In this document: positions 1 to 64,000 of the stretch, one piece after another
How positions within the stretch are numbered: the stretch's first letter is position 1
Layout of the letters: each line of letters starts with the position of its first letter
DNA from: an uncultured Pelagibacteraceae bacterium
GTDB taxonomy: Bacteria > Pseudomonadota > Alphaproteobacteria > Pelagibacterales > Pelagibacteraceae
Reading direction: 5' to 3'
Length of the DNA: 64,000 bases
NCBI GenBank assembly: GCA_902599625.1
Contig: CACKGF010000003.1
Span: forward strand, 1 to 64,000
Position numbers and translations under genes: made by a program
Notes under the pieces: model-generated
Seen by the model: only the letters and a program-made list of their open reading frames with translations
What the model was told of the DNA's origin: nothing
The model's database searches: none

Positions 1-819
1 AATAGACTTACTGAAATAAGTCATAAGCTAGGTATTAGTGTAACAGATTTTAAAAAGTTACTTAGTAGAGTTCAGAAAGGAGAGAAGGAATCAAGGATTG
101 CAAAAAAAGAGATGGTAGAAGCTAATTTGAGATTAGTAATTTCAATTGCTAAGAAATACACTAATAGAGGATTGCAATTTTTAGATTTAATTCAAGAGGG
201 AAATATTGGTTTAATGAAGGCAGTTGATAAATTTGAATATAGAAGAGGTTATAAATTTTCTACTTATGCAACTTGGTGGATTAGACAAGCAATTACAAGA
301 TCAATTGCTGACCAGGCAAGAACAATTAGAATACCCGTCCATATGATAGAAACTATAAATAAGATTGTCAGAACTCAAAGACTGATTTTGAGCGAGTTTG
401 GTCGCGAAGCAACACCAGAGGAACTTGCAAAAAAACTTAGAATGCCTTTGGAAAAAGTAAGAAAGGTTTTAAAAATTTCAAAAGAACCTGTTTCACTTGA
501 GAAACCAGTTGGAGATGAGGAAGATAGTAGTTTAGGCGATTTTATTGAAGACACAAAAGCATTAGCTCCTCTAGAACAAGCTATCAAATCAAATCTCTCT
601 GAGGCAACTACTAAAATTTTATCAACTTTAACTCCTAGAGAAGAAAGAGTATTAAGGATGAGATTTGGTGTAGGAATGAATACAGATCATACTTTAGAGG
701 AAGTAGGATTACAATTTTCTGTGACAAGAGAGCGTATAAGGCAAATTGAGGCTAAAGCTTTAAGAAAGCTCAAACATCCAAGTAGATCGAAACAACTTAA
801 GAGCTTTTTAGAAAGTTAA
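1..819 (+). CDS. rpoD: RNA polymerase sigma factor RpoD (sigma-70), C-terminal part; 5' end lies outside the window
   Basis: Frame +1 is open from base 1 ([23 protein letters not shown]...) into the track ORF at 112. Regions 2-4 motifs: [68 protein letters not shown]. Confidence 0.97.
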
Positions 820-835
820 AATTTTATTTAACTAA

Positions 836-1582
836 ATGGACTTAGTAAGTGTAATAATTCCATACTACAAGAAAAGAAATTTTATTAAAGAGACTATAGT
901 TTCGATCATAAACCAAAGTTATAATTTTTTAGAGATTTTAATTATCTATGACGACACAAATCTTAATGATCTAGAATTTTTACAAGAAATATCAAAAATA
1001 GATAACAGGATTAAAATTATCAACAATTATAAAAGATTAGGAGCTGGCCTTTCGAGAAATAAAGGTATTGAACAATCAAATGGAAAATATATAGCATTTA
1101 TTGATGCTGATGATACTTGGTCACCAAATAAACTTAAGGATCAGATATCATTCATGAAGAAGAACAACTATCAAATATCACATACATCCTATTTTATTAT
1201 TGATGAAAAAAAAAAAATTGTTGGTCAAAGGAAAGCTAGAGATTTACTATCAATTAACGAAATTTTGAAATCTTGTGATATTGGTTTGTCTACAGTAATT
1301 ATTGAAAAAAAAGTAATAATAAAAACTGATACAAAATTTCCACAACTCACTACTAAAGAGGACTTTGTTTTTTGGTTAAAATTAATGAAAAAAAACTACA
1401 AGTTTTATGCCTATGATGGCAACCTTACAAATTGGACAGACTCGAAAAACTCTCTTTCGTCTTCTACAATCCAGAAGTTGTTTGATGGCTTTAAGGTCTA
1501 CAATTATTACATGAATTATAATATGGTAAAATCTATGTATTATTTGATTTGTTTAAGTTTAAATTATATCAAAAAAAAATAA
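836..1582 (+). CDS. Family 2 glycosyltransferase (GT-A fold)
   Basis: N-terminal VSVIIPYYKKRNFIKETIVSIINQSY and DADDTWSPNKL motifs. Confidence 0.9.
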   Translation: MDLVSVIIPYYKKRNFIKETIVSIINQSYNFLEILIIYDDTNLNDLEFLQEISKIDNRIKIINNYKRLGAGLSRNKGIEQSNGKYIAFIDADDTWSPNKLKDQISFMKKNNYQISHTSYFIIDEKKKIVGQRKARDLLSINEILKSCDIGLSTVIIEKKVIIKTDTKFPQLTTKEDFVFWLKLMKKNYKFYAYDGNLTNWTDSKNSLSSSTIQKLFDGFKVYNYYMNYNMVKSMYYLICLSLNYIKKK

Positions 1583-1583
1583 G

Positions 1584-2603
1584 ATGATTTTTTTCGGTGT
1601 TTATTTATTGCTAGTAACACTTCTGTCTTTAATTTTTAAAAAAAAGGGCATATTTTTAAATTATTCTGGAGACATACATCAATCTTTTTCTAACAAAAAA
1701 AACATACCTTTATCTGGTGGTATTTTTGTGCTTATCCCAATAGTTTTTTTTTTAAATGATCTTTTCACAAATTGCTTTATAATTTTAATTTACTTAGTTG
1801 GTTTTTTTTCTGACAGGAAAATTCTTGTTTCACCTAAAAAAAGATTTTTAATACAATGTGTTTTAATTTTATTGTTTGTAGTAATTTTTGATTTTAGAAT
1901 AAACTCATCTAGAATCGAATTATTTGACCTTGCCTTGGATAATAAGATCTTTGCTGTTCTTTTTTCAGCATTTTGTTTATTAATTTTAATCAATGGTAGT
2001 AATTTTGTTGATGGTTTGAATGGATTATTAATTTTTTATACGATTATTGTTTTTTTCATGTTAACCAAATTAAATTTGATAGATAATTCAATAATTTCAA
2101 ATCAGTCAATTAATCTTATTATATTCGTACTTTTGGTACTTTTATTACTAAACATCTTTAATGTTTTAATGCTCGGAGATAGTGGAGCATATTTGCTAGG
2201 TTTTTTTATGGGATTTGTAATAATTAGTTCTCATATAAAAAATACCGATATTTCACCATACTTTTTTATTTCATTGATTTGGTATCCTTGTTTTGAAAAT
2301 TTATTTTCAATTTTAAGGAAATTAAATAGAGAGTTTTCACCCCTAAAACCAGATAGCAAGCATCTTCATCAACTTGTTTTCTTCCTTTTAACAAAAAAAT
2401 TTAACTTAAAATTAATTATTTCTAACAATTTTAGTAGCGCAATAATATGTTTTTTTAATTTTTTAATTATATATATTTCCTCTTTAAATCCGGGAAGCAC
2501 AATTTTTCAAATAAAATTGATAACCACATCAATTATTTTTTATATTGTGAGTTATATGTTTTTGTTTAATTTTTATAAATTAAATTTAACATCTAAAAAA
2601 TAA
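1584..2603 (+). CDS. MraY/WecA-family undecaprenyl-phosphate sugar-phosphate transferase
   Basis: Polytopic membrane protein with NFVDGLNGL and LGDSGAYLLGF motifs typical of the WecA/MraY family. Confidence 0.85.
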   Translation: MIFFGVYLLLVTLLSLIFKKKGIFLNYSGDIHQSFSNKKNIPLSGGIFVLIPIVFFLNDLFTNCFIILIYLVGFFSDRKILVSPKKRFLIQCVLILLFVVIFDFRINSSRIELFDLALDNKIFAVLFSAFCLLILINGSNFVDGLNGLLIFYTIIVFFMLTKLNLIDNSIISNQSINLIIFVLLVLLLLNIFNVLMLGDSGAYLLGFFMGFVIISSHIKNTDISPYFFISLIWYPCFENLFSILRKLNREFSPLKPDSKHLHQLVFFLLTKKFNLKLIISNNFSSAIICFFNFLIIYISSLNPGSTIFQIKLITTSIIFYIVSYMFLFNFYKLNLTSKK

Positions 2604-3254
2604 TTTTATCATTGAAAATAATATTTTCAGACCGTCTTTAAATGCATTTACTTTTTTTTCCCCTGCAATTCTTGACCTCTCGTATGATTTGTTTGTACAA
2701 ATTTTATAATCAGCTCTTTTAGCTTTTATTGGTAACTCTACACAAAATGAAAAATCTTTTGCAGTTAGATCGAGTTTTTTTGCACATGAGGTTCTAGCCA
2801 TCACATAAGTATAAAGAATATCAGAGATGCTTAATTTAAAAAAAATCTTTCCTAAATAAGTAAAAATATAATTACCTATAAATGTAACAAATGTATCGTC
2901 ATCACTTCCACAATTTTTCTCATATCTAGAGGCAAAAACAAAGTCATATTTATCATCTCTAAGTTTCTTAATCATCACATCTAATTCTTTTGGATCAAAT
3001 GACCCATCGGCATTAAAAATACAAAAAAATTCTGTCTCAACTGTTTCAATTCCTTTTTTTAATGCATCGCCATATCCCTTAGAGTCTTGGAAAATGATCT
3101 TACAATCGTAAGTTTTTATAGCTTCAATAGTAGTTTCATCTGATGCTTCTAATATGATATTTTTCTTAAAATTATACTTTAAAAGCTCATCCAACACTTT
3201 GGGTAAAGACTCTTTCTCATTTTTAGCTGGTATTATTAAAGTAAGATCACTCAT
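2586..3254 (-). CDS. Family 2 glycosyltransferase (dolichyl-phosphate-sugar synthase-like)
   Basis: LTLIIPAKNEKESLPKVLDELL, FNADGSFDPKEL; the 3' end overlaps the convergent 1584-2603 gene. Confidence 0.85.
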   Translation of the reverse strand: MSDLTLIIPAKNEKESLPKVLDELLKYNFKKNIILEASDETTIEAIKTYDCKIIFQDSKGYGDALKKGIETVETEFFCIFNADGSFDPKELDVMIKKLRDDKYDFVFASRYEKNCGSDDDTFVTFIGNYIFTYLGKIFFKLSISDILYTYVMARTSCAKKLDLTAKDFSFCVELPIKAKRADYKICTNKSYERSRIAGEKKVNAFKDGLKILFSMIKLFFRC

Positions 3255-3362
3255 CTAAATTTGAACACATATAATTGATTAAAAATCAAAAACAACAAAA
3301 TTTATTTATTAGAAGAAAGCTTTTTTAATTCAATATAATTATGAATACATTATAAATACTTT

Positions 3363-5048
3363 ATGGTGAGCAATTATATAATATTTTTTATAAGCTACTT
3401 TTTAATAGTCTTATCTGTAGTTGGACACGGTGTTTTAGCAATTAAACTAACAAAAACCAATATATCAACAGAAGAAATAGGGTTTGTTGGTTTGGTTGGT
3501 ATATTTTTCTTAATATTATACTCTTATGTTACCCATTTTTTCGTAAGTCATGGTTATTTACATAATATAATTTTTATTACTATCGGTCTTGTATCAATTT
3601 ATTATTTCAGATCGAAAATTTTAACAAAAAGAAATGTTGTTTTTTTATTTTCAATTTTCTCGATTATTTTTTTAGCTTTTATAATTTTTAAAACTCACGA
3701 TGACTTTGGATACTACCATTTCCCATATAGCTATTACATAAATAAATTTTCAATGATAATTGGAACTGGACCAATTAATCATGGTTTTAGAACTCCTTCA
3801 TCTATTTTTTATTTAAACTCATTATTTTATTTACCGTATTTAGATTATTATCTTTACCATATGGGCGCTGCACTAGTTTTAGGATTTGCAAATATTATTA
3901 TAATTTCGAATATCAAAAAATATTCTGAAAAAAAGGAAAATAATCAGTTTTTTTTTCTTAATTTACTCGCATTCATTCTTATCAACGTTTTTTTTTATCG
4001 ATTAGCAGAGCATGGAACAGACAGATCGGCTCAAATCCTCATATTTTTATTTTTTATTTATATTCTTTCTATACGAGGATATTATGAAAATTTTGATAGT
4101 ATATTACCAAAATTGATAATTTTATTAAGTATAATAATTTCCTTAAAATCTTTTTATGTCCTATACTTTGTTTTTATTATTCCCTTAATCTTCTACATTA
4201 TTAAAGATAATAAAATGCACCTCATTTATAAAATCTTTAAAAGCCCAATATTGTATTTTTCTATTTTAATGGGACTTTGTGTAATTTTAGTTTATTTTTT
4301 CAATACTGGATGCTTATTATACCCAGTGCAACAAACTTGTATAAGTGGAATAGAATGGGGTATTCCAAAATCAGAAGTAAGCACTCTCAACACCCATTAT
4401 CAATGGTGGGCAAAAGCAGGTGGTGGTCCTGGATATACTCATGAAATGGAAAAGAATTTGTATATTAAAAATTTTAACTGGTTATCAAATTGGATTGATA
4501 AATATTTCTTTAATAAAATGACAGATTTTCTTGCGGGCCTTTCATTTATATTAATCTTTTTGATAATTACTTTTAAATCAAAAAAAAAAGATTCAGACAA
4601 TAGAAATTTTAGCTACAATCTTTTATATTATTGTCTAATAATTTTGTTACTTGTAGAATGGTTTTATAATCATCCCTCCCTAAGATACGGAGGCTATATT
4701 ATTTTTGCACTAATATTTTTTATTCCATTATCTCATTTATTATCAAAATATCAAGTTACTAGAAAATTCTCGCTGAAAACTACTATTCTATTAGTCTTTG
4801 TAATTTCAATTTTTATAGGGAGGAACATTGACAGAATTCTTTACGAGCAGAACTTTTATCAAGCTAACTTTGAACGAAATATGTTTTTTTTCACTGATAA
4901 AAAACATTTTAGAATTGACACAAAACTTAAAGATCTTTCAAAAATATATAATAATTGTAATCCCAGTATTAATAAATGTTCAAATAATCAAGACTTTATT
5001 ATTAAAAAAGGTTATGGAAAAATGATTTTAATCAAGATTAGAAATTAG
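3363..5048 (+). CDS. Large polytopic membrane protein of unknown function, possibly an ArnT/PMT-like glycosyltransferase
   Basis: 561 aa with many hydrophobic segments, sitting inside a glycan-gene block; no catalytic motif recognised. Confidence 0.7.
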   Translation: MVSNYIIFFISYFLIVLSVVGHGVLAIKLTKTNISTEEIGFVGLVGIFFLILYSYVTHFFVSHGYLHNIIFITIGLVSIYYFRSKILTKRNVVFLFSIFSIIFLAFIIFKTHDDFGYYHFPYSYYINKFSMIIGTGPINHGFRTPSSIFYLNSLFYLPYLDYYLYHMGAALVLGFANIIIISNIKKYSEKKENNQFFFLNLLAFILINVFFYRLAEHGTDRSAQILIFLFFIYILSIRGYYENFDSILPKLIILLSIIISLKSFYVLYFVFIIPLIFYIIKDNKMHLIYKIFKSPILYFSILMGLCVILVYFFNTGCLLYPVQQTCISGIEWGIPKSEVSTLNTHYQWWAKAGGGPGYTHEMEKNLYIKNFNWLSNWIDKYFFNKMTDFLAGLSFILIFLIITFKSKKKDSDNRNFSYNLLYYCLIILLLVEWFYNHPSLRYGGYIIFALIFFIPLSHLLSKYQVTRKFSLKTTILLVFVISIFIGRNIDRILYEQNFYQANFERNMFFFTDKKHFRIDTKLKDLSKIYNNCNPSINKCSNNQDFIIKKGYGKMILIKIRN

Positions 5049-5125
5049 ATATTAAATTTGTTCAAATTTTTTTTAGTTAAAAAATAAGTATTAACAAATG
5101 TTTAAAAAGATTATATTAGGTAAAC

Positions 5126-6175
5126 ATGAATAAAAAAATAGCCTTAATTTTTGGTATAACTGGACAGGATGGTTCATATCTTGCAGAATTTTTGTTAAAA
5201 AAAAAATATATTGTTCATGGAGTCAAAAGAAGGTCATCTTCAATTAATACTTCAAGAATTGATCACATCTATCAAGAGCCCAGTCTTAAATCGAGAAATT
5301 TTTTTCTTCATTATGGTGACATAACAGACTCTACATCAGTTTCAAAGATTATTAGGATGATAAAACCACATGAAATTTATAATTTAGCAGCTCAATCACA
5401 TGTCGCTGTATCTTTTGAAGTACCTGAATACACTGCCAATGCTGATGCGCTCGGAGCTCTTAGAATTCTTGAAGCGATTAAATTTCATAAATTAGAGAGA
5501 AAAACAAAATTCTACCAGGCTGGAACATCTGAAATGTTCGGAAAAGTTCAAGACGTACCTCAGACTGAGAAAACAAATTTTTATCCATTAAGCCCATATG
5601 GTGTCGCAAAATTGTATGCACATTGGATAACAAAGAATTACAGAGAGGCGTATAATATTTTTGGATCAAACGGTGTTTTATTTAATCATGAAAGCCCTAG
5701 AAGAGGTGAGACATTTGTAACTAAAAAAATAATAAAAGCCCTTGTAAGAATTAAGATGGGTTTTCAAAAACAATTAGTCTTAGGTAACTTAGACTCGAGA
5801 AGGGACTGGGGGCATGCGAAAGATTATGTAGAGGCTATGTGGAAAATACTTCAACAAAAAAAACCAGACGATTATGTAATAGCAACTGGAAAACAATATA
5901 GTATAAGACAGTTTATTAACTTTGTGGCTAAAAAGTTAAATATGAAAATTTCATGGAAGGGAAAAGGGCTTAACGAAACAGGTTATGATGTTTTGAAAAA
6001 AAAAAATATAATTTTAGTTGATAAAAATTATATAAGACCTTTAGATGTAAATACTCTTTTAGGGAATGCTGCAAAAGCACGAAGAGAGTTGAAATGGAAA
6101 CCCCAAATAAATATTCATAAACTTATTGATGAAATGATTACAGAGGAAATGAATATTTTAGGTAATGATCAATAA
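5126..6175 (+). CDS. gmd: GDP-mannose 4,6-dehydratase
   Basis: GITGQDGSYLAEFLLKKKYIVHGVKRRSSSINT, GTSEMFGKVQDVPQTEKTNFYPLSPYGVAKLYAHWITKNYREAYN. Confidence 0.97.
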   Translation: MNKKIALIFGITGQDGSYLAEFLLKKKYIVHGVKRRSSSINTSRIDHIYQEPSLKSRNFFLHYGDITDSTSVSKIIRMIKPHEIYNLAAQSHVAVSFEVPEYTANADALGALRILEAIKFHKLERKTKFYQAGTSEMFGKVQDVPQTEKTNFYPLSPYGVAKLYAHWITKNYREAYNIFGSNGVLFNHESPRRGETFVTKKIIKALVRIKMGFQKQLVLGNLDSRRDWGHAKDYVEAMWKILQQKKPDDYVIATGKQYSIRQFINFVAKKLNMKISWKGKGLNETGYDVLKKKNIILVDKNYIRPLDVNTLLGNAAKARRELKWKPQINIHKLIDEMITEEMNILGNDQ

Positions 6176-7094
6176 AAAAAGCAAAATTTTTGTTGCAGGC
6201 CACAAAGGTATGGTTGGATCTGCAGTTGTTAGAAAATTAAAAGAAAAAGGCTTTTCTAAAATTATATTTGCAGAAAAAAAAAAATTAAATTTACTTGACC
6301 AGAATAAAGTTTTTAAATTTTTAAAAAAAAAAAAACCTGATTTAGTAATTATAGCAGCTGCTAAGGTTGGGGGAATTCAAGCGAATTCTAATTTTAAGCA
6401 AATATTTATTTATGAAAATCTTCAAATTCAAAATAATTTAATTCATGGATCATTTCTTGCAAAAGTAAAGAATCTCGTTTTTTTGGGATCGAGCTGTATT
6501 TATCCCAAATTTTGCAAACAACCAATGAAAGAGAGTTATTTACTTAGTGGTAAATTAGAGGAAACAAATGATGCTTATGCAATAGCTAAAATAGCTGGTA
6601 TAACAATGTGTTATAATTACTCTCTTAAATACAAATTAAATTACCAGTCTTTAATGCCACCAAATTTATTTGGACCTGGTGATAATTATGATTTGAAAAA
6701 TTCTCATTTTTTTCCGGCTCTATTGAAAAAGATTTATTTAGCAAAAATAAAAAGTAAAAAGAAACTTAATGTTTGGGGTACTGGGAAACCCAGAAGAGAA
6801 TTAATGTTTGTTGAGGATTTCGCAGATGCTCTAATTTACTTTATGAATAAAAAAATAAAAGAGCCTTTTATCAATATTGGTGTAGGAAAAGATTTTACTA
6901 TCGAATGGTACGCTAAATACATTATGAAAAAATTAGGGACAAAATTAAAAATTAGTTACGATAAAAATAAATTTGATGGTATGCCAAAAAAATGTCTAGA
7001 TATAAGCCTTGCAAAAAAATATGGCTGGAAACCAAAGAACAACCTAGACTATGGTTTTGATCTTACTTTAAGAGATTTTCTCAAAAATAGATAA
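6165..7094 (+). CDS. fcl: GDP-L-fucose synthase (GDP-4-keto-6-deoxymannose epimerase/reductase)
   Basis: AGHKGMVGSAVVRKL, AAAKVGGIQAN, FLGSSCIYPKFCKQPMKESYLLSG; 11-nt overlap with gmd. Confidence 0.95.
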   Translation: MINKKSKIFVAGHKGMVGSAVVRKLKEKGFSKIIFAEKKKLNLLDQNKVFKFLKKKKPDLVIIAAAKVGGIQANSNFKQIFIYENLQIQNNLIHGSFLAKVKNLVFLGSSCIYPKFCKQPMKESYLLSGKLEETNDAYAIAKIAGITMCYNYSLKYKLNYQSLMPPNLFGPGDNYDLKNSHFFPALLKKIYLAKIKSKKKLNVWGTGKPRRELMFVEDFADALIYFMNKKIKEPFINIGVGKDFTIEWYAKYIMKKLGTKLKISYDKNKFDGMPKKCLDISLAKKYGWKPKNNLDYGFDLTLRDFLKNR

Positions 7095-7113
7095 ATTCGA
7101 GTTAAAATTATTA

Positions 7114-7141
7114 TTTACAAGTTATAAATTTAAAGTATAAG
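7114..7141 (+). promoter_or_regulatory. Putative sigma-70 promoter for the solitary 5S rRNA
   Basis: TTTACA (7114-7119), 16-nt spacer, TATAAG (7136-7141); the predicted start falls at about 7147-7148, the 5S 5' end. Confidence 0.55.
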
Positions 7142-7146
7142 TCTTA

Positions 7147-7264
7147 TGCCTGGTGATTATTGCGAAGGTGTAATACCCGATCCCATTCCGAACTCGGTAG
7201 TCAAGCCCTTCTGCGCCGATGGTACTTTGTCTTAAGACATGGAAGAGTAGGACGTTGCCAGGCT
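7147..7264 (+). rRNA. rrf: 5S ribosomal RNA
   Basis: tgcctggtgattattgcgaaggtg...cccgatcccattccgaactcggtagtcaagcccttctgcgccgatggtact...gttgccaggct; terminal helix TGCCTGG/CCAGGC. Confidence 0.95.
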
Positions 7265-7272
7265 AATAAATT

Positions 7273-7398
7273 ATGAAAATAAAAAGCTCCCTTAAATCAT
7301 TAAAAAAAAGAGATCTTAACTCAAAATTAGTTAAGAGAAGAGGAAGAGTTTACATAATCAATAAAAAAAACCCAAAATTTAAAGCAAGACAGAAGTAA
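7273..7398 (+). CDS. rpmJ: 50S ribosomal protein L36, cysteine-free form (absent from the supplied ORF track)
   Basis: Manual translation [41 protein letters not shown]; 41 aa. Confidence 0.92.
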
Positions 7399-7401
7399 TT
7401 T

Positions 7402-7512
7402 ATGGATAATGAAAACCATAAAAAAACATGGGATAATTTCACGAAGTTCGTTCTTTGGGGGACAATTTCAGTCATTGTTATTTTAACACTTCTAGCTATT
7501 TTCTTACTATAA
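7402..7512 (+). CDS. Small membrane protein resembling the bacterial aa3-type cytochrome c oxidase subunit IV family (absent from the ORF track)
   Basis: Manual translation MDNENHKKTWDNFTKFVLWGTISVIVILTLLAIFLL*; a short basic/aromatic N-terminus followed by one TM helix, as in the alphaproteobacterial COX IV-like family. Confidence 0.75.
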   Translation: MDNENHKKTWDNFTKFVLWGTISVIVILTLLAIFLL

Positions 7513-7517
7513 TTTAA

Positions 7518-8606
7518 ATGATAGTAGGTTCCATCATCGAAGATCGAAAAATTGAGAGCAGAGTTGCCCTTACTCCAGAGAATGTAAAAAAATTTCTTGG
7601 AATAGGCTTTAAAGTATTAATAGAAAAAAAATATGCCGAACACATTGGAATAAAAGATGACGAATATGTATCATCAGGTGCGGAAATATCTGAAGATAAA
7701 AAAAAAATTTTGGCTAATTCTAATTTCATAGTCCAATTAAATTTACCTTCTGAAGAAAATTTAAATTCTTTAAAAGAAAATCAAAACTTAATTGGTGTAT
7801 TCAATCCTTACTCAAATAAAGAAATTATTTCTAACTTAACAAAAAAGAAAATCAACGTTTTTTCATTAGAACTTCTTCCAAGAATTACCAGAGCTCAATC
7901 GATGGATATTCTTTCGTCTCAAGCAAACTTAGCTGGATACAAAGCTGTAGTAGAAGCTTTTGCAAACTTTAAAAAAGCAGTTCCAATGATGATGACGGCA
8001 GCAGGAACTATTCCAGCGGCAAAAATTTTAGTTGTAGGTGCAGGTGTTGCAGGATTACAAGCAATTGCAACAGCAAAACGAATGGGTGGTATAGTTTTTG
8101 CAACTGATGTCAGAATGTCATCTAAAGAACAAGTTGAGAGTTTGGGGGGTAAATTTTTGACTGTAGAAGGCGCAGAAAATCTTGAGACTTCTGGTGGATA
8201 CGCTAAAGAAACCTCAGATGAATTTAAAAAAAAACAAGAAGATCTTCTTGCTGAAACATTGAAAAAAATTGATATTGTAATCTGTACAGCATTAATTCCT
8301 GGAAAAAAAGCTCCAGTAATTATTAAAGAAAGTATGATTAAAAATATGCAGTCAGGCTCTGTAATTTATGATTTAGCGGCTGTTCAGGGCGGAAACACTG
8401 CTGTAACCAAAGCTGATGAAGAAGTTGATTTAAATGGAGTTAAAATTATGGGTGAAAAAAATATATTAAACAAACTTCCAGTCTCAGCTTCAAACTTATA
8501 TTCAAAAAATATATTTAATTTCGTATCTAATCTTTATGATAAAGAAAAAAAGAATGTTAATATTAATTTAGAGGATGAAATAATAAAGGAAACATTGGTA
8601 AAGTAA
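7518..8606 (+). CDS. pntA: NAD(P) transhydrogenase subunit alpha, part 1 (soluble NAD-binding domain)
   Basis: ESRVALTPENVKKFLGIGFKV, VVGAGVAGLQAIATAKRMGGIVFATDVR, IYDLAAVQGGN. Confidence 0.95.
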   Translation: MIVGSIIEDRKIESRVALTPENVKKFLGIGFKVLIEKKYAEHIGIKDDEYVSSGAEISEDKKKILANSNFIVQLNLPSEENLNSLKENQNLIGVFNPYSNKEIISNLTKKKINVFSLELLPRITRAQSMDILSSQANLAGYKAVVEAFANFKKAVPMMMTAAGTIPAAKILVVGAGVAGLQAIATAKRMGGIVFATDVRMSSKEQVESLGGKFLTVEGAENLETSGGYAKETSDEFKKKQEDLLAETLKKIDIVICTALIPGKKAPVIIKESMIKNMQSGSVIYDLAAVQGGNTAVTKADEEVDLNGVKIMGEKNILNKLPVSASNLYSKNIFNFVSNLYDKEKKNVNINLEDEIIKETLVK

Positions 8607-8608
8607 TT

Positions 8609-8920
8609 ATGGAAATAGATCCGTTTATTTTTAGATTAAGTATATTTATATTATCAATATTTGTTGGTTACTATGTTGTATGGAGCGTAACTCCTTCATT
8701 ACACACTCCTTTGATGTCAGTAACAAACGCAATATCTTCAGTAATTATAGTTGGAGCTATTATTGCCTCATTGGCAGGTACAAATTTAAGTGTTTTTAAT
8801 CAATCTAGTATATTTGGATTTTTAGCTATCGTATTGGCAGCAATAAATATTTTTGGTGGATTTTTGGTGACACAAAGAATGTTAGCAATGTACAAGAAAA
8901 AAAAGAAAGATAAAAAATGA
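8609..8920 (+). CDS. pntA2: NAD(P) transhydrogenase subunit alpha, part 2 (membrane domain)
   Basis: Short TM protein (GYYVVWSVTPSLHTPLMSVTNAISSVIIVGA), between pntA1 and pntB. Confidence 0.94.
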   Translation: MEIDPFIFRLSIFILSIFVGYYVVWSVTPSLHTPLMSVTNAISSVIIVGAIIASLAGTNLSVFNQSSIFGFLAIVLAAINIFGGFLVTQRMLAMYKKKKKDKK

Positions 8921-10314
8921 TCTCTGCAAATTTATTAGCAATATTCTATCTTATCTCAGGAATTTTATTTATTTTAGCATTAAGAGGCTTGTCTTCACCA
9001 GAAACTTCAAGACAAGGTAATTTATTTGGAATAATTGGAATGGCAATCGCTATAACTGTTACGTTCCTTTCCATTGATAATTTCACAAGTGGATTTCTTT
9101 ATGTCATACTTTTTCTGCTTATTGGGGGTTCAATAGGTGCTTTCATTGCATTTAAAATTCCCATGACTGCAATGCCAGAATTGGTAGCTGGTTTTCATAG
9201 TTTAGTGGGATTAGCTGCAGTGTTTGTTGCTATATCTGCTTTTATAAGTCCTGAAGTTTTCAATTTAGGTACCTCAGGAAATATTAAACTTGCTAGTTTA
9301 ATTGAGATGTCGATAGGAGCAGCTGTTGGGGCGATTACTTTTTCAGGTTCAATAATAGCTTTTCTTAAATTAAGAGGATTAATGTCAGGGTCTCCAATAA
9401 CTTTTCCAGGACAACATATATTGAACTTATTAATTTTAATTTCTATTATAATTCTTACATATTTTTTATGTTTAAATCAGTCCCCTAATTTTTTCTGGTC
9501 ATTAATTGCTATTTCTTTTCTTGTCGGTTTTTTATTAATCATTCCAATAGGTGGCGCAGATATGCCAGTAGTAATTTCAATGCTAAATTCTTATTCAGGC
9601 TGGGCTGCAGCTGGAATAGGTTTTACCTTAGAAAATACTGCCTTAATAATCACTGGTGCTTTAGTGGGTTCCTCGGGTGCAATATTATCTTACATAATGT
9701 GCAAGGGTATGAACAGATCATTTTTTAATGTGATACTTGGAGGATTTGGAGGAACGGATCAAACTTCAAATAAGACAAGTAAAGAACAAAAACCGGTGAA
9801 AAGTGGAAATGCAGATGATGCAGCTTTTTTAATGAAAAATGCATCATCAGTTATAATTGTTCCTGGATACGGAATGGCTGTTGCTCAAGCGCAGCATGCA
9901 TTAAGAGAAATGGTAGACTCTCTGAAAAAAAATGGTGTTAAAGTTTCATACGCAATTCATCCTGTTGCAGGCAGAATGCCTGGGCATATGAATGTTTTAT
10001 TAGCTGAAGCAAACGTTCCTTATGATGAAGTGTTTGAATTAGAAGAGATCAATAATGATTTTGCCAATTGTGATGTGGCTTATGTAATAGGAGCAAACGA
10101 TGTTACAAATCCAGTTGCTAAAACAGATCCCCAAAGTCCGATATATGGCATGCCTGTGCTTGATGTTGAAAAAAGTAAGTCTGTTTTGTTTGTCAAAAGA
10201 AGTTTATCACCAGGTTATGCAGGTATAGACAACGATCTGTTTTATAGAGATAATACTTTAATGTTATTTGCAGATGCTAAAAAAATGACAGAAGATATAA
10301 TTAAGAATTTATAA
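8917..10314 (+). CDS. pntB: NAD(P) transhydrogenase subunit beta
   Basis: GADMPVVISMLNSYSGWAAAGIGF, VIIVPGYGMAVAQAQHALREM, HPVAGRMPGHMNVLLAEANVPYD. Confidence 0.97.
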   Translation: MISANLLAIFYLISGILFILALRGLSSPETSRQGNLFGIIGMAIAITVTFLSIDNFTSGFLYVILFLLIGGSIGAFIAFKIPMTAMPELVAGFHSLVGLAAVFVAISAFISPEVFNLGTSGNIKLASLIEMSIGAAVGAITFSGSIIAFLKLRGLMSGSPITFPGQHILNLLILISIIILTYFLCLNQSPNFFWSLIAISFLVGFLLIIPIGGADMPVVISMLNSYSGWAAAGIGFTLENTALIITGALVGSSGAILSYIMCKGMNRSFFNVILGGFGGTDQTSNKTSKEQKPVKSGNADDAAFLMKNASSVIIVPGYGMAVAQAQHALREMVDSLKKNGVKVSYAIHPVAGRMPGHMNVLLAEANVPYDEVFELEEINNDFANCDVAYVIGANDVTNPVAKTDPQSPIYGMPVLDVEKSKSVLFVKRSLSPGYAGIDNDLFYRDNTLMLFADAKKMTEDIIKNL

Positions 10315-10315
10315 T

Positions 10316-11008
10316 TTGACAAAAATATTTTGTGATATCGCCGACATAAATCTGATCAAAAAATTTGATAGAAAGAAAATTGTTAAAGGTTTTACAACTA
10401 ACCCATCTTTAATGAGAAAAGCAGGAGCAAAAGACTATCAGAATTATTCAAAAAAAATTTTAGGAGTAACCAAAAAACCAATTTCTTTTGAAGTATTTGC
10501 AGATAATCATGAAGAAATGATAAAACAGGGAAAAAAAATTTCTAAGTGGGGAAAAAATGTATTTGTTAAAGTTCCTTATTCGAATACAAAAGGTAAATTT
10601 TCTGGGAAAGTAATTAAAGCTTTAAATTCAAAAAAAATAAAACTTAATATTACAGCTGTTTATAACGCAACACAAACTCAAAAGATTTTAAAGAATATTG
10701 ATAAAAAAACTAAGGTAATAATATCTATATTTGCTGGAAGAATGGCTGATGCAGGAAAAAATCCATTACCTGAATTTAAAAAAAGTTTAAAGATTTCAAA
10801 AAAATTTAAAAACGTCGAAATATTGTGGGCAAGTACAAGAGAAGCATACAATCTTTTACAGGCAAAAGAATTAGGTTGCCAAATTATAACTGTACCTCCA
10901 AAAATAATTGAAACAATAGAAAATTTTGGAAAAACTTTTGATAAACTTACAAAGGATACAGTTAAAGGTTTTCTAATCGACAGTAAGAAGTCAAGATTTA
11001 AAATTTAA
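10316..11008 (+). CDS. tal: Transaldolase (short, fructose-6-phosphate aldolase-like type); TTG start
   Basis: FCDIADINLIKKF...KGFTTNPSLMRKAG; VFVKVPYSNTKG; KLNITAVYNATQ; ISIFAGRMADAG; ILWASTREAYNL. Confidence 0.9.
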   Translation: MTKIFCDIADINLIKKFDRKKIVKGFTTNPSLMRKAGAKDYQNYSKKILGVTKKPISFEVFADNHEEMIKQGKKISKWGKNVFVKVPYSNTKGKFSGKVIKALNSKKIKLNITAVYNATQTQKILKNIDKKTKVIISIFAGRMADAGKNPLPEFKKSLKISKKFKNVEILWASTREAYNLLQAKELGCQIITVPPKIIETIENFGKTFDKLTKDTVKGFLIDSKKSRFKI

Positions 11009-11009
11009 T

Positions 11010-11086
<77 letters not shown>

Positions 11087-11089
11087 ATA

Positions 11090-11296
11090 TTAAATTCTGT
11101 TTTTAAGTTTGTTAAGTTTCTTAACTCTTTTAATATTCTCTTGCAGGATTCTTTTTTTTTTTTCAGATGGTTTTTCGTAAGTGTTTTTAAGTTTGACTAT
11201 CTTAAAAAAACCGTCTCTTTGGAGTTTTCTTTTTAAAACTCTCAAAGCTTGTTCTACATTATTGTCTTTTACGTCTATTTTAATAACATCCTCCAA
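11090..11296 (-). CDS. rpsU: 30S ribosomal protein S21
   Basis: VEQALRVLKRKLQRDGFFKIVKLKNTYEKPSEKKKR. Confidence 0.93.
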   Translation of the reverse strand: MEDVIKIDVKDNNVEQALRVLKRKLQRDGFFKIVKLKNTYEKPSEKKKRILQENIKRVKKLNKLKNRI

Positions 11297-11344
11297 AAAA
11301 AAAGTTTAAATAACACTTATAAAATTTCATGTCTATCAGTTTTT

Positions 11345-11929
11345 TTAAGAATTTTGACTTTGATTTGCTTTTAAAGCCTTCTCTTTTAATTTTTTCTCTC
11401 TCTTAATACGTCTTTCCGCTTTTTCACTTGCCTCGATAAGGTCTTTTTGAGTGAATAAATTCATTGCAACGGGGTCTTTTGCATTTAAATTATTATAATT
11501 CCAGTAACTTTTATTTCTAATAGATACAACTGAGTTTTTCGTTATTCCAACAAGTTTAGCTATTTGAGAGTCCTTTAATTGCGGATAGCTTTTAATCAAC
11601 CATAAAACAGAGTCTGGTTTATCTTGCCTTTTTGACAAAGGAACATATTTCTTAATTTTCTTTTCATCAGATGTAATTTCCACATCAGTATTAGTAATTT
11701 TTAAAGCTCTATCTTGATCCTTGCTAGATAATTCTATTTCTTCCTTAGTCAGTTGTCCTGATGTGATAGGATTATAAGCTTTAATACCTTTTGCCACCTC
11801 TCCATCTGCGATACCTTGAACTTCTACCTCGTGAAGGTTACAAAAATCAGCAATCTGTTTAAATGTTAAAGTTGTGTTTTCTACAAGCCAAACAGCTGTT
11901 GCCATTGGCATTAATGGCGTTTGTGTCAT
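11345..11929 (-). CDS. trcR: DUF1013 / TrcR-type cell-cycle transcriptional regulator
   Basis: MPMATAVWLVENTTLTFKQIADFCNLHEVEVQGIADGEVAKGIKAYNPITSGQLTKEEI. Confidence 0.85.
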   Translation of the reverse strand: MTQTPLMPMATAVWLVENTTLTFKQIADFCNLHEVEVQGIADGEVAKGIKAYNPITSGQLTKEEIELSSKDQDRALKITNTDVEITSDEKKIKKYVPLSKRQDKPDSVLWLIKSYPQLKDSQIAKLVGITKNSVVSIRNKSYWNYNNLNAKDPVAMNLFTQKDLIEASEKAERRIKREKKLKEKALKANQSQNS

Positions 11930-11930
11930 T

Positions 11931-12158
11931 TTATTTGCTCTTAGATTTGAAGTTTTGGAATTTTTTATTGAATCTGCTCACTCTTCCTTTATCCAGCAAC
12001 TTTTGCTTACCACCCGTCCAAGCCGAATGAGATTTTGGATCAATTTCTAATTTTAAAACCTCTCCTTCAGAGCCCCATGTAGACTTAGTTTCAAATTGAG
12101 ATCCATCTGTCATCTCTACTTTAATAGTATGATAGTTTGGGTGAATTTTTTTTTTCAT
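11931..12158 (-). CDS. rpmE: 50S ribosomal protein L31, cysteine-free form
   Basis: [66 protein letters not shown]. Confidence 0.95.
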
Positions 12159-12193
12159 AGGTGAACTTATAGCAAATGAAAATTATAAAACAA

Positions 12194-12934
12194 TTAAAAC
12201 ATAGAAATTTTGTTATTAATTTCCTTTTCAATACTTTGGTTGGATGCAATTAGGCTGATATTTTCAGTTTTTTTTAAATCAATATCACTTAAAACTCCGC
12301 CAGCCTCTCTTACTAATATTGAGCCTGCTGCAATGTCCCATAAACTTAAATTTTTGTGAAAACTTCCATCAAATCTTCCACATGATACGTATGCAAGATC
12401 TAAAGCTGCACTACCCGTAATTCGAATTGTTAAACCGTCTGAGGAAATCTTTTTACTATTAGACGAGAATAAACATTCAGAAATCTCTCTTTTTCTTGAA
12501 ACTCGTATGCTTTTATTATTCATGTATGCACCAGAATTTTTTTCTGCATAATATATTTCGTCTTTAATAGGATCAAATATTACGCCAGAAACAATTTCAT
12601 TATTTAAAACTAAGCCAACTGAAATACAGAAATGGGGTATGCCATTTATAAAATTTGTTGTGCCATCTATTGGGTCTATAACCCAGAAATTTTCTTTATC
12701 TTCATTTTTAATAAAACCACTCTCCTCAGTTAAAAAAGAATATTTTTTTTTTGATTTAGATAGTTCATTAACCAACATATTCTCAATTTTTTTATCTGAA
12801 TTAGTGACAAAGTTTTTTGGCCCTTTAATTGATACTTGAAGCTTTTCAACTTCTCCAAAGTCTCTTATCAACACTTTAGAAGCTTTTTCACAAGACTTTA
12901 TCATTAAATTTAGGTTTGGAGAAATTGAGTTCAT
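12194..12934 (-). CDS. suhB: Inositol monophosphatase family protein
   Basis: FWVIDPIDGTTNFINGIPHFCISVGLV and SLWDIAAGSILVREAGG. Confidence 0.92.
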   Translation of the reverse strand: MNSISPNLNLMIKSCEKASKVLIRDFGEVEKLQVSIKGPKNFVTNSDKKIENMLVNELSKSKKKYSFLTEESGFIKNEDKENFWVIDPIDGTTNFINGIPHFCISVGLVLNNEIVSGVIFDPIKDEIYYAEKNSGAYMNNKSIRVSRKREISECLFSSNSKKISSDGLTIRITGSAALDLAYVSCGRFDGSFHKNLSLWDIAAGSILVREAGGVLSDIDLKKTENISLIASNQSIEKEINNKISMF

Positions 12935-12936
12935 GT

Positions 12937-13497
12937 TTATAATTTTTTTATATACTCAATTGTTCTTGTATCTATTAATATTTCATCTCCACTTTCTATA
13001 AATGGTGGAACTTGAATTTTTATATCATTTTCTAAAATTGCAGGTTTGTAAGATGATGAGACTGTTTGACCTTTTAACGCAACATCGGTTGATTTAATTT
13101 TAAATTGCACTTGATTTGGTAACTCAATACCTATAGCTTTATCTTCATGAAATATCAGATCGACATTTAAGTTTTCTTTAAGTAATTTGCCTTTATCTCC
13201 TATTATGTCTTTTTTAACATCTACTTGTTCGAAATTTTTTTGATTTATAAAGTAGTAATTTATTTCATCATTATACAAATAATTAAATTCAATATTCTCT
13301 ATACTTGCTTTTTCTATCGTATCGTTAGACCTAAACCTCTCATTTAGCTTTGTATTTTTATTTATACTTTTCATCTCAACTTGGCAAAAGGCTCCACCTT
13401 TACCAGGTTTGACGTGTTGAGTTTTTAAGATCTCCCAAAGATCATCTTTGTATTCAATTAACATTCCAACTTTAATTTCATTAGCGTTTATTTTCAT
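12937..13497 (-). CDS. efp: Elongation factor P
   Basis: LWEILKTQHVKPGKGGAFCQVEMKSI; C-terminal PPFIESGDEILIDTRTIEYIKK. Confidence 0.96.
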   Translation of the reverse strand: MKINANEIKVGMLIEYKDDLWEILKTQHVKPGKGGAFCQVEMKSINKNTKLNERFRSNDTIEKASIENIEFNYLYNDEINYYFINQKNFEQVDVKKDIIGDKGKLLKENLNVDLIFHEDKAIGIELPNQVQFKIKSTDVALKGQTVSSSYKPAILENDIKIQVPPFIESGDEILIDTRTIEYIKKL

Positions 13498-14099
13498 AAA
13501 AATTCTTTAATTGTTTTTGCTGGTTTTTTATTCCAAATGCCTCCTGAGATAGCTAAAAAGTCTGGTTTATGCAACAGAAGTTTTCTAAAATTTTTATAAG
13601 TTATTCCTCCAATTATAACAAGAGGTAGTTTGGTCAATCTTTTAACCCAAGATATTAAACTTGGTTTTGCAAAGTAATTTATTTTTTTCGTTTTTGATTT
13701 GAAAAAAGCACCTATGGCAATATAATTTGCACCATCTTTAACGGCACGTCTAATCAATTTTTTTGAATTATGACACGTAATACCAATGATTTTCTTTCTT
13801 AAAATTTTTCTTGCTTCTTGAATGACCATATCATTTTGTCCCAAATGACAACCGTCCGCACCAATTTTTTTTGCCAGATTAGGGTCATCATTTATTATTA
13901 ATTTTACCTTATACTTTTTACAAATTTTTTTGATTTTTATTCCAATTTTTTTTTTTTCTATTAAAGAATTTTTTTTTAGTCTTAATTGAAAAAAACTTAC
14001 TAAATTTGAACTGAGAATGATTTTTAAATTATTATAAAAACTCTTATTTATTTTGTTTGGTGAAATTAAATAAATAAACCTTTTTTTATCGACTCTCAA
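13494..14099 (-). CDS. thiE: Thiamine-phosphate synthase; the track ORF extends to 14129 but an internal TTG near 14099 would reduce overlap with fda
   Basis: FQLRLKKNS, KLIINDDPNLAKKIGADGCHLGQNDM, IGITCHN, YIAIGAFFKSKTKK, LVIIGGITYKNF. Confidence 0.85.
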   Translation of the reverse strand: MRVDKKRFIYLISPNKINKSFYNNLKIILSSNLVSFFQLRLKKNSLIEKKKIGIKIKKICKKYKVKLIINDDPNLAKKIGADGCHLGQNDMVIQEARKILRKKIIGITCHNSKKLIRRAVKDGANYIAIGAFFKSKTKKINYFAKPSLISWVKRLTKLPLVIIGGITYKNFRKLLLHKPDFLAISGGIWNKKPAKTIKEFL

Positions 14100-15096
14100 T
14101 TTCTTTAGACCATTTTCCTTGAGCAGCAAGAGTATTCATTTTTGCTCTGTGATTAAATACTTTTTGGGTCCCCTCAATATCTTTAATATTCCTAGACCAA
14201 AATTTAAGAGCACCTTGCTGTAATGCTCGTCCGTAAGAGTAGCTCATTATAAAACTGGTCTTATTCAATTTATTTATCAAATTTAAATTTTCTGTCGCTT
14301 CCAGTTCTGACTGTCCACCAGATAAAAAAGCTATACCAGGAACTTCCGAGGGCACAGAACTTTTTAAGCAATCCAAGGTTAATTTTGCTACCTCTTCATT
14401 AGAGATTTTTTCCTTTGATTTATTTCCAGCTAGAATCATATTTGGTTTTAATATTACTCCTTTTAAATCAACCTTATGAAGAATAAGCTCCTCAAAACAC
14501 CTCTTAATGACCTCGGAGGTTTTTTGAAAACACTCTTTAGCTGAATGGTCTCCATCCATTAAAACCTCTGGTTCAACAATTGGTACCATATTACATTCTT
14601 GTACTAATGCGGAATATCTAGCTAACGCGTGTGCGTTAGAATGAATAGATAATTTGCTTGGGAAATCTTTTGATATATTGTAGACACCTCTCCATTTGGT
14701 GAACTTTGCTCCAAGTTTAAAATATTCCTTTAGTCTATCCCTTAAACCATCTAACCCTTCTGTAATTTTTTCATTTGGTGACCCAGCTAAACTTTTTGCA
14801 CCGGTATCTACTTTTATTCCTGCACAAGATCCCATAGCCTCAATTAATTCTGGTATCTTGTTTTTTTTTGAGGATGTCTGCTTAATAGTTTCGTCATACA
14901 GGATGACTCCACCAATACAATTTTTCATTTCTGATGAACAAAAAAGAGTTTCTCTAAAAAGCAATCTATTTTCCGGGGTTGAGGGCACACCTACACCATC
15001 AAGCCTTTTGGTCATTGTTCCCGTGCTTTCATCTGCAGCCAGAATTCCTTTACCATTTCCAAGAATTTTATTTACAATATTATTTAGATTAGACAT
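14086..15096 (-). CDS. fda: Class I fructose-bisphosphate aldolase
   Basis: GILAADESTGTMTKRLDGVGVPSTPENRLLFRETLF; VDLKGVILKPNMILAG; GIAFLSGGQSELEATENL. Confidence 0.96.
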   Translation of the reverse strand: MSNLNNIVNKILGNGKGILAADESTGTMTKRLDGVGVPSTPENRLLFRETLFCSSEMKNCIGGVILYDETIKQTSSKKNKIPELIEAMGSCAGIKVDTGAKSLAGSPNEKITEGLDGLRDRLKEYFKLGAKFTKWRGVYNISKDFPSKLSIHSNAHALARYSALVQECNMVPIVEPEVLMDGDHSAKECFQKTSEVIKRCFEELILHKVDLKGVILKPNMILAGNKSKEKISNEEVAKLTLDCLKSSVPSEVPGIAFLSGGQSELEATENLNLINKLNKTSFIMSYSYGRALQQGALKFWSRNIKDIEGTQKVFNHRAKMNTLAAQGKWSKEIESR

Positions 15097-15097
15097 A

Positions 15098-16276
15098 TTA
15101 ATTTAGAGCTTTTATACCAGGAAGTTCCTTGCCTTCAAGATATTCTAAAAAAGCTCCACCAGCAGTTGAAACAAAATTAAAATCATTTATTGCATTTATC
15201 TGATTTAATACTGCAATAGTGTCCCCACCTCCTGCAACAGAATAAATTGAATTATCTTTATTTTTTTTAATAATCATCTTTGCTATTTCATAACTTCCTA
15301 AAGCAAAATTTGGATTTTCAAAATAACCTGCTGGACCATTCCACAAAACAGTTTTACTATTTTCAATAATATCTCTGATTTTTTTTAAAGTTTTAGGGCC
15401 AATATCGAGAATTAAATCATCAGCTGATATTTCTGTTAAGTCTTTTATTTGAGATTTGTCATCCATGCTTTTTCCAATTTTGACATCCTTTGGATAAATA
15501 ATTGAACATGAGTGATCATTAGAGATTTTAAAAATGTTTTCTATTTCATTTTCACAATTATCTTCTTTAATTGATTTTCCTATCGAATTTCCTTTATAGC
15601 TTAAAATGTTATTTGCCATTCCACCAACAACAATAATGTTATCAAATTTTGGTATTAAATTTTTAATTAAATTAATCTTAGTTGAAATTTTTGATCCTCC
15701 AATTATACATGTAACAGGTGTTTTTATTTCGCTCGTTACTTTCTTAAGAGCATTTATTTCAGTTTCTAATTGCAAACCAGCAAAAGATGGTAAAAATTCA
15801 GTAATTTTACTAATTGAGGCGTGAGCTCTGTGTGAGCAAGAAAAAGCATCATTTACATAAAGATCCGCAAGACTAGCCAATTGTTTTGAAAAATTTGTGT
15901 CATTTTTTTCTTCTTCTTCATAAAACCTGATATTCTCTAGAAATATTATTCGGCCATCAAAATTTTTAAATAATTTATCTTTTTTAATCTTAAAGATATT
16001 TTCATTAATGAGTTTGATTTTTTGATTAATTTTTCCCTCTAAATTTTCACAAATTGGTTTCAGAGAAAGTTCTTTGTTTACTTTTCCTCTAGGTCTCCCA
16101 ACGTGTGAAATTATAACTATCTTGCAATTTTTCTTTACTAAAAAATTAATTACAGGCAAGATCTTATCAATTCTCGTTTGATCTGTGATAACTCCATTTT
16201 TTAATGGAACATTTAAATCCAATCTTAATAAAATTATCTTTTGATTAATATTTTCTTGATCTTTTATATTGTTCAT
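15098..16276 (-). CDS. pgk: Phosphoglycerate kinase
   Basis: RLDLNVPLKNG, ISHVGRPRGK, VNDAFSCSHRAHAS, GGSKISTKINLI, LWNGPAGYFE, VAGGGDTIAVL. Confidence 0.97.
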   Translation of the reverse strand: MNNIKDQENINQKIILLRLDLNVPLKNGVITDQTRIDKILPVINFLVKKNCKIVIISHVGRPRGKVNKELSLKPICENLEGKINQKIKLINENIFKIKKDKLFKNFDGRIIFLENIRFYEEEEKNDTNFSKQLASLADLYVNDAFSCSHRAHASISKITEFLPSFAGLQLETEINALKKVTSEIKTPVTCIIGGSKISTKINLIKNLIPKFDNIIVVGGMANNILSYKGNSIGKSIKEDNCENEIENIFKISNDHSCSIIYPKDVKIGKSMDDKSQIKDLTEISADDLILDIGPKTLKKIRDIIENSKTVLWNGPAGYFENPNFALGSYEIAKMIIKKNKDNSIYSVAGGGDTIAVLNQINAINDFNFVSTAGGAFLEYLEGKELPGIKALN

Positions 16277-17283
16277 TAAGAAATTTTATGAAGATACGCC
16301 GCAATATCACACATTCTGTTTGAAAAACCCCACTCATTGTCATACCAAGCAGAAATTTTACCCATATTTTTACCTATAACATTTGTTAATGATGCATCCA
16401 CTATAGAGGAAGCTGGGTTGTGATTAAAATCAATTGAAACAAGTTTTTCCTCTGTGATTTCTAAAACTTTTATTTTCTGTTTCTTGCTGAAGTTTTTAAA
16501 GGCAGAATTAATTTTTTCAACAGATAGATCTTTTTTGGAGCAAAATATTAATTCAATTAAAGAAACATTTGGGGTTGGTATTCTCATTGCCACACCCTCG
16601 AGCTTTCCTTTTAAAGAAGGTATAATTTCGCCAATCGCTTTTGAGGCACCGGTTGAGGTTGGTACTATTGATTGACTAGCCGTTCTTGCTCTTCTTATAT
16701 CTTTATGAGAATTATCTAAAATCCTTTGATCAGTTGTAAAAGAATGAATTGTAGTCATAAAACCTTTTTCAATTTCAAAATTTTCATTTAAAACATGAGC
16801 AACTGGTGCAAGACAATTAGTTGTACACGATGCGGCAGATATAATTTTATCTTCCTTCTTAAGTTCTTTTTCGTTAACTCCAAATACTATTGTCTTATCA
16901 GCATTCTTGCATGGAGCTGACACAATAACTTTTTTTGCTCCATTACTTAAATGTGGGATTAATTTTTCCTTAGAATTGAATTTACCAGTGCATTCAAGTA
17001 CAAAATCAACATCATTGTCTTTCCAATTAATTTCTTCCAGTTTATCTTTTTGTGAATAATAAATTTTATTACCATTAATATTTAAATGATTTTTTTCTAT
17101 TGATATTTCAGCATTGAATTTTCCGTGAATACTATCTCTTTTCAGTAGAGCATAAGCAGTCTCAATATTAGCTCTATTATTAATATGTTGAATTTTTAGG
17201 TTAGAGTGTTTCTCTTCAAATATTGATCGAACCACCATTCTACCAATTCTACCTAAACCGTTTATTCCAATTTTAGTTTTCAT
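16276..17283 (-). CDS. gap: Glyceraldehyde-3-phosphate dehydrogenase, type I
   Basis: KIGINGLGRIGRMVVRS, SAASCTTNCLAPVAHVL, WYDNEWGFSNRM. Confidence 0.97.
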   Translation of the reverse strand: MKTKIGINGLGRIGRMVVRSIFEEKHSNLKIQHINNRANIETAYALLKRDSIHGKFNAEISIEKNHLNINGNKIYYSQKDKLEEINWKDNDVDFVLECTGKFNSKEKLIPHLSNGAKKVIVSAPCKNADKTIVFGVNEKELKKEDKIISAASCTTNCLAPVAHVLNENFEIEKGFMTTIHSFTTDQRILDNSHKDIRRARTASQSIVPTSTGASKAIGEIIPSLKGKLEGVAMRIPTPNVSLIELIFCSKKDLSVEKINSAFKNFSKKQKIKVLEITEEKLVSIDFNHNPASSIVDASLTNVIGKNMGKISAWYDNEWGFSNRMCDIAAYLHKIS

Positions 17284-19214
17284 AAATTTTTCTTTATTTT
17301 TTGTACAATATTTTCAACATCTAATTCAAAGTGTTTATAAATATCTTTATAAGGTGCGCTCTTACCAAAATTATCTATTCCTAAATTTAATCCACTGGTT
17401 CCTGTATATTTTTTCCAATAACTAGTTTCCGATGCTTCTATAGAAACTTTAAGCGTATCTTCTTGCAAAATATCTTTTTTATAGTCGTTGTTTTGACTAT
17501 CAAATATTTCATGGCACGGCATTGATATAACTTTTGAATAGATATTTTCTGTGGCTAATTTATGACTTACTTTTATTGCGAGATCAGTTTCAGAGCCTGT
17601 CGCTAATAGTGTTACCTTTATATTATCTCCATTTCTTAAAATTTCATAAGCTCCTTTAGAGCAAAGATTGTTAGTGATCGCCTCTTTTCTTATAGGTTCT
17701 ATTTTTTGTCTTGTTAGAGCTATTACACTTGGTTTATTTTTACTTTCTAAAGCCAACTGCCAACATTCAAAAGTTTCAATGGTATCGGATGGTCTAAATA
17801 CATTTAAGTTTGGTATAGATCTCAACATTGCGAGCTGTTCAACAGGTTGATGGGTTGGACCGTCTTCTCCAAGACCAATTGAGTCATGGGTTAAAACATA
17901 AATTACCCTTTGGCCCATCATTGCAGCCAATCTGATAGAAGGCTTGCAATAATCACTAAATATTAAAAAAGTTCCACCATATGGAATAAGATTACTATGT
18001 AATGAGATTCCATTCATAATTCCACACATTGCATGTTCTCTTACTCCGTAATGAATATAATTTCCTCCAAAATTTCCTGGCTTAATTATTTTATGATTTT
18101 TTGTTTTTGTATTGTTTGAACCTGCAAGATCAGCCGAGCCACCGATTAAATTTGGTAGTTTTGAAACTATATCTAAAAATTTTTCTGAGGATTTCCTAGT
18201 TGCAATTGACTCTAGTGATTTTAAATAATCATTTTTTACTTGCTCTATTTCGCTTGTAATCTCTTCGTTAAAAATATCGAATTCAGGCTCGTATGATTTA
18301 TTTTTTTCTGCTTTTGAAGAGGCGTTTTCTCCAATTTTTCTCCACTCACTTAAAATTTTTTCAGGGATCTTAAAAGGCTCACAATTCCATTTTAATTTTT
18401 TTCTTACTAGCTTTACCTCATCGGTACCTAGCGGGCTTCCATGTGATGATGCTTTCCCACTTTTATTTGGTGAGCCATAACCAATTGTAGTCTTACAAGA
18501 AATAGCAAATGGTTTTTTTGAATTTTGAGCTTTTTTTAATGCGGTAAAAATTTGTTTATCATTATGACCGTCTATTTCTAAATAGCTCCAACCATAACTC
18601 TCAAATCTTTTTTTTGTATTATCAGAAACAGCAAGACTAGTAGGGCCATCAATCGAGATTGAATTATTATCAAAAAGAAGTATCAAGTTTTTTAATTTTA
18701 TATGACCCGCAAAACTTAAGGCTTCATGGCTTATTCCTTCCATAAGGCATCCATCACCTGCCAAGACATAAGTTTTATGATCTATCTTTTTTTTTCCTAA
18801 CCTCTTTTTTAATATTTCCTCAGCAAGCGCAAAACCCACAGCATTTGATATACCTTGTCCTAGTGGTCCAGTTGTAGTCTCTATCCCTGAATTAGAATGA
18901 TATTCAGGATGCCCGGCACAAATAGAGTCAAGTTTTCTAAAGTTTTTAATGTCATCTATGGAAACACTTTTGTAACCAGTTAAATATAAAAGTGAGTAAA
19001 GAAGCATAGACCCATGCCCAGCAGAAAGAACGAACCTATCTCTATTAAACCAACTAGGATCTTTAGGATTAAATCGTAAAAAGTTTTTAAATAAAACTGT
19101 AGCAACATCAGCCATTCCCATTGGCATTCCAGGGTGACCAGAATTCGCTGCCTCAACAGCATCTAAAGATAGAAATCTTACAGCATTAGCTAAATCTTTA
19201 TGTTTTATTTTCAA
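17280..19214 (-). CDS. tkt: Transketolase
   Basis: NSGHPGMPMGMADVATVLF, AGDGCLMEGISHEALSFAGH, VLTHDSIGLGEDGPTHQPVEQLAMLRSIPN. Confidence 0.97.
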   Translation of the reverse strand: MKIKHKDLANAVRFLSLDAVEAANSGHPGMPMGMADVATVLFKNFLRFNPKDPSWFNRDRFVLSAGHGSMLLYSLLYLTGYKSVSIDDIKNFRKLDSICAGHPEYHSNSGIETTTGPLGQGISNAVGFALAEEILKKRLGKKKIDHKTYVLAGDGCLMEGISHEALSFAGHIKLKNLILLFDNNSISIDGPTSLAVSDNTKKRFESYGWSYLEIDGHNDKQIFTALKKAQNSKKPFAISCKTTIGYGSPNKSGKASSHGSPLGTDEVKLVRKKLKWNCEPFKIPEKILSEWRKIGENASSKAEKNKSYEPEFDIFNEEITSEIEQVKNDYLKSLESIATRKSSEKFLDIVSKLPNLIGGSADLAGSNNTKTKNHKIIKPGNFGGNYIHYGVREHAMCGIMNGISLHSNLIPYGGTFLIFSDYCKPSIRLAAMMGQRVIYVLTHDSIGLGEDGPTHQPVEQLAMLRSIPNLNVFRPSDTIETFECWQLALESKNKPSVIALTRQKIEPIRKEAITNNLCSKGAYEILRNGDNIKVTLLATGSETDLAIKVSHKLATENIYSKVISMPCHEIFDSQNNDYKKDILQEDTLKVSIEASETSYWKKYTGTSGLNLGIDNFGKSAPYKDIYKHFELDVENIVQKIKKNL

Positions 19215-19264
19215 AAATATTCCTATCTAGACTAAGAGACTCATTAATATATAATTATATATAT

Positions 19265-19588
19265 ATGAAATATATCAGCGAAAAAGAAAAAAAACTTGAA
19301 GACGCTCTTAAGAAATTAAAAAAACTTGATCTAAAAAATGACCAGATATCTGGAGACATTAAAGAATTAGTTGATCAAAAAAATCAATTAGAAATTGAAA
19401 AAAATGAGTTGGAAAAAAAATACAAAAATTTAAGTGATGAACACGGCAATCTTCAAGTCAAAATCAAACAAATGATGGTTGAAAAAAAAGAAGATAGAAT
19501 GAAAAGATTAGAGTTTGACGAAAAAATTGATGAATTAAATCAAGAAACAGATACTTTACTTGATGAGATTGAAAAATGGCAAATGTAA
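19265..19588 (+). CDS. Small coiled-coil protein encoded upstream of zapA
   Basis: 107 aa of heptad-like charged sequence; 3' end overlaps zapA. Confidence 0.75.
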   Translation: MKYISEKEKKLEDALKKLKKLDLKNDQISGDIKELVDQKNQLEIEKNELEKKYKNLSDEHGNLQVKIKQMMVEKKEDRMKRLEFDEKIDELNQETDTLLDEIEKWQM

Positions 19589-20013
19589 ATATTAAATTTA
19601 ATGGAAAAGACTTTCTTCTTTCATGTGAAGATGGTCAAGAGGATCATCTTGAAGAGTTAGCAGCAAATTTAAACGAAAAATTTGAAAAATTAAAAAATGA
19701 CTTAGGAAACATAGGTGAAAATAAATTATTACTGATCACTGCTATTAAAGTGATGGATGAGTATTTTGATACCAAAAAAAATGTTGAGAAAAAAAAGGTA
19801 GAATTAATTAATCTCACTGAAAAATTTAAAGAACTGAAATCTCTTGTATACGGCTACAAGGATGAGAAAGAAGATGAAGCAACTAAATTGAACAATGATA
19901 TCAAAAACTTGCAAAAAGAGCTTGATAAAATAAACAATAATTATGATCAATTAATTTCTAACACTGCAAAAGAAATAGAGGAATTTGTTGAACGAGTTAA
20001 TCTTAAAAATTAG
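19576..20013 (+). CDS. zapA: Cell division protein ZapA
   Basis: VNIKFNGKDFLLSCEDGQEDHLEELAANLNEKFEKLK; followed by an FTHF cyclo-ligase gene. Confidence 0.85.
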   Translation: MANVNIKFNGKDFLLSCEDGQEDHLEELAANLNEKFEKLKNDLGNIGENKLLLITAIKVMDEYFDTKKNVEKKKVELINLTEKFKELKSLVYGYKDEKEDEATKLNNDIKNLQKELDKINNNYDQLISNTAKEIEEFVERVNLKN

Positions 20014-20021
20014 ATTTAGTA

Positions 20022-20564
20022 GTGAACAAATTTCAATTAAGAAAAAAGATATCTAAAATTCGATCAAAATTTTCCAGAAAAAAAATTACAGTAAATTCTG
20101 AGGCAATAATCAAATTGATTGAGCAGAAATCTCCCAACAGAAGGGTTGGCTTGTATTATCCGTTTGGTGATGAGTTATCTACTTTAGAATTAATGGATCG
20201 ATTGACTAAAAAAAATTTTTTAATTTCTCTACCTGTAATTAATAATAAATTTGAGATGTCTTTTTATAGCTGGAGTCGTAATGAGCCTTTAACAATAAAT
20301 AGATTTGGTATCTTAGAGCCTTTTAAGGGAAAAAAAATAACTCCTTCTACTTTAATAATTCCGATGTTAGCTTTTGACTCTAACTTAAATAGACTTGGCT
20401 ATGGAGGAGGTTTCTACGACAGATTTATACAAAAAATTGAGAAACAAAATAACTGTGTTAAAATCGGACTTGCTCTTTCTTGTCAAAAAATTAATAAAGT
20501 GCCAGTTGATAAATATGATAAAAAAATGGATTTCATAATTACTGAAAAAAGAATTTATAAATGA
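20022..20564 (+). CDS. 5-formyltetrahydrofolate cyclo-ligase; GTG start
   Basis: VGLYYPFGDELSTLELM...FDSNLNRLGYGGGFYDRF. Confidence 0.92.
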   Translation: MNKFQLRKKISKIRSKFSRKKITVNSEAIIKLIEQKSPNRRVGLYYPFGDELSTLELMDRLTKKNFLISLPVINNKFEMSFYSWSRNEPLTINRFGILEPFKGKKITPSTLIIPMLAFDSNLNRLGYGGGFYDRFIQKIEKQNNCVKIGLALSCQKINKVPVDKYDKKMDFIITEKRIYK

Positions 20565-21367
20565 AAATTTTATTTTTAGGCGACATTGTAGGACCGTCGG
20601 GTTGCATGGTTGTAAAAAAACACCTTAAAAAAATAGTTGAGAAAAATAAAATTAATTTCGTAATAGCAAATGGTGAAAACGCTGCTCATAACGGAGTAGG
20701 TATTACAAAAGATGTTTTAGAAAATCTAATTAAATTTGGAGTAAATGTACTTACAACTGGAAATCATGTTTGGGATCATAAAGAAACTCTAAAACTCGTT
20801 GAGGATGATAATAGAATTCTTAGACCATTTAATTTAATTGGAATATCGCCAGGAAAAGGATTTGAAATTTATCAAACATCAAAAAATTTTAAAATAGGTG
20901 TGCTAAATTTAATGGGAAATGTTTTCATGAGGAAAAGTGAAGATGTTTTCAAAACAGCTGAAAATTTTCAAAAAAAATACCAACTAAAAAAAGATTATGA
21001 CTTTTTAGTAGTCGACTTGCATTGCGAAACTACTTCAGAAAAAATGGCAATGGGACATTTGTTTGATAGTAAAGCAACTTTAGTTACTGGTACTCACACG
21101 CACATTCCAACAAATGACGCAAGAGTTTTAAAAGGCGGGACTGCGTATATCACAGACTCCGGAATGTGTGGTGACTACGACTCAGTAATTGGGATGAATA
21201 AAGAAAACTCGTTAAAAAGATTCTTTAAACAAGATTCTGAAAAACATTATCCATCTTTGGGGGATGGTTCTTTATCGGGTGTTATGGTAGATTGTGATGA
21301 AACTTCAGGACTAGCTAAAAATATTAATAGTATAATTGTTGGGGGTGTTTTAAATAATTCAAAATAA
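20561..21367 (+). CDS. YmdB-type (TIGR00282) metallophosphoesterase
   Basis: KILFLGDIVGPSGCMVVKKHL, ANGENAAHNGVGIT, TTGNHVWDHKE, GTHTHIPTNDARVLKGGTAYITDSGMCGDYDSVIG. Confidence 0.92.
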   Translation: MKILFLGDIVGPSGCMVVKKHLKKIVEKNKINFVIANGENAAHNGVGITKDVLENLIKFGVNVLTTGNHVWDHKETLKLVEDDNRILRPFNLIGISPGKGFEIYQTSKNFKIGVLNLMGNVFMRKSEDVFKTAENFQKKYQLKKDYDFLVVDLHCETTSEKMAMGHLFDSKATLVTGTHTHIPTNDARVLKGGTAYITDSGMCGDYDSVIGMNKENSLKRFFKQDSEKHYPSLGDGSLSGVMVDCDETSGLAKNINSIIVGGVLNNSK

Positions 21368-21368
21368 T

Positions 21369-22091
21369 ATGGCAGGACATTCTCATTGGGCTGGTATAAA
21401 ACATAAAAAAGGTAGAGCAGATAAAGAAAGGTCAAAGATATTCTCGAAACTTTCTAGAGAGATTACTGTAGCTGCTAAACTTGGAGACAAAGATCCTTTA
21501 ATGAACCCGAGACTTAGATCTGCTATTCAAGCAGCAAGATCTTCAAACATGCCAAAAGATAACATCGAGAGAGCCATTGATAAATCGAAGTCATTAAATC
21601 AATCAAATTTTGAAAAGATAAGATACGAAGGTTTTGGTAAAGATAAAGTTGCTATAATTGTTGAAGCACTTACAGATAACAAAAATAGAACTGCCTCAAA
21701 ATTAAGAACAATTTTTCAAAAAAATGGTGGTAATTTGGGTACCCAAGGTTCTGCAGCTCACAATTTTAAACAAATTGGCGTAATTAGAATAGACATAAAT
21801 GAAATTAGAGACGATAAAATTTTTGAACTAGCAATTGATGCTGGTGCAGATGAATGCTTTTCCTTGAAAAATTTTCATGAGATACATTGTGGTTTTGAAG
21901 ATATTTATTCTATAAAAAAAAAAATTGAGTCTCATGTTGAAAATTTTATATCTACAAATATTGAATGGATTCCACTAAACAAGGTTTACAGCGAAGGTGA
22001 GAATAAAGAGGACATAAAAAAACTTATAGAATTATTAGATGATGACGATGATGTTCAAAGGGTTTACTCTAATTTTGGGGAAGAAGATTAA
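21369..22091 (+). CDS. yebC: YebC/PmpR family protein
   Basis: MAGHSHWAGIKHKKGRADKERSKIFSKLSREITVAAK; NNRT-like and GGNLGTQGSAAHNF. Confidence 0.97.
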   Translation: MAGHSHWAGIKHKKGRADKERSKIFSKLSREITVAAKLGDKDPLMNPRLRSAIQAARSSNMPKDNIERAIDKSKSLNQSNFEKIRYEGFGKDKVAIIVEALTDNKNRTASKLRTIFQKNGGNLGTQGSAAHNFKQIGVIRIDINEIRDDKIFELAIDAGADECFSLKNFHEIHCGFEDIYSIKKKIESHVENFISTNIEWIPLNKVYSEGENKEDIKKLIELLDDDDDVQRVYSNFGEED

Positions 22092-22094
22092 GCA

Positions 22095-22583
22095 ATGTTA
22101 ATAATTGGAATAGATCCTGGAATTAATGGTGCAATATGCTTATTTAAAGATGGAAAGATAGTGGATGTATTTGAAATGCCAAAAATGGCTGTAGGAAAAA
22201 AAAATAAATCCCAAGTTAATGCTTCTCAAATATTTAACGAAATTCAAAAAGCTGTAGAAGGAGAAGATAAGACGAAAGTAATAGCTGTGATCGAACAAGT
22301 TTCTGCAATGCCAGGACAAGGAGTTACTAGCATGTTTAATTTTGGACAGTCTTTTGGAGTGTTGAAAGGAATTTTTTCTGCAATGCAAATTCCAATGGAC
22401 TTTGTTTCGCCAGTTAAATGGAAAAAATTCTTTAATTTGATAAATACAAACAAAGACGCTAGCAGGACAAAAGCTATTGAAATTTATCCATACTTTTCGT
22501 CAAAATTGTCAAAAAAAAAAGATGCTAATAAAGCGGATGCGATACTAATTTCTAGTTTTTATTACCAAAACGCTAAATATTAG
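22095..22583 (+). CDS. RuvC-like (RNase H-fold) Holliday-junction resolvase, resembling the phage-type subfamily more than canonical RuvC
   Basis: MLIIGIDPGINGAICLFKDGKIVDVFEMPKM; AVIEQVSAMPGQGVTSMFNFGQSFGVLKGI; KKKDANKADAILIS (D-E-D-D acidic residues retained). Confidence 0.8.
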   Translation: MLIIGIDPGINGAICLFKDGKIVDVFEMPKMAVGKKNKSQVNASQIFNEIQKAVEGEDKTKVIAVIEQVSAMPGQGVTSMFNFGQSFGVLKGIFSAMQIPMDFVSPVKWKKFFNLINTNKDASRTKAIEIYPYFSSKLSKKKDANKADAILISSFYYQNAKY

Positions 22584-22639
22584 ATTTATTTGATCTTTAA
22601 GGTCAAATTGATGACACATTTTAGTGTGAAAGATTTTTC

Positions 22640-23314
22640 ATGGAAGCTGATATAGCATCACAATCTGTTGGACTAGGAAGTTCTGTAGACTTCTCTTTAT
22701 GGAGCTTATTTCTTAGAGCAGACATAATTGTAAAATCAGTTATTGTTTTATTAATCGCAGCATCAATTTACACTTGGGCGATAATTATAGAAAAATTTAA
22801 ATTATTTAAGAAAATAAATTTATCAACCCAAGAGTTTGAAGAAAAATTTTGGAAATCAAGATCTGCCGAAAGTTTCTATAATAATTTACCAGCAAATATT
22901 GATGACCCAATGTCAAATGTTTTTAAAAAGACCATGCAAGTTGTTCTTAAATCAAGATCTAGAAGTAATTTAAGTGAAAAGCTTTCAGGTTTATTAGAGT
23001 CTAATATAGAAAATGAAATTAACAAGCTTGAAAAAAATTATTCATTTTTAGCCACTGTAGGTTCAACGGCACCGTTTATTGGTTTGTTTGGAACAGTTTG
23101 GGGAATTATGAATTCATTCCAATCAATTGCGGTTTCAAGAAACACAAGTTTAGCTATTGTCGCGCCAGGTATTGCAGAAGCACTATTTGCAACAGCTCTC
23201 GGTCTCTTAGCAGCTATACCTGCGGTTGTAGCTTATAACAAATTTAATAACGACTCAAAAAAATATTCTCAAAGATTAGAAAATTTTGCCAAAAGATTCA
23301 TCTCTACTATTTAA
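22640..23314 (+). CDS. tolQ: TolQ
   Basis: FLATVGSTAPFIGLFGTVWGIMNSFQSIA...IAPGIAEALFATALGLLAAIPAVVAYN-type motifs. Confidence 0.96.
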   Translation: MEADIASQSVGLGSSVDFSLWSLFLRADIIVKSVIVLLIAASIYTWAIIIEKFKLFKKINLSTQEFEEKFWKSRSAESFYNNLPANIDDPMSNVFKKTMQVVLKSRSRSNLSEKLSGLLESNIENEINKLEKNYSFLATVGSTAPFIGLFGTVWGIMNSFQSIAVSRNTSLAIVAPGIAEALFATALGLLAAIPAVVAYNKFNNDSKKYSQRLENFAKRFISTI

Positions 23315-23317
23315 CTA

Positions 23318-23734
23318 ATGGCTTTTAATTTAAAAAACAAATCTAAAGATCCAATAAGTGAAATAAATGTAACACCATTTGTTGATGTTATGTTGGTGCT
23401 TTTAATTGTTTTTATGGTAACAGCACCATTATTAACTGTTGGTGTTCAAGTAGATCTACCAGAAAGTTCAGCTGACTCTCTTCCTGAAGAACAAGAGCCA
23501 CTAACTTTAAGTATAAATTCAAAAGGAGAGATTTTTATTCAAGAGTCAAAAGTTGAATTCGATAATGTAATTGCCAAAATATTGGCCGTTTCGAAAAATA
23601 GGACAGATACAAGAATATATGTAAGAGGCGACAAGACAATCAATTATGGAAGAGTTCTAGAAGTTATGGGGATGCTTTCTGGTTCAGGATTTACAAAAGT
23701 AGCACTTATTTCAGAACCTTATAAAGAGAGGTGA
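23318..23734 (+). CDS. tolR: TolR
   Basis: ISEINVTPFVDVMLVLLIVFMVTAPLLTVGVQVDLP. Confidence 0.96.
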   Translation: MAFNLKNKSKDPISEINVTPFVDVMLVLLIVFMVTAPLLTVGVQVDLPESSADSLPEEQEPLTLSINSKGEIFIQESKVEFDNVIAKILAVSKNRTDTRIYVRGDKTINYGRVLEVMGMLSGSGFTKVALISEPYKER

Positions 23735-23740
23735 TCGATA

Positions 23741-24553
23741 GTGGCTAATAATATTATTATATCATCTTTACTTCATTTATTTCTTATAATTATAACAGCA
23801 TTGAGCCTTCCTTTTTTAGCAAAAAAACCAATAGATCTTCCGCCGATTATTTCAATAGAACTTATTCAAATTACTGATAAAACATCTATACCTTATGCTC
23901 CTAAAGCGAAAAAGATTATTGAAGAAATAAAGAAGAAAGAAAAAGAAAAACTTGTTTCTGAGCAAGCACCCCCCAAAAAAGTTAAAAAAGAAAAACCAGA
24001 TGCAATACCACTACCGGATCAACAAAAAAATATTGTAAAAAAACCAGAAGAGGATAAACAAAACCCAGAAAAAATTGATGATGAAATTAAACAAGTCTCA
24101 GAATTTGAAAAAAAAGAATTATTTGATCCAAACAATATTGCTGCGTTAATTGATAAATCAAAAGAAGAAACTGCAGAGATGATTAAAAGTGATAACAAGA
24201 TAACTCAATCACAGAGAAAAAGTGTTATTTCTTCTGGATTGACCTTAAATGAGGAAGATGCTCTTAAAGCCCAAATTTTTGGATGCTGGAGTATCCCATT
24301 GGGATTACCTTACAATGAAGATCTTCTTGTAAGAATTAAACTTAATTTAAAACCTGATGGTACAATTATTAACTCTGAAATACTTGACCATGCCAGAATG
24401 AACAAACCAGGACAAGGATTCTATAAAGTTTTAGCAGAAAGTGCTTTAAGGGCAATTAGATTGTGTCAACCCTTGAGAGTTCCAACAACTGGTTATGAGA
24501 GATGGAAAGAAATACAACTAAATTTTGATGCCAGGGAGATGCTTCAAGGATGA
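23741..24553 (+). CDS. tolA: TolA-like energy-transducing protein; GTG start
   Basis: Single N-terminal TM, Lys/Glu/Pro-rich linker, C-terminal domain [28 protein letters not shown]; between tolR and tolB. Confidence 0.88.
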
Positions 24554-25899
24554 GAAAATTTATTTTTTTAATATATGTTTCCTTATTTATTTTTAATTGT
24601 GGAAAAGCATGGTCTCTTATTGAAGTAGATATAACCAGAGGTAATCTAAATCCTTTACCCCTAGCAGTATCGCCATTATCTGTTGATCAAAATTCTAAAG
24701 AAAAATTTAAAGACACATTAAAACTTGAGGACATTGGTGCAGAAATATCAAAAGTTGTTGAGAATAATTTAAGACAATCAGGTTTATTCAATCCGTTGGA
24801 TCCAAAGGCTTTTCTACAAAAACCGGATATTGCTCATGTAAAACCAAGATTTGAGGATTGGGCGTTAATTAAAGCTCAAGCTTTAATAACTGGAGAAGTA
24901 AAGATAGTTGATGAAAAGCTTAGAGTTGAGTTTAGGTTATGGGATGTATTAGCCGGTAAAGAAATTATGGCGTTAGCATTCACCACTGTTTCAGAAAATT
25001 GGAGAAGAGTTGGACATATAATTACTGATAAAGTTTACCAAAGGTTGACAGGTGAAAAAGGTTATTTTGATACTAGAATTATTTATGTTGCTGAAGAAGG
25101 ACTTAAAACAAGTCGTATCAAGAAATTAGCAATTATGGATCAAGATGGATTCAACACGAAGTACTTAACTCTAGGAAATGAATTAGTTTTAACACCAAGA
25201 TTTAATCCAACAAATCAAATGGTCACTTATTTATCTTATTTTAAAAATCTACCTAGAGTGTATTTACTAGATATTGAAACAGGTATTCAGGAAGTTGTTG
25301 GAGACTTTCCTGGTATGACTTTTGCTCCACGTTTCTCTCCCGACGGAAAAAAAATTATTATGAGTTTTGCTAAAGATGGAAACTCAGATATTTATACTAT
25401 GGACCTTGAAAGTAGAGAGGTTGAAAAAATCACAAACCACCCATCAATTGATACATCACCATCATATTCTCCGGATGGTAAATATATTTGCTTCAATTCA
25501 GATAGAAGTGGCTATCAGCAAATTTATGTAATGAGAAGTGATGGTTCAAAAGTTAAAAGGATTTCTTTCGGAAATGGTCTTTACGGAACACCTGTATGGT
25601 CTCCTAGAGGCGATTTAATAGCTTTCACAAAACTTCATAAAGGAAAGTTTTATATTGGTGTAATGAGAACAGATGGAACTGGCGAAAGATTGCTTACAGA
25701 AAACTATTATCAAGAGGCTCCTTCATGGTCTCCTAATGGGAGGGTTTTAATTTTTTATAGAGAGACAAAATCGGACTCTGCAGGCAAGGGTTTTTCAGCC
25801 AAACTTTGGTCTATCGATCTCACAGGATATAATGAAAGAATGGTCAAAACTGAGACTGATGCTTCAGACCCATCTTGGTCGTCATTATTGACTGATTAA
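24550..25899 (+). CDS. tolB: TolB translocation protein
   Basis: Beta-propeller repeats [58 protein letters not shown]. Confidence 0.97.
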
Positions 25900-25999
25900 T
25901 TATGGTATTTTTAAAAAAAATTAATAATTCCTTGATTTTTAAGCTTGAAAGATCTAATTAGTTGTGAAAAAGTATAAAATTAACTTTTAAGGAGCAGTA

Positions 26000-26473
26000 A
26001 TGAGTTTAAACAAAATTTTTAGAAATACTTTGCTAGTATTTTTTGCAAGTATTCTATTATCTGCATGTGCCGTAAAAACTACAGGTAAAATGCAAGGTGA
26101 CGTATATACTGGAAAAGACACAGTTGAGTATTTAGCATCAGGTGTGCCAGACAGAGTTTTCTTCGCAACTAATGAAACAGTTTTAACTACTGCTTCAAGA
26201 GAAACATTAAGAAAACAAGCATCATGGTTAAGAAAAAATTCTAAAATAAATGTAGTTCTTGAAGGTCACGCCGACGAAAGAGGTACGAGAGAATATAACT
26301 TAGCCTTAGGTGAGAGAAGAGCTAATGCAGCTAAAGATTATTTAATGACTTATGGAATATCTGGAAACAGAATTTCAGTGATAAGTTATGGAAAAGAAAG
26401 ACCAGTAGACTCTGGTTCAAATCCTTTAGCTTGGTCAAAAAACAGAAGATCAGTAACAGTAAAAGCTAACTAA
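26000..26473 (+). CDS. pal: Peptidoglycan-associated lipoprotein Pal
   Basis: Lipobox LLSAC; OmpA-like NVVLEGHADERGTREYNLALGERRANAAKDYL; SD-like aaggag upstream. Confidence 0.96.
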   Translation: MSLNKIFRNTLLVFFASILLSACAVKTTGKMQGDVYTGKDTVEYLASGVPDRVFFATNETVLTTASRETLRKQASWLRKNSKINVVLEGHADERGTREYNLALGERRANAAKDYLMTYGISGNRISVISYGKERPVDSGSNPLAWSKNRRSVTVKAN

Positions 26474-26488
26474 TAATTTATAAATTCA

Positions 26489-26524
26489 GACCCCAATAAC
26501 ATAAGTTGTTGGGGTCTTTTTTTT
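26489..26524 (+). terminator. Strong Rho-independent terminator after pal
   Basis: gaccccaataac-ATAA-gttgttggggtc (12-bp stem with one G-T pair) followed by TTTTTTTT. Confidence 0.93.
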
Positions 26525-26551
26525 GCCATCATTATAGATAGAAATCAACTA

Positions 26552-27511
26552 ATGAAATTTTTAGGTTATATATATAAAAGTACATTAGTTTTAATAATAT
26601 TTATTTTTTCAACTAATTTTTTTGTCAAGGCAGAAGAAACAAAAACTTTAGAAGTAATTAAAACATTACAAAAAGATTTAAAAACTTTAGAAAAAGCTGT
26701 TTATTCACAATCTTCAGATATAATTACATCTAACAAAACAAAATTAAGTTCAAATGATGAAGATGTGCTTACAAGACATTTATTAAAATTGTCTGAGATA
26801 GAAAAACAATTTCAAGATTTGACAAATAAATTTGAAGAAATAAATTTTAAAATCGATAAATTATCAAGTAGATTATCAAAAGTTCAAGCAGATAATCAAT
26901 TGAGGTTCCAAAATTTAGAAGGCGAGGACATTGATAAAAAAGTTACATCTAAGAAAAAAGTTCTACCTGGCTCTTCTCAACCACAAGATCTTGGCGCAGT
27001 ATCCTACAAGTCATCAGAAACAAATGAATTAATACAACAAACTCAATCAATAGATACAACTGGTACAGTCATAACAGAAAAATTTGTGTCAGAAGAAAAA
27101 ATCTTACCTAATGATAAACCTGACAAACAATACGAGTTTGCCACTAGTTTTTTAAAACAAGGAGACTATACGACTGCAGAAAGAGCGCTTAGAGAATTTG
27201 TAATGACAAATCCTGAACATAAAATGGCAGGTAGCGCACAATATTGGTACGCAGAAACATTTAGAATTAGACAACTTTATACAGATGCTGCTTCTGCTTA
27301 CTTAGAAGGTTATCAAAAATATCCTAAAAGTGAAAAAGCAGCTATAAATTTACTTAAGCTTGGAGTATCATTAGTGCAAATTGGAGAAAAAGATCAAGGG
27401 TGTTTAATGATTACAGGAGTTAAAAAAGAATATCCTGATGCAAAACAATCAGTTCTTCAAAAAGCAAAATATGAAGAAAAAAAGTTCGAGTGTAAAAAGA
27501 AAAAATCTTAA
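26552..27511 (+). CDS. cpoB: Tol-Pal system protein CpoB/YbgF
   Basis: Coiled-coil N-terminus plus TPR region QYEFATSFLKQGDYTTAERALREFVMTNPEHKMAGSAQYWYAETF. Confidence 0.92.
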   Translation: MKFLGYIYKSTLVLIIFIFSTNFFVKAEETKTLEVIKTLQKDLKTLEKAVYSQSSDIITSNKTKLSSNDEDVLTRHLLKLSEIEKQFQDLTNKFEEINFKIDKLSSRLSKVQADNQLRFQNLEGEDIDKKVTSKKKVLPGSSQPQDLGAVSYKSSETNELIQQTQSIDTTGTVITEKFVSEEKILPNDKPDKQYEFATSFLKQGDYTTAERALREFVMTNPEHKMAGSAQYWYAETFRIRQLYTDAASAYLEGYQKYPKSEKAAINLLKLGVSLVQIGEKDQGCLMITGVKKEYPDAKQSVLQKAKYEEKKFECKKKKS

Positions 27512-28535
27512 AAATTCAATTTTTAGTCCTCAAATAAGAAATAAAAAAATAAAAAAAATCTATCAAAGATTTGAATTTTTAATTAAACAGAAAGAATTCA
27601 AAGGGTACTTAGTTGCAGTATCTGGTGGTGCAGATAGTCTTGCTTTAGCATATCTCTCAAAATGTTATCAAATTAAAAATAAAGATAATAACTTTCACTA
27701 TGTTCATGTAGATCACAAACTAAGAGATAAATCCTCAAAGGAGGCTGCGACTTTAAAAAAGATCTTAAGAAAATTTAAAATTGAGTGTAAGATAATTACG
27801 TGGAAAAAAAAGATAAATACTAAAAAAAATCAATCAGACTCTAGAGATTATAGATTTAAGGTATTCGAAAGTTTTTGCAAAGCAAAAAAAATCAATACAT
27901 TATTATTAGGCCACCATTTTGATGATTTTCAAGAAAATTTCTTCATCAGATTATTAAGAGGCTCTGGTATTAAGGGACTAGTATCTTTTTATAATTATAG
28001 AAATTTGCAAAGAAATAACATTAATATTGTTAGACCATTACTTGATTTTTCAAAAGAAGATTTATTGTATGTGACTAAGAATACCTTCAATTTCCACATA
28101 GATGATCCATCAAATAGAAGCTTAGAATATTTGAGATCGCGGGTAAGGTTTATGATTAATAATCTTAAAAAAAATGGCCTTGATCAAAAAAAGTTAAAAA
28201 TGACTTTTGAAAATTTAGTATCCTCGAATAACTCAATTGAATTTTTCGTACAAAAAAACATCAGTGAAAATTCTTGTATTGGTCCGTCAAAAAATAGTAA
28301 TAATAAAGCACTCTTATCTTCAAAGTTTTTTAGTAGTACTGATGAAATAATTTTAAGATCCTTTACAAAAATTTTACAAGATATTAGTGGCAGATATTTT
28401 CCCGCTAGAGGCAAGAGTGTCTTAAGGACAATTAATCAAATTAGACAAAAATCCTTAACCAAAACAACTATAGGAGGATGTGTTATTGAAAAAATAGAGA
28501 ATTCAGTAGTTATTTCTAGGGAAAACACAAAATAA
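27471..28535 (+). CDS. tilS: tRNA(Ile)-lysidine synthetase (track ORF begins at 27438; 27471 ATG is also in frame)
   Basis: AVSGGADSLALAYL PP-loop motif, HVDHKLRDKSSKEA, LLGHHFDDFQENFFIRLLRGSG. Confidence 0.93.
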   Translation: MKKKSSSVKRKNLKNSIFSPQIRNKKIKKIYQRFEFLIKQKEFKGYLVAVSGGADSLALAYLSKCYQIKNKDNNFHYVHVDHKLRDKSSKEAATLKKILRKFKIECKIITWKKKINTKKNQSDSRDYRFKVFESFCKAKKINTLLLGHHFDDFQENFFIRLLRGSGIKGLVSFYNYRNLQRNNINIVRPLLDFSKEDLLYVTKNTFNFHIDDPSNRSLEYLRSRVRFMINNLKKNGLDQKKLKMTFENLVSSNNSIEFFVQKNISENSCIGPSKNSNNKALLSSKFFSSTDEIILRSFTKILQDISGRYFPARGKSVLRTINQIRQKSLTKTTIGGCVIEKIENSVVISRENTK

Positions 28536-28597
28536 ACTCATTTGTGTAACAATTTAGCACTTGTTAAATTTAGAATAATTCTTAATTTATTGAACGT

Positions 28598-30505
28598 ATG
28601 AATTTAAAGAATCTAGCTATGTGGGTAATCATTGTTGTTTTGACTATAGGTCTTTACAATATGTTCAAGAATCCACAAAATCTTCAAAACAAAAATAATA
28701 AGACAATTATTTTCTCCGAATTTTTAACAGAGGTTGATAATGGAAGAGTTGTAGAAGTACAGATACAAGGTAACAACATTAAAGGCGTTATGGCTGATGG
28801 ATCAGTTTTTTCAACGTACTCACCGAACGATCCAAACTTAATAGAAAAATTAACTGATAAAGGTGTAAGTATATCTGCAGCTCCACTTGATGAGAAAATG
28901 CCATCTTTGTTCGGAGTTCTTCTGTCGTGGTTCCCAATGTTACTTTTAATTGCTGTTTGGATATTTTTCATGAGACAAATGCAAGGTGGTAAAGGTGGTG
29001 CAATGGGATTTGGAAGATCAAAAGCGAAGATGATGAATGAGGTCAAAGGAAAAGTCACTTTTAACGATGTTGCTGGAGTTGAGGAAGCAAAAGAAGAAGT
29101 TCAAGAAGTAGTAGAATTTTTGAGAGATCCAAAAAAATTTAGTAGATTGGGTGGTAAGATACCAAGAGGCTGTTTATTAGTAGGGCCCCCAGGTACAGGG
29201 AAAACTTTACTTGCAAGAGCAATAGCTGGTGAAGCAGGTGTTCCTTTCTTCACAATTTCTGGATCAGATTTTGTTGAAATGTTTGTTGGAGTTGGTGCTT
29301 CAAGAGTAAGAGATATGTTTGAACAAGGAAAAAAACATTCACCATGCATAATTTTCATTGACGAGATAGACGCTGTAGGTAGAAGTAGAGGAGCGGGTTT
29401 AGGTGGTGGCAATGACGAAAGAGAACAAACTTTAAACCAATTATTAGTTGAGATGGATGGATTTGATACAAATGAAGGTGTTATAATTATAGCAGCAACT
29501 AACAGACCTGACGTTTTAGATCCAGCGCTTTTAAGACCAGGAAGATTTGATAGACAAGTTGTTGTCTCAAATCCAGATATTATAGGACGAGAAAAAATTT
29601 TAAAAGTTCATGCTAAAAAAATTTCTATGTCTCCAGATGTTAATTTAAGAACTATAGCAAGAGGAACACCTGGATTTTCAGGAGCAGATCTTGCTAATTT
29701 AGTGAACGAGGCCGCATTGTTAGCAGCGAGAAAAAATAAAAGAATTGTAACATCTCAAGAGTTCGAAGACGCTAAAGACAAAGTAATGATGGGTGCTGAA
29801 AGAAGATCTATGGTTATGACTGAAGATGAAAAAAAATTAACCGCTTACCACGAGGGTGGTCATGCAATAGTATCTTTTAATTTACCAAATTATGATCCAA
29901 TACATAAAGCAACAATCATTCCTAGAGGAAGGGCGTTAGGAATGGTAATGAATTTACCTGAAAGAGATAAGCATGGTCATTCTATTAAATATTTAAAAGC
30001 AAGATTAGCTGTGTGCTTTGGAGGAAGAGTTGCTGAAGAACTTATATTTGGTAAGGATAATATATCCACAGGTGCTGGCGGAGGAAACGGTTCAGACATT
30101 AATCAAGCAACTCAATTAGCAAGAGCAATGGTTACTAAGTATGGAATGAGTGAGGAACTTGGTCCTGTGGAATATGGTGAAAATCAAGAAGAAGTTTTTC
30201 TTGGAAGATCTGTTACACAAACACAAAGTGTTTCAGAGGCAGTGGCTCAGAAAATTGATAAAGAAATTAGAAGACTTGTAGATGAAGGTTATAATCAAGC
30301 AAAAACTATCTTAACAACTAAAATTGACGATTTACATAAGATAGCAAAAGCTCTTCTAACTTATGAAACTTTGACTGGTGAGGATATAGCAAAAATAATT
30401 AACAAAAATGAATATCCGCCTAATAAGGAAGATTTAAAAGTTGAGGATGAAAGTTCTGACTCTGCTTTAGGATCAATTGGTTTAAAACCAAAAATTGTTC
30501 ATTAA
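28598..30505 (+). CDS. ftsH: ATP-dependent zinc metalloprotease FtsH
   Basis: [49 protein letters not shown] (HExxH-type). Confidence 0.98.
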
Positions 30506-30511
30506 TATTTA

Positions 30512-31561
30512 ATGTTAAAATATTACACTAGAGCGTGTAATTTCTATTATGGTGACCATTCAACTCTGATGGTCAAAAAAAAATTTGCTCTTCCACTTAA
30601 TGGAAATGATAAAATTTCTTTTGATACAATAGAACTTATAACAAGAAAAAAGAAAAAAAAAATCCACATTTCAAAACTAAATTTTTTAAGTAAAATTTTA
30701 AAAAAAAAAGTACAATTGGATATAAAAAATATAACTAAAAAAAAAAACTTTTCTAAACTAAAGTTTAAGTCTTTACCTCTAATAATGGGAGTTGTTAATT
30801 TAACTCCTGATAGTTTTTCAGATGGTGGAAAATATAATAATCATAAAGATGCTTTAAAAAGAATAAAACATTTTATTGAAAAAGGATCATCAATTATTGA
30901 TATAGGGGGAGAGTCCACAAGACCAGGATCAAATGATGTAAATGAAATAATTGAGTGGAAAAGGATTAAGGAAGTATTAAAAAAAACAAAAAAATTAAAA
31001 AATGTAATATCTATTGATACTCGAAAAAGTGCCATAATGGAAAAAAGTTTAAAATATGGTGCCCATATCATTAATGATGTTTCCGGACTTAATTACGATC
31101 CTAATACGCTAAAAATCCTAAGAAATAAAAAAACCCCCTTTATAATTCATCACACGCAAGGTAATCCAAAAACAATGCAAATTAAACCTTCGTATAAAAA
31201 TGTCTTGCTGGACATTTATGACTTCTTTCAAAATAAAATTTTAGAACTAGAGGCCAATGGTATAAATCATAAGAACATTATTTTGGATCCAGGAATTGGT
31301 TTTGGAAAAAGATTGAAACATAATATTACCTTATTAAGAAACATTTCTATTTTTCATTCACTTGGATTTCCTATAATGTTAGGCACTTCTAGAAAAAGAT
31401 TTATTAAAGACATTTCTGGGATAAACGATAGTAAGGAAAGACTAGGAGGAACTATATCATCTAGTTTGTGTGCTATTATGCAGGGCATTCAGATTTTAAG
31501 AGTTCACGATGTAAATGAAGTTAATCAAAGTATCAAAGTTTTTAAATCACTAAAATTTTAA
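30512..31561 (+). CDS. folP: Dihydropteroate synthase
   Basis: IMGVVNLTPDSFSDGGKY, IDIGGESTRPGS, ILDPGIGFGKRLKHN, MLGTSRKRFI. Confidence 0.96.
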   Translation: MLKYYTRACNFYYGDHSTLMVKKKFALPLNGNDKISFDTIELITRKKKKKIHISKLNFLSKILKKKVQLDIKNITKKKNFSKLKFKSLPLIMGVVNLTPDSFSDGGKYNNHKDALKRIKHFIEKGSSIIDIGGESTRPGSNDVNEIIEWKRIKEVLKKTKKLKNVISIDTRKSAIMEKSLKYGAHIINDVSGLNYDPNTLKILRNKKTPFIIHHTQGNPKTMQIKPSYKNVLLDIYDFFQNKILELEANGINHKNIILDPGIGFGKRLKHNITLLRNISIFHSLGFPIMLGTSRKRFIKDISGINDSKERLGGTISSSLCAIMQGIQILRVHDVNEVNQSIKVFKSLKF

Positions 31562-32893
31562 ATGACTAAAAAATATTTTGGAACCGATGGAATTAGAGGG
31601 AAGGTTAACCAGACCAAAATTAATGGTGAAATGTTCTTTAAATTTGGCCTAGCAGTAGGTACATATTTTAAAAATCAGAAAAAATCAAAACAAACAGCTA
31701 TTATTGCAAAAGATACAAGACTCTCAGGATATACACTTGAGCCCGCATTGGTGTCTGGATTGGCCTCAGCAGGAATGCATGTCTACACACTAGGGCCTTT
31801 ACCAACAAATGGATTAGCGATGTTAACAAAAAAGATGAAAGCTAACATGGGAATTATGATTACAGCATCTCATAACCCATACTATGATAATGGACTAAAA
31901 TTATTTGGACCAGATGGCCTAAAACTCTCTGACAAAATTGAAAAGAAAATAGAAAAACTAATTGATTCTAAAATTACAAAAAATCTTTCTGAACCAAAAA
32001 TTTTAGGAAGAGTAAAGAGATTAGAGGATGCAAATGATAAATATATAAAAATATTAAAAGATAATTTTCCAAGAGGTTTTAAGTTAAAAGGAATGAAAAT
32101 TGTAATAGATTGTGCTAACGGGGCAGGTTATAAATCTGGACCAAAATTATTAAGGAGCTTGGGTGCAAAAGTAATTGAGTATGGGACTTCTCCAAATGGT
32201 TTAAATATCAATGAAAACTGTGGCTCAACCTTTCCGCAAAAGATCAAATCTTTAGTTCGAAAAAACAAAGCTCATATTGGAATATCTTTAGATGGCGATG
32301 CAGACAGAATAATTATATCTGACGAGATGGGGAACATTGTTGATGGTGATAAAATTATTGCAATGCTAGCAACCAGATGGAAAAGAAAGAGAATTCTAAA
32401 AGGTGGTGTAATTGGCACCCTAATGTCAAATTATGGATTACAAAATTTTTTTAGAGATCAAAAAATTAAATTTATCAGAGCTAATGTAGGAGACAGATAC
32501 GTTAAGGAAAAAATGCAAAAAGAAAACTTTAATCTAGGTGGAGAGCAATCTGGACACATTATACTTGGCAAATTTGCAACAACAGGTGATGGGCTATTAG
32601 TTGCATTAGAAATTCTATTTTCAATGAGAAAAGGTAAAAAGGCGAGTGAGCTTTTTGACTTATTTAAATTAACACCTCAAATATTAGAAAATGTAAAGGT
32701 TAAAGATAAATCAATTATTAATTCTACTAAGTGTAAGGTTGCTATTAAAAAATCTGAAAGAATAATTAAAAATTATGGTAGAATGCTTGTAAGAAAATCT
32801 GGCACTGAGCCTAAAATCAGAATTATGGGCGAGTCAAACAATATTCATTTATTAAAAAAATGTATAAATATTGTAAAAAGGTCTATTAAATAA
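31562..32893 (+). CDS. glmM: Phosphoglucosamine mutase
   Basis: KKYFGTDGIRGKVN, MITASHNPYYDNGLKLFGPDG, ISLDGDADRIIISDE, VRKSGTEPKIRIM. Confidence 0.97.
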   Translation: MTKKYFGTDGIRGKVNQTKINGEMFFKFGLAVGTYFKNQKKSKQTAIIAKDTRLSGYTLEPALVSGLASAGMHVYTLGPLPTNGLAMLTKKMKANMGIMITASHNPYYDNGLKLFGPDGLKLSDKIEKKIEKLIDSKITKNLSEPKILGRVKRLEDANDKYIKILKDNFPRGFKLKGMKIVIDCANGAGYKSGPKLLRSLGAKVIEYGTSPNGLNINENCGSTFPQKIKSLVRKNKAHIGISLDGDADRIIISDEMGNIVDGDKIIAMLATRWKRKRILKGGVIGTLMSNYGLQNFFRDQKIKFIRANVGDRYVKEKMQKENFNLGGEQSGHIILGKFATTGDGLLVALEILFSMRKGKKASELFDLFKLTPQILENVKVKDKSIINSTKCKVAIKKSERIIKNYGRMLVRKSGTEPKIRIMGESNNIHLLKKCINIVKRSIK

Positions 32894-32894
32894 A

Positions 32895-33707
32895 TTGAAA
32901 CTTAAATCTAAAATATTAGTTATTGCGGGTTCAGACTCTTCTGGAGGCGCAGGTATTCAAGCAGATATTAAAACTATAACAAGTCTTGGCTCTTATGCAA
33001 TGACAGCTGTTACTGCAATAACTTCACAAAATACAACAGGAGTTTTGTCGATCTCAAAAGTTCCAATCAATGAAATTAAAAGGCAAATTGAATTTACCTC
33101 AAAAGATATCAGGCCTGATGCTATAAAGATTGGAATGTTACACTCAAAAAAGGTTATTGAAACAGTGATAAATTCTTTAAAGAAAATTAAAGTAAAAAAA
33201 ATTATTCTAGATCCAGTGATGGTAGCGAAAGGTGGCACAAAATTAGTTGATGATAAATCAATAGAAATAATAAGAACTAAATTAATGAATAGAGTATCTT
33301 TAATTACACCAAATATACCAGAGGCAGAAATACTTGCTAAAATACAAATTAAAACAACAGATGATATGATTATAGCTGGAAAAAAATTATTAAGTTTCGG
33401 AGCAAAAAATGTTTTAATAAAAGGAGGACATTTAAAAGCAAAATATGTATATGATCTTTATTTGAATAAAGGTGAAAAAGAATTTTTTAAAAGTAAAAAA
33501 ATTAAAACAAAAAATACACATGGTACAGGATGTACTTTATCTAGTGCGATAGCGACTTATTTTTCGTGTGGAAAAACATTAAAGAAATCTTGTAAGATGG
33601 CAATTGATTATGTTAACCATTCAATCGGGTCAGGGCCTAATTTTGGAAGGGGGCATGGGCCAATAAACCATATAAGTGTGTTTAATATTAATAATAAATT
33701 TAAATGA
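32895..33707 (+). CDS. thiD: Hydroxymethylpyrimidine/phosphomethylpyrimidine kinase; TTG start
   Basis: [57 protein letters not shown]. Confidence 0.96.
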
Positions 33708-34996
33708 AAAATGTAGCTGTTGTTGGATCTCAGTGGGGTGATGAAGGAAAAGGAAAAATTGTTGATTGGCTCTCAAGTGAAGCAGATGTAGTTGTAAGAT
33801 TTCAGGGCGGACACAACGCTGGACATACGTTGGTAATAGATGGAGTTACCTATAAATTAAGATTACTTCCATCAGGAATTGTTAGAAAAAATAAAATATC
33901 AATTATTGGTAACGGGGTTGTGGTTGATCCATGGGCATTATTAGATGAAATAAAAGAGATAAAATCAAAAGGAGTAGAGATATCTGAAAAAAATTTAATT
34001 TTGTCAGAGTCAGCAAATTTAATTTTACCTTTTCACAAAGAAATGGATGAAATAAGAGAAGATGCAGCAGGAAAAGCAAAAATCGGCACCACAAGACGAG
34101 GTATAGGACCAGCATATGAAGACAAAGTAGGCAGACGATCGATCAGGGTAATGGATTTAATTTCTGAAAAAAATTTAGATCATAGGCTTGAAACTGTTTT
34201 AATGCACCATAATGCAATAAGAAAAGGTTTAGGAAAAGAATTGTTTGAAAAAAATAAGTTGAAAAAGGAACTTCTTGAAATTGCACCGCAAATATTGAAG
34301 TTTTCAAAGCCTGTCTGGAAAAAGATTGATGAATTTAAAAACGAAGGAAAGAAAATTTTATTTGAAGGTGCGCAAGGAATTTTGTTAGACGTAGATCATG
34401 GTACTTATCCTTTTGTAACTTCATCAAATACAGTCGCATCTTCAGCAGCAACAGGCTCAGGGTGTGGACCAAATACAATTGGTTATGTTCTTGGTATCAC
34501 AAAAGCCTACACAACAAGAGTAGGCGAGGGTCCTTTTCCAACTGAGTTGAAAAATGAAACTGGAGAACATCTTGGTAAAGTTGGGAAAGAGTTTGGAACC
34601 GTTACTAGCAGAAAAAGAAGATGTGGATGGTTTGATGGTGTTTTGGTAAGACAAACGATTAAAGTCTCAGGTATTAATGGAATAGCATTAACCAAATTAG
34701 ATGTTTTAGACGAACTAGAAGAAATCAAAATGTGCGTAGCCTACGAACTGGATGGCAAAAAGGTCGACTATTTACCCGCTGCGGTAGATGATCAACTAAA
34801 AGTTAAGCCAATTTATAAAAGCTTCAAAGGTTGGAAGTCTTCAACAAAAGGAATTAAAAATTTTGAAAAATTGCCGGAGAAGGCGAAAATTTACATAAAG
34901 GAGCTTGAAAAATTTATCGAAACTAAGGTTTCAAGCATTTCAACGAGTCCCGAAAGAAACGATACAATTTTAATTGAAGATCCTTTTAAAATTTAA
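33704..34996 (+). CDS. purA: Adenylosuccinate synthetase
   Basis: [61 protein letters not shown]. Confidence 0.98.
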
Positions 34997-35880
34997 TTTA
35001 CTGGAAGTAAATTTTTTGATTTAGCTGAATTAAGCATATGCTTTTGTAGTTTTTCAAAAGCTTTATTTTCAATTTGCCTAATTCTTTCTCTACTAATTTT
35101 AAATTTTTTACTTAAGTCTTCAAGAGTTGATGGATTTTCGTTCAGCCTTCTTGCATAAAGAATCTCTTTTTCTCTATCATTAAGTATTTTTATAGAATCC
35201 TGGAGCAAATCTTTTCTTTGATCAAGTTCCTCTTGATGAGCTATTTTTAATTCTTGATCCATTTCTTTATCTACAACCCAGTCTTGCCATTCATCACCAT
35301 CCTCACCAATCGGAGCGTTCAAGGATTGTTCTTTACCCGACAACCTTCTATTCATTGAGATAACTTCGTCTTCACTCACATCAAGCGTATTCGCAATTTT
35401 TTCTACTTCATCTTTTTTAAGGTCACCTTCATTTTTTGGGGCAATTTGATTTTTTAATTTTTTTAAATTAAAAAATAATTTTTTTTGTGCAGTAGTTGTT
35501 CCAATTTTTACTAAACTCCAAGATCTTAAAATGTATTCTTGTATTGATGCTTTAATCCACCACATAGCATAAGTTGCTAATCTAAAACCTTTTTCAGGTT
35601 CGAACTTTTTCACTGCTTGCATTAATCCAACATTTCCCTCGGAAATAATTTCATTCATCGGCAATCCATAACCTTTGTATCCCATTGCAATTTTTGCTAC
35701 CAATCTTAAATGGCTTGTCACTAGTTTTTCAGCTGATTTAACATTTCCTGTAGTTTTCCAATTTTTTGCAAGCATATATTCTTCTTCAGCATCAAGCATT
35801 GGAAATTTTTTTATCTGGTCTAAGTATACTGATAGACCACCTTCATTGCTTATAGCAGGGTATTTGAATGTAGATGTCAT
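34993..35880 (-). CDS. rpoH: RNA polymerase sigma factor RpoH (sigma-32)
   Basis: [68 protein letters not shown] contains the RpoH box. Confidence 0.96.
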
Positions 35881-35928
35881 TTTATTACTATGTATTTAAT
35901 AAATAATTAATTTTTTGCAATATTGTAA

Positions 35929-36906
35929 TTACTTCGAATTTCTAAGCTTTTTTAACAGCGTATTTAAATCTTGAGGTAAATTTGATGTAAATTCGACTTC
36001 CTTATTTTTTGAGGGATGATTGAACCCAAGAGTTTTTGCGTGCAAGAATTGCCTATCTAGTTTAAGAATTAGATTATTTAAATCATCATTAATATTTCTG
36101 AATTTCTTAAACTTTTTTTTATATTTTTTGTCTCCTAAAATATTGTTACCTTTGTAACTCATGTGAACTCTAATTTGATGGGTTCTACCAGTTTCCAATC
36201 TACACTCAATTAAACTAAAAGTTGGTATTTTTTCATTTTCAAAAATTTCCAAGGTTTTATAATTAGTAATTGCGTTTTTTCCTTTAGTGAGACCAACCTG
36301 CATTAATTGTCTATTTTTTGAGCTTCTTGTAATTAATGTTTCAATTCTACCAGTTTGAGGCCTCAGCTTTCCCCATACAAGAGCGTGGTAAACTCTTTTA
36401 ATTGTATGGTCATTAAATTGACTAGATAATTTTTCGTGTGTTCTATTATTTTTCGCAACCACAACTAAACCAGATGTTTCTTTATCAATTCTATGAACGA
36501 TTCCCGGTCTAAGTTCATCACCAATAGTTGAAAGATTTTTACTATCATAAAATATTAAGGCATTTACCAATGTTTTGTTGTAGTCCCCAGCTCCAGGATG
36601 CATAGATATCCCGGCAGGTTTGTTTATTACCATTAAATCTTTATCCTCATAAATGACATTAAGTTTGAAATCAAATGGTTCTAAAGAAGCTTTCTGTGGT
36701 TCAGGTATTTCAAGTTTTATATTGTCATTTTCACTAACTTTTTTTGATGGGTCGGTACAAATTTTTTCATTTATCAACAATCTTTGGTTTAAAATCAAAT
36801 TTTTAACTCTAGTTCTACTGAGTTCTTTTTTGTTGTTTGATAAAAATAGATCAACTCTCTGATTGTTTTCATTATCCTTAACAATAAACTTAATGATATT
36901 TTTCAT
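35929..36906 (-). CDS. rluD: RluD-family 23S rRNA pseudouridine synthase
   Basis: S4 domain; PGIVHRIDKETSGLVVVAKN; GRTHQIRVHMSYKGNNILGDKKY. Confidence 0.93.
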   Translation of the reverse strand: MKNIIKFIVKDNENNQRVDLFLSNNKKELSRTRVKNLILNQRLLINEKICTDPSKKVSENDNIKLEIPEPQKASLEPFDFKLNVIYEDKDLMVINKPAGISMHPGAGDYNKTLVNALIFYDSKNLSTIGDELRPGIVHRIDKETSGLVVVAKNNRTHEKLSSQFNDHTIKRVYHALVWGKLRPQTGRIETLITRSSKNRQLMQVGLTKGKNAITNYKTLEIFENEKIPTFSLIECRLETGRTHQIRVHMSYKGNNILGDKKYKKKFKKFRNINDDLNNLILKLDRQFLHAKTLGFNHPSKNKEVEFTSNLPQDLNTLLKKLRNSK

Positions 36907-36929
36907 AAATTATAATATTAATACTATAT

Positions 36930-37006
36930 GCGCTTGTAGCTCAACTGGATAGAGCGCCTGACTTCGGATCAGGAGGTTCTGGGTTCGACTCCTAGCAGGC
37001 GCACCA
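36930..37006 (+). tRNA. tRNA-Arg (TCG)
   Basis: gcgcttgtagctcaactggatagagcgcctgacttcggatcaggaggttctgggttcgactcctagcaggcgcacca; anticodon loop CTTCGGA; encoded CCA. Confidence 0.95.
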
Positions 37007-37008
37007 AA

Positions 37009-37800
37009 TTATTCCCCTATATTAATTAATGTTCCCTTTTTACGGGCTTTACTGAAAGAGTAGTAAAATAGGCAAATGGAGATAAATAAATATAATCCAT
37101 TTAGATAAAATGCTTTAAAAATATTTTCTACGTTTACAAATCCATTAACTAAAATATTTCTAGCCTCCTCAAATATGTAAACGAGTGGTAGTGCATAAGC
37201 AATTTTTTGAAATATTTCAGGCAATATATCTACAGGATAATAAATACATCCAAAAGGAGCTAACAGGAACATAGTTGACCAGGCAATATTTTCAAATGAA
37301 GGGCCAAACCTAAGTAGACCAGAAGAAACTAGTATACCTAGCGTTATTCCAAAAATGTAGAGACTAAGAAATAAAAAAAATAAACTTAAACCTAAATCTA
37401 ATATAGAAATTCCAAATAGAGGAGAAGTTAAAAGAATTGCAGGAACTAAACCGATTAAAGCTCTTACTAAAGCTGTGAATATTAATGAAATCAAAATTTC
37501 ACTTTTTTTTATTGGTGAGATGAATAAATTTGTAAAATTTCTACTCCAGATTTCCTCTAAAAAAAGCATGTTAAAACCGATACTTGTTCTAAATAGAAAA
37601 TCATAAAGTATCGCGCATGTTAATATTATTCCAACAGCATTATTATAATACGAGCTGTATGTTGTAAAAAAATTTGAGATGAAACCCCATAAAGTAATTT
37701 GAATTGTTGGCCAATATATTAGATCTAAAATTCTCGGAAAAGACCTAGTTATTAAAAAAAAGTGTCGTAGGAACAATCCATACATTCTACCTATATTCAT
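37009..37800 (-). CDS. ABC-2 type transporter permease (NodJ-like)
   Basis: Polytopic membrane protein; partner ATPase gene immediately upstream on the same strand. Confidence 0.85.
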   Translation of the reverse strand: MNIGRMYGLFLRHFFLITRSFPRILDLIYWPTIQITLWGFISNFFTTYSSYYNNAVGIILTCAILYDFLFRTSIGFNMLFLEEIWSRNFTNLFISPIKKSEILISLIFTALVRALIGLVPAILLTSPLFGISILDLGLSLFFLFLSLYIFGITLGILVSSGLLRFGPSFENIAWSTMFLLAPFGCIYYPVDILPEIFQKIAYALPLVYIFEEARNILVNGFVNVENIFKAFYLNGLYLFISICLFYYSFSKARKKGTLINIGE

Positions 37801-37801
37801 A

Positions 37802-38524
37802 TTAATTCCTTATAAGTTTTAAAAAAACTTCCTCTAGATTTTGTCTCCCATGTTTTTTAACTAGATCATTTGGTTTACCTTGATCAATTATTAAACCATT
37901 TTTCATCATCATTATTGATGAACACAATCTAGTTACTTCATCCATGTTATGGGATGCTAATAATATAGATACCTTTTTTTCTTTTTTATAATTTTCTAGA
38001 AAAGTTCTTACAAAATCTCCCGTTTCTGGATCAAGTGAAGCTGTAGGTTCATCCAGCAATAAGACAGATGGATTATTGATAATCGCTTTAGCTAAGCTTA
38101 TTCTATTTTTTTGCCCTGAAGATAATTCTCCAGTCACTCTATCAAGCAAATTTTGTAATCTCAGTTCTTCTACCAAATAATCTATTCTACTATTTAAGTT
38201 TTTGACAGAATACAGTTTTCCATAAACAATTAAATTCTGCTTAACTGTAAGTTTTTTTGGTAATTCAATATAAGGAGAAATAAAATTTATCTTTTGAAGA
38301 ATCTCAATTCTATTTTTTTCTAGTTGAAAGCCATTAATCAAAACTTGTCCACTTGTAGGTTTTAATAAACCTAAAATCATACCTATGGTTGTAGTTTTTC
38401 CACATCCATTAGGACCAAGCAAACCAATTATCTCATTTTCTTTAATTTCAAAATTAATATTCTTAACCGCTTCTTTATTTCCATAATTCTTTTTAAGATC
38501 AATTACTTTTATTGAATTTTCCAT
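37802..38524 (-). CDS. ABC transporter ATP-binding protein (ABC-2 associated)
   Basis: Walker A GPNGCGKTTTIGMILGLLKPTSG, signature LSSGQKNRISLAKAI, Walker B LLLDEPTASLDPETG. Confidence 0.95.
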   Translation of the reverse strand: MENSIKVIDLKKNYGNKEAVKNINFEIKENEIIGLLGPNGCGKTTTIGMILGLLKPTSGQVLINGFQLEKNRIEILQKINFISPYIELPKKLTVKQNLIVYGKLYSVKNLNSRIDYLVEELRLQNLLDRVTGELSSGQKNRISLAKAIINNPSVLLLDEPTASLDPETGDFVRTFLENYKKEKKVSILLASHNMDEVTRLCSSIMMMKNGLIIDQGKPNDLVKKHGRQNLEEVFLKLIRN

Positions 38525-39468
38525 TACTTTGCTGAAGCCCTTTTAAGTCTATCATTGATTGCTTCCCCAAATCCATAATTAGGAATTTTTTCTACAGCAA
38601 TACTTTTATAATTTTTATTTTTAATATTTCTTAAAACTTTATACAAATTTTTTGCTGCTTCTTTTAAATCTTTTTTTTTACTTAAATAATAATAATTCTT
38701 TGAAGTTTTTTTTCTTTTTTTAATTAAAATAAAAGCCTCATTCTCTTTTGGTTTTTTCTTGTTTAGCCTTATAGGTATTCCAGGCGAATAGTGTAAACTT
38801 AATTGTCCTGGGACAACAATTGTTTTATCATTTTTTTTATACAGGATTTTTTTTCTCAAAATTTTGTTAATCCTTTTTCTTTCAATTCCTCCTAGCCTTA
38901 ATATTTTTGGCTTTCCTAATAAACTAATTATAGTGGACTCTAATCCGATTTTAGATCTACCACCGTCAAGAATAAATTTAATCCTTTCTCCAAATTCATC
39001 CTTTACATCTTCTTTTGTTACCGGACTTATTTTTGAGGATATGTTTGCACTTGGTGCTGCCAAAGGATACTTCAATATTTTTAAAAGTTTAATAGCCAGA
39101 TGATGTCTAGGAAACCTAATAGCTAGTGTTTTTTTATTATTAGTTACAATTTTTGAAATATTACTATTTTTTTTTAATTTTAAAACAAATGTAATAGGTC
39201 CTGGACAATATTTTTTATATAACTTTAAAAATTCTTCATTAATCATACAGTCGTTATTAAGCATTTTTAAGCTACAATAATGCACTATGAGTGGATTTCT
39301 TTTATTTCTTTTCTTCAGTTTGAATATTTTTAAGGTAGCCTTTTTTGAATAAGCATTAGCCGCTAAACCATAAACAGTTTCAGTCGGAAACCCAATACAT
39401 TCATTTTTATCTAAATAATATTTAGCTTTTTTAATATTTGAAAGATTATAATTCATGTAATAATACAA
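38524..39468 (-). CDS. sua5: L-threonylcarbamoyladenylate synthase (Sua5/YwlC/YrdC)
   Basis: CIGFPTETVYGLAANAYSKKATLKIFKLKKRNKRNPLIVHY; C-terminal SPGIP region of Sua5. Confidence 0.93.
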   Translation of the reverse strand: MYYYMNYNLSNIKKAKYYLDKNECIGFPTETVYGLAANAYSKKATLKIFKLKKRNKRNPLIVHYCSLKMLNNDCMINEEFLKLYKKYCPGPITFVLKLKKNSNISKIVTNNKKTLAIRFPRHHLAIKLLKILKYPLAAPSANISSKISPVTKEDVKDEFGERIKFILDGGRSKIGLESTIISLLGKPKILRLGGIERKRINKILRKKILYKKNDKTIVVPGQLSLHYSPGIPIRLNKKKPKENEAFILIKKRKKTSKNYYYLSKKKDLKEAAKNLYKVLRNIKNKNYKSIAVEKIPNYGFGEAINDRLKRASAK

Positions 39469-39476
39469 ACTAATAT

Positions 39477-39728
39477 ATGAAACAAAAAAATTTACCAGAT
39501 GATATTGAGTCTAAATCTTTAGATGAACTTAAAGAAATTCTTAATAATTTGGTTGAAAAAATTGAAAAAAATAAAGCTTCAAATCAATCCGAAGAGGATT
39601 ATCTTGAAATATTTAAATTAAATAAATTTATTGAAAAAAAGTTTCAAAATACTTCAAGAGAAATATCTGAGAAAAATAAATTAAAAATAAAACAAATTAT
39701 AAAAAAAGATGGAAAAAAAACTAAATAA
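39477..39728 (+). CDS. xseB: Exodeoxyribonuclease VII small subunit
   Basis: SLDELKEILNNLVEKIEKNKAS; conserved position before ispA-dxs. Confidence 0.82.
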   Translation: MKQKNLPDDIESKSLDELKEILNNLVEKIEKNKASNQSEEDYLEIFKLNKFIEKKFQNTSREISEKNKLKIKQIIKKDGKKTK

Positions 39729-40572
39729 AACAGGAAAAGATATAAATAAATTTCTCAAGAATTTTTTAAAAAAACAGAGAAGGACTGAATTAGTCACTTC
39801 AATGAATTATGGTTTATTTCCTGGTGGAAAAAAAATAAGATCAAAGATCATTGTTGATGTAGGTAAAATTTTTTCAGTTCCTTATTATCACTTAGTAAGA
39901 GTAGGAGCTGCAGTGGAATGTATTCATGCATATTCGCTTATACACGATGATTTGCCATGTATGGATAATGACGATTTAAGAAGGGGAAAGTTAAGCACGC
40001 ACAAAAAATTTGGCGAAGCAACAGCAGTCCTCGCTGGCAATTCACTGCTTACCTTAGCCTTTGAAATTTTAAGTGAAAAAAGTTTCAAGATTAGTGAAAA
40101 TAAAAAAAGTAAATTAATAAATTTACTTTCAAACACTTCAGGCCATTTAGGAATTGCAGGGGGGCAATATTTAGATCTTAATTTTGAAAAAAAAAGAGTA
40201 AGTAAAAGAAAAATTATAGATATGCAGCTTAATAAAACTGGTAAACTTTTTTCATTTTCAACTACAGCACCGTTAATTATTGCTAATAAGTTTGGGAAGA
40301 TAAATCAGTTTAAAAAGATAGGTTTAGATATTGGACTTTTATTTCAAATTATTGATGATTTTCTAGATTACAGTGGAAGTGAGAAAAAGATTGGAAAAAA
40401 AACTGGAAAAGACAAAAAAAAGGGCAAGGCGACTTTAATAAGTTTACTCGGGTATAAAAATGCTGTTAAATATTCTTCTTATTTAAAAAATAAAATAATT
40501 TCTTCTTTAAGTAAGTACAAAAGTAAAGATTTGATTGAAACTGTAGAGTTTGTGGTAAATAGAAAAAAATGA
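39709..40572 (+). CDS. ispA: Geranyl/farnesyl diphosphate synthase
   Basis: [64 protein letters not shown]. Confidence 0.95.
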
Positions 40573-42476
40573 AAAAATATAAATTTTTAGATAATGTAAA
40601 TTTTCCATCAGATATAAAAAATTTAAAATCCTCAGAATTAATAACGCTGTCAAAGGAGTTAAGAGAAGAATTGATAGAGGCTGTTTCATTTACAGGTGGT
40701 CATTTAGGTGCAGGTTTAGGAGTTGTTGAGTTGACGGTAGCTTTACACCATGTTTTTGATACACCTAATGACAAAATAGTTTGGGATGTCGGCCACCAAT
40801 CGTATCCACATAAAATTTTAACAGGTCGTAAAAATAGAATCAAAACATTGAGACAAGGAAATGGACTATCTGGTTTCACAAAAAGATCTGAAAGTGAATA
40901 TGATCCATTTGGTGCAGCACATAGCTCAACATCAATTTCTGCAGCTTTAGGTATTGCTACTGCAAATAAACTTTCAAAAAAATCAGAAAATGTTGTGGCT
41001 GTTATTGGCGATGGAGCGATCAGTGCTGGAATGGCTTATGAGGCTATGAACAATGCAGGCATATCAAAAACTAAAATGATAGTAATTTTAAATGATAACG
41101 ACATGTCAATTGCAGAACCTGTGGGTGCAATGAGAAGTTATTTAGCCAAACTATTGACTGGTAAAATATATTTTAGTCTAAGAGAGACGTTTAAATTAAT
41201 TATTTCTGCCTTTTCTAAAAGATTCTCAAAAAAAGCTGGAAAGGCAGAAGATTTTCTAAGGTCAGCAGTAACAGGTGGAACACTTTTTAATTCACTAGGT
41301 TTTTATTATGTTGGACCAATAGACGGACATGATATTGATACACTTATTTCAGTTTTAAAAAATGCAAAAGATACTAACTTTGACGGTCCAATAATGATAC
41401 ATATTAAAACTGAAAAAGGAAAAGGTTATCAATTTGCAGAAAACTCAAAAGATAAATACCATGGTGTTTCAAAGTTTAATATAAAAACCGGAGTACAAGA
41501 AAAATCAAATTCTAAAATTCCATCATATACAAGTGTTTTTGCAAATACATTAATTAAACACGCTGAGAGAGATAGTAAAATAATTGGTATTACTGCTGCG
41601 ATGCCATCTGGAACTGGAATGGATTTATTTGCAAAAAAATTTCCAAATAGAATGTTTGATGTTGGTATTGCAGAACAACACGCAGTGACATTTTCTGCTG
41701 GTTTAGCCACAGAAGGATTCAAACCTTATGCAGCAATTTATTCTACCTTTTTACAAAGAGCCTATGATCAGGTTGTTCACGATGTTGCAATTCAAAGTTT
41801 ACCTGTCAGATTTGCTATAGACCGGGCAGGTCTTGTTGGTGCAGACGGTCCTACACATGCTGGATCTTTTGATATAACCTACTTATCAACCCTACCTAAT
41901 TTTGTAGTTATGGCTCCAAGCGATGAGTCAGAATTAGTTAAAATGATTAATACCTCAGTTGATATTAATGACAAACCGTCAGCTTTTAGGTACCCTCGTG
42001 GAACTGGTGTTGGGGTTAAACTTCCTGAAATTAATGAAAAAATTGAAATTGGAAAAGGCAGAGTTATTAAAGAAGGTAAGGAAATTGCTTTAATTAATTT
42101 TGGTGCCCGATTGCAAGAATGCCAAAAAGCCTTAAACAATCTTGGAAAAAAAGGTTTAAATCTTACTTTAATTGACGCAAGATTCTGTAAACCACTTGAT
42201 GAAAATTTAATGTGGAACACTGCAAAAAATCATGAAGTTATTATTTCAATTGAAGAAGGTTCAATTGGAGGCTTTGGATCTCATTTAAGTAAATTTTTAT
42301 CAGAAAAAGGTTTGTTAGAAAAAATTAAATTTAGGTCGATGACTTTTCCTGACAGGTTTATTGATCAAGATAAACCTGATCTAATGTACCAAATTGCTGG
42401 CTTGGATAGCAAAGCTATTGAAGAAAAAGTTTATGAGGTTTTAGACTCTAAAATTGTTGTTCAGAAAAAAAATTAA
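40569..42476 (+). CDS. dxs: 1-deoxy-D-xylulose-5-phosphate synthase
   Basis: [83 protein letters not shown]. Confidence 0.98.
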
Positions 42477-43558
42477 GACTCACACTGGGCTTTGTGCATC
42501 AAAAAATGATCCAATAAAACACAATGCATCATCGCTTCACCTATTGGAACTGCTCTAATTCCAACGCAAGGATCATGGCGACCTCTCACTGATATATTTG
42601 TATTTTTTCCAAATTTATCAATAGTTTTTCTTGAATTAAGTATGGAAGATGTAGGTTTTACCGCAAAAGATACTTTTATTTGTTGACCACTTGAAATACC
42701 ACCAAGAATTCCACCCGCATTGTTAGATTTAAAAACCGTTTTATTCCCTTTTTGTCTTATCTCATCAGAATTCTGTTCACCTGTTAATTGCGCAACATCC
42801 ATTCCAGTTCCAATATTGACTCCTTTTACAGCATTGATACTCATCATAGCTGAAGCTAAATCCATATCTAATTTTGAGTAAATAGGCGCACCTAGGCCAG
42901 ATGGCACCCCGTCAGCTCTTAATTCTATGACTGCACCACAAGATGAGCCAGACTTTCTAATTGCTAATAAATATTTTTCCCACAATTTTAAAACTTTTTT
43001 GTCAGGACAAAAAAATGGATTTTTTTCTATAAATTTATTGTTCCATGCAGATACATCACAACCCAAAATTCCAAGTTGGATAACCGCACCTTTAACGTAA
43101 TATTTTTTCCCAATTTTTTTTTCTAAAACTTTTTTTGCAATTGCACCCGCAGCTACTCTAGCCGCAGTCTCTCTCGCTGATTGCCTACCTCCTCCTCTGA
43201 AGTCTCTTATACCGTATTTTTTAAAATAAGTTAGATCAGCGTGTCCAGGACGAAATTTATTTTTGATAGTCTCATAGTCTCTTGATTTCATATCCTTATT
43301 GTAAATAATCATTAATATTGGTGTACCAGTTGTCTCACCATTAAATACTCCTGACAAAATTTCAACTTTATCATCTTCTTTTCTTTGAGTAGTAAATTTA
43401 GATTGACCAGGTTTTCGCTTATTTAGTTCTTTTTGTATGTCTTTTTCAGATATTTTTATTCTTGGAGGACATCCATCAACTACACATCCAATAGCTGGCC
43501 CATGAGATTCACCCCAAGTGGTGAAACGAAATAACTTTCCAAATGTATTAAATGACAT
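42473..43558 (-). CDS. aroC: Chorismate synthase
   Basis: [69 protein letters not shown]. Confidence 0.98.
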
Positions 43559-43590
43559 TATTCTATTATATAAATTATTTTGTTAAAATT

Positions 43591-44217
43591 ATGAATGAAA
43601 AAAATTCACTTGGACTAGATATTTGTTTTAAAGATGAGGATAATCCAGTAAATCTCTTCAGAGAATGGTTTAAAAGGGCTGAAACTACCGAACCTAATGA
43701 TCCAAATGCATTATCATTAGCAACAGCTGACAAAAGCGGGAGACCTAAAGTGAGAATGGTTCTATTAAAAGGCTTTAGTGATGATGGTTTTACTTTTTAC
43801 ACAAACTTCAATAGTTCTAAAGGCAAGGATCTTAAAATAAACCCTAAGGCATCAATGTGTTTCCATTGGAAAAGTCTTTTAAGACAAATAAGGATTTACG
43901 GTAATGTTGTTCAAGTTTCTGACAAAGAAGCTGATGAATATTATAATTCAAGAGCATATGGGAGTAGAATAGGAGCATGGGCCTCAAATCAAAGTGAAGT
44001 TTTAGAAAGCAGAAAGTCACTTGATGACTCAATTGAAAAATTCAAAAAAAAGTTTCCTGATGAGAAAAAGGTTCCAAGACCACCTAATTGGTCCGGATGG
44101 AGATTGGAACCTGAAGAAATTGAGTTTTGGCGTGATGGAGATAATAGAATTCATGAAAGATTGAAATATGTTAAGAATAATGGAAAAGGCTGGAAAAGAT
44201 TTTTATTAAATCCTTAA
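43591..44217 (+). CDS. pdxH: Pyridoxine/pyridoxamine 5'-phosphate oxidase (track ORF starts at 43552; 43591 ATG is more likely)
   Basis: ALSLATADKSGRPKVRMVLLKGFSDDGFTFYTNFNSSKGKDL; WRLEPEEIEFWRDGDNRIHERLKY. Confidence 0.96.
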   Translation: MNEKNSLGLDICFKDEDNPVNLFREWFKRAETTEPNDPNALSLATADKSGRPKVRMVLLKGFSDDGFTFYTNFNSSKGKDLKINPKASMCFHWKSLLRQIRIYGNVVQVSDKEADEYYNSRAYGSRIGAWASNQSEVLESRKSLDDSIEKFKKKFPDEKKVPRPPNWSGWRLEPEEIEFWRDGDNRIHERLKYVKNNGKGWKRFLLNP

Positions 44218-45227
44218 AAGGATCTTTCAATACTAAAAGATGTTAAATTTTTTAGAATATTTTTTTGCTCAGAACTTTCAAAGACATTTAAAGAGCTAGA
44301 TGCTAAAGAAATAAAATGATCAGCTTTTTTGTAACATTGTTTAATAATGTCATATTTTTTTATGATATCTAATGTGTACTTAAGGTCGTTTTCAGTTCTT
44401 TCTCCTTTGGAAAAAAATTCTTTAAGCATATCTCTCTCACCACTTTTACATTGATGATTTAAAATAATTAAAGGTAAAGTAATTTTACCCTCATAAAAAT
44501 CTTTTCCAATTGTTTTTCCAAATTTTTTCAGGTCAGAATTATAATCTAACGTATCATCAGCTATCTGGAAAGTTACTCCAAGATTTTTTCCATAAGAAGA
44601 TAATGCTTCTTTTACCTTTTCATCTTTATTACCCAATATCGCTCCTACCTCACATGCAGCAGAAAATAGCGCTGCAGTTTTTGAAGTTATAATCTTTAAG
44701 TATGTCTCTTCGACTGTATCTATTTCTGATTTGTGTTGAAGTTGTAAAACTTCACCTTGAGCTATTTTTGCAGAAGTTGCTGACAACAACCTTAAAACCT
44801 CCAAGTTTCCATCTTCAACCATCATTTCAAAACATCTACTTAAAAGATAATCACCAACTAAGATTGATGCATGGTTTCCCCAAATGGAATTTATTGTTTT
44901 TTTTCCTCTTCTGATCTCTCCTTTATCGAGAACATCATCGTGCATTAATGTTGCAGCATGAATTAATTCTACGCATGCAGCTAAGTTTATATCTCGACCA
45001 CCTTTTAGGTACCCACATAGTTTTGAACTACTTAAAGTCAACATGGCTCTTAATTTTTTTCCACCTGTTTCTAAATTATAACTAGTCATCTTTTCTACTA
45101 AAGACACGTCACTTATAAGTTTATTCTTTATCTTTTCTTCTACTAAAATAATTTTATCATCGACTGAATTTTTTAAATCCAGGTAAGCGTTATTAACTTT
45201 ATTTTTTAATTGAATTACTGAACCCAT
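44214..45227 (-). CDS. ispB: Long-chain polyprenyl diphosphate synthase (octaprenyl type)
   Basis: GGKKLRAMLTL, IHAATLMHDDVLDKGEIRRGKKTINSIWGNHASILVGDYLLSR, FQIADDTLDY. Confidence 0.94.
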   Translation of the reverse strand: MGSVIQLKNKVNNAYLDLKNSVDDKIILVEEKIKNKLISDVSLVEKMTSYNLETGGKKLRAMLTLSSSKLCGYLKGGRDINLAACVELIHAATLMHDDVLDKGEIRRGKKTINSIWGNHASILVGDYLLSRCFEMMVEDGNLEVLRLLSATSAKIAQGEVLQLQHKSEIDTVEETYLKIITSKTAALFSAACEVGAILGNKDEKVKEALSSYGKNLGVTFQIADDTLDYNSDLKKFGKTIGKDFYEGKITLPLIILNHQCKSGERDMLKEFFSKGERTENDLKYTLDIIKKYDIIKQCYKKADHFISLASSSLNVFESSEQKNILKNLTSFSIERSF

Positions 45228-45338
45228 TGTTAAGAAACTAATATAATTGGAGATATTTTATACTTATCAATTGACGCACCTAAAACTTCAACTATTAGTA
45301 GACTTTATATTAATCTAAAAATTCTGTAAGCATACTTC

Positions 45339-46145
45339 ATGTTATCTTTTTTCAAAAAAAAAAAAATCGTTCCCCACATAAGATTAACTGGTGTTATTGG
45401 AAACGCTGGAAGATTTAAACAAGGAATTGATTTTGCTGGCCAAGAGGAATTAATAAAAAAAGCGTTTTCTATAAAAAAATCTCTAGCTGTTGCCATATCG
45501 ATTAATTCTCCAGGTGGTTCACCAGTCCAATCTCACTTAATATACGACTTCATTAGAGCTCAGGCCAAAAAAAATAAAAAAAAGGTAATTGTTTTCGCAG
45601 AAGATGTTGCTGCTTCAGGAGGTTACTTGATTGCATGTGCTGGAGATGAGATTTATGCTAATTCAAGTTCAATTGTTGGTTCAATTGGTGTTATTTATGC
45701 ATCTTTTGGTTTTAAGGATCTTATTCAAAAAGTAGGTGTAGAAAGAAGAGTTTATACTGCAGGAAAAAACAAAAGTACTTTAGATCCTTTTGTGGACGCG
45801 AAAGAAGAAGATATAAATAGATTAAAAAATATTCAACTTGATTTGCACAAAGATTTTATAAACGTAGTGGAAACGAGCAGGGGTGCAAAACTTAAAAAAG
45901 ATAAAGGAATAGAATTATTTTCTGGAGAGTTTTGGTCCGGATCTAAATCAAAAGAACTTGGCCTAATTGACGGTATAGGAAATGTAAATCAAATTTTAAA
46001 AGATAGGTTTGGTGACGATGTCATTATTAAAAAGTTTGAAAAAAGTAAAGGATGGTTGGCAAAAAGAATTTCATCAGAGAATCAAATCGATAAGATAGCA
46101 AACGTAATTGAAGAAAGATCTATCTGGCAAAGATATGGCCTCTAA
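45339..46145 (+). CDS. sppA: S49-family signal peptide peptidase (SppA/SohB-like)
   Basis: [54 protein letters not shown]. Confidence 0.92.
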
Positions 46146-47010
46146 AAAAAAAAATTCAAAAATACAAACATTCCAGGATACAATTTTTAATCTGCAGAAA
46201 TTTTGGGCAAAAAATGGTTGTGTAATTTTACAACCATATGACATAGAGGTTGGCGCAGGTACATTTCACCCCGCAACCACCTTAAGATCTTTAGGACCCA
46301 AACCATGGAGATCAGCTTATGTACAACCTTCGAGAAGACCAACTGATGGAAGATATGGAGAAAATCCAAATAGGCTACAACATTATTATCAGTTCCAAGT
46401 GATTATAAAACCTTCACCAAAAAATATTAAAAGATTATACCTTAGTAGTCTTAATGCCATTGGAATAAAACATAATGACCATGATATTAGATTTGTTGAA
46501 GATGATTGGGAAAGTCCAACGTTGGGTGCAGCCGGACTAGGTTGGGAAGTTTGGTGCGATGGAATGGAAATTACTCAATTTACTTATTTTCAAAAAATGG
46601 CTGGGATGGATTGTAAACCTATTTCTGTAGAACTTACTTATGGTTTAGAACGATTATGTATGTTTACCCAAAAGAAAAAAAATGTATTTGATTTAGTATG
46701 GAACGATGAAGGTATTCTTTATAAAGATGTTTTTTTGCAAGCTGAAAAAGAATTTTCATCTTACAATTTTGATTTTGCAAATGTTGAGAACTTGTTTAAA
46801 TTTTTTGATATGCTGGAACAAGAAACCAAATCTTTGTTAGAAAAAAAACTCTCACTTCCTGCCTATGATCAGTGTTTAAAAGCAAGTCATGTTTTTAATA
46901 TTTTAGATGCTAGAGGAGCGATTAGCGTAGCCCAAAGAGCAGAGTTTATTGCTAGAATTAGAGATTTGACTAAAGGTGTGGGTCAAGTATGGGTAGATAG
47001 TCAAAAATAA
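46135..47010 (+). CDS. glyQ: Glycyl-tRNA synthetase alpha subunit (track ORF starts at 46108)
   Basis: [70 protein letters not shown]. Confidence 0.98.
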
Positions 47011-47011
47011 A

Positions 47012-49081
47012 ATGTCTGAATTTTTTTTAGAATTATTTAGCGAAGAAATTCCTGCAACTTTACAGAAAACAGCTAGAGAAAATCTCCAAAAAAATTTTGT
47101 AGATTTTTTGAAAAAAGAGGAAATTAAATATAAAGATAGTATTTCTGTTCTATCAACTCCAAATAGATTGATTATTTACTGTGAAAACGTTTCTCAAAAC
47201 ATTATAAAAGCAGAGGCCGAAATAAGAGGTCCAAGTGTAAATGCGCCAGAACAAGCGCTAAATGGTTTCATAAAATCTAATAATATAACTAAAGATGAAA
47301 CCTTTATAAAAAAAACAGATAAAGGAGAGTTTTATTTTTTTAAAAAGCCCGCTCAGACATTAGAGACAAAATCTATTTTGCAAAAAAATTTACCAAAAAT
47401 TCTTGATGAAATCTCTTGGAAAAAATCAATGAGATGGGGTGATCATGATTTGTACTGGGGTAGACCATTAAAATCCATTCTTGCTTGTTTTGATAATAAA
47501 GTTTTAGAATTTAATTATCATCATTTAACTTCATCCAATTTTACTTACCTGGATAAAGACTTTGAAGAGAAAACAAGTAAATTTTTGAATTTTAAAACTT
47601 ACAAAGAATTTTTCAAGAGCAAAGGCATTATATTGGATCACAATAAAAGAGAGGAATTTATTGAAAATCAATTATTAAAAAAAATTAAATTAGATAGGTT
47701 GAAGTTAACCCAAAACAAAAAATTATTAAGTGAAGTAACAAATATTGTTGAAAAACCCAATATAATTAAATGTAAGTTTGACAAAAAATTTTTAAAGATT
47801 CCTAAAGAAATATTAGTCACAACTATGGAAGTTCATCAAAAGTATTTTCCAACCTTTGACAATAAGGAAAATTTAACGAATGTATTCTTTGTAGTTGCAG
47901 ACAATAACGACCCAAAAGGTTTAATTAGATTAGGAAATGAGCGAGTAGTCGAAGCTCGTTTAAATGATGCTCAATTTTTCTGGGATAAAAATAAAATAAA
48001 AAATTTAGTTAAAGGAATATCAGATCTTAAAAACATAAATTATTTTGAAGGATTAGGAACTTACTTCGATAAAACCCAAAGATTAAGAAAGCTCGGATCA
48101 CTAATTTCTGATGAACTTTTAATTAGTAAAGAAAAAGTTGAAGTAGCATCTTCTATTTGCAAAGTAGATTTAGTGTCTGATTTAGTGGGAGAATTCCCCG
48201 AACTTCAAGGTGTAATGGGGGGCCACTTTGCTAAAGCTCAGGGTTTCGATAACGAAATTTGTTTGGCTATTAAGGAACATTATTTACCAATAGGCCCAGA
48301 GACAAAGACACCAAAAAAACATTACTCAGTCACTTTAGCTTTAAGTGATAAAATAGATACCTTAGTTGGTTTTTTTACAATTAATTTAAAACCATCTAGT
48401 TCAAAGGATCCTTTCGCATTAAGAAGGTCAGCAATTGGACTTATAAGACTAATAATAGAAAATAAATTAGAGATTAAATTAAAAGATTTAATAAATTATT
48501 CTTGTGTTTTGTTTGCTGAACAAGGTTTAGATTTTGATATTAAGACTGTCCAACAAGATCTGTTTAATTTTTTTTCTGAAAGACTTAAATTTTATATGAA
48601 AGAAAAAAAAGTAAGATCAGATATTATAGAATGCTCAATAAATAGTTATAGTGCAGACCAAATTTATAAAATTTATAACAAGGCTTTTATTTTAAATAAA
48701 TTAATCGATAAGAATATTGGTCAAGATGTAATTTTTTCTTACAAAAGAGCGTCTAATATTTTATCAAACGAAATATCAAAAAATAAGATTGAATTAGAAA
48801 ATTTGACTGATCCGGGTTTATTCAAAAATGATTTTGAGAAGAAATTATACAAAAGAATACAAGAAATAAGAAAATATTTTACAAGCCTAGGTAGTCGTGA
48901 GGATTGTAAAAAAACTTTAGAGGTTTTGGCTGATGCAAAAACCGATGTTTCAAACTTTTTTGACAATGTGATAGTTAATGATGAGGATGAAGCAATCAAA
49001 AAAAATCGTTTGGAACTTATGCAATTGTTATGTAAAACGTTCAATAATTATTTAAATTTTTCTAATATTGAAAGTGCATAA
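47012..49081 (+). CDS. glyS: Glycyl-tRNA synthetase beta subunit
   Basis: FFLELFSEEIPATLQKTARENL; KSMRWGDHDLYWGRPL; FPELQGVMGGHFAKAQG; FALRRSAIGLIRLI. Confidence 0.97.
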   Translation: MSEFFLELFSEEIPATLQKTARENLQKNFVDFLKKEEIKYKDSISVLSTPNRLIIYCENVSQNIIKAEAEIRGPSVNAPEQALNGFIKSNNITKDETFIKKTDKGEFYFFKKPAQTLETKSILQKNLPKILDEISWKKSMRWGDHDLYWGRPLKSILACFDNKVLEFNYHHLTSSNFTYLDKDFEEKTSKFLNFKTYKEFFKSKGIILDHNKREEFIENQLLKKIKLDRLKLTQNKKLLSEVTNIVEKPNIIKCKFDKKFLKIPKEILVTTMEVHQKYFPTFDNKENLTNVFFVVADNNDPKGLIRLGNERVVEARLNDAQFFWDKNKIKNLVKGISDLKNINYFEGLGTYFDKTQRLRKLGSLISDELLISKEKVEVASSICKVDLVSDLVGEFPELQGVMGGHFAKAQGFDNEICLAIKEHYLPIGPETKTPKKHYSVTLALSDKIDTLVGFFTINLKPSSSKDPFALRRSAIGLIRLIIENKLEIKLKDLINYSCVLFAEQGLDFDIKTVQQDLFNFFSERLKFYMKEKKVRSDIIECSINSYSADQIYKIYNKAFILNKLIDKNIGQDVIFSYKRASNILSNEISKNKIELENLTDPGLFKNDFEKKLYKRIQEIRKYFTSLGSREDCKKTLEVLADAKTDVSNFFDNVIVNDEDEAIKKNRLELMQLLCKTFNNYLNFSNIESA

Positions 49082-51741
49082 TGAACAATTTAGTTTTTAA
49101 TTTTAAATCTAAAAGAATAAAAAAGATTAAGAACCCAAAGTTTATCTTAGGTGGAAAAGGAGCAAATCTTGCTCAAATGGGAAAACTTGGTTTACCCGTA
49201 CCCCCTGGATTTACTATATCTACAGAAGTCTGTGAAATTTTTTATAAAAGTAATAAAAAACTCAATCAGAAAATAGTTAAATCTATTAAGCAAGAATTAA
49301 AACAAATTGAACAAGAATGTGGAAAAAAATTTGGTGATTTAGATAATCCATTACTAGTTTCAGTAAGGTCAGGCGCAAGGGTTTCAATGCCTGGAATGAT
49401 GGATACAATTTTAAACTTGGGTTTAAACGATGAAACAGTTAAAGCTCTTGCAAAAAAAACATCTAATATGAGGTTTGCAAAAGATAGCTATAGAAGATTT
49501 ATTCAAATGTATTCCAATGTGGTGCTTGGAGTAGAAAGTTATAACTTTGAAGAATTAATTGAAAATTATAAGTTAACAAAAGGTGTTTTGTTAGATACTG
49601 ATCTAGATGAAAACGACTGGGATGGTCTTATTGATGATTTTAAGAAAGTTGTTAAAGAAAAAACTAAAAAACAATTCCCCCAAGATGTCTACGAACAATT
49701 ATTTGGAGCTATTTCAGCAGTATTTTTATCATGGGAAAGTAATCGAGCAAAAGTTTATAGAAAATTAAATCAAATACCTTCTGCATGGGGAACAGCTGTA
49801 AACGTTCAATCAATGGTTTTTGGAAATATGGGTAATGATTGTGCAACAGGTGTTGTTTTTACTAGGAACCCATCAAATGGAAAAAATGAAATTTACGGAG
49901 AATATCTTATTAATGCTCAAGGGGAGGATGTTGTAGCTGGCACAAGAACACCAAATTATATAACAAAAAAAGCAAACAAAGACTCAAACTCAAAAGGTAA
50001 ATCAATGGAAGAGGCCATGCCTAAGGTTTATACCCAACTTAAAAAAATTCTCAAACTTTTAGAAAAATTTTACAAAGATATGCAAGATGTAGAATTCACA
50101 GTTGAAAATTCTAAATTGTGGATGCTTCAAACAAGATCTGGAAAAAGAACTGCAAAATCTGCAGTAAAAATAGCTGTAGACATGGTCAAAGAAAAATTGA
50201 TAACAAAAAAAGAAGCAGTCTTGAGAGTTGATCCTAACACTTTGGACACACTTCTGCACCCATCATTAGACGAAACAAAAGAAGTAAAGACTATTGCAAA
50301 AGGTTTACCTGCGTCTCCAGGTGCAACAAGTGGAAAAGTTGTTTTTTCATCTGATGAAGCAGAGAGATTAAATGGGATGATGCAAGATACAATACTTGTA
50401 AGAATAGAAACCTCACCTGAGGATATCCATGGTATGCATGCTGCAAAAGGTATTTTAACTGCTCGTGGGGGAATGACTAGTCATGCTGCTGTTGTTGCAA
50501 GAGGTATGGGAAGACCATGTGTTTCGGGTTCAAGTGAAATAGAAATTAATTACGAGCAAAAAATATTTAAAACTTCTACAAACGTAGAAGTAAAAGAAGG
50601 AGACGTGATTACAATTGATGGATCTACAGGTAGAGTTATTTTAGATAAAGTTCCAACATTAAAGCCAGAGATCTCAGGTGATTTTTCAAAATTAATGAAT
50701 TGGGCTGATAGTTACAGAAAATTAAAAGTAAGAACAAATTCTGAGACCCCTCTTGATACAAAAACAGCAAGAGAATTTGGAGCTGAGGGTATTGGTCTTT
50801 GTAGGACTGAGCATATGTTTTTTGATGAGGATAGAATTTTGTCTGTAAGAGAAATGATTTTATCAAAAACTGTTGAGGATAGAAATAGGGCTTTAGCTAA
50901 ATTATTACCCCATCAAAAAAATGATTTTATACAAATTTTTGAAATAATGAATGGTCTTCCAGTAACAGTTAGATTACTTGATCCACCTTTACATGAGTTT
51001 TTACCCAAAAATGATAAAGAAATTGGGGATCTAAGCTCAGTAACAGGTTTAAATTCTAATGAAATAAAATCTAGGACAGAGGAATTGCATGAACATAATC
51101 CAATGCTTGGACACAGAGGATGTAGATTAGGTATTTCTTTTCCAGAAATTTACGAAATGCAATGTAGAGCAATTTTTGAAGCTTTAGTTGAATGTAAAAA
51201 GAAGAAACTCAAGTCTACAATGCCAGAAATAATGATACCCCTTGTATCAACTGAGGCTGAAATCAAAATAATGAAAGATCTAGTAATTAGAGTTGCTAAA
51301 AAAGTTCAAGATGAAAATAATACCAAAATAAGTTTTTTGGTGGGAACCATGATCGAACTTCCAAGAGCTGCACTAAAGGCAAAAGATATTGCAAAACATG
51401 CGGAATTTTTTAGTTTTGGAACTAACGATTTAACTCAGACAACTTTCGGCATTAGCAGGGATGACAGTGGAAAATTTTTAAATGATTACATTGAAAACAA
51501 GATATTTGATATCGATCCTTTTGTTTCAATAGACGATGGTGTGGGAGATTTAATCGAAATAGCTACGTTAAAAGGTAGAAAACAAAATAAAAAAATCAAA
51601 CTTGGAATTTGTGGAGAACATGGTGGGGATCCTAAGAGTATAAATTTTTGTTCGAAAACAGGATTGAATTATGTTTCTTGCTCACCTTACAGAGTACCAG
51701 TTGCGCGTTTAGCAGCTGCTCAAGCAGAGCTAAAAAAATAG
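49081..51741 (+). CDS. ppdK: Pyruvate, phosphate dikinase
   Basis: GGKGANLAQMGKLGLPVPPGFTIST; GGMTSHAAVVARGMGRPCVSG; FFSFGTNDLTQTTFGISRDD; KLGICGEHGGDPKSI. Confidence 0.98.
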   Translation: MNNLVFNFKSKRIKKIKNPKFILGGKGANLAQMGKLGLPVPPGFTISTEVCEIFYKSNKKLNQKIVKSIKQELKQIEQECGKKFGDLDNPLLVSVRSGARVSMPGMMDTILNLGLNDETVKALAKKTSNMRFAKDSYRRFIQMYSNVVLGVESYNFEELIENYKLTKGVLLDTDLDENDWDGLIDDFKKVVKEKTKKQFPQDVYEQLFGAISAVFLSWESNRAKVYRKLNQIPSAWGTAVNVQSMVFGNMGNDCATGVVFTRNPSNGKNEIYGEYLINAQGEDVVAGTRTPNYITKKANKDSNSKGKSMEEAMPKVYTQLKKILKLLEKFYKDMQDVEFTVENSKLWMLQTRSGKRTAKSAVKIAVDMVKEKLITKKEAVLRVDPNTLDTLLHPSLDETKEVKTIAKGLPASPGATSGKVVFSSDEAERLNGMMQDTILVRIETSPEDIHGMHAAKGILTARGGMTSHAAVVARGMGRPCVSGSSEIEINYEQKIFKTSTNVEVKEGDVITIDGSTGRVILDKVPTLKPEISGDFSKLMNWADSYRKLKVRTNSETPLDTKTAREFGAEGIGLCRTEHMFFDEDRILSVREMILSKTVEDRNRALAKLLPHQKNDFIQIFEIMNGLPVTVRLLDPPLHEFLPKNDKEIGDLSSVTGLNSNEIKSRTEELHEHNPMLGHRGCRLGISFPEIYEMQCRAIFEALVECKKKKLKSTMPEIMIPLVSTEAEIKIMKDLVIRVAKKVQDENNTKISFLVGTMIELPRAALKAKDIAKHAEFFSFGTNDLTQTTFGISRDDSGKFLNDYIENKIFDIDPFVSIDDGVGDLIEIATLKGRKQNKKIKLGICGEHGGDPKSINFCSKTGLNYVSCSPYRVPVARLAAAQAELKK

Positions 51742-51909
51742 AAAATTTCTTAAGTACTAGAAATGTCTCATAAGTTGTAATATTGTTTAAAGCACATTTT
51801 AAAGTTGAATAATTGATTTTAAGCTCAAAAAGTACATCAAAGTAATATTTAAATAGTTTTTTTAATTTGATATTGAAGGCATATTAAGTACTTTCCTTTA
51901 AAAGCACTT

Positions 51910-52488
51910 ATGAATATTCTACTAATAATTGCTGCGATTTTTATAGCTACTGAAACTATAAACCCTGAAGTTGATGAGGGGAAAGAAATTCAAAAAAAAG
52001 AAGTGGTTTTAGAAACAATAGAAACCAAACCTTCCGAGGAAATTATTTCTGAAGCAGAAGCTAAAACAGCGGCAGAAGCACAAGCAGCAGCAGAGGCTGA
52101 AGCTAAAGCAGTGGCAGAAGCACAAGCAGCAGCAGAGGCTGAAGCTAAAGCAGCGGCAGAAGCACAAGCAGCAGCAGAGGCTAAAGCAGCGGCAGAAGAA
52201 ATAAATTACTTAAAGATAGCTTTATACATAATTCTTTTCTTAGGTATTTTATCAGGTGCATTACTTTATTTAAGGAAACGAGACAAGTCACCACTAGAAA
52301 GTAAAATCATTCCACCTGAAAAAAAGGAACAAGAACAACCTATTCAAGAAGAAATCCAGCCTGAAACCAAAGAGCAACAATCTATTCAAGAAGAAACTCA
52401 ACCTGAAACTAAAGAAGAACAGCCAATAGATAACGCAAATAAAGAACCCAGTAATTTTGAAGAAACTAATGGGGATGAAAAAAAATAA
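51910..52488 (+). CDS. Hypothetical Ala/Glu-repeat protein with an internal transmembrane helix and a Gln/Glu/Pro-rich repeat tail
   Basis: 192 aa: signal-like N-terminus, (EAQAAAEAEAKAxA)n repeat, TM YLKIALYIILFLGILSGALLYLRKR, tail with 14-aa repeats. Confidence 0.8.
   Translation: MNILLIIAAIFIATETINPEVDEGKEIQKKEVVLETIETKPSEEIISEAEAKTAAEAQAAAEAEAKAVAEAQAAAEAEAKAAAEAQAAAEAKAAAEEINYLKIALYIILFLGILSGALLYLRKRDKSPLESKIIPPEKKEQEQPIQEEIQPETKEQQSIQEETQPETKEEQPIDNANKEPSNFEETNGDEKK
52069..52194 (+). repeat. 42-nt tandem repeat (about 3 copies, last one shortened by 6 nt) encoding (A/V)AEAQAAAEAEAKA
   Basis: Copies begin at 52069 (gcggcagaagcacaag...), 52111 (gtggcagaagcacaag...) and 52153 (gcggcagaagcacaag...). 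Confidence 0.93.
52339..52422 (+). repeat. Second, unrelated 42-nt-period repeat (2 copies plus a partial) encoding PIQEEIQPETKEQQ / SIQEETQPETKEEQ
   Basis: Copies at 52339-52380 and 52381-52422, followed by partial ccaatagat. Confidence 0.88.
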
Positions 52489-52515
52489 AGATCTTAAATA
52501 CTCATAAACATTATC

Positions 52516-53349
52516 TTAAATTTCAAGTTTGAAATCTATAGCAGGAGCACTATGTGTGATGCTACCAACAGAGATTCTGCCAACACCTGTTCTTGAAACT
52601 GACCTAATATTTTTTAGGGTTATATTTCCAGACGCCTCAGTTTCATAAAATTTTTTTGCAAGTTTTACACCCTCTTTAAGACTCTTAATATTCATATTGT
52701 CAAAAAGCACTGTATTGAATTTAAATCCCAAAATTGATTTTAGTTGTTTTAAATTATCGACTTCAACTGTTATTTTTCGTCCTTTTTTATTTTTAATTGC
52801 CTTTTGAACTAAAGATTTTAAATCTGAACTTGCGATGTGATTATCTTTAATTAAATACTCATCGCTCAGATTAAATCTATGATTTGTACCACCACCCAAT
52901 TTAACTGCATACTTTTGTATTACTCTTAAGCTTGGAATTGTTTTGCGAGTGCAGCAAATCTTACTTTTGCCTTTAGCATATTTAACAAATTTATTAGTGT
53001 AACTAGCTATACCTGATATATGAGAAAGAAAATTTAGCGCAACTCTTTCACAAATTAAAATATTTTTTGAGTCACCTTTGATCATAGCAATAATTTGTCC
53101 CTTTTTAATTTTAGATCCATCTTTTTTTTTAATGTGAAATTGGATCTTGTTATCAAAAATTTTAAATGTACTTTTAGCAAATTCTATCCCCCCAATTATT
53201 CCATTTTGATTTGCGATTATTTTAAATGTTTTAACACTACTTTTCTTTATAAGATTTGATGTGATATCTCCACCTGGATACAAATCCTCATTTAATGCAA
53301 GTTTAACGGAATTTTTAATGAAACTTTTACTTAAAATTATTTTGGACAC
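52516..53349 (-). CDS. nadC: Nicotinate-nucleotide pyrophosphorylase (carboxylating)
   Basis: ALNEDLYPGGDITSNLI; LNFLSHISGIASYTNKFV; CTRKTIPSLRVIQKYAVKLGGGTNHRFNLSDEYLIKDNHI. Confidence 0.97.
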   Translation of the reverse strand: MSKIILSKSFIKNSVKLALNEDLYPGGDITSNLIKKSSVKTFKIIANQNGIIGGIEFAKSTFKIFDNKIQFHIKKKDGSKIKKGQIIAMIKGDSKNILICERVALNFLSHISGIASYTNKFVKYAKGKSKICCTRKTIPSLRVIQKYAVKLGGGTNHRFNLSDEYLIKDNHIASSDLKSLVQKAIKNKKGRKITVEVDNLKQLKSILGFKFNTVLFDNMNIKSLKEGVKLAKKFYETEASGNITLKNIRSVSRTGVGRISVGSITHSAPAIDFKLEI

Positions 53350-53354
53350 AGATT

Positions 53355-54347
53355 TTATCTGCCTATTTCAGCCATTCTCTCCACAGACTTTCTAGCTTTT
53401 TCGATTGTTTCATCTGACATTATAATTTCATTTGTCTCATTCTTCAAACAATCTAAAATTTTAGGAAGAGTAATTCTTTTCATGTGAGGGCATAAGTTAC
53501 ATGGTCTAATAAACTTCACATTTGGATTATCAACTTGAACATTGTCGCTCATAGAACACTCTGTTACCATCATGACTTTTTCTGGTTGATTATCTTTTAC
53601 ATATTTTATCATTCCACTTGTTGAACCTGTAAAATCACTCGCATTTATTACATCTGGTGGACACTCAGGATGAGCAATAACTTTTATTCCAGGATTATTT
53701 TTTCTAATTTCATTAATTTCTGTATCATTAAACTTTTCATGCACTTCACATGTTCCTTTCCAAGAGATAATTTCAACATCAGTTTGAGAAGCCACATATT
53801 TAGCAAGATAATCATCTGGCAAGAAAATAACTTTTTTGACACCTAATGAATTTACAATTTTAACAGCATTAGCTGAAGTACAACAAACATCTGTTTCTGC
53901 TTTTACATCTGCTGAAGTGTTTACATATGAAACGACCGGAACACCTGGATTTTGTTTTTTAAGCTTTCTTACATCTTCGCCTGTTATCGATGACGATAAG
54001 GAACAACCTGCCCTCATATCTGGCAACAATACCTTTTTATTAGGACTCATAAGTTTTGCAGTCTCAGCCATAAAATGCACCCCGCACATTACAATTATAT
54101 CAGCTTTAGTTTTTGCAGCCTCAACTGCTAAAGCAAGAGAGTCTGCAGAAAAATCTGATATCCCATGGTATATTTCTGGTGTCTGATAATTATGAGCAAG
54201 AATAACCGCGTTCTTTTCTTTTTTAAGTTTATTGATTTCATAAATATAAGGAGCGTGGGTAGACCATTCAATTTCAGGAATAGTCTTCGAAATTTTTTGA
54301 TAAATTGGTTGAGTTGCTTTTTTTATTTCAGCAGTAAATTCCATCAT
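53355..54347 (-). CDS. nadA: Quinolinate synthase A
   Basis: AVILAHNYQTPEIYHGISDFSADSLALAVEA; MCGVHFMAETAKLMSPNKKVLLPDMRAGCSLSSSI; VIAHPECPPDV. Confidence 0.97.
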   Translation of the reverse strand: MMEFTAEIKKATQPIYQKISKTIPEIEWSTHAPYIYEINKLKKEKNAVILAHNYQTPEIYHGISDFSADSLALAVEAAKTKADIIVMCGVHFMAETAKLMSPNKKVLLPDMRAGCSLSSSITGEDVRKLKKQNPGVPVVSYVNTSADVKAETDVCCTSANAVKIVNSLGVKKVIFLPDDYLAKYVASQTDVEIISWKGTCEVHEKFNDTEINEIRKNNPGIKVIAHPECPPDVINASDFTGSTSGMIKYVKDNQPEKVMMVTECSMSDNVQVDNPNVKFIRPCNLCPHMKRITLPKILDCLKNETNEIIMSDETIEKARKSVERMAEIGR

Positions 54348-54400
54348 GTGAATGTATCAACTTGAAAGATAATTGTCATTCAATTAATCTGACGCACAGG

Positions 54401-54486
54401 GCGGCCATGCTGAAATTGGTAGACAGGCACGGTTGAGGGCCGTGTGGACCTAGTCCATGAGAGTTCAAATCTCTCTGGCCGCACCA
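54401..54486 (+). tRNA. tRNA-Leu (GAG)
   Basis: gcggccatgctgaaattggtagacaggcacggttgagggccgtgtggacctagtccatgagagttcaaatctctctggccgcacca; long variable arm; anticodon loop TTGAGGG. Confidence 0.95.
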
Positions 54487-54487
54487 T

Positions 54488-54832
54488 TTATAAAGCTTTG
54501 TTTTTTTTTCTTAAAAATACCAGCAATAAACATCCTTTTTCAGAAAAAGACGAGTGTTGGGAACCTGGTTTATAAGAAATAAAATCACCTTTATTAAAAG
54601 TTGTATGATCTTCATCAATTAATTCTCCATCTAAAACATAAAATTCCTCATAGTTTTGATGTTTATGTTTTAAACTTCTAGTACCTGGAGCCATCTTTAG
54701 AATATAACTTCCCGCTCCAGTATTTTTATCATAAGATATTTTATGCCAACTCATACCTGAAACTGGTTTTCCATAACTATTAAATGGAGTAAATTTTAAT
54801 TTAGTTGGATTTATTATTTTCCTGTTTTTCAC
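54488..54832 (-). CDS. Small cupin-domain protein (ChrR-like)
   Basis: APGTRSLKHKHQNYEEFYVLDGELIDEDHTTFNKGDFISYKPGSQHSSFSEKGC: cupin metal-site pattern HxH...E...H. Confidence 0.82.
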   Translation of the reverse strand: MKNRKIINPTKLKFTPFNSYGKPVSGMSWHKISYDKNTGAGSYILKMAPGTRSLKHKHQNYEEFYVLDGELIDEDHTTFNKGDFISYKPGSQHSSFSEKGCLLLVFLRKKNKAL

Positions 54833-55719
54833 TAGTTTAACCAGCTAGGTTTTAATATTTCGATATTTGCTTCTCCACACTTAAATTCTTTATTAAATTC
54901 AAACTCCTTATCTTTAAATTTGATTAGGGCAAAACTAAATTTATTTGCTATCAAAACTTTACCAATTTCTACATTATTAGATGTAATTGGATCATTATTA
55001 TTTATTGAGCCTTTTTTTACTTGAAGTGGTAATAATCTTTTATTCAATTTATCTTTATTTTTAATACGCGAAGTATTTTCTTGGCCGACATAGCAGCCTT
55101 TTTTAAAGTCGATTGCATTTAGTTCCACAAAATTACACTCTATTCCAAATAATTTATCTTGTAGCAGATCCATGTTATTTTGTGGTATTCCTAGCTCAAA
55201 GCTTAATTTGTAGTATTCATCGATGTTAGAAGATTTAAGTTTCATTTTTTTTAGTGACATGTATAGTTTTTCAAGATTTGAAATAATTCTACCTCCCAAT
55301 TTTTTATTTCTTGGATCAAGAAGAATATGGTCCTCGTTATATTTAATGGTGTGTCCCAACTCATCCTTTGCGCCTTCTATAGATAAGAATTTTTCATGAT
55401 TTAAAGCAGCTACCACAAATTCGTTGCTTAGATTTAAAATCTCTACTTTAGATTTGAGTTTATACATAACTAATTTTTTATACAACTGATCAGCTGTACT
55501 CTTTTCACAATCTAAGAAGTAACCGTCTTTGTGCTTGACTACTATAAAATCAAATAAAAACTTTCCTTGAGGTGAAAGCAAAGATGCAAAACAACTTTTA
55601 CTTTCATTTACCTTTTCAATATCATTTGAGACAAGATTTTGTAAAAATTTTTCAGAGTCTGGCCCATTAATATATAAAATCCCTCTGTCTTCTAAAATAT
55701 AAACTTTTTCTGAATTCAT
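54832..55719 (-). CDS. ygfZ: YgfZ/GcvT-domain folate-binding protein
   Basis: DFKKGCYVGQENTSRIKNKDKLNKRLLPL matches the YgfZ K-G-C-Y-x-G-Q-E motif. Confidence 0.92.
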   Translation of the reverse strand: MNSEKVYILEDRGILYINGPDSEKFLQNLVSNDIEKVNESKSCFASLLSPQGKFLFDFIVVKHKDGYFLDCEKSTADQLYKKLVMYKLKSKVEILNLSNEFVVAALNHEKFLSIEGAKDELGHTIKYNEDHILLDPRNKKLGGRIISNLEKLYMSLKKMKLKSSNIDEYYKLSFELGIPQNNMDLLQDKLFGIECNFVELNAIDFKKGCYVGQENTSRIKNKDKLNKRLLPLQVKKGSINNNDPITSNNVEIGKVLIANKFSFALIKFKDKEFEFNKEFKCGEANIEILKPSWLN

Positions 55720-55761
55720 AATTGATTAACATATAAATATAATATATCTACTTTTAAAACA

Positions 55762-57066
55762 ATGTTAGATCTAATCATTAAAAACGGTGAATGTTATATA
55801 AACGGTAATCTTGAAAAAAAAGATATTGGAATATCTAACAACAAAATTGTTGAGATTGGCGACTTGAAAGATAAATCCAAAGAAACATTTGATGCTAAGG
55901 GATTGACTGTTCTGCCCGGTTGTATTGATACCCAAGTTCATTTTAGAGAACCAGGATCTACTGATGCTGAAGATTTAAATTCTGGAAGTAAAGCTGCAGT
56001 TATGGGTGGTATCACATCTGTTTTTGAGATGCCAAACACTAACCCACCAACAACAAATTTTGAAGAATTCGATAAGAAAATTAAGTTAGGTAAAGGAATG
56101 TATTGCAATCATGCATTTTACTTTGGTGCAACAGCTGAGAATTATTCAACACTAGAAAAATTAAAAAATTTGAAAGGGTGTTGTGGAATTAAACTTTTTG
56201 CAGGATCTTCCACTGGAAATTTACTGGTTGATAAGGAAAAAGATATAGAAAAAGTTTTTGAACACGCTTCGAAAGTTGTAGCAGTTCATTCTGAAGATGA
56301 AGAAATATTGAAGGTAAGGAAAAAACTAATTGAAGAAGGCAATGTAGCCAGTCATCCAATATGGCGGAATGAAGAAGTTGCAATGTCTTCAACTAGAAGA
56401 ATTGTTAAAATTGCAAAAAGATTTAATAAAAAAGCTCATATATTACATATAACTACAAAAGACGAAGTAGATTTTCTCTCTCAAAACAAAGGTCTGATTA
56501 CTTTTGAAATAACACCACAACATTTAACTATTTATTCTCCAGACTGTTATAACAAACTTGGAACTTATGCTCAGATGAATCCACCTATAAGAGATAAGTC
56601 ACATTACGATCGTCTTTGGTATGCGATTAGAAACAATTATAATGATACTATTGGTTCAGATCATGCTCCTCACTTAAAAGTTAACAAAGATAAAAAGTAT
56701 CCTAATTCCCCTTCAGGAATGCCAGGAGTACAAACTCTCCTTCCCGTAATGCTAAACCATGTCAACAATAATAAATTAAAACTAGAACAGTTAATAAAAT
56801 TGATATGTGAAAACCCAGTAAGAATATTTGGAATTAAAAACAAAGGTTATATTAAAAAAGATTTTGATGCTGACTTAACTATTGTTGATTTAAATAAAGA
56901 AATTACAATTGATAACAAAATCATTCAAAGTAAATGTAAATGGTCTCCATTTCATGGTGAAACATTTAAAGGATGCCCAGTTGCAACTATAGTATCTGGT
57001 AAAATAAAAATGAAAAATGGATCTTTAATTGGAGAACCTGAGGGAACACCGTTAGAATTTATTTAA
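55762..57066 (+). CDS. pyrC: Dihydroorotase
   Basis: VLPGCIDTQVHFREPGSTDAEDLNSGSKAAVMGGITSVFEMPNTNPPTT; IGSDHAPHLKVNKDKKYPNSPSGMPGVQTLLPVML. Confidence 0.94.
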   Translation: MLDLIIKNGECYINGNLEKKDIGISNNKIVEIGDLKDKSKETFDAKGLTVLPGCIDTQVHFREPGSTDAEDLNSGSKAAVMGGITSVFEMPNTNPPTTNFEEFDKKIKLGKGMYCNHAFYFGATAENYSTLEKLKNLKGCCGIKLFAGSSTGNLLVDKEKDIEKVFEHASKVVAVHSEDEEILKVRKKLIEEGNVASHPIWRNEEVAMSSTRRIVKIAKRFNKKAHILHITTKDEVDFLSQNKGLITFEITPQHLTIYSPDCYNKLGTYAQMNPPIRDKSHYDRLWYAIRNNYNDTIGSDHAPHLKVNKDKKYPNSPSGMPGVQTLLPVMLNHVNNNKLKLEQLIKLICENPVRIFGIKNKGYIKKDFDADLTIVDLNKEITIDNKIIQSKCKWSPFHGETFKGCPVATIVSGKIKMKNGSLIGEPEGTPLEFI

Positions 57067-57075
57067 TGACTTTTT

Positions 57076-57891
57076 TTAAGTAAAATTATAAATAGTTTTA
57101 AGTAGCTTTGTAAATAAATAATCAGATTTAGTTTTTAGAGATAGTGGCTTATTTTTATTGATCTTTCTCATAAATTCATGGGCTTGATTTCTTCTAAGCC
57201 ACCAATTTTTTCCAAACTTTCTAAACTTGGAGTAACTCTCACCTTTCTTGTCTTGAAAATAATAAGTTAAATTTTTATTAAGTAACCTAAAATCATTTAG
57301 GACACTACTTGAAATAGCAGCTAACCTAAAATCTAAAGTTAACATAGAAAAATTTTTCATACTTATTATATTTTTATATTTCTTATAAAATTTTCTTTGG
57401 AAAGATATACAACTTCCAGCGATCGGGAAACTTGGCCAAATATCTCTTCTATTTTTATTTCTAATCATATTTTTTAAATATGTTTTTTTATTTTTAGAGA
57501 AATAGTAAATGGGAAGATCAAAAACTATATTACAATTTTTATTTTTATTAAAATAATTTACTATTTCTTTTACTTTATTTTTTTTAAAAAAATCGTCGGA
57601 GTCTAACAATAATATATACTTGCCTTTTGATTTTGAAAAAGCTTTGTTGTAGTTGCTTATTTGGTAATAAGTATTAAATTTTCCTAAATCTTTTCTATTT
57701 CTGTTTTGAAAAGATTTTATTCCCTCTATTTTTTTTGCTATTTCATAAGAATTATCTTTTGATCCATCGTCATAAAATATTATCTCAATATTATTGTATG
57801 TTTGTGTTTTACATGAATTAATACATCTCTTGACATACTTCTCTTTATTATAGCTAGCTATTAATATCGAAACTAAAGGTTTTTTTTGCAT
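57076..57891 (-). CDS. Family 2 glycosyltransferase
   Basis: VSILIASYNKEKYVKRCINSCKTQTYNNIEIIFYDDGSKDNSYEIAKK; LLLDSDDFFKK. Confidence 0.9.
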   Translation of the reverse strand: MQKKPLVSILIASYNKEKYVKRCINSCKTQTYNNIEIIFYDDGSKDNSYEIAKKIEGIKSFQNRNRKDLGKFNTYYQISNYNKAFSKSKGKYILLLDSDDFFKKNKVKEIVNYFNKNKNCNIVFDLPIYYFSKNKKTYLKNMIRNKNRRDIWPSFPIAGSCISFQRKFYKKYKNIISMKNFSMLTLDFRLAAISSSVLNDFRLLNKNLTYYFQDKKGESYSKFRKFGKNWWLRRNQAHEFMRKINKNKPLSLKTKSDYLFTKLLKTIYNFT

Positions 57892-57960
57892 TAAAATTAA
57901 TTTATAAAGTTCTAAATTATAACAAAATTGTCATCTAAGTTATAATTAAATTCTACGAAA

Positions 57961-59076
57961 ATGCACAAAAAACTTCTTATATTTATACCTCACATAAATG
58001 TGGGAGGTGTAGAAAAAAACTTTTTTATAATTACAAATTACCTAGCAAAAAAACTAAACAATAACGTATCAGTAATAACCGTTAATAAGAAATTTACAAA
58101 AAAGCTTAACAAGAAAATTAAAATAATTTCTCCAAAAAGTAATAAGTGGGAAAATAGTTCAATGTATACCAAATATACAATTTCACTCCTTTTATTAATA
58201 AAAACTCTAATTTCAGATAGAAGATATTTGATATTTTCATTTCAAGCAAACTGGTATGCAATAATAGTAACTAAATTGTTTGGATTAAAAATTGTTACAA
58301 GGTCAAACACAGCTCCGGAGGGATGGTCAAAAGGTATGATTAAAAATTTTTTTTATAAATCAGTTATAAATTTTTCAGACAAAATAATAGTTAATAGTAA
58401 TGAATTTAAAGAAAGTTTAAAAAAATATTTTAATGTGAATTCAATATGCATTTATAACCCACTAGATAAATCTAGTATGTTAAGACAAAGTAGAAGAGTG
58501 GAAAGATTTAATTTTTTTTCAAAAAAAAAATACTTGAAAATAATAAATATTGGAAGATTTACTAATCAAAAAAACCAAATGTTAATCTTAAAGACAATAA
58601 AGTACTTAAACAATCGTATTCCAATTAAACTTTTAATAATTGGAAGAGGTGAAAATTATATGAATTTGAAAAATTTTATATATGAAAACAAACTTGGAAA
58701 AAATATTATATTGAAAAGATTTGTAAGCAATCCCTATCCATTTTTGAAATCATCTGATATTTTTGTTCTTTCATCAAATTATGAAGGACTACCTAATGTT
58801 TTGTTAGAAGCACAATTTTTCAAAAAAATCATTATTTCTACTAAATGCCCAACCGGACCGAAAGAAATTTTACTAAATGGTAAGGCAGGTCTCTTTTTTA
58901 AGATGGATGATTACAAAGATTTATCTAGAAAAATTATTTATGTTTACAAAAATAAACAAAGATTAAAAAATATGATTAAAGCTGGTTATGATAATTTACA
59001 TAGATTTGATAAAGATACGAATTTAAACAAGTACTACCAAATAATTGTAAGGTTTCTTGAAAATGAAAAAAATTAA
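57961..59076 (+). CDS. Family 4 (GT-B) glycosyltransferase
   Basis: FIPHINVGGVEKNFFIITNYLAKK; INIGRFTNQKNQMLILKTI; FVLSSNYEGLPNVLLEAQFFKK. Confidence 0.92.
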   Translation: MHKKLLIFIPHINVGGVEKNFFIITNYLAKKLNNNVSVITVNKKFTKKLNKKIKIISPKSNKWENSSMYTKYTISLLLLIKTLISDRRYLIFSFQANWYAIIVTKLFGLKIVTRSNTAPEGWSKGMIKNFFYKSVINFSDKIIVNSNEFKESLKKYFNVNSICIYNPLDKSSMLRQSRRVERFNFFSKKKYLKIINIGRFTNQKNQMLILKTIKYLNNRIPIKLLIIGRGENYMNLKNFIYENKLGKNIILKRFVSNPYPFLKSSDIFVLSSNYEGLPNVLLEAQFFKKIIISTKCPTGPKEILLNGKAGLFFKMDDYKDLSRKIIYVYKNKQRLKNMIKAGYDNLHRFDKDTNLNKYYQIIVRFLENEKN

Positions 59077-60094
59077 TTGGGGCATTATTGGATTAGGCAA
59101 TATAGCAAATAAATTTGCAGATGCATTCTCATATATCGATAATGCTACTGTTAAAGGTATCGCCAGTTTTAATCAAAACAAATTACATTCTTTTAAAAAT
59201 AAATTTAAAGTAGAGGATAAATTTTGTTTTAATAATTATGAGGATCTTATTCTATCACCAAGTATCGATATTGTTTATATTGCTTTACCTAATTCATTGC
59301 ACGCAAAGTATATTCGAAAATCAATAAATGAAAAAAAAAATGTTCTTGTTGAAAAACCAGCATTTATTAATCCTGAAGATTTAACACTTATAAAAAATTT
59401 GGTTAAAGAACATAAGATTTTTTTTACTGAAGCATTTATGTATAGATATTTACCTTATTTCCAAAAAGTAAGAGATATTATTGATGATGAGTCTCTTGGA
59501 AAAATTGTTGATATGCATTCAACTTTTAATATTAAGGTTTATAAACAAAAAAATTTTTTTGGTATTAAATTTAAGAAACCTAACTATTCTCATCGCCTAT
59601 TTAACAAAAAATTGGGAGGAGGTGCTATTCTTGATGTTGGGTGTTATCCACTATCCTTAAGCACATTCGTCAACTCTCTTACATACAACGTAGAATTAAA
59701 GGACATAACTTTTGAAAAAGTGCATAAGGATTATTGTGAAAGTGAAGTAGATATATTCTCAAAGGTAACACTAAATTTTGATAACAAATTTAAATCCAAA
59801 ATATCTTGTTCATTTAGAGATAATGTTGACCAAAGAACAATAATAAATTTTGAAAATGGGTCCTTATCTATCAATCAGACTTGGGTACCAGATCGATATA
59901 CTATTATCGAACAAAAAAAAGGAAATATAATTTCAAATTTAGATTTTAAAAATAATGAAAATATTTATTCATATCAAATTCAGAGCATATCTGAGCAAAT
60001 TTTAGATAAAAAAATAACTCCTAAATTCCCTTCAATGTCACTAGAAGAAATTGATATTAATACGAAATTATTAAGTGATTGGATTAATTTATAA
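59057..60094 (+). CDS. Gfo/Idh/MocA-family NAD(P)-dependent oxidoreductase
   Basis: INWGIIGLGNIANKFADAFSYIDNATVKGIAS; IALPNSLHAKYIRKSINEKKNVLVEKPAFI; LGGGAILDVGCYPLSLS. Confidence 0.93.
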   Translation: MKMKKINWGIIGLGNIANKFADAFSYIDNATVKGIASFNQNKLHSFKNKFKVEDKFCFNNYEDLILSPSIDIVYIALPNSLHAKYIRKSINEKKNVLVEKPAFINPEDLTLIKNLVKEHKIFFTEAFMYRYLPYFQKVRDIIDDESLGKIVDMHSTFNIKVYKQKNFFGIKFKKPNYSHRLFNKKLGGGAILDVGCYPLSLSTFVNSLTYNVELKDITFEKVHKDYCESEVDIFSKVTLNFDNKFKSKISCSFRDNVDQRTIINFENGSLSINQTWVPDRYTIIEQKKGNIISNLDFKNNENIYSYQIQSISEQILDKKITPKFPSMSLEEIDINTKLLSDWINL

Positions 60095-60116
60095 TAGTTT
60101 TTTATTTTTTTGCCTA

Positions 60117-62012
60117 TTATTTAATAATATTATTCTTTATTAAGTCCTCTTTTATCTCACTCAAAATTGCTGGGTCATCAATTGTTGCTGGCATTTTATA
60201 CTCTTCTTTATCAGCAATTTTTCTAACAGTTCCTCTTAAAATCTTTCCTGACCTTGTTTTTGGCAGTCTTTTTACAACAATAGCAATTTTAAAAGCAGCA
60301 ACAGGACCAATTTTATTTCGAACCATCTGAATACATTCTTTTGATATAGTATCATTATCTTGACTCACACCAGCTTTTAAGGTGAGCAAGCCGATTGGTA
60401 ATTGTCCTTTAAGTTTATCAGCAATTCCAACCACAGCACATTCAGCAACAGATTTGTGCTCCGATAAAACTTCCTCGATCGCGCCTGTTGAAAGTCTGTG
60501 ACCGGCAACATTGATTATGTCATCTGTTCTTGACATTATCCAAATATAACCATCTTCATCAATATGACCTGCATCGTAGGTTTGGTAAAATCCATCATAG
60601 TTAGTCATATAATTATCTTTATATCTTTTATCGGCATTCCATAATGTAGGAAAAGTACCTGGTGGCAAAGGAAGCTTGACTACTATATCTCCCATTTCAT
60701 TAGCCTTTGCTATAGATTGATCTGGTTTAATTATTTTTACGTCGTATCCGGGGACAGCTTTACATGCTGAACCATATTTTGTTTTCATCATTTCTATTCC
60801 AGTACAATTAGAACTTATTGCCCAACTAGTTTCTGTTTGCCACCAATGATCAATTACTGGAACTTTGAGTAAATTTTCAGCCCATTTAATTGTATCCGGA
60901 TCTGCTCGTTCTCCTGCTAAAAATAATGACTCAAAAGAGCTTAAGTTATATTTTGAAAAAAAATTTCCTTCTGGATCTTCCTTTTTAATAGCTCTAAATG
61001 CAGTCGGTGCCGTAAATAAAGATTTAATTTTATAGTCTGAAATCATTTTCCAGAATGCTCCAGCGTCTGGAGTGCCAACTGGCTTTCCTTCAAACAAGAC
61101 TGTTGTGCAACCTTTAAACAAAGGAGCATAAACAATATATGAATGACCAACGATCCAACCAATATCACTGGCAGACCACCAAACGTCATCCTCATCAATG
61201 TTATAAATGTTTTTCATTGTCCATTTGAGAGCCACTATGTGACCCCCTATATCTCTCACAATTCCCTTTGGTACCCCGGTAGTTCCTGATGTATAGAGAA
61301 TATATGCATATTCATTTGAATTCATCTCTACACAATTAGTGTCTTTTGCATTTGACAAAGCTTCGTCCCAGCTAATTTCTTTTGGAGCGTTTAGTTTTAC
61401 TTCATGACCTTTTCTTTGAAAGAATATGACTTTTTCAACTGAGTGTTTAGCAAGTTTCAGCGCTCCATCTACAAGCGGTCTATATTCAACCGTTCTTCCA
61501 GGTTCAAAACCGCATGACGCAGTTATCAAAATTTTGGCTCTACTATCATCTATACGACTTGCAAGTTCATTAGAGGCGAATCCTCCAAACACAACTGAGT
61601 GAATTACACCTATTCTTCCACATGCCAACATAGCAACAACGGCTTCAGGCACCATTGGCATATAAATTATAGCCCTATCACCTTTTTGAAGTCCTTGATT
61701 TTCTAAAGCTCCTGCAAATTTTGAGACTTTTGATCTTAGTTCATTATAAGTAAACTTTGCCTTATTACCTGTAATTGGACTATCATAAATAAGTGCAATT
61801 TTTTCTCCTAAACCATTATCGATATGAAAATCAAGTGCATTATAGCAAGTATTTGTTGACCCATCTTCAAACCATTTGTAAAACGGGGGATTAGTTTTGT
61901 TTAAAATCTTTGTTGGTTTTTTAAACCAAAATATATCCTCTGATATTTCTCTCCAAAATTCCTCAGGTTTAGTTATAGATTTATTGTAAATTTGCTCAAA
62001 TTTATTGCTCAT
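60117..62012 (-). CDS. prpE: Propionyl-CoA synthetase (acetyl-CoA synthetase family)
   Basis: YILYTSGTTGVPKGIVRDIGGHIVALKWTMKNIYNIDEDDVWWSASDIGWIVGHSYIVYAPLFKG; EGKPVGTPDAGAFWKMI; LFTAPTAFRAIKKEDPEG. These read as PrpE rather than Acs. Confidence 0.88.
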   Translation of the reverse strand: MSNKFEQIYNKSITKPEEFWREISEDIFWFKKPTKILNKTNPPFYKWFEDGSTNTCYNALDFHIDNGLGEKIALIYDSPITGNKAKFTYNELRSKVSKFAGALENQGLQKGDRAIIYMPMVPEAVVAMLACGRIGVIHSVVFGGFASNELASRIDDSRAKILITASCGFEPGRTVEYRPLVDGALKLAKHSVEKVIFFQRKGHEVKLNAPKEISWDEALSNAKDTNCVEMNSNEYAYILYTSGTTGVPKGIVRDIGGHIVALKWTMKNIYNIDEDDVWWSASDIGWIVGHSYIVYAPLFKGCTTVLFEGKPVGTPDAGAFWKMISDYKIKSLFTAPTAFRAIKKEDPEGNFFSKYNLSSFESLFLAGERADPDTIKWAENLLKVPVIDHWWQTETSWAISSNCTGIEMMKTKYGSACKAVPGYDVKIIKPDQSIAKANEMGDIVVKLPLPPGTFPTLWNADKRYKDNYMTNYDGFYQTYDAGHIDEDGYIWIMSRTDDIINVAGHRLSTGAIEEVLSEHKSVAECAVVGIADKLKGQLPIGLLTLKAGVSQDNDTISKECIQMVRNKIGPVAAFKIAIVVKRLPKTRSGKILRGTVRKIADKEEYKMPATIDDPAILSEIKEDLIKNNIIK

Positions 62013-62060
62013 ATTTAGTGACTCAAAATCTTGTTATTTAAGGCTTTTTCTACGTGTTAG

Positions 62061-62090
62061 TTGCATTTAATTTCAAAAAGCAAGTAAAAT
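62061..62090 (+). promoter_or_regulatory. Candidate promoter for proteorhodopsin
   Basis: TTGCAT (62061-62066), 18-nt spacer, TAAAAT (62085-62090); weak -35, good -10. Confidence 0.35.
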
Positions 62091-62178
62091 CAACCTAAAT
62101 TAGTCCTAAATAACTCTTCTAATAACCCTTTATATTTGGTATTAGGACCCAACTTTGATCTAAATTGAGTTTAGGTCG

Positions 62179-62196
62179 TAGTTTAAATTTAAACTA
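62179..62196. promoter_or_regulatory. 18-bp perfect palindrome TAGTTTAAATTTAAACTA about 30 bp upstream of the proteorhodopsin start codon
   Basis: Read directly; the sequence equals its own reverse complement. Confidence 0.6.
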
Positions 62197-62226
62197 ACAA
62201 AAAACTAACTAAAGAGGGAGTTTTTT

Positions 62227-63000
62227 ATGAATAAACTAAAACTGTTTGCATTAGCAGCATTAGCTCTAGTGGGCTTTGCTGGTACGGCAAACGCAGCAGA
62301 CACTGTTCTGTTAGCTACGGATGACCTTGTAGGAATATCATTTTGGTTGATTTCTATGGGTATGGCTGCAGCAACTGTCTTTTTCTTCATGGAAAGAGGT
62401 TCAGTAGCTGGTGGTTGGAAAACATCTATAACAGTTGCAGGTCTAGTAACAGGTGTTGCATTTGTTCACTACATGTACATGAGAGAAGTATGGATCATTA
62501 CAGGTGACTCACCAACAGTGTACAGATACATTGACTGGTTAATTACAGTACCGTTACAAATGATTGAGTTTTATCTAATATTAGCAGCGATAAGAAAAGT
62601 ACCTTCAGGAATTTTCTGGAGATTACTAATCGGATCAGTAGTAATGCTAGTAGGTGGATACTTAGGAGAAGCAGGTTACATCAACGCTACACTTGGTTTC
62701 GTAATCGGTATGGCTGGATGGATCTACATCTTATATGAAGTATTCTCAGGTGAAGCTGGTAAAGCAGCATCTAAGAGTGGTAACAAAGCACTTGTTACAG
62801 CTTTCGGTGCAATGAGAATGATCGTAACAATTGGTTGGGCAATTTACCCATTAGGTTACATTTTTGGTTACCTAACAGGTGGAATTGATGCAGCTTCATT
62901 GAACATCATTTACAACTTAGCTGACTTTATTAACAAGATCGCATTCGGTCTAGTTATTTGGGCAGCTGCAGTTTCAAGTACACCAGCGAGAGCTAGATAA
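62227..63000 (+). CDS. pr: Proteorhodopsin (light-driven proton pump), Q105-type
   Basis: Signal peptide, 7 TM; VHYMYMREVWI (His counterion), RYIDWLITVPLQMIEFYLILAA (Asp acceptor, Gln tuning, Glu donor), LADFINKIAFGLVIW (retinal Lys); SD-like gaggga upstream. Confidence 0.98.
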   Translation: MNKLKLFALAALALVGFAGTANAADTVLLATDDLVGISFWLISMGMAAATVFFFMERGSVAGGWKTSITVAGLVTGVAFVHYMYMREVWIITGDSPTVYRYIDWLITVPLQMIEFYLILAAIRKVPSGIFWRLLIGSVVMLVGGYLGEAGYINATLGFVIGMAGWIYILYEVFSGEAGKAASKSGNKALVTAFGAMRMIVTIGWAIYPLGYIFGYLTGGIDAASLNIIYNLADFINKIAFGLVIWAAAVSSTPARAR

Positions 63001-63015
63001 TTAAAATTATCTTAA

Positions 63016-63395
<380 letters not shown>

Positions 63396-63396
<1 letters not shown>

Positions 63397-64000
63397 TGAT
63401 AAAAACAGATGCATTAATTATTGGAGCTGGACCAACCGGTCTTTTTACTGCACACCAATTAAAATTAATTGGTTTAGATTGTGAGATCGTTGATAACTTA
63501 GATAAAATAGGTGGACAATGTATAGAGCTTTACCCTGACAAACCAATTTATGATATACCAGCGGTTCCAGAATGCACAGGTGAAGAGCTTACTAATAATT
63601 TAATCAATCAACTAAAACCATTTGATATTAAATTTCATTTATCTGAAAGAGTTGATGAAGTAAAAAAAGATGGTGAGAAGTGGATTGTTAAAACAAATAA
63701 AGGAACTTCGTTTACTACCCCAAATGTTATTATTGCTGGCGGAGTTGGATCATTTGAACCAAGAAAATTTTCAGTTGAAGGACATGAGAAATTTGAAAAT
63801 AAATCAATTTTATATTCAATAAAGGATAAAAATATTTTTAAAGGCAAAACAGTTTCAATTTTTGGTGGCGGAGACAGTGCTTTAGATTGGGCTGTTGAAT
63901 TGGCAAATAATTGTAATGTCAATCTCATACATAGAAGGGATGAGTTTAGAGGTGCCCAGGCAACTGTTGATAAAGTTCATGAGTTGACAAAGTCAAATAA
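63396..64000 (+). CDS. Ferredoxin-NADP+ reductase-like flavoprotein (TrxR-fold), truncated by the window end; absent from the ORF track
   Basis: Manual translation MIKTDALIIGAGPTGLFTAHQLKLIGLDCEIVDNLDKIGGQCIELYPDKPIYDIPAVPECTGEEL...TVSIFGGGDSALDWAVELA; ATG overlaps the ferredoxin stop (taatg). Confidence 0.88.

Follow-up and report, generated by a model that had tools for sequence, protein, structure and literature searches.

A conserved structured leader RNA in front of SAR11 proteorhodopsin, possibly an ompA-like mRNA stabiliser

The proteorhodopsin (PR) mRNA of this Pelagibacteraceae genome begins with a cis-acting 5′ UTR leader RNA that has no match in Rfam, a reading strongly supported by comparison of related sequences. 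We put the probability that this leader works as an ompA-like 5′-terminal stabiliser, tuning ribosome access, at roughly one half. The window (the whole 64,000-nt stretch of DNA that was analysed) contains the PR gene next to a divergent prpE-like gene, with the features in Table 1 between and around them. The initial annotation had described three symmetric elements in the 214-bp gap between prpE (62012) and PR (62227), and all of its sequences and coordinates, including AGAGGGA at 62213–62219, proved exact. Of the functions that it offered, a cis-acting RNA is upheld for elements (ii) and (iii), here H2 and H3, and extends to a third stem at the ribosome-binding site that had gone unnoticed (H4), on the grounds of covariation, fixed adjacency, short distance from the transcription start site (TSS) and presence as one copy per genome at PR. 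It is not upheld for stem (i).

Table 1. Features of the prpE–PR intergenic region and its flanking genes (window coordinates)
Feature	Position	Strand	Remarks
prpE-like acyl-CoA synthetase	60117..62012	-	divergent from PR
AT-rich upstream block TTGCATTTAATTTCAAAAAGCAAGTAAAATCAA	62061..62094	.	strand unassigned; conserved; promoter of the initial annotation
Stem (i), GTCCTAA/TTAGGAC	62103-62109/62142-62148	+	upstream of the TSS; closest clade only
PR promoter	62116..62145	+	−35-like CTTC 62116-62119; extended −10 TGGTATTAG 62137-62145
PR mRNA 5′ UTR, ~75 nt	62152..62226	+	5 unpaired nt, H2, H3, A-rich linker, H4; TSS transferred by alignment
H2 (stem ii), 5′-terminal hairpin	62157..62177	+	arms GATCTAAA 62157-62164 and TTTAGGTC 62170-62177; one G-U; 8-9 bp; sequence free, structure kept
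H3, perfect 18-bp palindrome TAGTTTAAATTTAAACTA	62179..62196	+	RNA hairpin with 4-nt loop and/or DNA dyad
H4, stem AAAAAACT/AGTTTTTT around the Shine-Dalgarno	62199..62226	+	paired arms 62199-62206/62219-62226 in the fold
Shine-Dalgarno AGAGGGAG	62213..62220	+	near-invariant in Pelagibacter
Proteorhodopsin (PR)	62227..63000	+	257 aa

Results

Conservation of the layout

The loci compared comprised 80 from named genomes and about 120 from genomes of the order. They were grouped by genus, with g1 denoting Pelagibacter, g5 and g6 two neighbouring genera and g2 a further genus; f2 denotes a family. A divergent prpE precedes PR in g1, g5 and g6 at a near-constant distance, with a mean of 212 bp in g1 and 227 bp in g5. 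Upstream of PR the order of elements is also conserved: the AT-rich block, the promoter pattern CTTC...TTTGnTAT, a hairpin of variable sequence, the palindrome, an A-rich linker and AGAGGGAGTTTTTTATG. The last of these is near-invariant in Pelagibacter, and exceptions at the Shine-Dalgarno (SD) include GATGGAG in L190. The H2–palindrome arrangement was not clearly seen in g9 (a single leader), g3 (four leaders) or family f2. A strong terminator-like intrinsic site lies directly after PR and before a ferredoxin gene (63020–63053), which suggests that PR is mostly a single-gene transcript. Neither a PR match nor a leader match was found in the fairly complete Pelagibacter genomes G040, G064, G110, G114, G121, G141, G160 and G171.

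Transcription start and promoter

Hou et al. 2016 (PMC5069720, Table 2) mapped the start sites of a Red Sea community to HTCC7211, in which PR (PB7211_669) has its TSS at 529616, with 507 start-site reads and rank 10 among TSSs in situ. The PR coding match in genome G013 starts at 529690, which places this TSS 74 nt before the ATG. G013 was equated with HTCC7211 by coordinate agreement: the end of the PR gene agrees, and the leader of glcB, stated as 162 nt for HTCC7211 (PMC5069720), measures exactly 162 nt. Aligned to the window, the TSS corresponds to A62152, a position transferred by alignment from reads of a mixed community mapped onto another strain. In HTCC7211 an extended −10, TTTGTTATTTA, lies 7 nt before the mapped TSS (spacing 6–7 nt), and the CTTC...TTTGnTAT pattern is near-invariant within the genus Pelagibacter. 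Other HTCC7211 leaders measured from the same table span 0–31 nt, save the glycine-riboswitch leader of glcB.

This start replaces the one near 62097 from which a UTR of about 130 nt had been proposed; it lies upstream of 62196, beyond which a start would have counted against the initial annotation. Because the TSS aligns to A62152, stem (i) is promoter DNA outside the transcript, with a 3′ arm that partly coincides with the −10 box. Being clade-specific and upstream of the TSS, it was rejected as part of the RNA.

The segment 62061–62090, previously taken as the PR promoter, is a conserved DNA element yet not the mapped promoter. In g1 the block that contains it reads TTGYATTTAATTTTAAAAAGTnAGTAAAATCAA, and it stands upstream of the −35-like CTTC, by 22 bp in most g1 loci and 21 bp in g5 and g6. 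It may serve PR as an activator site, or prpE as a promoter on the other strand. Its distances to prpE and to PR are both near-constant, so that spacing does not assign it to either gene.

Covariation in the 5′-terminal hairpin

In an alignment (A3) of 63 non-redundant Pelagibacter leaders, which was fitted to the structure model and thus leans towards it, H2 had changes on both sides at 8/8 modelled pairs, the whole-structure covariation score was 0.453 against 0.153 ± 0.012 in shuffles, and 97.6% of cells were paired over the whole structure, falling to 44–62% when the partner was slid by one column. Counted on a tree built from the PR protein, 49 same-branch changes occurred at paired columns, 41 of them from pair to pair (null 16.9 ± 3.4, maximum 30). 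Compensatory change, whose absence would have spoken against the annotated stems, is thus present in H2. Elements (ii) and (iii) are strongly conserved, while element (i) is confined to the closest relatives of the window.

H2 has some of the lowest column identities in the region, between highly conserved flanks. Since identity is low yet the mean z-score of H2 in g1 is −2.27, compared with −0.11 for the next 40 nt upstream, the structure of H2 rather than its sequence is kept; in g6 the signal is smaller (z −0.92). With few exceptions among about 170 leaders from g1, g5, g6, g2, g4 and g8, the palindrome starts 0–1 nt after a hairpin of unrelated sequence. This spacing is held even as the length of H2 differs between genera. 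Relative to the transferred TSS, 3–6 unpaired nucleotides precede H2 in 120/130 leaders, mostly 4–5, and the window has 5. In the g6 leaders L123, L124, L126, L180, L182 and L183 the loop of this hairpin, just upstream of the palindrome, carries a copy of the Shine-Dalgarno, GAGGGAGA, possibly a decoy.

Specificity of the leader

A covariance model of the leader (R2), searched against 197 genomes of the order, matched no genome more than once, and wherever the position of PR is known, the R2 matches listed end at its start. Among the Pelagibacter genomes listed, those that lack an R2 match also lack a PR match, except G164, whose PR is a contig-edge fragment. The sensitivity of R2 drops outside g1, g5 and g6, and absence of a match there is no evidence. 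A second match to the region in the genome itself was discarded as an A/T-rich chance match within an unrelated coding gene, and virus-borne copies of the Pelagibacter SD context were not found with an exact 27-nt pattern.

At the leader no Rfam family reached its gathering threshold, the one hit being a tRNA elsewhere. PhotoRC-II RNA (RF01717) near the palindrome was rejected at 19.3 bits against a gathering threshold of 39 (E 2.6, opposite strand), and a riboswitch found no support, given the lack of an aptamer-like conserved core, the lack of an Rfam match at the leader and the free sequence of H2. A literature search confined to open-licence papers, with subscription papers and supplements outside it, found no description of the PR leader. 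The structured leaders of Ca. Pelagibacter ubique (SAM-V, glycine riboswitch, rpsB, rpsL and ffh motifs; Meyer et al. 2009, PMC2704228) are, like the PR leader, long and conserved where most leaders are short; the PR leader differs in that H2 lacks a conserved aptamer-like core. That survey targeted GC-rich intergenic regions, and its main text does not mention the PR leader, whose intergenic region has 27% GC.

The Shine-Dalgarno stem

Folding of the window leader (62152–62229) gave a minimum free energy of −18.3 kcal/mol (z −3.44) with H2, H3 and H4 all formed, H4 as a weak A/U stem. The pairing of H4 is kept across sequence changes, as AAAAACT/AGTTTTT in g1, GAAAACT/GGTTTTC in g5 and g6, and GAAACT/GGTTTC, a paired one-base loss. 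These amount to about two independent double changes, which makes the evidence for conservation of H4 moderate. One Pelagibacter subgroup (L028-like) and g2, g4 and g8 have a weak H4 or none.

Since H4 covers the SD, the leader could instead serve translational control, with a trans-acting factor (an RNA-binding protein or a small RNA) or temperature opening or closing H4, and H2–H3 as the recognition platform. The survival of H4 pairing through sequence change, the prediction that the SD and the spacer are partly paired at 5–37 °C, and the near-invariance of the palindrome arms and SD region are as this explanation expects. It is held back by the few double changes behind H4 and its loss in the groups named above, by the free sequence of H2, which argues against a protein or ligand reading that hairpin, and by the constitutive expression of PR in culture (PMC3090418). 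We consider such control possible, though on balance doubtful.

The palindrome

H3 is the only palindrome of at least 18 bp in the 64-kb window, and the chance of such a palindrome in a 214-bp stretch of the same composition is 0.3%. A palindrome of at least 16 bp is present in 139/139 g1 leaders, and one of at least 14 bp in 27/27 g5 and 6/6 g6 leaders. No variation occurs in its arms within Pelagibacter; in g5 and g6, arm positions that change from A to G form G-U pairs. The form in g2, g4 and g8 is TTTTTTGTTTAAACAAAAAA. In most f2 leaders an A/T palindrome of another kind, TAATTTTATAAAATTA-like, adjoins an AAGGGG ribosome-binding site (L136, L137, L138, L139, L213–L215, L217), and the palindrome is absent from g3 leaders.

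The cores found were GTTTAAATTTAAAC, GTTTATATAAAC, GTTTATATATAAAC, GTTTAATATTAAAC, GTTTATTAATAAAC, ATTTATTAATAAAT and GTTTAAAC, all palindromic to the centre, with a G-to-C core span of 8, 12 or 14 bp. About nine core changes were placed on the PR tree, and the innermost 4 bp were palindromic after every one. Two apparently non-palindromic core states (L115, L196) were mis-detections inside H2; both leaders have a TATA-centred palindrome. Because RNA stems tolerate changes in loop sequence, the full symmetry of the centre is not explained by a hairpin alone. The adjacency of the palindrome to H2, moving with the length of H2, favours a role at the RNA level, and a further action as a DNA dyad is possible.

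One tentative proposal, which we hold to be unlikely, is that the centre-symmetric palindrome is read as a two-fold object, either by a dedicated dimeric regulator or through pairing of two PR mRNAs, and that the adjacent free-sequence hairpin presents it at the 5′ end; the leader would then be an undescribed kind of composite element setting SAR11 PR output.

Also unlikely is that the palindrome serves as a DNA operator, bound at about +28 to +45 by a dedicated regulator through its two-fold symmetry, with H2 a separate element. Arms invariant within the genus and a symmetry that was kept through the innermost 4 bp, needless for an RNA loop, are what such a site would show. The variation in core span, however, is of a kind that usually breaks dimer sites, and the G-U pairs produced by the arm changes also count against an operator. 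Moreover, the palindrome keeps to 0–1 nt from an H2 of variable length, so its place follows the RNA, not a set distance from the promoter. No second copy was found in the own genome, the pattern was not commoner than its reversed control over the genomes searched, and no regulator gene is present among the listed neighbouring ORFs. A palindrome regulon was rejected on the same single copy, which leaves no other gene in that genome with this site before it. The light or redox operator suggested by the initial annotation found no direct support, given this single copy and PR expression that is unaffected by light in culture (PMC3090418).

Leaders resembling an attenuator

In the g2 PR leaders L130, L131, L186 and L187 a U run comes after a GCGA..UCGC hairpin and a CGC lies upstream of it, an attenuator-like arrangement. 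That H2 is a leader terminator with regulated formation is very improbable: a U run directly follows the H2 equivalent in g2, g4 and g8, and the upstream CGC of g2 is able to base-pair with the hairpin's 5′ arm in antiterminator-like fashion (a GUCGC/GCGAC stem in L130), but H2 has no U run in Pelagibacter or the window, no terminator was called in the window leader, the H2 equivalents of L132 and L130 were likewise not flagged by the terminator scan, and PR is among the most transcribed genes.

Discussion

In the stabilising reading that we prefer, H2 and H3, stacked at the extreme 5′ end, would shield the PR mRNA from 5′-end-dependent decay, in which RppH acts and then RNase E, and would hold the ribosome-binding region in a defined context. 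The outcome would be a long-lived, highly translated PR mRNA, as with the ompA 5′ UTR in E. coli. Reviews describe how a folded 5′ end makes mRNA more stable, since RppH and RNase E then find no single-stranded terminus (PMC3997798), and how a strong SD has a stabilising effect on ompA (PMC7509114).

Like the 5′ UTR of E. coli ompA (other such stabilising stem-loops are those of papA and of bla carrying an appended hairpin), the PR leader places stem-loops at the 5′ end of a highly abundant mRNA for a membrane protein and follows them with a strong SD. As in ompA-like leaders, a stem-loop stands within a few nucleotides of the TSS and its pairing rather than its sequence is maintained. RppH and RNase E, common to the ompA system and the host of the PR leader, are represented in the own genome by genes for RNase E/G and RppH. 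The PR leader differs from ompA in its sequence, in its 4–5 unpaired 5′ nucleotides, in the invariant palindrome abutting the first hairpin and in an SD that lies inside a stem; stabilisation here is proposed by likeness. The geometry, the free sequence of H2, the high abundance in situ and the constitutive, light-insensitive expression of PR in culture (PMC3090418) fit a stabilising leader.

Some features are less easily accommodated. The B. subtilis RppH needs at least 2 unpaired 5′ nucleotides and prefers at least 3 (PMC3997798), and the 4–5 present here may leave room for RppH. A pure stabiliser also does not account for the invariant palindrome arms, the symmetric centre, or the pairing of H4 with the ribosome-binding site.

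In the surface ocean, SAR11 PR is one of the very abundant genes for light harvesting, and its mRNA ranks near the top in situ. The 75-nt element, retained in streamlined genomes in which the remaining leaders measured mostly span 0–31 nt, is a concrete, testable cis element for PR expression, and the covariance model marks PR transcripts in metatranscriptomes.
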